A program made the position numbers and the translations under genes. 32,164 nucleotides of DNA from a virus: positions 1-32,164 of IMG/VR virus record IMGVR_UViG_3300013126_000136. One strand, given 5' to 3'. The first letter of the stretch is position 1, and every line of letters begins with the position of its first letter. Of the stretch, positions 1 through 32,164 are shown piece after piece. Below the pieces are notes generated by a model, which saw only the letters and a list, made by a program, of their open reading frames with translations, did not search any database and was not told the origin of the DNA.

Positions 1-20
1 CCAAATGCACGCCGTGTCAT
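1..20 (-). CDS. 5' part of a 37-residue protein that spans the window ends
   Basis: An ATG at 20-18 directly follows the TGA (23-21) of the upstream gene, giving TGAATG. It reads M-T-R-R-A-F and two bases of a glycine codon before the window ends. Continuing from position 32164 downward keeps the frame open and reaches the stop at 32073-32071, giving a 37-residue product with an acidic tail (SDEDEDL). The product is not recognised. The call depends on the sequence being circular. The start sits in a translationally coupled position behind the 72-residue paralogue gene, with GAGTGGTG as a weak ribosome site. Confidence 0.5.
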
Positions 21-239
21 TCACCACTCATCCCAATGCTTGGCGGGCTCCAAGTCCAAAACCGGGGAGGAGCCATCCTCCAACTCCACACGCACACCCA
101 GGGCACGGAGCGCCAACACCCGCTCATCCGTGAGGGTCACCGTCCCCGTGAGGACCTTGATGGCATCGGCCTGGGGACCCACGACATAGAGCCGCCGGTG
201 GCCATATTGGAATTTTGCGCGGACTTTGATCGTTTCCAT
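21..239 (-). CDS. Small conserved protein, paralogue of the 1585-1788 product
   Basis: Encodes 72 residues. Function is unknown. The core (AKFQYG, then LY, then a T-x-T-x-TLT stretch and LGVRVEL) lines up over about 50 residues with the product of 1585-1788 (AKFCYG, LYY, TETLT, LGVRLKL), so the two are paralogues placed on either side of control region A. The start at 239 is chosen because a purine-rich AGGGGGC lies just upstream and because it leaves an N-terminus of similar length to the paralogue. A GTG/ATG pair at 344/341 overlapping the preceding stop would give a 107-residue form with a Ser/Gly/Arg-rich extension; I consider it less likely. It is the fifth gene of the short leftward operon. 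Confidence 0.7.
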   Translation of the reverse strand: METIKVRAKFQYGHRRLYVVGPQADAIKVLTGTVTLTDERVLALRALGVRVELEDGSSPVLDLEPAKHWDEW

Positions 240-340
240 GCCCCCTCCGTTGGAGCCCTCATCGAGCGCCCCATTGATCCTCTCATCGGAAGATTTTGGA
301 AAACCTTGAATCCGGCCCCGAGAACATGGAGAAAATTGCA

Positions 341-508
341 TCACCGCGTTCCGTATGCGGCCTGAGCCAACACCTTGAGCGCCCGCTTGGCCTCATCAAT
401 TTCGGTGTCCTTGATGCCTTGGCGAAGGAGCCACATTTCCACCGTTTGCCCCTCCAAGGAGCCCATCACGATGCCTAACGCCAAATTGAACTGAGATACC
501 TTTTCCAT
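341..508 (-). CDS. Hypothetical 55-residue protein
   Basis: A short helical protein beginning MEKVSQFNLALGIVMGS and ending in an alanine-rich stretch. No family is recognised. The start ATG (508-506) shares one base with the TGA of the upstream membrane-protein gene (TGATG), so translation is probably coupled, and a GGGGAGGGG-type purine stretch lies upstream. A much longer reading frame extends to 730, but its extra N-terminus is glycine/histidine-rich and overlaps the membrane-protein gene in another frame, so it is rejected. Member of the leftward small-gene operon. Confidence 0.65.
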   Translation of the reverse strand: MEKVSQFNLALGIVMGSLEGQTVEMWLLRQGIKDTEIDEAKRALKVLAQAAYGTR

Positions 509-762
509 CACTCCAACCCCTCCCCGAGGTCCAGAAACGTCCTCACCAAGGGAATGGGCCCGAGGAGCACCATGCCGACACGTCTCGGCCACACCGTCCA
601 CCCCGGCTCCTCTCCGTCCTCCACAAGAATGGCCGTCATCGTTCCCACCGAGAGCCACACACCCGTGACAAACCCCAACACCATCGGCACCATCATTGCC
701 GACTCCATGGAGATACTCAGTATCTCGCATGTGACAAACCCCAACACCATCGGCACCATCAT
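508..762 (-). CDS. Small membrane protein with an internally duplicated segment
   Basis: Encodes 84 residues, mostly hydrophobic, with two or three likely membrane segments (about residues 1-20, 23-47 and 64-78) and a short acidic loop (VEDGEEPG) near residue 50. The 11-residue segment MMVPMVLGFVT occurs twice, at residues 1-11 and 23-33, because the DNA carries a 36-bp exact direct repeat in frame (period 66 bp). The start at 762 forms an ATGA overlap with the upstream gene. It sits in an operon of small genes and could be a holin-like or superinfection-exclusion protein, but nothing in the sequence decides this. Confidence 0.65.
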   Translation of the reverse strand: MMVPMVLGFVTCEILSISMESAMMVPMVLGFVTGVWLSVGTMTAILVEDGEEPGWTVWPRRVGMVLLGPIPLVRTFLDLGEGLE

Positions 763-766
763 TGCC
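665..766. repeat. 36-bp exact direct repeat flanking a palindrome
   Basis: Positions 665-700 and 731-766 are identical over 36 bp (both begin GTGACAAACCCC). The 30-bp spacer holds a perfect 8-bp inverted repeat GAGATACT-C-AGTATCTC at 710-726. The repeat keeps the reading frame of the membrane protein (66 bp, 22 codons) and its second copy begins at that gene's start codon. Confidence 0.9.
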
Positions 767-1154
767 CGCCCTCCATTGCTTCCGAAATTGCCATCTCCGT
801 CTCCTGGGGAGTCATTCCCGCCGCCCGGCACGTCTCCGCCGTCCACAGGAGCTTGTAGCGCCGCAAATTCTCAACCTCGGCCTCCAGGGCTCCCAAACGG
901 CCCTCCAGGGAGGCAATGCGGTCCTCCTTCTCCCGGAGCACACCCCGGACCGCCGGGATTTGCGTCACCCGCAAGACAACCTCATCCGTGAGGTGACGGA
1001 TGGCCTTTTCGGGCTCCGCCATGGAGACGGCCCCCACCGGAATGGGACGGCCCTGGAGGCAAAAACTGGAACACCCCACCGGCGCCCGCAAAAACTCAAA
1101 CCCCGAGTCCCCCAGGACGGCTTTGGAGAGCTCAAATGCCACATCAGTCCCCAT
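759..1154 (-). CDS. Hypothetical protein with a C-terminal coiled coil
   Basis: Encodes 131 residues. The first 60 residues look like a compact globular domain (MGTDVAFELSKAVLGD, then a cysteine pair in GCSSFC). Residues about 80-115 are strongly heptad-like (REKEDRIASLEGRLGALEAE), followed by a short helical tail with TPQETEMAISEAM. No family is recognised. The start at 1154 has GGAGG about six bases upstream; longer in-frame starts would overlap most of the preceding gene. It overlaps the preceding gene by 11 bp and the following one by ATGA. Second gene of the leftward operon; the coiled coil suggests it works as an oligomer. Confidence 0.65.
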   Translation of the reverse strand: MGTDVAFELSKAVLGDSGFEFLRAPVGCSSFCLQGRPIPVGAVSMAEPEKAIRHLTDEVVLRVTQIPAVRGVLREKEDRIASLEGRLGALEAEVENLRRYKLLWTAETCRAAGMTPQETEMAISEAMEGGQ

Positions 1155-1389
1155 GACCCGCCTCCGGAATGCTCTCGCAATGGAGATGGACCACATCCGC
1201 CCTCTCGTAGTTAGCCACGGAATGCACCTCCACAAGGTGGGTCACATCCTTCACCCGGTATGCCTCCTTGGTGGCCTTCCCTCTCTCATCCCGTCCTATG
1301 CGCTCCACACGGTCCCCGTTGCGGGGAATGAAGTCGCACCAATACCAAAACACATAGTTGTCACCGACAAATACCCTAACCCGTAACAT
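1144..1389 (-). CDS. Hypothetical 81-residue protein, first gene of the leftward early operon
   Basis: Begins MLRVRVFVGDNYVFWYW and has an alternating strand-like N-terminus followed by a charged middle (ERIGRDERGKATKE) and a valine-rich strand (THLVEVHSV). The shape suggests a small beta-barrel, but no family is recognised. The ribosome site GGGAGA lies six bases before the ATG. It is the first gene after control region A, and the putative -10 box CTTGTA (plus-strand reading) at 1425-1430 would place its transcript start near 1418, giving a leader of about 30 bases. Confidence 0.7.
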   Translation of the reverse strand: MLRVRVFVGDNYVFWYWCDFIPRNGDRVERIGRDERGKATKEAYRVKDVTHLVEVHSVANYERADVVHLHCESIPEAGHGD

Positions 1390-1424
1390 GGCGTCTCTCC
1401 CTTATCATTGGTGGGTGTGGTTTT

Positions 1425-1453
1425 CTTGTAGCCTGTACCGCCTTCATTGACAA
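1425..1453 (-). promoter_or_regulatory. Candidate leftward promoter of control region A
   Basis: On the minus strand TTGTCA (1453-1448) and TACAAG (1430-1425) are separated by 17 bases, a sigma70-like pair matching consensus at 5/6 and 4/6 positions. Its -35 lies inside the left 70-bp repeat while its -10 lies outside, so the second repeat copy cannot form the same promoter. The -35 boxes of the leftward and first rightward promoters overlap, so the two are likely to compete or share a regulator. Confidence 0.45.
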
Positions 1454-1475
1454 GCCCCAATTGAGTGGGCTTAAT
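1447..1475 (+). promoter_or_regulatory. Candidate rightward promoter, copy 1
   Basis: A perfect -35 box TTGACA at 1447-1452, a 17-base spacer and CTTAAT at 1470-1475 (4/6 of the -10 consensus). The -35 overlaps one arm of the TTCATTGA/TCAATGAA inverted repeat and the transcript would start near the other arm, a layout typical of repressible promoters. Confidence 0.5.
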
Positions 1476-1516
1476 GGAGCCGAATCAATGAACGCACCTC
1501 GCCTGTACCGCCTTCA

Positions 1517-1545
1517 TTGACAAGCCCCAATTGAGTGGGCTTAAT
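1517..1545 (+). promoter_or_regulatory. Candidate rightward promoter, copy 2
   Basis: Exact duplicate of the first rightward promoter 70 bp downstream: TTGACA at 1517-1522 and CTTAAT at 1540-1545. Transcription would start near 1552, about 33 bases before the ATG of the first gene. Two identical promoters in series raise initiation frequency and supply two operator sets. Confidence 0.55.
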
Positions 1546-1584
1546 GGAGCCGAATCAATGAACGCACCTCATTAGGATGACTCC

Positions 1585-1788
1585 ATGAGCCCGGCTCCAG
1601 ACAAAAAAGAATCCGCGTCCTTTCAGGCCAAGTTTTGCTATGGCCGTTTTCTCTATTATCCCAAGAATGAAAAGGCCCGGCGCATTTGCCGAGACCTCAC
1701 CCACACCGAAACTCTCACCCAGGACCAAGCCCAAATGCTCCTCTCCCTGGGTGTGCGCCTCAAACTCCGGGGGTCCCATGGATTGTGA
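1585..1788 (+). CDS. Small conserved protein, paralogue of the 21-239 product
   Basis: Encodes 67 residues and is the first gene of the rightward early operon. Residues about 14-63 align with the minus-strand 72-residue protein (AKFxYG, LY, TETLT, LGVRLKL), so the genome holds two diverged copies in two divergently transcribed operons. TAGGA lies seven bases upstream of the ATG. The product is small and basic in its middle (KNEKARRICRD). Its role is unknown; its place right behind a strong duplicated promoter argues for abundant early expression, possibly as a nucleic-acid-binding or host-modifying factor. Confidence 0.7.
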   Translation: MSPAPDKKESASFQAKFCYGRFLYYPKNEKARRICRDLTHTETLTQDQAQMLLSLGVRLKLRGSHGL

Positions 1789-2254
1789 ATTGGAGACGTG
1801 GTTTGCCACATGTCGGGATTTTGCAGCGCAAGCGTTGAAAACTAACGCCACGTTTGAGCCCTGTATCTTCACGTTCGGGGAGCATCCCGAAGCCACTCAA
1901 TTTGTGGAAATTCCTTGGCCCCTCTCGGAGTCCGCCCTTGAAATTCTCTCAGGGCAATTTGCTCTTGCTCGCGTGGAAGCCTATGCCCTTGTCCTCCGGG
2001 ACCGCCTCCGCATCGGTGAGGATGAAAAAGACATGCTCCTTGTGTGGATGTGCAAGCGGGCCTTCACCTGGGGACGGGCTTGGGACATTCGGGAGGACGG
2101 GCTCTCCGAGGGGTACCGGGAATGTATGGACCCCGCTACCCTCCGCGCTCGGTTGTTTAAACTCCTCGATGTGGCACCCATGAGCCGCAAGGAAGCCAAG
2201 GCCCTCCGAGAATACATGGAGCAAAATGCCCAACACACCGGAGCGCCCAACTGA
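1778..2254 (+). CDS. Hypothetical 158-residue protein of the early operon
   Basis: Begins MDCELETWFATCRDF and contains two largely helical regions; residues 60-100 (ALARVEAYALVLRDRLRIGEDEKD) and 130-150 (SRKEAKALREYMEQ) are the most strongly helical. No family is recognised. The start at 1778 overlaps the preceding gene by 11 bp and is preceded by a G-rich site (CCGGGGG). A start at 1640 is possible in frame but would run through the first gene and adds a Pro/Ser/Lys-rich, unprotein-like stretch. Confidence 0.65.
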   Translation: MDCELETWFATCRDFAAQALKTNATFEPCIFTFGEHPEATQFVEIPWPLSESALEILSGQFALARVEAYALVLRDRLRIGEDEKDMLLVWMCKRAFTWGRAWDIREDGLSEGYRECMDPATLRARLFKLLDVAPMSRKEAKALREYMEQNAQHTGAPN

Positions 2255-2543
2255 CATGCAAGCCTGGAGCCGCTATTGGGGGGAATACCTCTCCCATTGT
2301 GAGAAAACCCAAATACAGCCCATGAGCCAAGCGGCCCTCAAGGACCTGTATCTCACCATGCTCCGCATCGAGGCCCGCGTGAGAGGTGGCCGTGCGCGCA
2401 CCGATCACGTCACCGTCCCCATTGTGTTTGACCCCGGGAAGGCCCCCGGCCTCCTGGGTTGCGTTGCCGAATTCCGCCGGGAAAAGCATTCCCGGAGCGG
2501 AGAATATGAACTCCTAAACCCAGATGAGGTGTTTGCATGGTGA
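2226..2543 (+). CDS. Hypothetical 105-residue protein of the early operon
   Basis: Begins MPNTPERPTDMQAWSRYWGEY. The N-terminal half is helical, with a KDLYLTMLRIEARV segment; the C-terminal half is mixed. No family is recognised. GGAG lies four bases before the ATG at 2226; the alternative ATG at 2256 directly follows the upstream stop but has no well-placed ribosome site. It overlaps the next gene by seven bases, so these genes form one translation unit. Confidence 0.6.
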   Translation: MPNTPERPTDMQAWSRYWGEYLSHCEKTQIQPMSQAALKDLYLTMLRIEARVRGGRARTDHVTVPIVFDPGKAPGLLGCVAEFRREKHSRSGEYELLNPDEVFAW

Positions 2544-3349
2544 GCCAACGTTTTTCCTATGTGAGATACGACGAAGTGAGAGCTGCAAAACAAGGTTACT
2601 TCAAGGGGCTTTTTGAGGCCATTGAAGAGAACGTGATGACCGGCCTCCCCGATGGACGGCCCCAATCCCTATGCCTCACGGCCCTCGAAGAAGCCTATAT
2701 GTGGGTTGGAAAAGCCATCCGGGATGAGCAAATTGCCGTCGATGGTGCGGTCAAAGAGGAGGCGCACCGCGGAGAGGAGGGAGTCAACGTGGAGCCCAAG
2801 CCCGCCAAGGACCCCCAGGATGACATCCGCGCATTCAAGGCCGCCATGGAGGACAAGGCCGTTGCCGCCGCCGGTGGATACAAGCTCCACGTGGTCCGCA
2901 AATCCCCCGGACACATCGATGGCCACGGCCTGGAGCTCCTTGCCGTCTCCGTTGTGCCATTGCTCTCCACCAACCCGCTCCGCACGTTCCACGTGTTCTC
3001 CGGGGCACCCGGACGCCAAACCTTTCAAAAAGGCGGCCCCGCAAACGTCCCGGGCTCTCTCATGCCTTGCCCCCAGGGCTCCTATTCCCTCGGCTCCGAG
3101 GAGTGGGCTCAAGGAAAAGACAATTTTGATGCCTCCCACGGCCCCGGCCTTGGGCCATGCTTCATCCCGTTTGAGCCCCTGTCCTCCACACGCCGTGGGA
3201 GTTTTGGAATTCATTTGGATGAAAACCACGCCACATCCCCAGGGAGCGCCGGTTGCCTTGTGTTTGAGACGGCGGCCTCATTCAAGGAATTCCTTGCCGC
3301 ATTCCGCCAATACAAGCCCACCACAATGACCGTGGATTGGGGGGTGTGA
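2537..3349 (+). CDS. Acb2/Tad1-like hairpin domain fused to an L,D-transpeptidase-like domain
   Basis: Encodes 270 residues. Residues about 12-66 form two helices with the pattern GRPQSLCLTALEEAYMWVGK followed by AI-RDEQ, which resembles the helical hairpin of phage Acb2/Tad1 proteins; those bind host immune signalling nucleotides of CBASS and Thoeris. Residues 67-112 are a charged linker. Residues about 115-270 form a separate domain with FHVFSG, a GPGLGP turn, GIHLDEN (His226) and PGSAGC (Cys240), the histidine and S-x-G-C arrangement seen in YkuD-type L,D-transpeptidases and related phage peptidoglycan-active domains. No signal peptide is visible. GAGGTG precedes the ATG by six bases. Domain assignments come from motif recall, not a search; the fusion itself is what the reading frame shows. 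Confidence 0.55.
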   Translation: MVSQRFSYVRYDEVRAAKQGYFKGLFEAIEENVMTGLPDGRPQSLCLTALEEAYMWVGKAIRDEQIAVDGAVKEEAHRGEEGVNVEPKPAKDPQDDIRAFKAAMEDKAVAAAGGYKLHVVRKSPGHIDGHGLELLAVSVVPLLSTNPLRTFHVFSGAPGRQTFQKGGPANVPGSLMPCPQGSYSLGSEEWAQGKDNFDASHGPGLGPCFIPFEPLSSTRRGSFGIHLDENHATSPGSAGCLVFETAASFKEFLAAFRQYKPTTMTVDWGV

Positions 3350-3564
3350 TGCTTGCTCTGTTCTCGCTTGTTCCAATTTTCCTTGGGGACGCCTACGTGA
3401 TTTGTGGCAAGGACCCCAAGCAAGAATGCCTTGTCTGGGTTGACCAATGCCTCCGAGAAAACAAGGCCAACGGCGTGGAGCCGGACCTTTCGTTTGAGTG
3501 GTGCGCGGAGGAGGTGGACCCCGCCCTTGTGAATTTTGAAACTAATTTTCCATGGCCCAAATGA
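3349..3564 (+). CDS. Small cysteine-containing protein with a hydrophobic N-terminus
   Basis: Encodes 71 residues beginning MLALFSLVPIFLGDAYVICG. The first 17-19 residues are hydrophobic and may be a signal peptide or membrane anchor; the remaining part carries four cysteines, suggesting an exported, disulphide-bonded product. The ATG at 3349 shares one base with the preceding TGA (TGATG), so it is probably coupled to the hairpin/transpeptidase-like gene and may act with it at the envelope. An in-frame ATG at 3337 lies inside that gene and is less likely. Confidence 0.55.
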   Translation: MLALFSLVPIFLGDAYVICGKDPKQECLVWVDQCLRENKANGVEPDLSFEWCAEEVDPALVNFETNFPWPK

Positions 3565-3568
3565 TTTT

Positions 3569-3631
3569 CCGCTCAAGGTGAGCGGACGCCCCGTGGTGTT
3601 TTAATCGATGGCACCTCGGGGTTGAATTTTT
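3569..3631 (+). terminator. Two intergenic hairpins, the second a possible terminator
   Basis: CCGCTCA-AGG-TGAGCGG (3569-3585) is a perfect 7-bp stem with a three-base loop. A second stem pairs 3589-3598 with 3612-3621 (CCCCGTGGTG with CACCTCGGGG, one mismatch) and is followed by TTGAATTTTT. This may end or attenuate transcription before the next gene, or protect an mRNA end. The ribosome site AAGGAG of the next gene follows directly. Confidence 0.4.
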
Positions 3632-3644
3632 CAAGGAGCAAAAC

Positions 3645-4025
3645 ATGGCTCTCGAAACACTGTTAGGCGTGACCAAAATTGGTGAGTTTGAAATCCTCCA
3701 GGAACGGCCCCGCAAGGAAAACGGGGAGGTGGATTGGACCGCATTTGATGAGCTCCGCAAATCCAAGCCCGTCTATGTGGACCACGATGTAAATATGGTG
3801 AGCTTCCGCATTCAAAACGGCCCCATTCGTGAGCACGGAGTCAACGGTTGCCAAGTGGATACACTCATTGAGGCGGCAAAAATCATCATTGAAGGGCTCA
3901 ACGCGAAATTCCCGTGCATTCAAAACCGGTGCGCCATTCAAGGATTGGAGACGGCCCTGTATTGGCTTGAGGATCGGAAAAAGGAGCGGGAGCTCCGCAA
4001 GGTGGAGGGCACGTCTCAGGCATGA
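3645..4025 (+). CDS. Conserved phage protein with an Acb2/Tad1-like C-terminal hairpin
   Basis: Encodes 126 residues. The N-terminal half contains GPIREHGVNGCQVDTLIEAA, a block I recall from small proteins in many phages. Residues about 68-122 form two helices with FPCIQNRCAIQGLETALYWL and a closing RKVEGT, again like the helical hairpin of Acb2/Tad1-type proteins and partly like the N-terminal domain of the 2537-3349 product (the spacing of charged residue, LE-x-AL/AY and W matches). AAGGAG lies eight bases upstream. Function is inferred only by pattern: a candidate sponge for nucleotide signals, or simply a conserved hairpin of other use. Confidence 0.55.
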   Translation: MALETLLGVTKIGEFEILQERPRKENGEVDWTAFDELRKSKPVYVDHDVNMVSFRIQNGPIREHGVNGCQVDTLIEAAKIIIEGLNAKFPCIQNRCAIQGLETALYWLEDRKKERELRKVEGTSQA

Positions 4026-4228
4026 GAAAACGTCACGCCAAAAAACTCCTCCGCAAGGAGACCCAGGAGGTGGAAAGCCGAAACGCCCGCGCCGCTGCGT
4101 GGCATTGTCTGGTCCTCGATGCTTTCGGGCGCACGGTGACTCATTTCGAGGCGGCCCTACGGGACAAGGCCAACCACCGGCCTCCGGAGGAGGTATTTTG
4201 CCATAGAAATAAGCTCATGACCCTGTGA
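4022..4228 (+). CDS. Small basic protein, last gene of the rightward early operon
   Basis: Encodes 68 residues, very basic at the start (MRKRHAKKLLRKE), then helical. No family is recognised. The ATG overlaps the previous stop as ATGA. Its last 72 bp overlap, on the opposite strand, the end of the lipoprotein gene, and no terminator is visible between the two convergent genes. Confidence 0.55.
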   Translation: MRKRHAKKLLRKETQEVESRNARAAAWHCLVLDAFGRTVTHFEAALRDKANHRPPEEVFCHRNKLMTL

Positions 4229-5047
4229 GGTGGCAATACACTCCGAGTTTCCCGCGTTCCACGTCCATTCTGAGCCCGGATTTTTCCAAGCCCCGAGACA
4301 ACGGGTTAAAGCCTCTCCTACAGCTTCCCACCTTCCCCGGCCACACTCCGCGTCCACGGCCCGAAAAAACACGTTTTCCGGAAAACGGCTCCGGAGGACC
4401 ACAATGGCGTGACAATACCCCTGCGTGAGCCGCCCTAACCGGGCCTTGAGGTGGACCTTGCGGGCCACGAGGTAGGCCCGATAATTTCCAGGAGCCGCCA
4501 CCGCCTCCCCATTCACCGTGGCCTCATCCGCCACCCGCTCCGCCGCGCTCACCCCTTCCCCCAGGACCTCCCGCGCCAAGATGGACACGGAAGGCGTCAC
4601 GTCACACCGCCCGTCCGTGGCATCGGGACAGAGTTTGCCGGTGCGCTTCACGTAGACCCACACCCTTGTGAGCGGCCCCTTGTCACTCATCGCCACCGTG
4701 CTCTCCAGGAGCCCCAAGAATCCATCCCGGGAAAACGAGTCCGTGGGTTGCTTACCTACCCTGTCCGGCGCTCTCCACGGGCGCCCGGAGGCATCAATGG
4801 ACGCCTGCACCGCCGCCCACACCCGGGCATCCGGCCCACCATCGAGGAGCCACCTGCCACTCATGCTCATCCCGTCACCGCTGCAATCCTTGCGCCCGGA
4901 CTCTGTGGGCATGTCGCAACCCCACAGGAGTTGGGGCTCCACCCGGCGCATTTCCGCCTCCAAGGAGGCATTCACCACACCCGGATGACTCGTTTCCCGG
5001 CGTCCGCACGCTACCAAAAGCAATCCACACATTATCCACTTGGCCAT
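4157..5047 (-). CDS. Predicted secreted lipoprotein
   Basis: Encodes 296 residues. The N-terminus MAKWIMCGLLLVACG is a short lipoprotein signal with lipobox LVAC, so Cys14 would be lipidated and the mature protein anchored in a membrane facing the periplasm. The mature part has at least eight further cysteines in loose pairs (GCDMPTESGRKDC, LCPDATDGRC, YC, EC, RC, EC), consistent with disulphides. No enzyme family is recognised. GGGGGAAAC lies before the ATG at 5047; a longer frame to 5173 would put the signal inside the protein. An intrinsic terminator sits between it and the virion operon, so expression needs read-through or an unseen promoter. Phage lipoproteins often block superinfection or DNA entry; this is inference only. 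Confidence 0.75.
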   Translation of the reverse strand: MAKWIMCGLLLVACGRRETSHPGVVNASLEAEMRRVEPQLLWGCDMPTESGRKDCSGDGMSMSGRWLLDGGPDARVWAAVQASIDASGRPWRAPDRVGKQPTDSFSRDGFLGLLESTVAMSDKGPLTRVWVYVKRTGKLCPDATDGRCDVTPSVSILAREVLGEGVSAAERVADEATVNGEAVAAPGNYRAYLVARKVHLKARLGRLTQGYCHAIVVLRSRFPENVFFRAVDAECGRGRWEAVGEALTRCLGAWKNPGSEWTWNAGNSECIATSQGHELISMAKYLLRRPVVGLVP

Positions 5048-5059
5048 GTTTCCCCCACG

Positions 5060-5088
5060 AAAAAAGCCCCGGTTGCATTTCCGGGGCT
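5060..5088 (-). terminator. Intrinsic terminator at the end of the virion operon
   Basis: On the minus strand the stem AGCCCCGG/CCGGGGCT (5088-5081 with 5072-5065) has an eight-base loop and is followed at once by six Ts (5065-5060). This is a canonical Rho-independent terminator for transcripts coming from the 762-residue protein gene. The lipoprotein's ribosome site begins about five bases past the T-run. Confidence 0.85.
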
Positions 5089-5110
5089 GGTAATCATCAA
5101 AGGAGGTCCT

Positions 5111-5148
5111 TGATGTGTGGTGTTGTCCTGTTCTCGCCACACACATCA
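5111..5148. other. Imperfect inverted repeat between the 762-residue gene and the terminator
   Basis: TGATGTGTGG (5111-5120) can pair with CCACACACATCA (5137-5148), leaving a two-base bulge and a 16-base loop. It could protect the operon's mRNA end or be an operator for the lipoprotein gene. Nothing else is visible in the 129-bp gap apart from the terminator. Confidence 0.35.
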
Positions 5149-5176
5149 TACCCCGTTGTCCCCTCTCCCCCAAGCG

Positions 5177-7465
5177 TCATTGGTCCGTCATGAGCCGTTG
5201 CGCCAACGCCTTGCCCGCCGTGGTGGCAAGGAAGGTCCCGAGCGCCACCCCCATGCCGGAGCTTGATGAGACGGGCTTTTGAGGCGGATTCTTGGCGAGT
5301 TGTTCAAACTGAGCCCTCCACTTCATCACCTCATTGAGCTCATCTGGTGTCCAGGTCCGGCCCTGGAGCTTCACCGTCTCATCGATTTTCCGGAGCACAT
5401 TGGCAGGGGATGCAAGGAACTCCTGGACAATGTTTTTGGCATTGCTTGCCTGGAGACGTTCGATGGCCAGGCCGGAAGGGCTCCCGTCCTTTTCAAACGA
5501 GGTGAGCGCCGCCCTATCGTCCGCCTTTTTGGCCCCCGCTCTCCAGGCCCCAAGCGCCTCCTCCCGGGTTTGAGGACTTCCGAGGTTGAATTCCTGAGCC
5601 GTGTTCTCAAAATCCGTCACGTAGTCCGTCATCCGGTGCCCCGCGTCCGTTTTTTGAAAAGACTGTTTCACTTTCACAGGGTCAATCACCGTGCGGCCCG
5701 AGGGTTGCCGGTACGAAATTGGACCGTTGAAATTGTCCAACGCCCGTTGAGATTCACTCCACACCCGGTCCGAGGCCACCTTGCTCTCCTGAGCCTTCAA
5801 CGCCTCATCAAACCGGCCCCGGAGATTCCGCATGAGCTGCTCAGCTTTTCCGAGACTATTGGCCTCAAAATATTTGCGTTGCTCATCAATGAGCTCACGG
5901 GCTTGTTGCAACCGTGAATATTGCTCCGCCGGGTCAACCTCATGCCATGCGCCTTTCTGGAGCCCAAATTGACCCATGCCACGCACACCGGCCCCCTGGT
6001 CCAGGATGGCCATGGCTTTTTTGATCTCGGCCTGATTCTTGGACGGGATGATGCTCAAGGATGGAGCTTCCCCTCTCCCGGTCACCTCCGGCGCTTCATC
6101 GGCCACACTGCCAAACTCCGTGGCAAAATCATCCGCCCGGCCTGGGGTCCGTGCGTTGGCCCTTGGAGCGGGTGGTGGCTCCACGAGGTCATCCACATAC
6201 TCCTGAATTCCCGCCCTCGGGTCCTCCAGGGTTCCCGTGGCCCGGTTTTGCCCATACTCCTCCGCGGCCCTCCGCTCCAACCGGCCCCGCTCCATGGCTC
6301 TCCCGGTCTCCACCTCATCGGTGACCCCCTGGAGCTTCCGCGCCACGTCCCGGGCCTCCGCCAATTGAGCATCCGGGTCCCAGGCCCGGACCTCATTGCG
6401 CCGCGCCGCGCCCATGGTCAGGGCATCCTCAAGGGCTCCCGACGGCTTGCCTGAACGCTTGGCCGTCTCCTCGATGAGCCACCGCTTGAAGGTGTTTTGC
6501 CCGGGCTTGGCAAGCTCCTCAAAAATCTTGGCCCTGATTTCCGCATCGGAGAGGCCCTTGGTGCTCTGCCCCGTCCCCTGTTCAAATGCGCGGACCATGG
6601 TTTTGTTGAACGCCACATCCCGCATCACTTCCTTCACGCCTGAAATAATGCCCTGAGCCTTCCCCTTGCCCGCCGCCGCCTCATCCACCTTGGAGGCCGC
6701 GTCCGCCACGTTGCGGTACACGTCCCGGGCCTTTTGCACGAGAGGGGAGTTGGCCACCGCTCGGCCCGTAGCACCCGCCGCCTTCGATACGGCCACACCC
6801 GCCACCGGGAGGAGTCCCGACTGCCACCCGGCTTGGGCCCCCTCATCGAGAATTTCCGGCAAGCTTTCCTTTTCCGAACGGGCCACGCCGGAGCCAAACC
6901 CCACACCCACGGAGCCACCCACAACCCCCGCGGCCCCCGCCCGAGCAAGCGCCGGTCCGGCCCCCGCTCCGAGGGTCAAAACGGTGGGAGCCACGTCTCC
7001 CGCAAACCGGCCCACGGTGGATGCCTTCGGGCTCCGCTCCATGGCCTCGGCCTGAGCTCTCCTATCGGCGTCCCGGTAGGCCCGATACCTCTCCCCCATG
7101 GTCCCAGGCACGTTGTCAGGATTCACCACGGCGCCAACACCACCCCAAATCTCATCCCGCACACCCATGGTGGGGTCGAAACTTGTCCAGGCATCCTTGA
7201 CCGCCTCTCCCAAGGAGCCATCCCCCTTGGGCATATTGCGTTGAGCTTGGGCCAATTGAGGGATAATCCATCCCTTGCTCATGGCTTCCTTCACGGCCCC
7301 GCGTTCCACGTGGATACGCTCCCCCGTCTTGGGATTCTCCAGGGGCTCCACCAATTTCCAACCCTTGGTCTCCGCTTCCTTGGCCGTTTGATTCACGCCG
7401 TCCGGAGTGTAGTTGTCCTCCAGTTCGATGACTTCCCCCGACTGAGGGTGTTGCGCCCATGCCAT
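5177..7465 (-). CDS. Large internal virion / DNA-ejection-type protein
   Basis: Encodes 762 residues. The N-terminus holds two related short modules: HPQSGEVIEL closing with KGWKL (residues 6-38) and NPKTGERIHV closing with KGWII (residues 44-68). Residues about 160-260 are Gly/Ala-rich and hydrophobic (GGSVGVGFGSGVARSE region), suited to membrane insertion. The rest is helical and charged, ending with a second Ala/Gly-rich hydrophobic stretch (GMGVALGTFLATTAGKALA). No transglycosylase motif is seen. The start at 7465 lies one base after the upstream stop, with GGGAGGG upstream. As the last of four such genes after the portal it fits an ejection protein that crosses the envelope at infection; the exact family is not recognised. 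Confidence 0.65.
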   Translation of the reverse strand: MAWAQHPQSGEVIELEDNYTPDGVNQTAKEAETKGWKLVEPLENPKTGERIHVERGAVKEAMSKGWIIPQLAQAQRNMPKGDGSLGEAVKDAWTSFDPTMGVRDEIWGGVGAVVNPDNVPGTMGERYRAYRDADRRAQAEAMERSPKASTVGRFAGDVAPTVLTLGAGAGPALARAGAAGVVGGSVGVGFGSGVARSEKESLPEILDEGAQAGWQSGLLPVAGVAVSKAAGATGRAVANSPLVQKARDVYRNVADAASKVDEAAAGKGKAQGIISGVKEVMRDVAFNKTMVRAFEQGTGQSTKGLSDAEIRAKIFEELAKPGQNTFKRWLIEETAKRSGKPSGALEDALTMGAARRNEVRAWDPDAQLAEARDVARKLQGVTDEVETGRAMERGRLERRAAEEYGQNRATGTLEDPRAGIQEYVDDLVEPPPAPRANARTPGRADDFATEFGSVADEAPEVTGRGEAPSLSIIPSKNQAEIKKAMAILDQGAGVRGMGQFGLQKGAWHEVDPAEQYSRLQQARELIDEQRKYFEANSLGKAEQLMRNLRGRFDEALKAQESKVASDRVWSESQRALDNFNGPISYRQPSGRTVIDPVKVKQSFQKTDAGHRMTDYVTDFENTAQEFNLGSPQTREEALGAWRAGAKKADDRAALTSFEKDGSPSGLAIERLQASNAKNIVQEFLASPANVLRKIDETVKLQGRTWTPDELNEVMKWRAQFEQLAKNPPQKPVSSSSGMGVALGTFLATTAGKALAQRLMTDQ

Positions 7466-7466
7466 C

Positions 7467-8780
7467 TCACTTCCCTCCCCGGAGATCGGGAATTTCACCC
7501 GCCTTGAACACCTTGGGACCGGAGGACTGAGCCCCGGCGCTCGGAGCGGATTGAGAACCACCCCGGGTGAGCTTGCGCTCATCCACAATCTTGTCCGCTT
7601 CCTTTTTAAGCTCCTCCAACTGGAGCTTGAATTTGGTCTTGGAGTCCGTCACCGCGGGCATCACCGCCATGAGTCTCCGTCCCTCGGCCTCACTCATCCC
7701 GGCGCCCGTGGTCTCCTTGATGTACGCGTTGGTGCGCCTCATGAGCATGGTGTTGAGCCGGGAGGCGTCCTCATCCGGCGCATACCCCATGGCCCCGGCC
7801 AATTTGGTGGCACGGCCTCCCAACGGCCCCACTAGGGTGGACTTGTCATAGAGCGCAAGGGCATCCGTTGTGAGCGCCTTCCACCCCGCGGCCTTGGCCG
7901 CCGCCTCCTGGGTTAGGTTGTCGTTTTTCACATCCTCCCGGGCCCGGTTCTCCGCCTTCACGGTCTCAACCTTCCCGGCCCGCGTGGCGTCCTCCTTTCG
8001 GACCGCTGTATCGACCTCTCGGTCCGCCACCACCTGAGCCGGGACTCGGCCATCCTTGGGAAGCGTTTGCCCCGGTGCGGCCCCACCTCTCGCATTCTTG
8101 AGCACGGTCTCATAGGCCCCGGTGCCCACGTTTTTCACCACCGAGGCCGCGCTCCCCGGCACCCCCAGGGTTTTGATGGGAGCTCCGGTCACACCGTCGA
8201 ACAACACGGCTTCCACCTGCCCCGTTTGCGGGTTGAAAACGTCCTTTTGATACGTTTTGGGTTGGCCTACCTTGGACGTGGAGTTTTTGATGAGTTGTTC
8301 AAGGTAGGGGTTGTTTTTGAGTTGGCGTTGCGTGATGCCATCCGGGACCCGGGTTTTGATGTTCTGCTTGGCAAGCCACTCATTCGCAATGCCCACCACC
8401 TCCGGAGCCACCGGAGCGTTGAGCTCATCCTCCGCCTGGAGGTCCCGGCCCACGGACATCATCCGGTCCTCGGCCTGGGTGACACGCTTCTCGGCCCCCA
8501 TGCTCCGCGCTTCCCGGCCCGCAAAATCCGCCGCATCCATCATGTTCTGATTCTTGGCGTAGTCCTCAAATGCCGAGGAGTCCGCCGCCTGCCCCTGGAA
8601 ATTCCCCACCTGATTTGCCGCCCGTTGGAATGCTACCGCCGCGTTGCGGGCCCCCCGGGCCTCCTGCATTTTCCGGCGCTCATCTTCAAGCATCCCAGGA
8701 GGGTCAATTTGATCTTGTGCCTTGTCCCGGGCCTTCATCGCCCGGAGGTACGCGTCCCGTTGGGTCTCTGCTAAGTCCAT
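7467..8780 (-). CDS. Internal virion / ejection-type helical protein
   Basis: Encodes 437 residues beginning MDLAETQRDAYLRAMKARDK. Nearly the whole protein is helical and rich in Ala, Lys, Glu and Gln; the C-terminus is a Ser/Gly/Lys tail. A middle segment (YQKDVFNPQTGQVEAVLFDG) looks like a beta-structured insertion. The start has an almost perfect AGGAGGTGA ribosome site, so it is probably well expressed. No enzyme motif is seen. Its position in a set of four large helical proteins behind the portal suggests a structural role inside the head or in the ejection channel. Confidence 0.6.
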   Translation of the reverse strand: MDLAETQRDAYLRAMKARDKAQDQIDPPGMLEDERRKMQEARGARNAAVAFQRAANQVGNFQGQAADSSAFEDYAKNQNMMDAADFAGREARSMGAEKRVTQAEDRMMSVGRDLQAEDELNAPVAPEVVGIANEWLAKQNIKTRVPDGITQRQLKNNPYLEQLIKNSTSKVGQPKTYQKDVFNPQTGQVEAVLFDGVTGAPIKTLGVPGSAASVVKNVGTGAYETVLKNARGGAAPGQTLPKDGRVPAQVVADREVDTAVRKEDATRAGKVETVKAENRAREDVKNDNLTQEAAAKAAGWKALTTDALALYDKSTLVGPLGGRATKLAGAMGYAPDEDASRLNTMLMRRTNAYIKETTGAGMSEAEGRRLMAVMPAVTDSKTKFKLQLEELKKEADKIVDERKLTRGGSQSAPSAGAQSSGPKVFKAGEIPDLRGGK

Positions 8781-8791
8781 CTCTCACCTCC

Positions 8792-9835
8792 TCACGCTTG
8801 ACGCCTACGGTTCCATTGGTCCTCGGTCTGCCAATCCGCTTCCGTATCTCTCCCCTGCCCCTGGGGCTCCGGGGTACTCCCTCGCCCATATTGGTCATAG
8901 GCAACCTGCCCCGCTTGGGCGATCCCGGAGATGGCGTTGTTGGTTTGGTTTGCCCCCGCTCGGATGTCATTCCGCGCCATGCCCGCCACATCGGAAGCAC
9001 GCCCAACACGGGTCACCGCGTTGTTGAATCCCTGCTGAGAGGCCCAATTCCGAGTGTCCCGGCCCTCCTCCCGTGCGGCATTTCGCGCCTGCACATTCTT
9101 GGCATCGGCCTCATTCACCATGCCCGTGTTGTACCGGTTTGCGGCATTCATCGTGTCCGCCACGGTTTGGTTGTACGCGTTTCGATTTTGAGCGTTGCGT
9201 TGGTTCCATTGGTTGATAATCCCCACATTCCCGGACTCAACACTCCGCTCCCGGTCCTCAATTTCCCCGCCCAAATTTGCGGCCCTCATGAGGTTTTGGA
9301 GCCCTTCTCGGTAGGCGTCTCGGGTGGCCATCCGGGTAGTGTCCGCCGCCGTCTTGCCCCCTTGTTGTGCGGCCATGAGGCGGGAAGCCATCTCCATCCC
9401 GCTCCCCGTTTGCCCCCTTGCCGCAAAATCCTGCCTCAAGGAGGCGTCTCGGCTCCCCGCCTCCTGCCTTGCCGCGTCCAATGCCTCGGCAATCGACATA
9501 TTCCGCTCGGTGGCATCCGTGGCGGCACGCTGCAATCCTGCCAGGCCCTCCCGCATGGCTTGCCGCCCAAGTTTTGCGTCCTGGGAAGCCAATTTCACCG
9601 TCTCCGGTGCCACCTCCTCAACGTAGGAAGCCACCTCCGGCACATACCGCTGGACAACCTTGTACTCCTCCGGCGTGATGGTGGAGGTATCAAACTCCGG
9701 GTCCTGAATCTTGCTCAAAAGCTCCTCAACGTGCTTGCGCTCCGCCTCCGAGGCGTTTTGCGCCGCTCTCGAATTCATCCATTGAGCAAGCGCACTACCG
9801 GCGGCAATTGCCGCGGGGACCATCCATGCAACCAT
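8792..9835 (-). CDS. Internal virion / ejection-type helical protein, Asn/Gln-rich
   Basis: Encodes 347 residues. It starts with a hydrophobic helix (MVAWMVPAAIAAGSALAQWM), then long helices rich in Ala, Arg and Glu, and a C-terminal half rich in Asn, Gln and Arg. The hydrophobic start followed by long soluble helices recalls T7 gp14-like and P22 ejection proteins, but I claim only similarity of type. GGGGAGAGTGAG precedes the ATG. Eleven bases separate it from the next gene. Confidence 0.6.
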   Translation of the reverse strand: MVAWMVPAAIAAGSALAQWMNSRAAQNASEAERKHVEELLSKIQDPEFDTSTITPEEYKVVQRYVPEVASYVEEVAPETVKLASQDAKLGRQAMREGLAGLQRAATDATERNMSIAEALDAARQEAGSRDASLRQDFAARGQTGSGMEMASRLMAAQQGGKTAADTTRMATRDAYREGLQNLMRAANLGGEIEDRERSVESGNVGIINQWNQRNAQNRNAYNQTVADTMNAANRYNTGMVNEADAKNVQARNAAREEGRDTRNWASQQGFNNAVTRVGRASDVAGMARNDIRAGANQTNNAISGIAQAGQVAYDQYGRGSTPEPQGQGRDTEADWQTEDQWNRRRQA

Positions 9836-9867
9836 CTCACTCTCCCCTCATTGAAATTGACATGCGC

Positions 9868-11400
9868 TCACCACCATCCCGTCTTTTTCGCAATCCAGTC
9901 ACCCAACTTGACAACAGGCTTGGCCACCGGAGAGACATAGTTCGGGTCGTTGTCCCGGTTGTTGAGTTTTGTGGTGGTTGGATTGGTGGGAGGTGTGCCC
10001 GTGAGGGGGCCTCTCTCAATGGGACCTTGAGGCGCCTGACCGGGCTCCACCGGTTGCGAGGGTATGGGAGCTTGGATATTTGTGCTCCTGGGAGCGTTGG
10101 GGTCAACCGTGTTGGGGGATGCCTGAGCCGCCGCCGCATTGACCTTGTTCCGTTCCACCGCGTCCTGGAACGCCTTGGCCGAGGCCGCACGGGAAGCAAA
10201 CAGAGAATCCAATTCCGCTCTCACCTTGTCCGCCGGGCTCCTCACATCCTGGGTCCGCACCGTAGGAGCCGCCGTCACTCCTTGACCCAAGCGTTGCCCC
10301 GTCCCCAGGAGCTCATTGATGAGGTTGAAGCTCACCCGGTCCTCAGCCGATGCCACATCCTCCCGGGTCCGATTGGGAGCCGAGGTTTGCACATACTTCC
10401 CGGCGTCAATGTCCTTGGCAAGCGCCGCAAGCTCCGCCTCCAGGGGAGACATCTTGCCCGCGTAGTCCTCCGTGGTGGGTGTGGAGAGCTTTTTGAATTC
10501 CCCGACTCGGGAGGAGAGGGTATCGAGGCCCGCGTCCTTCTTTTGTTGGGCAATGGCATCCGCCCGGAGCTTGGCCGCCGTCCGGGCATCCTCCGCCGTT
10601 TGCTTTTGGAGCTTGGAGGCCAAATCCGCCTCCACCTTCCCGGCCTGGGAGGTGAGGTTGCTCCGGATACCCTGAGTCTCCCGGTTCCACCGCTCCTCCG
10701 CCGCCGTCTTGGCCGTTTGTCCCCGGTTTGCCGCCCTGTCCGACTCCTGTCGGAAATTCTGGGTGGCGTTCAGGACCCCAGAATTTCCGACAGGAGTCCG
10801 GCGCTCCACGGCCTCATCCAATGCTTGCATGCCCGAGGTGTATCCACCCTGAAATTTCTGGTTGCCGGTCTCTCTCCGGAGGGCCTTGAGTTTTGTGGGG
10901 TCACTGAATGCCTGAGCATCCCATGCCTCCTTGTTGTCCAAATTCAAATCATCGGCCTTGAATCCTTGGTCCAACCGAGAGCGGACCTGAGCCGCCGCGT
11001 CCCCGGCCTTGGCGCCGCCTGAAAAAAGGTCATCCCAAACGTTTTGCCCGATGCCCTTGGTGGGTGTTGCCCCCATCTTGCTCACATAGGCGTCCGCTTG
11101 GTTTTGCAGGCCCTTGGTGGCCTCCTGGACCTTCCCGGTGGTCTCCTGTGCCAAATTGAGCGCCTGAGCCCCCTTGTTGGCCTCGATGATGGCCATGGGG
11201 TCCTTGGCCTTGGGACCGGATTGGAATTTCTCCCCGGCTCCGCCTCCACCCGCAAACCCCGCCGTGTCGCCTCCGGACTTCCCCGAATACCCCGGAAGCT
11301 CCGGGTTGGATTGCACCCCCTGTGCCCCCTGAGCCAACGTGTCCTGTGCCCGTTTCCCGTTCAAAAGGTCATCAATGTTGTTGAAACTGATCGTGGCCAT
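9868..11400 (-). CDS. Virion-associated helical protein (ejection-type), first of the set
   Basis: Encodes 510 residues. After a Gly-rich region (residues 35-60) the protein is largely coiled-coil (for example AEERWNRETQGIRSNLTSQ), followed by a Pro/Thr-rich tail and an aromatic end, KKTGWW. Its ATG directly follows the portal's TAA stop, with CTGGAGG upstream, so it is coupled to the portal. A perfect 22-bp inverted repeat lies inside the gene at 10742-10798, over residues near 201-220. No family is recognised; it could be a scaffold or an ejection protein. Confidence 0.6.
   Translation of the reverse strand: MATISFNNIDDLLNGKRAQDTLAQGAQGVQSNPELPGYSGKSGGDTAGFAGGGGAGEKFQSGPKAKDPMAIIEANKGAQALNLAQETTGKVQEATKGLQNQADAYVSKMGATPTKGIGQNVWDDLFSGGAKAGDAAAQVRSRLDQGFKADDLNLDNKEAWDAQAFSDPTKLKALRRETGNQKFQGGYTSGMQALDEAVERRTPVGNSGVLNATQNFRQESDRAANRGQTAKTAAEERWNRETQGIRSNLTSQAGKVEADLASKLQKQTAEDARTAAKLRADAIAQQKKDAGLDTLSSRVGEFKKLSTPTTEDYAGKMSPLEAELAALAKDIDAGKYVQTSAPNRTREDVASAEDRVSFNLINELLGTGQRLGQGVTAAPTVRTQDVRSPADKVRAELDSLFASRAASAKAFQDAVERNKVNAAAAQASPNTVDPNAPRSTNIQAPIPSQPVEPGQAPQGPIERGPLTGTPPTNPTTTKLNNRDNDPNYVSPVAKPVVKLGDWIAKKTGWW
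10742..10798. repeat. Perfect 22-bp inverted repeat inside a coding region
   Basis: Arm 1 (10742-10763, starts GACTCCTGTCGG) is exactly complementary to arm 2 (10777-10798, ends CCGACAGGAGTC), with a 13-base loop. A 22-bp perfect stem in the mRNA of an otherwise ordinary coding sequence is far beyond chance. It could be an RNase III processing site, a translation-slowing hairpin, or the product of a local template-switch inversion. Confidence 0.95.
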
Positions 11401-13332
11401 TTATTTGCCTCCAGCCATTGGAAGTTTCCCCGTTTGCACTACCGCTTGGAGAATGGGATTGCCGTTTTGAATGAGCCCCAAATGCTCATCAATGTGTGCC
11501 AAGCACGCCGCCACGATCTGGTAGGCTTGCCGCACGTCCGGCGGATTCATCTCCCCAAGGTTTTCTCTGTACGCGTTTGCCTTCAACCGGAGCTCCGGAT
11601 CCGCCACAATCCTCCTATGGGAGAGGATGTGCTCATTGTGCGTGTCTCCGTCCAATGCCGCCGGTTGCGCTCCCTTCCGGAGCATTTCATTTTCCCGATT
11701 GATGAGATTGACCTCATCCATGGAGTCATCCAACACGGCGGGCAAGGAGCCCGTCTCAATGAGTTGGATGAATTCCTGCCCCGACTTCACGGCTCCCGTG
11801 GCCAACAATTCCTTGGTCAAGGAGATTTTGCCCGAGAGGGAAAGGAGGAGTGGGTTACTGATTTTCATCGTGAACATCTTGACCGCTTCCACCTTTTTTC
11901 CGGTCAATGTGCGCGTGGTGCTTTTGCCGTCCTCTCCCTTCACGGGAATTGTGGTCTCCTTGTCCGCTGCAAACCGGGAGAAGATGACCACCGCATTGCT
12001 CATCGTGCGCTCAAACACGCCCACGAGAGCCTTGACCGCGGGTTGGAGAGCTTCCAAGGCATTGGCCGAGAGTGTGGCAAGCGCAATCCCCGCATCCACG
12101 CCCGCCGGAGGAGTCCCCCGGAGCACACCGTTGAGGTCTCCCAATTCCGTCACGTAGTTTCGGCAATAATCAACAAACTTGTACCCGTCCTGCGGGTTTT
12201 GCGTGAGCTGAAGGGGTTCAATTTTGTTGAGCCCACCGTCCGTGAGCTTTTTGACCGAGAAAAAACTCATCCCGGAGATGGTTTTCACGTCGATATTTGC
12301 CGCGTCAGGAGCTTGGAGGGCTTGGACGGCAAGATTGGAAAGGTTGGTGGTCAACGCCGAAAACACCGTGTCCAAACTCTCCTGGGGAGGGAGAGCATCG
12401 AGACACGAGGGATAACCATAGACCATATCGCCTGACTGGAACGTCTCCGGAATATAGGGCTCAATGATGAGGTTCCCGTACGGGTTTTCGAGAGAATCAT
12501 TGATGACCTCCCCGCTTCCCAAGAAACTCATCATTCTCCCCTTGGGGAGAGCCGGGCACGGCTTATGTACAAAATAGTACAAAAAGATGGTCTCGGACCC
12601 AATGTCTCCAAATTCCCGATTGTACGTGACCGCCATGTTTTGGCCGGTCTCTTGCATCTCCTCGTAGGCCGAGGACCCGGAGAGGATTTTTTCCTGCACC
12701 GCCGGATCCGACTGGAGAGCGGCCAAACTGTAACGGTTGCGCCTCACCCGAAACACGCACGAGTCCACGTCATCCCACGTGGTTTTTCTCCAGTCGTAAA
12801 ACACGTCCCACGGGAGAAGGGTGAAAAAATCCAAATCACCCGTCCGGTATATCGTCCCCGTGTCCACGTCCGCCAACTCATCCTCACCCAAATCATTCCG
12901 GTACATCACCCCCAGAAAAGCAGTCCCAAACAACCGGCCCGCCTCGGCAAGGAGGTCCTTTTTTTCATCCAATTTGTGCTTGGAGACCCAAAACGCTGCA
13001 AGGTGTTTTGCGTTCTCCGCTTGCTCCAACACGTCCGCCTGGGTGGACTCGGTGGAGGGCTCAAAATTCAACCGGTCACGGGTGATGATGGACACGCCTT
13101 GTCTCACCACCTTTCGGAATTCATTGATGGACGTTTGGAGAATTTCTCCCTCTCGGCCCAGAAAATTGAGCGCCGATGCCTCATCTCCGTTGAACGCGTT
13201 GGCATAATAAGCCCCATAAGCCCGACTCCAGAGTGGATACATCGGATGCCGCTGCAAGCAATGTGTTTTCACGAAGTCATTGAGCTTGGAGGCAAGCTCA
13301 TCCTCGGGAAGGGTTGCCCAATATTCTCTCAT
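11401..13332 (-). CDS. Portal protein
   Basis: Encodes 643 residues. The length, an N-terminal helical segment (MREYWATLPEDELASKLNDF), a central wing/stem region with FFTLLPWDVFYDWRK and RVRRNRYSLAAL, and a helical C-terminus with LINRENEMLRKG and HNEHILSHRRI are typical of podovirus-like portal proteins. The portal forms a dodecameric ring at one head vertex, where TerL docks and DNA passes. The ATG at 13332 is preferred because GAGGTGA lies about five bases upstream; a GTG at 13341 overlapping the previous stop is the alternative (646 residues). The gene is placed after the tail genes instead of beside the terminase. Confidence 0.8.
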   Translation of the reverse strand: MREYWATLPEDELASKLNDFVKTHCLQRHPMYPLWSRAYGAYYANAFNGDEASALNFLGREGEILQTSINEFRKVVRQGVSIITRDRLNFEPSTESTQADVLEQAENAKHLAAFWVSKHKLDEKKDLLAEAGRLFGTAFLGVMYRNDLGEDELADVDTGTIYRTGDLDFFTLLPWDVFYDWRKTTWDDVDSCVFRVRRNRYSLAALQSDPAVQEKILSGSSAYEEMQETGQNMAVTYNREFGDIGSETIFLYYFVHKPCPALPKGRMMSFLGSGEVINDSLENPYGNLIIEPYIPETFQSGDMVYGYPSCLDALPPQESLDTVFSALTTNLSNLAVQALQAPDAANIDVKTISGMSFFSVKKLTDGGLNKIEPLQLTQNPQDGYKFVDYCRNYVTELGDLNGVLRGTPPAGVDAGIALATLSANALEALQPAVKALVGVFERTMSNAVVIFSRFAADKETTIPVKGEDGKSTTRTLTGKKVEAVKMFTMKISNPLLLSLSGKISLTKELLATGAVKSGQEFIQLIETGSLPAVLDDSMDEVNLINRENEMLRKGAQPAALDGDTHNEHILSHRRIVADPELRLKANAYRENLGEMNPPDVRQAYQIVAACLAHIDEHLGLIQNGNPILQAVVQTGKLPMAGGK

Positions 13333-13337
13333 GCCGC

Positions 13338-16043
13338 TCACCTCGAATTCTTCGTGTTGATTGGTCTCACTTTAAGCGTGATTGCCTGCAAATCCAACGC
13401 CTCCGCCGCCTCTCGGTGCGTCAATTCCACCTGGAGCCACGTGCTTTTCTGGACCTCCACCGGGACAAGCGTGCGGATTGGTTGCGCGGACGCCGTGCCG
13501 AACTCCAGTTTGAGCCCCCGCGGGTTGCCCCACGCAAAAAATCCCCAGGGGTCAAACCCAAACCCCGTTTGCCGATTAGCCCCCCGCCACCTCACAAGGT
13601 TGGAGCCCGCAAACGCGTCCGAGATGAAGGAGATGGAGAGCTCCGTCACCGATGCTTGCCGGGTGTGGACCTGTGCCTCCGAGAAATGTTTGAGGTATGC
13701 CACGGAGCCCAATGTGATCGGAGCCGTTCGGAGCGTGGAAGTGATGCCCTTGTAGTGCCCCACCGTGTCACCGGCCCCAAAATTCACCGCCGCGTCAAAC
13801 GTGTACACCGGCGCAATCCCCGCAAGGTCCACGTGAATGACCCGGGAGAGCACCTCCCCGAACACAAGCACATCTCCAACGGAAATAACCCCCACCGTGT
13901 CGTTTATTTCCGCCGTGAGCTTATCCGTTGCCACCGAAATGACCGTGGTGGAAAAGGACAAATCCGTGTAATCGAGTTTGTTTTGATTCTTGCGTTCCTT
14001 GAGGAGCAATCCCTCGGCAAGGAGCATCAATTTGTCATCGGCCCCGGTCACAATCCCATGCTCAAAACTGAGCATCCACCGGCTTGGCGCCTCGGTGACA
14101 AGGTTGAAAACAAAGCACACCGAGGAGTCCGCGTCCTCCACCTCGGAGATGGTGGAGAGGATGTAAAGCCTCTCAGACTCGTAGGCAATCGCCCGGCTTT
14201 TGGTGTAGAAGCTCTCCTGAGCGGCCAAGGCCACAAGGGGAGTCTCCACCATCCGGCTTAACACCGTGGCGCCGGACTCAGAGATGCCCACCAAACCTTG
14301 GTTGCTCATCATCATCACTTGGTTGTTCATTGCAACCACGGACTCCGGAGCCCGACACGCAATTGTGGAGTCCAAAAGGATTGCCGTAAAGTTTCCGGCC
14401 TGCCCGTTGATTCTCCAAACCGAATTCTCCTTGATGACAATGAGAGAGTCCCGCAACGCCACAATGCGGAGAATCCGCTCCCCTTTGGAGCCAATGGGAA
14501 GGTATTGATAGAGCGGGACCGCCGCGGGCTCATCGAATTTTGAGAAATAAACCACGTTCTCCAAAACATCCGCCTTGGAGGTGAGCCCCCCGGTAGGGTC
14601 CGGATTCCACGCCGTGGTTTTCGTGGTGGCAAACGTGAAACTCACGTTGTATTGCCTTGCCTGAAAGCGAATGGACCCCGGAGTGTCCAGGGGTCCGCTC
14701 TCGTACCTTGCATAGACCGTGGTGGCCGTGTCTCGATTGATGACCCGGCACAAGCTCCGCGCCGTTTGGTCAATATCAAAACCAATAGAGCCCGTGCCTT
14801 TCGTGAGCTTAAATTGCCGAGCGCCGACGTTCTCGGCCCCCGCCGCCGTGTAGGTTTTTCCACCCACCGTCACCGTGTCCCCGTTGACCATCACTTGCGC
14901 CGAAATGAGCGCCAAGGAGAGGTATTCCTTACTCTCCACATCCGCATAGAACATGTGAGACTTGAATAGCGTGAGGTCCTTGGCCACCGGTGGCTCAAAA
15001 TTGGAATTGATAATCCCAATTCCGGTGTTGGGATTGGTGTACAGATATGCGCTTCGGAAAAGGTCATCCACCGCGTCGTTGATTGTCTTGGACCCCGAGG
15101 AGACCTCACCCGCCGTGACCCCGGTCTCCAAAAGGAGCTTAAGCGTATCCTCATCCGCCTCGATGCTTGCCGTGGCCGTTTGGTCCGTGCGGTACACCTG
15201 CACAAAATAGTCCGAGGAGAGCGCCGATGGCACCGTCACGTCAAGCGTGGCTTGCTTGAATATGCCAACGCTCATCTTGGCCAGGCCCGTGGGTGTTCCA
15301 CTCGGGGTGTAGGAGAGCGTGTTGGCGTTCACGATGGTAGCCGTATAGGTCCCCTCCGCTCCCGAGACCGCCGCGCCGCTCCCGTTGACCGCATTCTTGA
15401 CCACAATTGTGGGTGTTCCCGTGAGCCCGTGAGCCGTGAGGGTCACCGTCACCGTAGGAGCGACATATGAGGCCGCCACGTTGTCCGTGAGGGGATTGGT
15501 CACCGAGGCAAACGCGGAGGGAGCCCCCAAATTCCGGTTGCCGTTCTCATCCTCCCGCCCAAATACAATCCGGTAGCCCACCTTGGAGTCCGGCGCGATA
15601 GGCCCCGACTGCCCCGAAAGCGCAATCGAGAGGTCCAGGCCCCCAGGAATGCCCGCGGCCCGAGGCGTGGAGGTCAAGGACTCCAATTGCCGGATGCCCG
15701 TGTCCGTTGAGACAAACAGGGAGCCCGCCGCCTCCGCAAACCTCGGTGAGAGGAGCGCCCAAGCCATTGTCCCCGCATAGTCCGTGATGACCCCACCGGC
15801 CACCTTGGAGAGCTTGTCCCCATAGGCCATGATGACCGTATCCCGGTACTCGGTGAGCTTCCGAGGCGTTCCCGCAAACCCCTCCACGTAGGAGAAAAAC
15901 CCCCTCCGCTTCCGCGCAATGCCGTCCTGCGAGAGAGTGAGGTTGTCCGCCACCTCAAGGGCTCCATCGGGCACCGCCGCAAAGGAGTTGGCCTGGAGAT
16001 GAAGACCCCGAAAATTGGAAATGTTCACTACCTGTGCAGGCAT
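13338..16043 (-). CDS. Tail nozzle-like protein (tail tubular protein B type)
   Basis: Encodes 901 residues. The N-terminus (NISNFRGLHLQ, then PDGALEVADNLTL and ARKRRGFFSY) has the 'GL-x-PDGA-ADN-RRGF' signature of podovirus nozzle/tail tubular B proteins. The rest is beta-rich, consistent with a propeller fold. A region around residues 200-280 (LTAHGLTGTPTIVVKN and following) looks like an inserted Ig-like or carbohydrate-binding domain and helps explain the length. The ATG at 16043 overlaps the previous stop (TGATG) with GGAGG upstream; a GTG at 16046 is less well spaced. It would form the hexameric tail end beneath the adaptor. Confidence 0.7.
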   Translation of the reverse strand: MPAQVVNISNFRGLHLQANSFAAVPDGALEVADNLTLSQDGIARKRRGFFSYVEGFAGTPRKLTEYRDTVIMAYGDKLSKVAGGVITDYAGTMAWALLSPRFAEAAGSLFVSTDTGIRQLESLTSTPRAAGIPGGLDLSIALSGQSGPIAPDSKVGYRIVFGREDENGNRNLGAPSAFASVTNPLTDNVAASYVAPTVTVTLTAHGLTGTPTIVVKNAVNGSGAAVSGAEGTYTATIVNANTLSYTPSGTPTGLAKMSVGIFKQATLDVTVPSALSSDYFVQVYRTDQTATASIEADEDTLKLLLETGVTAGEVSSGSKTINDAVDDLFRSAYLYTNPNTGIGIINSNFEPPVAKDLTLFKSHMFYADVESKEYLSLALISAQVMVNGDTVTVGGKTYTAAGAENVGARQFKLTKGTGSIGFDIDQTARSLCRVINRDTATTVYARYESGPLDTPGSIRFQARQYNVSFTFATTKTTAWNPDPTGGLTSKADVLENVVYFSKFDEPAAVPLYQYLPIGSKGERILRIVALRDSLIVIKENSVWRINGQAGNFTAILLDSTIACRAPESVVAMNNQVMMMSNQGLVGISESGATVLSRMVETPLVALAAQESFYTKSRAIAYESERLYILSTISEVEDADSSVCFVFNLVTEAPSRWMLSFEHGIVTGADDKLMLLAEGLLLKERKNQNKLDYTDLSFSTTVISVATDKLTAEINDTVGVISVGDVLVFGEVLSRVIHVDLAGIAPVYTFDAAVNFGAGDTVGHYKGITSTLRTAPITLGSVAYLKHFSEAQVHTRQASVTELSISFISDAFAGSNLVRWRGANRQTGFGFDPWGFFAWGNPRGLKLEFGTASAQPIRTLVPVEVQKSTWLQVELTHREAAEALDLQAITLKVRPINTKNSR

Positions 16044-16960
16044 CACAACCTCCGGCGGAAATTCCGAACGGCACCCACAAGCCCCGTTCGGTCCGTCACC
16101 TTGGGGGTCTCTCCCATCATCCGAGGTGAGAGCACCGTGGGAGCTCCTGCCAACGCGTCCTCAAATTGCCGGTCCCAATAGCCCACAAGCTCCGTGTCCC
16201 CCTGGGAGGCCACAATCTTGGCAGTGGCTCCCAAAGCCACCAACTGATAGAGCTCCCGCGGCAATTGGAGCACGGGGGTAGTCTCGGCCATGGCCACCCA
16301 ATCCCCCGCCACCACACCGTCCGGAAGGGCATCCACAAACTCCACCGTGGTCCCCACCACATTGGCCACCTGAAGGTCCAAGCCCCGGAGTCCGTTGCCT
16401 TGCTTCCCCTTCACGATGTCCACGAGGGTCACACCCGCCATTAGCCCCGTAGGCACGGTGGAGAGGACCAAAGACTTGGCCCCCACGTTCACCGATTGCA
16501 CGAGTCCACAGGCCGTGGTTTGCACGAGTTTGGAATGAGCCGCCTGGAAACTAATCTCCAACGTGCCCGAGGCGGATGGACGTGGAAACAACCACATCAA
16601 ATCCCCCTCAAACATCACCCGGTCCGGAGTCCCGGGGGTTTGATATTGGTAGGCGTCCGCCGGGTCCAACGGCGTGAGCCGCTTGGTGGTGGTCCCGTCC
16701 GTCCACGTCACATTTTGCACAATTTGACCCACGGCCCGGTAAGGAATCTCCACATACTGGGTCGTATTGATGATAGGGATTTGTTGGCGCTTGATGAGGA
16801 GTTGTGCATTGAGCGCAAGCACAAGCGGGACAATATCCGCCTCCACCACCAAATCACACTCCCCAAGGATGGCATTAGCATCAAACCGGACCGTGTTCTC
16901 CGGTATTGCCGCCCACGTTTTGACCTGAGCAAGGAGCTCATCCACGTTCCGGATTGCCAT
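16043..16960 (-). CDS. Head-tail adaptor / tail tubular protein A-like
   Basis: Encodes 305 residues. The N-terminus is helical (MAIRNVDELLAQVKTWAAI), followed by a beta region and a C-terminal helix (LPRELYQLVALGATAKIVAS) with a basic end (RNFRRRL). This helix-beta-helix plan and its place directly before the nozzle gene match the ring adaptor that sits beneath the portal in podoviruses. Residues about 145-240 contain two similar strand-rich stretches (VQSVNVGAKSLVLSTVP and VANVVGTTVEFVDALP), perhaps a duplicated inserted domain. Stop overlaps the nozzle start. Confidence 0.6.
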   Translation of the reverse strand: MAIRNVDELLAQVKTWAAIPENTVRFDANAILGECDLVVEADIVPLVLALNAQLLIKRQQIPIINTTQYVEIPYRAVGQIVQNVTWTDGTTTKRLTPLDPADAYQYQTPGTPDRVMFEGDLMWLFPRPSASGTLEISFQAAHSKLVQTTACGLVQSVNVGAKSLVLSTVPTGLMAGVTLVDIVKGKQGNGLRGLDLQVANVVGTTVEFVDALPDGVVAGDWVAMAETTPVLQLPRELYQLVALGATAKIVASQGDTELVGYWDRQFEDALAGAPTVLSPRMMGETPKVTDRTGLVGAVRNFRRRL

Positions 16961-16962
16961 TG

Positions 16963-17334
16963 TTATGCCTTCCTTCCGCGCTTCATCATTTCAGTCATGG
17001 GCTTTTTCATCCCAGGCTTCCCCTTGGGCGCCAGGAGGCCCAATTTGACCGTGGAGAGCTCCAGGACCTTCCCCTTGGACTTGGGCTTGCCCTCACCCTC
17101 CGCCATAAGCTCCTCGGGGCTCTCCGTGGACTCGTGCATTGCCGCCATGGCAGGGTCCATCATTTCCCCCTCCCCGGCCTCCGCCAACGCTTCCTTCACG
17201 TCTCCCCCACTCATGCTCTCCTGGGACTTCCCCGCCTTCATCCGGTCCCACATTTGCTTGGTGAGCGCCGCCAACACTTCCTTCATTGCACCCTTTTCCG
17301 AGAGAGCCTTGCTTCCCATTCCTTCACAATTCAT
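16963..17334 (-). CDS. Hypothetical Met/Lys/Glu-rich virion-operon protein
   Basis: Encodes 123 residues starting MNCEGMGSKALSEKG. It has a short helical domain (LAALTKQMWDRMKAGKSQ), an acidic middle and a Met/Lys-rich, strongly basic C-terminus (GKPGMKKPMTEMMKRGRKA). No family is recognised; the tail could bind DNA or an acidic partner. AAAGGA lies six bases before the ATG at 17334; another ATG at 17349 forms an ATGA overlap with the upstream stop and may also be used. It sits between virion genes, two bases before the adaptor. Confidence 0.55.
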   Translation of the reverse strand: MNCEGMGSKALSEKGAMKEVLAALTKQMWDRMKAGKSQESMSGGDVKEALAEAGEGEMMDPAMAAMHESTESPEELMAEGEGKPKSKGKVLELSTVKLGLLAPKGKPGMKKPMTEMMKRGRKA

Positions 17335-17345
17335 CGTGTGTCCTT

Positions 17346-17912
17346 TCATTTCGTGAAAACGTTTTGGGAGCCGAGAGCATCGGCCTGATAGTGAAGCCCC
17401 ACCTGAAAACCCAAGGCGTCCGCCGCATACGTGTCCGCCGCGTCCTGGGGATTGCGGAAAATGCGAAACCGGATGAGCGTGCCGATTTTGAGCCCGGCCC
17501 CAGGGATGACCGGAAACTCCCCTGCCTTGATGATGGGGCGAGAGTTGGCACCGAGCCCGGGGTTGGCCGCCGTGAAGCTCACCACGGTCTCCGCCGATGC
17601 CTCCACGTCAAACGTGAAAACAGAGTACCCGAACTGCCACTTGACATTCCCCACTCCATTGGAGCTCCCGGCCCAATGGATGTGTGGCCGCAAATCGGAG
17701 CCCTCGATGTAGTCGTGGGGCACCTCAAACGTGCCCCCAAGGGTCTCCGTTGTGGCGTTCCCATCAAATCCCAACACACTGATATTCGTGAGCCCCGGGA
17801 CACTCACGCGGTCGGGAGCCGAGGCACCGATGGGCACCAACAAGTCCGTGGCCCATACGTCATTCCAACGCGGGCCCTCAATAAAATTGGGAGACGTTTT
17901 CGTTTCCGTCAT
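17346..17912 (-). CDS. Virion-associated beta-sandwich-like protein
   Basis: Encodes 188 residues, beta-rich, with the block LGGTFEVPHDYIEGSDLRPH followed by IHW. This 'D-x-x-PHIHW' block recurs, as I recall it, in uncharacterised phage structural proteins next to tail or fibre genes. The ATG at 17912 overlaps the previous stop (ATGA). Probably a decoration or tail-associated protein; no enzymatic motif is evident. Confidence 0.55.
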   Translation of the reverse strand: MTETKTSPNFIEGPRWNDVWATDLLVPIGASAPDRVSVPGLTNISVLGFDGNATTETLGGTFEVPHDYIEGSDLRPHIHWAGSSNGVGNVKWQFGYSVFTFDVEASAETVVSFTAANPGLGANSRPIIKAGEFPVIPGAGLKIGTLIRFRIFRNPQDAADTYAADALGFQVGLHYQADALGSQNVFTK

Positions 17913-18238
17913 ACGTTCCCCGTGCCTCCCTTGGTCACCAACACCACCTCAAGGTCCGCCGTGCCCGCCACCCGCGTGTACACCACCCGCACATAACGGT
18001 AGTGCGCGGCCCAATCCCGCCACATAATCCCCGTGTCACCCGTGAGGGACGCCGTAAAGTCCGGATGGTCCACCCAATCCGTCCCGTTGTTGCTTATCTG
18101 AGCCTTGACGGACGCGTTGAGCGTTGCGGAGTTTTTCACCACCACGTGAATGGAAAATTTCTCCGCATCAAACTCCACCGAGGGAGTTGTGTTGGACGCT
18201 GCAAGCCCAGTCACCTTCAAAAGAGTCCTCGAATACAT
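17909..18238 (-). CDS. Small beta-rich virion protein
   Basis: Encodes 109 residues, starting MYSRTLLKVTGLAAS, with alternating strands and the phrase ISNNGTDWVDHPDF typical of small head or tail decoration proteins with a jelly-roll or Ig-like fold. The ATG at 18238 has GGGAG five bases upstream; an ATG at 18253 makes an ATGA overlap with the preceding gene and adds five residues. Exact role is unknown. Confidence 0.55.
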   Translation of the reverse strand: MYSRTLLKVTGLAASNTTPSVEFDAEKFSIHVVVKNSATLNASVKAQISNNGTDWVDHPDFTASLTGDTGIMWRDWAAHYRYVRVVYTRVAGTADLEVVLVTKGGTGNV

Positions 18239-18249
18239 GCCCACTCCCT

Positions 18250-18498
18250 TCATTTTTCCGCTATCGTGGACCTCTCATGGTCCGCCAAGCGTTGCTCCAG
18301 TTTCCCGAGCGCCAACAAAAAAACCCCGCGGCCCTCGGCAATCTTGATTTGAATTGTCACAATATCCGCACGGAGCGCCCGAATATCGGCCCGAACCTCG
18401 GCCACGGTGGTGGCCCCATACCCGAGGAGCGCAACCGCTCCCCAGGGAATGAGGCGAGACCCTATGTCACTCCAACGCAACACGTCCTCACGCGTCAT
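18250..18498 (-). CDS. Small membrane-anchored coiled-coil protein
   Basis: Encodes 82 residues with one hydrophobic segment near residues 16-32 (LIPWGAVALLGYGATTV) followed by a helical, charged region to the C-terminus (RADIRALRADIVTIQIK). AAGGGGG lies six bases upstream. This size and layout fit a holin-like or spanin-like lysis protein, or a small virion component; it lies directly behind the fibre gene, away from the endolysin. The sequence does not settle which. Confidence 0.55.
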   Translation of the reverse strand: MTREDVLRWSDIGSRLIPWGAVALLGYGATTVAEVRADIRALRADIVTIQIKIAEGRGVFLLALGKLEQRLADHERSTIAEK

Positions 18499-18508
18499 TG
18501 TCGCCCCC

Positions 18509-21500
18509 TTATGCCGTGAGCCAATTCACTACTGCGCTGCTATTGGATGACACGATGTTCAGTGCGGAACTCGAACTCCATGCCGCCTCATTAAATTTAT
18601 AAATACTAATTCCCGAGTTGCCGCCGGAAACGATGATTTTGATGAAGTTGAAACCACCATCCTGATACTCGCCTGCCGGTCTCGATTGTGTACGTACCGC
18701 CTGAAAGCGCGTCGGAATAAATGCACTTGTCCCTAATCCGGAACCGGCTCCGGTGCCCGTTGTGATTGAAAACGGCAACACCTCGAGCAACACCTGTTTT
18801 CCACGCCGTGAGAGGTATGCGGTTTTGCCCGTGAGGTTGGAAGCACCCGTACCCGCTCCGCTTGCAATAGAGAACGTCAAGGCTCCTGTACGCTCATCCA
18901 CGTCAATGACTCTCCAATGAGCCGCCGCCGTTGGCACGTCCTGCAATGCCATCACCTCGAGAAAACCCGCTCCACCAATCCGGTCCACTTCATTGCCGCC
19001 CGAGGAGTTGAGCGCCACATAGTTGGTTTCCGTGGCTCCACTCACCTCAAGGCGATACCTGTACCCCTTGGTGATGCCTGTCGTGGGCAAAGTGATGGTC
19101 ACCGCCGCCGCCGGGGAGGCAACAATGCCAAGCCTGGGACTCGAGGAGGTGAGCGCCTTGGTTGCCGTGATGGTTTCCTGAGAGCCCGTCCCGTCCGGCA
19201 CAATGTTTCCTTCACCCACGGGGAAACCCACCTGAGCTCCGCCGGAGGTTTTCCGGAGCCTCCACCGATACGTTGTCGGCCATGCTCCACCCGCCGCTCC
19301 ATAGGCCGTGTTGCCTGCAACACGGGCATACTGGAAGAAAAACACATCGACATCGGTTGAATTGACAAGGGCAATGTAACACCCATATCCCTGGGTGTTT
19401 TGAAACGCGGCGGCCTGAATCTGGAAATTCGGACCCGCCTCCAAGGGCATCCAAATCCCCGTTGTCGGGTCCTGAAACTCCAAGGATACCCTATCCGTGG
19501 GTTGAATCGGACTCTGAAACCGGACCCGCTTTTGCACCGTCCCAACACCCGTGGCCGCATAGGTTTGGATGAGAGCTCCAGTCATCCCATATCCAAACGA
19601 CGTGGTATCGGTGCCCGTCGATGTGGAGGAGTTGAATGCAAACTCCTCAAGTGAACGGTCCGCCATCTGCACGTTCGATGCCCAACCCACAATTGGGATG
19701 CCCACAATGTGGATTTTGAACTCTTTTGCCGAGACATCGACGGCCCTCAACAAGGGCGAGCTTTGCCCGGAGAGCAAATCCGATGTTTCGGAAAAGTAAA
19801 CTCTCCCAGTATCGTTTGCATTTGAGGTGATGAGGCCACAATTTCCTTGTTGCGTGCTCGAAATGTACGCCGAATAAAATCCGAAATTGCCATTGATGGA
19901 CCCGGCAAGGACGGTGGCATTCGAGTCCATCACGACTCCACTCGGGAGTGCCATTGAGAGAGTGCCCGTTCCCGTTTGTGTCTGAAAACGGACATCGACC
20001 TCGGCATGGAAGTGCTGACCCTCACGCCAATATTTGCGAATGCCGAACGTCAACCCCACCAACGCATTGGCACCCTCGTAAAAAGTCGGAAGCCAATCCA
20101 CGCGATCTTGCATTGCCTGACCATATCTCACAGGCACATCGCTTACCTCGAGCCTGTCCACCGAAAACGCCGCTGTACGGGTTTGCGCGGCCACGGTTGC
20201 CAGGAGGTACGTTTTCCCCGCCTGGGGGATGAAAAACCCCTTGGCCTCATAGTCGCCAAGCGGGATGTTCACTTTGGTGGCCGCAAGCTCCACCCCGTCC
20301 TCGAGGACCACAAGGTATTGGTCATTGGCCGCGTACCCGGTGAGAGCCCGTGTCTTGGCGGCAAAATAAAGCGGTTTCCCCACCACAAACGGGTCCAAGG
20401 TCGAGAGAGCCCACCGGACGGAGGAGCCCGCCGAATAGTTGGAGACCTTGAAGGACTGGGAGCCATAGAGAACCTCTCCCGCCGTCGTGGTCCGGGCCAA
20501 CGTCACGGTTCCCGAGGTGGTCACATTGGAAGCATCCGTCTCCGCGTCCGGATTTGCCACATAGTTGGTCCCCGAGGATCCGGAGCCGGAGCCAATGACC
20601 TGCAATGCTGTCCCGTTGTCAAAATAGGGCTTTTTCGTGTCCATGGAATAGACAAGCGTGGCCTCCTTGCGGGTGAGCGCCTGGAGGTTGGCAAGCGTAT
20701 CCTTGGGCAGGGTGAGGCGCCGTGCGTTGCTTGCCGTGCCTCCATCGATGTCCTTGTTGGTCAACACCTGAGCATCCGACGTGCCCACCACACTCCCGGA
20801 AACGCCGTGAACGCCCGAGGAGGCCCCTACGTGCGTGTCCAATTGCGCGTGGGTATTGGTCCCCTTGTTGGTCAGATTCACGTGGTCAATTTGTCCGCCG
20901 CTCCCGGCGCCCGCGTGCGTGTGGTTGGCATTGGTGAAGTCCGCAATTGTGGGCGCGGTGAGCGTTTTGTTGCTCAACGCCTGCGTGTCCGTGGTCCCCA
21001 CTACCGCACCGGCGGGAACGGCCTTCCCCGAGTCCACAATTGTGTCGCCCGTGGTCCCACTCCACTTGGGAAACGTGTCATTGGTTGAGCTTCCCGCCTT
21101 TTTCACCTGAGCATCATTGGTGACGTTGCCAAGTCCCACCTGGGATTTGGTCACCGAGTGAGGATTGGAGGTGTTGCCAATGTGCGTGTCGATTTGCGCG
21201 TGGGTGTTGGTCCCCTTGGAAGTCAGGGAAGCGTGGTCCACCTGCGCTCCATCTCCCGCGGCACCGGTGTGGGCGTGGGAGCCCACATCCACACCATCCA
21301 CCTTTTTCCCGGCGGCCATGAGGATGTCACCCGTGAGTTGAAGGTCCCCAGAGATGTACAGCGAGTCAAACTTGCCGTCCTTGGCCATGGCCGTGCCCGT
21401 GACACGCCAACCGTCCCCAGAACGGAATTGGAGCACCACCGCTCCGCCGTTCCAATCGAGGAGGTACGCTCCCGCCACGCCGTTGATTTTCTCAGAGCCG

Positions 21501-21817
21501 CTTGGCGTGACGGAAATTGCGTTGGTTTTGGCGTTTTGGTCCTTGTCCACGAGGACCAAGACTTGCCCGCCCACTCCCACGGGAAGGTTGACCGTGACCG
21601 GCGTGGTGGCCGTGCCTCCCACGATGACCGTACGATCCGACTGGAGCACCGTGATGGTTGCCCCCGTGGCTTCCCGGATTGTCGTTTTCTGGACCGTGGC
21701 CGTGGCCGAAAACTGAGCCAACGCCACAAGGAGAGAGGTCACATTGGAGCCCCAATTTGTCTCACCACTCTCCGGGACCGAATATGTATTGCCGTTGAAA
21801 TTCACTGAAATTGCCAT
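18509..21817 (-). CDS. Tail fibre protein with collar repeats
   Basis: Encodes 1102 residues. Residues about 180-330 carry repeated collar/fibre motifs: [19 protein letters not shown] and [19 protein letters not shown], with [15 protein letters not shown] at 219-231, a well-known phage fibre signature, and repeated [16 protein letters not shown]-like blocks. The N-terminal 100 residues are beta-rich and probably attach to the virion; the C-terminal two thirds are beta-rich domains likely to include the receptor-binding tip. GGGAGG lies upstream of the ATG at 21817. It would form trimers. A terminator lies between it and the capsid gene. Confidence 0.85.
20831..21243 (-). repeat. Collar-repeat DNA repeated in the fibre gene
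   Basis: The stretches 20831-20892 and 21182-21243 are similar over about 62 bp (both contain TGCGCGTGGG and TTGGTCCCCTT). They encode the two KGTNTHAQ blocks. Such repeats permit recombination between fibre modules. Confidence 0.75.
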
Positions 21818-21836
21818 ATGACCTCCCTCAAAATAC

Positions 21837-21904
21837 AAAAAAAGCGGGAGCCCCCAAGCTCACCGCCGCAACCACATTGGCTGAAGCTAACCCGAGGGCT
21901 CCCG
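21837..21904 (-). terminator. Terminator after the major capsid gene
   Basis: On the minus strand CGGGAGCCC (21904-21896) pairs with GGGCTCCCG (21853-21845) and is followed by C and seven Ts (21843-21837). The 42-base loop is long and may fold internally. It lies between the capsid and fibre genes and would reduce downstream transcription relative to capsid. Confidence 0.6.
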
Positions 21905-21910
21905 GAGAGG

Positions 21911-23254
21911 TTAGGTCGCCGAGTCCGGATCAATTCCGTCCACGAAAACCGACTGCGAAGGCATGTAGCAGAACACCTGCTGATCCGAGAAGGAACGGAA
22001 GATGAACAGATTGTTGTTGATGGGCTTCACCATGAGGTCATCCTCAAAACCCGGGATTTTGAGAGAAAGATCCGAGCTTCCAAACCGCTTCCAATCTCCG
22101 CTTGCAAAAATGAACGTGTCCGAACGCCGCACGAAACGCGAGGGACGGATGGAAATTTTGCCGTTGAGGAAGTGGAACGTGATGGCCTCGGAGCCATTCA
22201 CTGCCTCGGTCGGGGTATAGGAGTCGTCGTACTGACGGAGAGCCGCCTGATCGACCATGAGGGTACGCCACGAGTCATACGAGGTCACAACCTCCACGTC
22301 CCGGTCCAACCCGCGGTCACAGCCCTTTTGCACCGCTTCCATGAGGCGGGGAAACGTGAGCCGCTTGGCGCCGCAACCATACTTGAGACCCTTCCACAGG
22401 CCATAGGCAACGGGGTCAATGCCGAAACTGGACGCCGTGGTGGTCAGGATTTTCTTGGCACCAATCATGTCCAGGGTACCACCGGCGGTCCCGGCGGCCT
22501 GAGCCTTCATGGCCAGGTAATGGGACGTTGCCGTGGTGGCCGCAACCGGCGTGAAGTCCACCTTGAGGATGGCGTTTTCAAGGTCCACGTTGACAATCTT
22601 GCCCTCGGCCTCAACGGAGCCATCGGCGGCCTTGATCTGCTGAATCTCCAGATTCTCGGCACCAATAAAAAGGCCCGTGGCCCAATCCGCGGGATTGATG
22701 AGGATGTGCTTGCTCGTGGTGTTCACGCCCGCCGTGAAAGTCACGCCGCCCAGGGCGCCGCCGCCGTTCGTGAACGAAATACCACGCCACGTTGCCGTGA
22801 AATAACCGACGCGGCCCACACCGTAATCATCACGGCCATAGAGGCAACAAAACTCCACGAAACGCTTGTGGCTCTTCAGGTTGCCCTTGACGATAAGAGA
22901 GGTTGCCGCCTTGAATGCCTGTTCACCTTCTTGGGCCGCACGAGAGGCCGCACCGGTGGTAATGCCCGAGCTCACGAAAATCTCACAGGGGTAAATTTCG
23001 GCCTCCTGAACCGCCTGGGACTGCGGGTCCGCAAACGTGTAGGAGCCACCGGCGGAGCCGCCGAACGTCACGCCGTTTTCGTGCGAAAGCACCACGGCCT
23101 GGGAGATGGATTTCCCCGCCTTTTTGCGTTGCTCAAACGGAGCAATCTCATCTTGGATGATGAAGCCCTTGGAGGTCACCATATCGGTGAGCTTGTCAAA
23201 AACCTTCTTAAAGTTACCGGCAATCTGTGTCTGCGTTGAATAAGTCGCGGCCAT
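21911..23254 (-). CDS. Major capsid protein
   Basis: Encodes 447 residues beginning MAATYSTQTQIAGNFKKVFD. It follows directly after a scaffold-like gene, has a strong AAGGAGA ribosome site and is followed by a terminator, all typical of the abundant coat protein. It has the mixed alpha/beta composition expected of an HK97-fold coat, with a possible inserted beta domain around residues 185-250 (HILINPADWATGLFIG, then VNVDLENAILKVDFTP). The ATG at 23254 is preferred over the upstream TTG at 23260. Assignment is by context and composition. Confidence 0.75.
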   Translation of the reverse strand: MAATYSTQTQIAGNFKKVFDKLTDMVTSKGFIIQDEIAPFEQRKKAGKSISQAVVLSHENGVTFGGSAGGSYTFADPQSQAVQEAEIYPCEIFVSSGITTGAASRAAQEGEQAFKAATSLIVKGNLKSHKRFVEFCCLYGRDDYGVGRVGYFTATWRGISFTNGGGALGGVTFTAGVNTTSKHILINPADWATGLFIGAENLEIQQIKAADGSVEAEGKIVNVDLENAILKVDFTPVAATTATSHYLAMKAQAAGTAGGTLDMIGAKKILTTTASSFGIDPVAYGLWKGLKYGCGAKRLTFPRLMEAVQKGCDRGLDRDVEVVTSYDSWRTLMVDQAALRQYDDSYTPTEAVNGSEAITFHFLNGKISIRPSRFVRRSDTFIFASGDWKRFGSSDLSLKIPGFEDDLMVKPINNNLFIFRSFSDQQVFCYMPSQSVFVDGIDPDSAT

Positions 23255-23272
23255 TAGCAAATCTCCTTGGGA

Positions 23273-24304
23273 CTACAATGTGCGTCCCTCAAAAAGTGAA
23301 TCCAAATCTGTCACTCTGCGTGATTTTGGTTTGGCCGACTCACCGGGCGAAATGCCTTGGGCTCCCCGACTCCTCACCTCATCAATATCCCGCTTCCGAA
23401 TGCGCTCCATGACGTGCTTGGGAACTCTCGAATGGAACGCCTCATCGGGTAGTGCTTTCGAGAAATGACCAAACGCCTCAAACGCCTCATTGCGGTACTC
23501 TTCGAGAGCCCGCGCCGCTAAGTCCGCCGGAATTTCCGCATCATCGGGAAGGTGGTCCAGATAATCCATGAGCCGCCTTGCAATATTGAAAACCAATTGC
23601 GGGGTAGGCTCAACGTTGGACGCCTTAATGGCCTCGATGACATCGGATTGCACCCGCGTGACGGCGTGCCCCCGTATCTCCTCATTCCTTGCTTCAATCC
23701 GGCGCTCCTCCGCCGTTTGCTCCTCGGTTTCCTTGGACTTGCGCCATTGCCGGAGCTCCTCCAATTCTCGGTCCCGCTCCCGTGCCGCCCTCTCCTCCGG
23801 AGTCTCGAGTTCCTCCTCCACGGCCTCGGCATAGTGCCTTGCGGCCCATTGGCGGGGGTCAATGCCCAACGCCTTGAGCATCCCCGCTGGGTCCTTGGCA
23901 AACGCCTCACGGGCCCCCGGGTCCGAGGAGATGAGGTCTCGGGCAAACTCCACGGGGTTGACGCCCAAACGCTCCAGGGCTTGCCGCGGATTCTTGCGCC
24001 AAGCCGCAACCTCGGTTTGGAGAGCCTTGCGGAGCTCCGCCGCTTCCATCATCCGCTTGTCCGCCGCCGTGGCTTTTTGAGCGCGGGAAATAACCTCCCC
24101 CTCATCAAGCTCCAACTCCTCTCCGTCGATTTTGAGCCGGAGCTTGCGTTGGGCCTCGGCCTTGGCTTCCGCCTTGGACCTGTCCGCCTCCTGAGACGCG
24201 GGAGTTTCCCCAATCCCCGGGACGGAGGACGGGTCAAAAGAATCCGTGGGATTTGCGTTGGAGGCGGCATCGGCGCCCCCTGTGCTCACTGGAGTGTCGC
24301 TCAT
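23273..24304 (-). CDS. Capsid scaffolding protein
   Basis: Encodes 343 residues, highly charged and almost entirely helical. A disordered N-terminus (residues 1-50, Ser/Ala/Pro-rich) leads into a small KIDGEELELDEGEVISRAQK module, then long acidic/basic coiled coil (ETPEERAARERDRELEELRQ) and a basic C-terminus with RRVTDLDSLFEGRTL. This is the usual plan of phage scaffolds, which bind coat subunits through the C-terminus. It lies 18 bp before the capsid gene. GGCGAG precedes the ATG. Confidence 0.75.
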   Translation of the reverse strand: MSDTPVSTGGADAASNANPTDSFDPSSVPGIGETPASQEADRSKAEAKAEAQRKLRLKIDGEELELDEGEVISRAQKATAADKRMMEAAELRKALQTEVAAWRKNPRQALERLGVNPVEFARDLISSDPGAREAFAKDPAGMLKALGIDPRQWAARHYAEAVEEELETPEERAARERDRELEELRQWRKSKETEEQTAEERRIEARNEEIRGHAVTRVQSDVIEAIKASNVEPTPQLVFNIARRLMDYLDHLPDDAEIPADLAARALEEYRNEAFEAFGHFSKALPDEAFHSRVPKHVMERIRKRDIDEVRSRGAQGISPGESAKPKSRRVTDLDSLFEGRTL

Positions 24305-24334
24305 GATGTGCTCGCCTTTCGGTGGAGTTGGTTA

Positions 24335-24349
24335 AAACGTACAACGTTT
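24335..24349. other. Short palindrome upstream of the scaffold gene
   Basis: AAACGT-ACA-ACGTTT is a 6-bp inverted repeat with a three-base centre in the 48-bp gap between the 126-residue protein and the scaffold gene. It could be an operator or a transcript-processing site. No clear promoter is next to it. Confidence 0.35.
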
Positions 24350-24352
24350 GAT

Positions 24353-24733
24353 TCACTGGTACAAGATGGCCATGGTTGTGGGGAGGTTTGACGCCAAGGG
24401 ATCCGAATAGTACGGCGTCACCCGGATTGTGGCATTGTCAATGATTCTCCACCCCGTCCCGAGGCATGCCACCGCCGCATCCTGGACACGCAAGGGGACA
24501 ATCCCTTGCACCAATTGAGCATTGGGAACTTGAATATCCTTTGGGACGGCATGAGAGAGTTTCACCTCCAACACCAAAGACGCAAGGTTGTCTGAGAGGT
24601 TGAGTTTATTCGTGAGGGCACGTATCACTTGGTCGAAATTCTCATTGATGAAGCTCACCAAGGGTTGAATCTTGCCCCGAATATCGGGGGAGAGTTGGCT
24701 CACCTCAAACAGTTTCACCGCCGATAATCTCAT
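24353..24733 (-). CDS. Small conserved phage structural protein
   Basis: Encodes 126 residues starting MRLSAVKLFEVSQLSPD. It contains FINENFDQVIRALTNKL and DNLASLVLEVKLSHAVPK, a pattern I recall from small beta-rich proteins found near head or tail genes in many phages, but whose role is not known to me. The ATG overlaps the terminase stop (ATGA), with GGAGGAG upstream. It lies between TerL and the scaffold, where some phages place a head-associated protein. Confidence 0.6.
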   Translation of the reverse strand: MRLSAVKLFEVSQLSPDIRGKIQPLVSFINENFDQVIRALTNKLNLSDNLASLVLEVKLSHAVPKDIQVPNAQLVQGIVPLRVQDAAVACLGTGWRIIDNATIRVTPYYSDPLASNLPTTMAILYQ

Positions 24734-26172
24734 TGCTTTCTCCTCCGGTCCGCTTTTTCGAACATCCGCGCCAAGGCCAACAAGCTCTCCTCCTTGGCCT
24801 CCTCCCTCACCACCCGGGTGGTACTCGGGTCCACCCACCGTGCGGGATACGGGTTTTCCCCCGAAATAAGGTCAATCACGCGATACCCGTACATGAGCGC
24901 CGCCACCGCGTCACAATGCCCCAGGGCCTTGGTGCGGCCAAAATCCGTCCCCTGTTTGTTGAGCTTGCCCCATTTGAGCGTTTGCACAAGGAGCGCACAC
25001 CGCGGATGGACCATGACCCGCCCGCGTTGAAAACCCGCCCGGAGCTTTTTGAGAGCCCCCTCAAAATCGGTTTTCGGCGGCAAGGACGCCTCCCACTTGT
25101 GCTCCACCCTCATATCGATGAGGACCTGACCGGAGCCATCCGCCACCCGGTGGCGCACATGCTCTCCCATGGGAGCCTTTTCCAACTCCTTGAAGCCCGC
25201 CACCTGGACCCGCGTGGAGGTCCCAGGCTCATGCTCGGATTCATCCCAGACAAGCACCCGGTCATTTTGAAAGTCATACGCCACGAAATAAGCCGCCGTG
25301 CGGTCAATCATTCCGCCCACGTCCGCCGCAATGATGGCGTGGTAGTGAGAGGGAAGCTCAAACGCCTGCACGTGGCGCTTATCGTCGAATTCCGGCACGG
25401 CCACCGAGGTGGAGCTCCGGAATATCTGGACGAGGTATTCCCTTTTCCACGCGTCCGAATCTTTTCCGCCGCACAACTGAGCCGCTTTCTCGATTTGCTC
25501 CGCTGTGAGCGCGGTATTGGTGAAAATATCGTAGGAGAAAAAGCTTCCCATGAGTTGGGTTTTGGGAATGACTTCCGCATGGATGTAGTGGTTTTCATCC
25601 TCGCTTGGAGTCGTGACGTGGATAAGGCGCCCGCCCGAGCGGAGGAGTTGAGGAGACACAACGGACTTCACCGCATATTCATAATCATCCGAGTCAACAA
25701 ACCCGCCCTCCTCAAGGATAATAAGCCCGGCATTTCCGCCGCGGAGGGTGTTGACGTGCGCTCTCTCCGTGGTCCCAATGCGGAGACTGGAACGGCCTAT
25801 GCGCCACCTCATGCGGGACTTATCGCGCACCACAAGCCCGGGAGGCGCATGAGAAAGAATGGGCTCCAACGCCGTCTCCACAATCTCCTCACACTGGTTT
25901 TTTTTGGGCGCCGCAACGCGGGCAATCCGGGGCTTCACCGAGGCGTCAAATGCCGTCTCCATAAGCCACTCCAGGCACATCACTTGATTCAAAAATGACT
26001 TGCCCCATTGCCGGGAACAAAACACCAAACTCTCATTGATCTCGTGAGGCAATGCCCGGAGTTTTTCATAGACCACCGTTTGATGAGGGTCCAAAATCCA
26101 ATCTCCCACAATACCCTGAGCAAACAGGGCACGGCGAGCCTCCTCCGGGGTCAATGCCTCCAAGTCACTCAT
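24730..26172 (-). CDS. terL: Terminase large subunit
   Basis: Encodes 480 residues, the normal size for TerL. The ATPase half has a Walker A-like CSRQWGKS (residues 52-59), Walker B LIILEE (150-155, catalytic Glu) and the coupling motif TTPS (187-190). The nuclease half has an RNase H-like first acidic residue in AADVGG (Asp284) and HCDAVAAL (Asp421). It docks on the portal, pumps DNA into the prohead and cuts the concatemer. The start overlaps the previous gene as ATGA. The order TerS, small membrane protein, TerL is compact. Confidence 0.9.
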   Translation of the reverse strand: MSDLEALTPEEARRALFAQGIVGDWILDPHQTVVYEKLRALPHEINESLVFCSRQWGKSFLNQVMCLEWLMETAFDASVKPRIARVAAPKKNQCEEIVETALEPILSHAPPGLVVRDKSRMRWRIGRSSLRIGTTERAHVNTLRGGNAGLIILEEGGFVDSDDYEYAVKSVVSPQLLRSGGRLIHVTTPSEDENHYIHAEVIPKTQLMGSFFSYDIFTNTALTAEQIEKAAQLCGGKDSDAWKREYLVQIFRSSTSVAVPEFDDKRHVQAFELPSHYHAIIAADVGGMIDRTAAYFVAYDFQNDRVLVWDESEHEPGTSTRVQVAGFKELEKAPMGEHVRHRVADGSGQVLIDMRVEHKWEASLPPKTDFEGALKKLRAGFQRGRVMVHPRCALLVQTLKWGKLNKQGTDFGRTKALGHCDAVAALMYGYRVIDLISGENPYPARWVDPSTTRVVREEAKEESLLALARMFEKADRRRKQ

Positions 26173-26468
26173 CTCCCGCGCATCCTTTGAGCCGCCAATT
26201 GTTGCTCCAGATCCTTGATTTTGAGGGCCTGAGCCTTGAAGGCGTCCGCAATGTCTCGGTTGACCTCCTGGAGTCCAGGAAGCGCCGCAACCACGTCCTC
26301 ACGGGCCCCGCAAGCCCTATCGGCGTGCCCTTGGGCCTCCGCCTTCACTCTCTCGACATCCCTCCGGATCTCGGGGACCACAACCCACCGGAGCCAACAC
26401 GCGTGAAGCACAAAACCCGCGCACATTGCCAAGGTCACCAAGCAAAAAACCACCGATAGCACGGTCAT
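26169..26468 (-). CDS. Small membrane-anchored coiled-coil protein between TerS and TerL
   Basis: Encodes 99 residues: a hydrophobic segment (MTVLSVVFCLVTLAMCAGFV and on to residue 28) followed by a basic turn (EIRRDVERVK) and a long helical region ending QLAAQRMRGR. The layout resembles an inner-membrane spanin (Rz-like) or holin partner, but the positive charges right after the membrane segment would favour a cytoplasmic C-terminus, which argues against a spanin. The start at 26468 has AGGGGTGAG upstream; an ATG at 26495 is possible. Confidence 0.5.
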   Translation of the reverse strand: MTVLSVVFCLVTLAMCAGFVLHACWLRWVVVPEIRRDVERVKAEAQGHADRACGAREDVVAALPGLQEVNRDIADAFKAQALKIKDLEQQLAAQRMRGR

Positions 26469-26593
26469 CCTCTCACCCCTTGTCTCGTTTCTCATGACTC
26501 CCCCTCGGCACGTGAAACACACGTTCCACCCGTCAAGGGTAACTCGGACCACGGACCCACAAAAGCGACCGCCAAGCCACCGGCGCTCCGCTT

Positions 26594-27073
26594 TCAGTCC
26601 TCCTTGCGCTTGGCCTGAGCCAACACTTGCGCTTTCTTTTCCGCCGGAAGCTCACGGTAGTTGAACGGCGCATTGATATTTAAGGTCTCGGACCAATCGG
26701 CCTGAGCCTTCATTGCGAATATCCAAGCCGACGCGGAACCGTTGCCGCCGCCTTTTTCCATGAGGGTTTGTCCACGTTTTTCAAACCACAAAAGCCTCTT
26801 GGCTTCCCCTCTTTTTTTAGCGTCCGAAAACTCAGGAAATTGTTTTTCCCACTCGTAAAGCGTGCTTTTCCACACGTCAATCACACCCGCAAATGACTCA
26901 AAACTGAGCCCATTGCCCATATGCCCCACGAGGAGAGCGCAAAACTCCGTCCGATATTTGCTTGGCCGCCCTTCCCTATCGTGCTTAGGCTTTTCCGGGT
27001 GGATTCTTGGGCGCCCCACCTTTCCCTTGCCCACCTTGGGCTTTGCCTTGCTTTTCACCTTTGACGCCGCCAT
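26594..27073 (-). CDS. terS: Terminase small subunit-like DNA-binding protein
   Basis: Encodes 159 residues. A Lys/Gly-rich start contains two GRP cores (GRPRI and GRPSKY), like AT-hook elements. Residues about 50-80 (GLSFESFAGVIDVWKSTLYE) form a helix-turn-helix with the 'W-x-x-TLYEW' pattern of phage small terminases, followed by helices for oligomerisation. It would recognise the packaging site and recruit TerL. GGAGG lies eight bases before the ATG. The 125-bp gap that follows holds only a weak imperfect stem near 26550-26583. Confidence 0.75.
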   Translation of the reverse strand: MAASKVKSKAKPKVGKGKVGRPRIHPEKPKHDREGRPSKYRTEFCALLVGHMGNGLSFESFAGVIDVWKSTLYEWEKQFPEFSDAKKRGEAKRLLWFEKRGQTLMEKGGGNGSASAWIFAMKAQADWSETLNINAPFNYRELPAEKKAQVLAQAKRKED

Positions 27074-27106
27074 TGGGGTAGCCTCCGGTTATGGTTTTGT
27101 CACTTC

Positions 27107-27976
27107 CTATGGTCCTGCCTCATCATTGCGCTCACGCCACCAATCCGCAACGGCGCCGAAAACGTGACGCGCAAACCGTTGCCCCCGTTTGCACCCGATG
27201 GTCTGAGTCTCCAACTCCGTCCGGAGCTTCCGGAAGTCCTCCGCGGCAATGGAGAGCTCATGGAACCGCTCCAGGTAGTGCGTCCTCGGATGTGCGACGT
27301 AAAGCGCCACGACGAAAACCGCCGTCTCCAGGGGCATGGATAGGAGTGTCCGGATGGCCGTGTCATCACCCTTGACCCACTCCGGTTTCCTGCCATACCG
27401 GGCCTCATAGGCAATGCCGTAGGCTTCCCACACCAATGCCATCTCCTTGGCCTGCCCTGGGGTGGACTCGCGCACGCGTGCGCGATCCCCCCTTGTAGTT
27501 TTTTCTTGTGTTTTCTCTTGTTCTAAAGAATGGTCAAGTGACAATTTTTGTCGCTTGCAACTGACAATTTTTGTCACATGGAACTGACAATTTTTGTCAC
27601 TTGGTGGATTTTGCTTGGTAATTTTCGCAGCGGCCTGTTCAAGCATGAGCCGCCCGGACTCCCGGCACGCCTCCACAGCCCCCTCATTGACCGCATACCA
27701 CGCCGTCCTATCCGTTCCCCCGTAGTGCGCCACGTAGATGAATCCCTCATCCACAAGCTCCCCGAGGAGCGTTCTCATCTTGCGGTCCGAGACCATCGGC
27801 ATTTCCGCGGACCACGCTTTTTGCGTGTTGTATGCCCAAACCCGGCCATTCTTGAGGTTTTTTTCGTTGCGCTTGTTGTACGCGCACCAATCCACGATAC
27901 GCTGCAAAACTAATGCCTTTTCAAGTCCGATTTTTGTTGCAATGGCAGCGTCGATAACATAGATTTGCGGGGTCAT
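27107..27976 (-). CDS. Phage replication initiator protein
   Basis: Encodes 289 residues. Residues about 1-90 look like the winged-helix domain of phage replisome organisers (RVWAYNTQKAWSAEMPMVSD, then KMRTLLGELVDEGFIYV). Residues 127-160 are a low-complexity linker encoded by the iterons and AT-rich DNA. The C-terminal part (residues 175-289) is helical and could recruit a host helicase or loader. This is the lambda O arrangement: DNA-binding N-terminus, origin within the gene, C-terminal interaction domain. No ribosome site better than GGGAGA about 12 bases upstream is seen, so translation may be weak. First gene of the leftward late block. Confidence 0.7.
   Translation of the reverse strand: MTPQIYVIDAAIATKIGLEKALVLQRIVDWCAYNKRNEKNLKNGRVWAYNTQKAWSAEMPMVSDRKMRTLLGELVDEGFIYVAHYGGTDRTAWYAVNEGAVEACRESGRLMLEQAAAKITKQNPPSDKNCQFHVTKIVSCKRQKLSLDHSLEQEKTQEKTTRGDRARVRESTPGQAKEMALVWEAYGIAYEARYGRKPEWVKGDDTAIRTLLSMPLETAVFVVALYVAHPRTHYLERFHELSIAAEDFRKLRTELETQTIGCKRGQRFARHVFGAVADWWRERNDEAGP
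27492..27530. other. AT/pyrimidine-rich stretch beside the iterons (candidate unwinding element)
   Basis: A 39-bp run dominated by T on the plus strand (GTAGTTTTTTCTTGTGTTTT and on) in an otherwise GC-rich genome. It directly follows the iterons in the direction of the initiator gene, as the easily melted segment does at lambda ori. Confidence 0.6.
27539..27598. repeat. Three 23-bp iterons inside the initiator gene (candidate origin)
   Basis: The 14-mer TGACAATTTTTGTC occurs exactly at 27539, 27562 and 27585, each separated by a nine-base spacer (GCTTGCAAC, ACATGGAAC). Copies 2 and 3 are symmetric TGACAA-TTT-TTGTCA. The 23-bp period is not a multiple of three, so the repeat is kept at DNA level, not for the protein. 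This is the expected binding array for the initiator that the gene encodes. Confidence 0.9.
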
Positions 27977-28003
27977 AGTGAGCCGTCTCTCCCTGTGATT
28001 GCT

Positions 28004-28035
28004 CCAGTGGGTTGCCGCCCAACTGGGGCTTTTTT
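28004..28035 (+). terminator. Rightward intrinsic terminator-like hairpin
   Basis: CCAGT-GGG (28004-28011) pairs with CCC-ACTGG (28018-28026, one bulged A) and is followed by GGC and six Ts (28030-28035). It would stop rightward transcription before the promoter at 28055 and insulate it. The 17 bases GGGGCTTTTTTCGTGGG (28025-28041) recur exactly on the minus strand at 5070-5054. Confidence 0.6.
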
Positions 28036-28054
28036 CGTGGGTCTACTTCATCTC

Positions 28055-28082
28055 TTGACAGATTGGTCAGCCATCTTGTACT
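28055..28082 (+). promoter_or_regulatory. Candidate rightward promoter of control region B
   Basis: TTGACA (28055-28060), a 16-base spacer and TGTACT (28077-28082, 4/6). Transcription would start near 28089, about 30 bases before the ribbon-helix-helix gene. An inverted repeat CCATC-N10-GATGG (28071-28090) covers the -10 box. Confidence 0.5.
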
Positions 28083-28104
28083 CGTGATGGATACACTCCG
28101 TCAA
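28075..28104 (-). promoter_or_regulatory. Candidate leftward promoter of control region B
   Basis: On the minus strand TTGACG (28104-28099), an 18-base spacer and TACAAG (28080-28075). Its -10 overlaps the rightward -10 box, so the two promoters cannot be occupied together. The leader of about 90 bases before the initiator gene includes the hairpin at 28004-28026. Confidence 0.4.
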
Positions 28105-28118
28105 GCACCGAGGACCTC

Positions 28119-28295
28119 ATGGCCCTGAAGAAAAAGAAGTATACCCCACCAAAGCGTTTTCATTCCTGCGTGTTCACGTATCTCTCCGCTGAAGATGGAG
28201 CCCGCCTCCGGGCCGAGGCCAAGCGCCGTGGAGTGTCGATTGCTTCCATTCTCCGGGAGCTCATCACTCCCGCCGTGGCTCAATTTCAACCGTGA
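28119..28295 (+). CDS. Small ribbon-helix-helix (Arc/CopG-type) DNA-binding protein
   Basis: Encodes 58 residues. After a basic arm (MALKKKKYTPPKRFHS) the sequence has a strand (CVFTYLS), helix 1 (AEDGARLRAEAKRRG) and helix 2 (VSIASILRELITPAVA), the full ribbon-helix-helix plan, which dimerises and inserts the strand into the major groove. GAGGA lies five bases before the ATG. As first gene after the overlapping promoters of control region B it is a natural candidate for an autoregulator acting on the CCATC-N10-GATGG repeat. It is shorter than 60 residues and easy to miss in annotation. Confidence 0.75.
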   Translation: MALKKKKYTPPKRFHSCVFTYLSAEDGARLRAEAKRRGVSIASILRELITPAVAQFQP

Positions 28296-28305
28296 GAGGT
28301 GACCA

Positions 28306-29646
28306 ATGCCCACATACTTTTCCGTCCTCACCAAGGACGCCTCGGCCCTGTATCTCATCGAAAACCCCGGCGCCAAGCCGGTGGACTTCCGCTCCTTGAA
28401 GGATGAAAACGGAAGCCTCAACACCCAAAAGGCCATTGAGGCATTCACGTGGGCCAAGGGAAAAGGAGCGGGAACGTTTGTTGTCTCCGATGCCCCCGCC
28501 TTGCCCCTCGCCAAGATTGAGCTCAAACATCCCTGGGTCAACGGTGGCGACAATTCCAAGCGGCCCATGATTTTCATGACCCATGATAAGCACATCGAGG
28601 TGGTGGCCGATGGCGACACGGACGCCGATGGAAGCCCGAGAGCCGAGGCCATTGACCCGGGTTGTGGACAAAAGGAGACCTCCCTCCGCAAACCCCAATG
28701 GCTTGGAGAAGGCCAAAACGTGGACTCCGAGTCCATCCCCTACGTGGTCATCCCGGGGAATTTCAATGCGGCCCTCGGCCTCAACGCCGAGGAGCGCACA
28801 AGCGTTGAGCTCTATGACATGTGCCGGGTGGAATTTCAGGGCAAGGTTGTCTATGCAATTGTGGCGGATGTGGGCCCTACGGACCGCATTGGTGAGATGA
28901 GCATTGCCTGTGCCACGGCCCTTGGGTTTGATGTGTGGAACAGGGAAAAAACACGCGTGGTGCGTGGCCTTCCCCATGGCGTCAAGTATGAATTCATCCC
29001 GCAAACCTACAAGGGCACCAACTACAAGCCACCCCGCTCCGCCGATGAAATTAAGGCCCTCGGCCAACACCTGTGGGCAACCCGCGATGAGCCCAAAAAG
29101 TGGACGTTCAAGGGCAAGGGGATTTTGGTCAACCCCGGTCACGGCAAAACAGACTCCGGCGCTCTCGGTGCCAACCGAAACATCACCGAGTATGCGCTCA
29201 ATACCATCCAAGCCCACTACCTCTGCGATGAATTCCGCCGCTTGGGCATTCCGTATGAACTCATCACGCAGGATGACACGGGAGGATATTTGGAGCCCGT
29301 TGGGCAGGCCGCAAAAGGGTTTGACCTGTTCATCTCATGCCATCACAACGCGTTTGACGGCAAGGAGCACGGCGTGGAGGTGTGCACACCCCCGATTGCC
29401 GAGGCCATCGAGGACAAATTAGGGCTCCTCATTTGCGCCAAGATTGCCAAGGCCCTCAATATCCCAAACCGAGGGTTGAAGCCCCGCAATTTGGCGGTCC
29501 TCCGTGGTTGCCGTTCGGTCGATTGTCCCGGTATCCTTGTGGAGAGCCAATTTGTGGACGATGAGCGCGATGAAGCAGAGGCCCAACAAGAGGCCATCAT
29601 TGCCGCAAACTGTATCCTTGAGGCAATCACCGAAACTTTTTCATGA
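28306..29646 (+). CDS. Two-domain endolysin: GH75 chitosanase-like plus Amidase_3
   Basis: Encodes 446 residues. Residues about 95-235 match the pattern of GH75 chitosanases: ADGDTDADG (101-109, acidic), SIPYVVIPG (143-151), GKVVYAIVADVGPTDRIGE (179-197) and a following helix. Residues about 272-442 are a zinc N-acetylmuramoyl-L-alanine amidase: NPGHG (His279), NITEYALN (Glu295), SCHHN (His346/347) and ESQF (catalytic Glu413). It would cut a glycan bond and the amide bond of the cell wall during lysis. No signal peptide is seen, so a holin should release it. GAGAGGTGA lies just upstream. Confidence 0.85.
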   Translation: MPTYFSVLTKDASALYLIENPGAKPVDFRSLKDENGSLNTQKAIEAFTWAKGKGAGTFVVSDAPALPLAKIELKHPWVNGGDNSKRPMIFMTHDKHIEVVADGDTDADGSPRAEAIDPGCGQKETSLRKPQWLGEGQNVDSESIPYVVIPGNFNAALGLNAEERTSVELYDMCRVEFQGKVVYAIVADVGPTDRIGEMSIACATALGFDVWNREKTRVVRGLPHGVKYEFIPQTYKGTNYKPPRSADEIKALGQHLWATRDEPKKWTFKGKGILVNPGHGKTDSGALGANRNITEYALNTIQAHYLCDEFRRLGIPYELITQDDTGGYLEPVGQAAKGFDLFISCHHNAFDGKEHGVEVCTPPIAEAIEDKLGLLICAKIAKALNIPNRGLKPRNLAVLRGCRSVDCPGILVESQFVDDERDEAEAQQEAIIAANCILEAITETFS

Positions 29647-29657
29647 GGGAGAATGGG

Positions 29658-30341
29658 ATGATGGAAACCAATCCGCCCGCCAACGTGGACTCCGAGGCCG
29701 TGTTTCAATGGTACAAGCGGCAAAACCACCGGCACATCATCCCGCTCTCCCTCGTGTGGACCCAGGAGTTTTCCCGCAAATATGGCATCAATTGGCTCCT
29801 CTCGTTTGCCTACGCGTATGTGAGGACCCGGTATTTTGATGAGCCTACGGTTTACGATGACAACAACCTGTGGGCATTGACCGATGAAAACGGCGCTTGG
29901 CTCCGCTTCCGCACTATGAAGGACGCCCATGACAACGGATGCAAGTTTGTTGCATGGCAAGTGAAGGCGGGCACCGTGGACCCCGAGGTTTCTAAGGTCT
30001 ATGAGGACGTGGTGGCGTTTGCCAAGGGAGACAACCCCAATCCCGTTCCCGTGCCAATCCCTCCTCCTCCCGCTCCCGTGCCGACTCCGGCCCCCGTTCC
30101 CACTCCTGAGCCCACACCGGCCCCAGGACCCACCGATTGGCTCCAAACCGTGCGGAATATCCTCAAGGCGGCCCGGGTCATCCTTGGGATCCTCTCCGGA
30201 GCGGCCATCTTTTTCCCCGTCATCGGCCCCATTGTGGGCGTGGCCAAAAAGGTCCTCGATGCTCTGGACACAATTCTCGGTCACGGAGTCGTGGGCCTCA
30301 TGGCCCTCAATGACGGCATGAGAGGTATGGCATGGGCCTGA
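29658..30341 (+). CDS. Lysis-operon protein with proline-rich linker and C-terminal hydrophobic segment
   Basis: Encodes 227 residues. Residues 1-125 are a soluble domain of unknown family rich in aromatics (WLLSFAYAYVRTRYF). Then comes a proline linker (PVPVPIPPPPAPVPTPAPVP and on), and a hydrophobic C-terminal region (ILGILSGAAIFFPVIGPIVG followed by VAKKVLDALDTILG) that could cross or associate with the membrane. It directly follows the endolysin and may be its partner, perhaps a holin-like or envelope-spanning protein. GGGAGA lies six bases before the ATG at 29658; the ATG at 29643 overlaps the previous stop but lacks a ribosome site. Confidence 0.55.
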   Translation: MMETNPPANVDSEAVFQWYKRQNHRHIIPLSLVWTQEFSRKYGINWLLSFAYAYVRTRYFDEPTVYDDNNLWALTDENGAWLRFRTMKDAHDNGCKFVAWQVKAGTVDPEVSKVYEDVVAFAKGDNPNPVPVPIPPPPAPVPTPAPVPTPEPTPAPGPTDWLQTVRNILKAARVILGILSGAAIFFPVIGPIVGVAKKVLDALDTILGHGVVGLMALNDGMRGMAWA

Positions 30342-30580
30342 GCGCCAAGGAGCTCCAACCGTTTTCCCGTGCGTGCGCCTCCCTCACCTCGGAGCTTGGC
30401 TCCCGATGGAGACGGGACTCGTGGCCTCCCCATACCTTCATCACGGCCCTGGAGCTTCCACTCCCGCGGCCCCGTCCCTATTCCCTCACCGTGTTTTCCG
30501 GAGACGCACGGGCCCCCTGGGAGCCCACACAAGAGGACCTGTGGGCCTCCGATTGGTGGAGGTTGCCCCATGCAAATTGA
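30332..30580 (+). CDS. Hypothetical 82-residue protein
   Basis: Begins MGLSAKELQPFSRACASLTS, and is rich in Pro, Trp and Arg in its second half (LELPLPRPRPYSLTVFSGDA). No family is recognised. It overlaps the preceding gene by 10 bp, with AGAGG about six bases upstream. The Pro/Trp composition suggests a small extended domain. Confidence 0.55.
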   Translation: MGLSAKELQPFSRACASLTSELGSRWRRDSWPPHTFITALELPLPRPRPYSLTVFSGDARAPWEPTQEDLWASDWWRLPHAN

Positions 30581-30908
30581 TGAGGCCATTGCCCACCTCC
30601 TCCGCGGCCACGTCATCGTCCGGTGGGACACGTTCGGCGCCCGGAGTTTCGGTGACGCCGGGGAGGCCATGGAAGCGGCCCGCATTGCTTGGGAGGAGCG
30701 CGGAGAGCGCACGTTCCCCACATGGGTGGCCTTGAAGCACCACAACGGCGCTTGCCTCGGCCCCTTCATCACCGAGGACGGCAAGGAGAGGCCGTGGACT
30801 CCCGCCGTATCAGACTGGTTTTCCCGCGCCTGGGTCCTCGTGGACCGGGAGCATTGCAAAACGGCCCCCCGGAGACGGTGGTGGCATTTTTTGAGGAGAT
30901 GGTCATGA
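30570..30908 (+). CDS. Hypothetical 112-residue protein
   Basis: Begins MQIDEAIAHLLRGHVIVRWD. It has an alpha/beta look with a helix around residues 28-45 (DAGEAMEAARIAWEER) and a basic, Trp-rich C-terminus (RRRWWHFLRRW). No family is recognised. It overlaps the preceding gene by 11 bp, with GGAGG seven bases upstream, and its stop overlaps the next start (ATGA). A longer frame from 30369 would run over the whole preceding gene and is rejected. Confidence 0.55.
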   Translation: MQIDEAIAHLLRGHVIVRWDTFGARSFGDAGEAMEAARIAWEERGERTFPTWVALKHHNGACLGPFITEDGKERPWTPAVSDWFSRAWVLVDREHCKTAPRRRWWHFLRRWS

Positions 30909-31135
30909 GTGGAAAGTTTGGAATCACGACTGTACAGCGTCTTTTGGGAGCCGTTGGGAGCACCGTTGCCGCCGTGGCCTACGGGGTCAAAAACTTCAAG
31001 GCCGTCCGGGATGAGCTCACGGACATCCAGGGAGATGAGCTTGTGGCCATTGTAAAGCAAACCCTTGAGACCGAAATTCCCAAGGTGGTGGCCGTCTTTA
31101 AGCCCGACACAACCACCCTTCTCCCTCCCGCCTAA
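30905..31135 (+). CDS. Hypothetical 76-residue protein, mildly hydrophobic N-terminus
   Basis: Begins MSGKFGITTVQRLLGAVGST and continues VAAVAYGVKN, a weakly hydrophobic stretch that might be amphipathic or membrane-associated; the rest (DELTDIQGDELVAIVKQTLE) is a helix. A small protein with such a start in a lysis operon could be a holin-type candidate, but the hydrophobicity is low. ATGA overlap with the previous gene. Confidence 0.5.
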   Translation: MSGKFGITTVQRLLGAVGSTVAAVAYGVKNFKAVRDELTDIQGDELVAIVKQTLETEIPKVVAVFKPDTTTLLPPA

Positions 31136-31141
31136 CCAACG

Positions 31142-31159
31142 GCCCCGGACCTCCGGGGC
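31142..31159 (+). other. GC-rich intergenic hairpin
   Basis: GCCCCGG (31142-31148) pairs with CCGGGGC (31153-31159) across a four-base loop. It has only two Ts after it, so it is not a typical terminator; it lies a few bases before the ribosome site of the next gene and resembles the stem of the 5060-5088 terminator. It may protect or segment the mRNA. Confidence 0.5.
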
Positions 31160-31173
31160 TTCCGGAGACTCCC

Positions 31174-31401
31174 ATGCTCGCCAAACTCAAACCCGTCTCT
31201 GAAATTTCCGGCACCCCCGTGGCCCACATCGAGGGCTTCCACGCCTTCAACGCTCTTCCGGAGGACGCCCGCATTGCCATCATGACCGCCCACGTGGTGT
31301 GCGACCATGAGACCAACACCCTCTCCATCCGATTTGGGGACCGGGACCACCCGTTTGTCTCCCCGGACTTCCTTGTGGCGCTTGCGGAGGCCCTACGGTG
31401 A
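31174..31401 (+). CDS. Hypothetical 75-residue protein
   Basis: Begins MLAKLKPVSEISGTPVAHIE. Beta strands around residues 38-58 (AHVVCDHETNTLSIRFGD) and a C-terminal helix (PDFLVALAEALR). No family is recognised. CCGGAG lies eight bases upstream. The stop overlaps the GTG of the next gene (GTGA). Confidence 0.55.
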   Translation: MLAKLKPVSEISGTPVAHIEGFHAFNALPEDARIAIMTAHVVCDHETNTLSIRFGDRDHPFVSPDFLVALAEALR

Positions 31402-31826
31402 AGTCCTCCCCCTCCTACCTCAAATTCCTGCGAGGCAAATCCTGCGTGGTTTGCCAGCGGCCCGCCGAACACGCCCACCACGTCCGCCTGGGACACTCCG
31501 CCGGGGTTGGCATGAAGCCCCCCGACTCCCGGGCCCTACCTATGTGCGGACCATGCCATGCCGAGCTCCACCACCGAGGGGAGAGGTCCTATTGGGAGGC
31601 AACCCACGTGGGCGATCCCTTTCTGCAAGTTATGCGCTACCTCACGGAGTGGGCCCTCAAAAAGGGCATCCCCCTGGAGCGCCTGGTCATCGGCATGGAG
31701 AGAGTCCTTGAGGACCGCCTTGTAAAGCACCAATGGGGAACGTGGGGTGGCGCCGCACGCCACTGCAAATTGTGTGAGGTGTTTTGGACCCCGGAGAATG
31801 AGCATGACTTTTGCGTGGAGAAATGA
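31398..31826 (+). CDS. HNH/DUF968-like zinc protein, possible recombination endonuclease
   Basis: Encodes 142 residues starting with GTG. Residues 16-59 have CVVC, AEHAHH, GMKPPD, MCGPCHAELHH and a following W: the Cys/His layout of DUF968/Rap/YbcO-type HNH nucleases of lambdoid phages, which act in recombination. Residues 122-139 (HCKLC and HDFC) make a second possible zinc knuckle not usual in that family. The middle is helical. The start overlaps the preceding stop as GTGA. Confidence 0.65.
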   Translation: MKSSPSYLKFLRGKSCVVCQRPAEHAHHVRLGHSAGVGMKPPDSRALPMCGPCHAELHHRGERSYWEATHVGDPFLQVMRYLTEWALKKGIPLERLVIGMERVLEDRLVKHQWGTWGGAARHCKLCEVFWTPENEHDFCVEK

Positions 31827-31827
31827 C

Positions 31828-32076
31828 ATGAGCGTCAACTACGTCACCGGACTCCGCCCGAAGGACCTCCTCGATGAGGTCACCGCCCGCAAGGCCCGCC
31901 ACGCCGTCCGGCGCCTCCTCCTCAAACTTGGCCTCTCCGAGACCTGCAAGCTCCTCGGACGGAGCAAAAGCACCGTCGGCGCCTACCAGGACGCAAGGTC
32001 CAACCCCACTACCGGCGTGTGGGAAAAAATCCAAGCCGCCGCCAAGCTCCACGATGTGGAAATTGACCCCTCATAG
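31828..32076 (+). CDS. Small helix-turn-helix protein, last rightward gene
   Basis: Encodes 82 residues. Residues about 36-58 (LSETCKLLGRSKSTVGAYQD) form a Cro/CI-like helix-turn-helix, flanked by helices, ending in a short acidic tail. It could regulate one of the control regions. GGAG lies eight bases upstream, and the ATG starts one base after the previous stop. A longer frame from 31747 would overlap the zinc-protein gene and is rejected. Convergent with the minus-strand gene, overlapping it by six bases. Confidence 0.65.
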   Translation: MSVNYVTGLRPKDLLDEVTARKARHAVRRLLLKLGLSETCKLLGRSKSTVGAYQDARSNPTTGVWEKIQAAAKLHDVEIDPS

Positions 32077-32164
32077 GTCCTCATCCTCATCCGACAAGGC
32101 ATAATCCCGGCAACGGGTCTCCTCTCCCCTTTTGGCAAGCTCCCCATAGACCGTGAACGGAGAG
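32071..32164 (-). CDS. 3' part of the 37-residue protein that spans the window ends
   Basis: Reading from 32164 toward 32071 the open frame gives SPFTVYGELAKRGEETRCRD then YALSDEDEDL and a TGA at 32073-32071. It has no start inside the window. Joined to positions 20-1 it becomes MTRRAFG followed by this sequence, 37 residues in all, uninterrupted. Basic start and acidic end; no family is recognised. Last gene of the leftward operon from control region A. Confidence 0.6.
   Translation of the reverse strand, partial: SPFTVYGELAKRGEETRCRDYALSDEDEDL

Follow-up and report, generated by a model that had tools for sequence, protein, structure and literature searches.

Origins inside initiator genes

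Replication origins that lie inside the gene of their own initiator form a class that is already known. In phage lambda, the iterons of ori-lambda are located within the gene of the initiator O (PMC7466680, PMC5043065). The organizers of Tuc2009 (Rep2009) and TP901-1 (ORF13) bind repeats in their own genes that serve as the origin (PMC8965321). Another example is Rep of pSK41, which has a winged-helix N-domain and a C-domain that contacts the host replisome, with four Rep boxes located centrally in rep and a dispensable linker that is encoded by the origin (PMC5703833).

The window discussed here is the whole stretch of DNA that was analysed, an IMG/VR virus record of 32,164 bases. One of its genes, at 27107-27976, very likely harbours a theta-type phage replication origin inside the coding sequence of its own initiator. 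As a member of the known class, this origin is ordinary in kind and well supported.

Lambda was used as a positive control: its iterons span 39034-39118, and within the 2 kb examined the 50-bp window of lowest stability was found at 39123. In both systems, the iterons are inverted repeats inside the initiator gene (in lambda they start at 39034, 39054, 39078 and 39101, a spacing of 20-24), an A-rich, least-stable element follows just 3' of them and the central segment of the protein is encoded by the origin. The window has three dyads at exactly 23 bp, whereas lambda has four 18-19-mers, and the P-type helicase-loader gene that lies directly downstream in lambda is replaced by the gene of a terminase small subunit. 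A search for homology to lambda O gave no Phage_rep_O match at E ≤ 1 and an hhalign probability of 0.1%. Judged by its sequence, the window protein is one of the DnaD-like/PHROG 11233 phage initiators and not a homologue of lambda O. The initial annotation had described the locus as the same design as lambda O/ori with different repeats, and its label "lambda-type" therefore holds for design, not for descent.

The likeness to Tuc2009 and TP901-1 is drawn from their published description, in which the repeats are direct repeats. RepA_N initiators resemble the window in that the origin boxes are central in the gene and encode the linker between the N- and C-domains. The predicted fold of the window N-domain also resembles that of RepA_N (4pt7/5kbj), but the RepA_N domain profile gave no match to the window protein at E ≤ 1, and RepA_N initiators belong to plasmids whereas the window is from a phage. 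The initiators of PHROGs 11233, 6493 and 428 (for example Lactobacillus phiLdb, the Bacteroides B124-14 group and Staphylococcus phiIPLA88) share with the window the N-domain, the dyads at 22/23 bp, the AT-rich 12-mers and the recognition code described below. The window differs from them in its own iteron, TGACA-N5-TGTCA, in its C-terminal domain and in the position of the gene next to terminase.

Anatomy of the locus

The features of the locus, all on the minus strand, are as follows.

27107-27976, minus strand: replication initiator gene, 289 aa, with profile matches to PHROGs 11233, 6493 and 428
27677-27961, minus strand: N-terminal winged-helix DNA-binding domain, residues ~6-100 (AlphaFold2 pLDDT mostly 87-97)
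27749-27787, minus strand: recognition helix, residues 64-76, including R65 and R68; modelled as a helix, with residues 68 and 65 covarying with bases 3 and 4 of the iteron half-site
27473-27613, minus strand: predicted disordered linker, residues 122-168 (pLDDT <50); the stretch contains the iterons and the AT-rich element
27585-27599, minus strand: iteron 1 in gene order, TGACAAAAATTGTCA, in-frame translation DKNCQ
27562-27576, minus strand: iteron 2, TGACAAAAATTGTCA, in-frame translation TKIVS
27539-27553, minus strand: iteron 3, CGACAAAAATTGTCA, in-frame translation RQKLS; its deviation replaces a would-be in-frame TGA stop
27492-27534, minus strand: AT-rich putative unwinding element, rich in purines when read along the gene; contains the 40 bp of lowest stability in the contig
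27498-27521, minus strand: two 12-bp near-repeats within the AT-rich element, CAAGAGAAAACA (27498-27509) and CAAGAAAAAACT (27510-27521)
27122-27460, minus strand: C-terminal helical domain, residues 173-285 (AlphaFold2 model, moderate confidence)

The assignment of the gene as an initiator, made at the outset from the letters, is supported by the profile matches: phrog_11233 (replication initiation protein) with E 2.1e-21 over residues 6-103, phrog_6493 (DnaD-like helicase loader) with E 4.9e-15 and phrog_428 (replication initiation protein) with E 2.8e-9. Pfam and NCBIfam gave no match worth the name, nor any model for the N-domain, and a sequence search with the window protein returned no solved structure. 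An AlphaFold2 model was built on 58 family members, in which the winged-helix domain is followed by an extending helix up to residue 120. A Foldseek comparison with solved structures found no neighbour below E 1e-3; the nearest folds to the N-domain (E 3e-3 to 2e-2) were MarR/PadR-like regulators and the RepA_N Rep-DNA complexes 5kbj/4pql/4pt7. Phage replication proteins were among the best-matching viral structure models. The C-terminal domain, which is presumed to contact the host replisome, shows weak similarity to the C-termini of the initiators of Synechococcus Ssp-JY37 and Pseudomonas PotUPM1.

The 14-mer TGACAATTTTTGTC occurs exactly three times on the plus strand of the 32,164-base window, starting at 27539, 27562 and 27585, and not once on the opposite strand, so that the spacing is exactly 23 and 23 bp. 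Two of the three iterons are perfect 15-bp dyads, TGACA-ATTTT-TGTCA with the half-site TGACA, while the third ends in TGTCG; this sole deviation reads CGA for TGA, which in this frame would have been a stop codon. The three exact symmetric repeats of 23-bp period that were noted initially are thus present in the number and at the spacing given, except that the dyad spans 15 bp and not 14. In gene direction the copies occupy frames 0, 2 and 1, and a protein repeat cannot explain three different frames; the argument from an out-of-frame period to a DNA-level repeat is borne out. The iterons encode residues 125-147 and the AT-rich element residues 148-162, which means that the origin DNA encodes the linker. 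The model thereby places the repeats in the predicted disordered linker, between the DNA-binding and C-terminal parts, where they had been located initially.

The AT-rich element sits downstream of the iterons in gene direction. Against a contig background of 59% GC, the most AT-rich windows of 40-130 bp in the whole contig lie within 27493-27625, and by nearest-neighbour energy the least stable 40, 50, 75 and 100 bp of the contig start at 27492-27499. Composition and energy agree with the earlier remark that the most AT-rich stretch nearby follows the repeats.

Conservation in the initiator family

Single-protein searches of IMG/VR and GTDB genomes found no close relative with the same iteron. 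Dyads of other sequence were found at the same place in the gene in phiLdb, Bacteroides phages, Pseudoalteromonas H6/1, Vibrio 1.091.O, Pantoea AH07, Staphylococcus phiIPLA88 and the plasmid pBVIE05, and, by eye from the sequence, in a homologue on a Pigmentibacter plasmid. In the gene of this last plasmid (L131, 2001-2960), the in-gene array has an inverted repeat with arms of ~29 bp, GATGATCTCGATCCGTCACATCTGTCGGA..., followed by a purine-rich AT stretch.

The first alignment (A1) was too divergent for a pattern search, and counts of palindrome pairs with ungapped arms failed because the dyad centre is an A-tract, outside the dyad. Periodicity was measured in the 120 nt that follow the N-domain of 69 non-redundant viral/phage genes, and peaks were found at 22 bp (z 55.7), 44 bp (z 27.3) and 12 bp (z 19.1); a control region 240 nt further downstream in the same 69 genes gave z values of ~0. 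In a second, separate set, 53 genes taken from bacterial genomes that span several phyla, the same three periods had z 46, 29 and 26. The 12-bp signal of the family is the AT-rich repeat ACAGATATAAAC with its variants, just after the dyads. The window consists of the same two parts, dyads and AT-rich 12-mers, with sequences of its own; its array has a 23-bp step and lies right after the N-domain, as is the trait of the family (22/23-bp period).

The AT-rich element of the window is adjoined by a perfect 18-bp GC-rich palindrome, TCGCGCACGCGTGCGCGA, at 27468-27485. It was considered as a part of the origin and dropped, as it is not a family trait.

A recognition code between helix and iteron

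If the product of the gene reads its own iterons, residues of the recognition helix should covary with iteron bases. The set comprised 284 domains, 158 of them with an iteron call, and 42 non-redundant members with a 4-bp centre were used for training, with the window excluded. Two pairs were the strongest of all columns: residue 68 and base 3 of the half-site, with z 8.7 above the family-wise 99% permutation level of 8.3, and residue 65 and base 4, with z 7.2 above the 95% level of 6.4. At residue 68, R/K went with G in 26 of 28 cases, Q/N with A in 5 of 6 and E with C in 3 of 4, which are chemically sensible contacts; at residue 65, K went with C in 12 of 15 and R with A in 7 of 10. The proposed full code reads R/K-G, Q/N-A, E-C and G-T for residue 68, and K-C, R-A and N/D-G for residue 65.

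In leave-one-out prediction, both bases were correct for 27 of 36 genes (after shuffling, on average 6.6 and at most 17). Of 32 held-out genes whose dyads have another geometry, 20 contained the triad that was predicted (3.8 after shuffling; 0/2000 as good). After strict redundancy filtering, covariation alone was borderline, with z 7.0 against a 95% level of 7.0 at 70% identity and 4.2 against 6.1 at 60%. For this reason, a control against shared ancestry was added, in which all possible pairs of columns of the domain served in turn as the predictor. The pair (68,65) was the best of ~6000 at identity cut-offs of 85% and 70%, and tied best at 60%.

With the window left out of training, R65 and R68 of its protein predict GAC, and the observed half-site is TGACA. 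The locus L229, with the similar helix SDRQIRK, has the iteron TTGACA. In the window, the GAC triads have a distance of 7 bp and the repeats a period of 23 bp, as against a distance of mostly 6 bp and a period of 22 bp in the family. From the agreement of predicted and observed bases, the initiator's own product very probably binds the iterons, and the recognition proposed initially is supported by both the covariation and the held-out prediction.

Genomic context and other explanations

The record has no terminal repeats and may be incomplete. Neither a helicase nor a helicase loader could be recognised among the genes of the contig; DnaB_C gave no match, and a Walker A ATPase recognisable as either was not found. 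Around 26594-27107, the initiator gene is followed immediately by the genes of the small and the large terminase, all on one strand; initiators are not usually located there. The large terminase (24730-26172) has one match to an annotated phage at E ≤ 1e-10, a Silvanigrella aquatica phage at 30% identity. A relative of the initiator is found on a Pigmentibacter plasmid and one of the small terminase in a Bdellovibrio phage; by sequence, these three relatives are hinting at a host among the Bdellovibrionota. The endolysin at 28306-29646 combines a chitosanase-like N-part (Glyco_hydro_75, E 7e-7) with an Amidase_3 C-part.

The iteron motif TGACAAAAATTGTCA also forms tandem arrays in contigs of unrelated phages. 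Exact tandem arrays of GACAAAAATTGTC occur in 28 other IMG/VR stretches, mostly intergenic, and a window-type initiator was not found in the contigs that carry them, many of which are fragments. Roughly one fifth or more of 33 non-redundant arrays adjoin terminase or portal genes, and single-site controls had few terminase neighbours. Such arrays, together with a small terminase gene that begins 34 bp past the initiator gene, would fit dyads that are operators of another DNA-binding protein (a Cro/CI-like repressor or a late-operon regulator) and lie in coding sequence by chance. This explanation is unlikely: in the relatives, arrays of dyads with other sequences occupy this position of the gene regardless of which genes adjoin it, the recognition helix of the initiator itself predicts the motif and no regulator matching the motif was identified in the window.

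Tandem arrays of GTGACAAAAATTGTCAC are present in L003, L109, L148, L100, L142, L150 and L151 (at 4304, 4090, 5053, 3833, 6225, 5144 and 5462), mostly in steps of 19-23 bp. They precede genes of terminase small subunits that belong to different families, or separate the large terminase gene from the portal gene, and the initiator of the window was not found in these phages.

Small terminase genes (phrog_606/309/51) follow immediately after several of the unrelated motif arrays, and phrog_309 is matched by the small terminase of the window as well. This would suit a packaging (pac/cos) site recognised by the small terminase, whose gene is the next one downstream. In the closest relatives of the two terminase subunits of the window, however, the loci examined lack the motif and the whole records lack the initiator, so that in the window phage the motif is associated with the initiator. 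The array is moreover ~460 bp inside the initiator gene, beside the putative unwinding element, and a role in packaging is very unlikely.

The same low standing is given to autoregulation, whereby the initiator would bind the iterons to control its own gene only and replication would start elsewhere. Binding alone is no proof of origin function, and GC skew, a check proposed in the initial annotation, was uninformative: across the contig it showed no sign change at the initiator gene and no origin signature. Against autoregulation stand the unwinding element beside the iterons, the coupling of iterons with AT-rich 12-mers throughout the family and the fact that the in-gene arrays of lambda, Tuc2009/TP901-1 and pSK41 are origins (PMC5043065, PMC8965321, PMC5703833). 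Finally, chance or a repeat at the protein level is refuted by the three frames and by 2000 synonymous recodings of the gene, in which no 14-mer whatsoever reached three copies (the maximum was one copy in 1973 recodings and two in 27).

Proposed mechanism and implications

The computations themselves show the anatomy of the locus in the initiator gene, the conservation of this anatomy across the family and the fit of the recognition helix to the iterons. The winged-helix N-domain would bind the three 23-bp-spaced dyads through the half-site TGACA, probably as one dimer per dyad. The bound array would strain and open the adjacent AT-rich 12-mers, and the C-domain, connected through the flexible, origin-encoded linker, would recruit the host helicase machinery, with replication starting here.

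For an uncultured phage, the locus provides an exact and testable candidate origin. The survey of relatives shows that a large family of phage initiators generally has in-gene origins composed of dyads at 22/23 bp and AT-rich 12-mers. The recognition code is the part with reach beyond the window. It probably applies to the whole family of DnaD-like phage initiators, such that origins could be located and iterons predicted from the protein alone, and the window obeys it; a limited literature search found no paper that describes such a code. With it, many metagenomic phage origins could be called from sequence and then checked at the bench.
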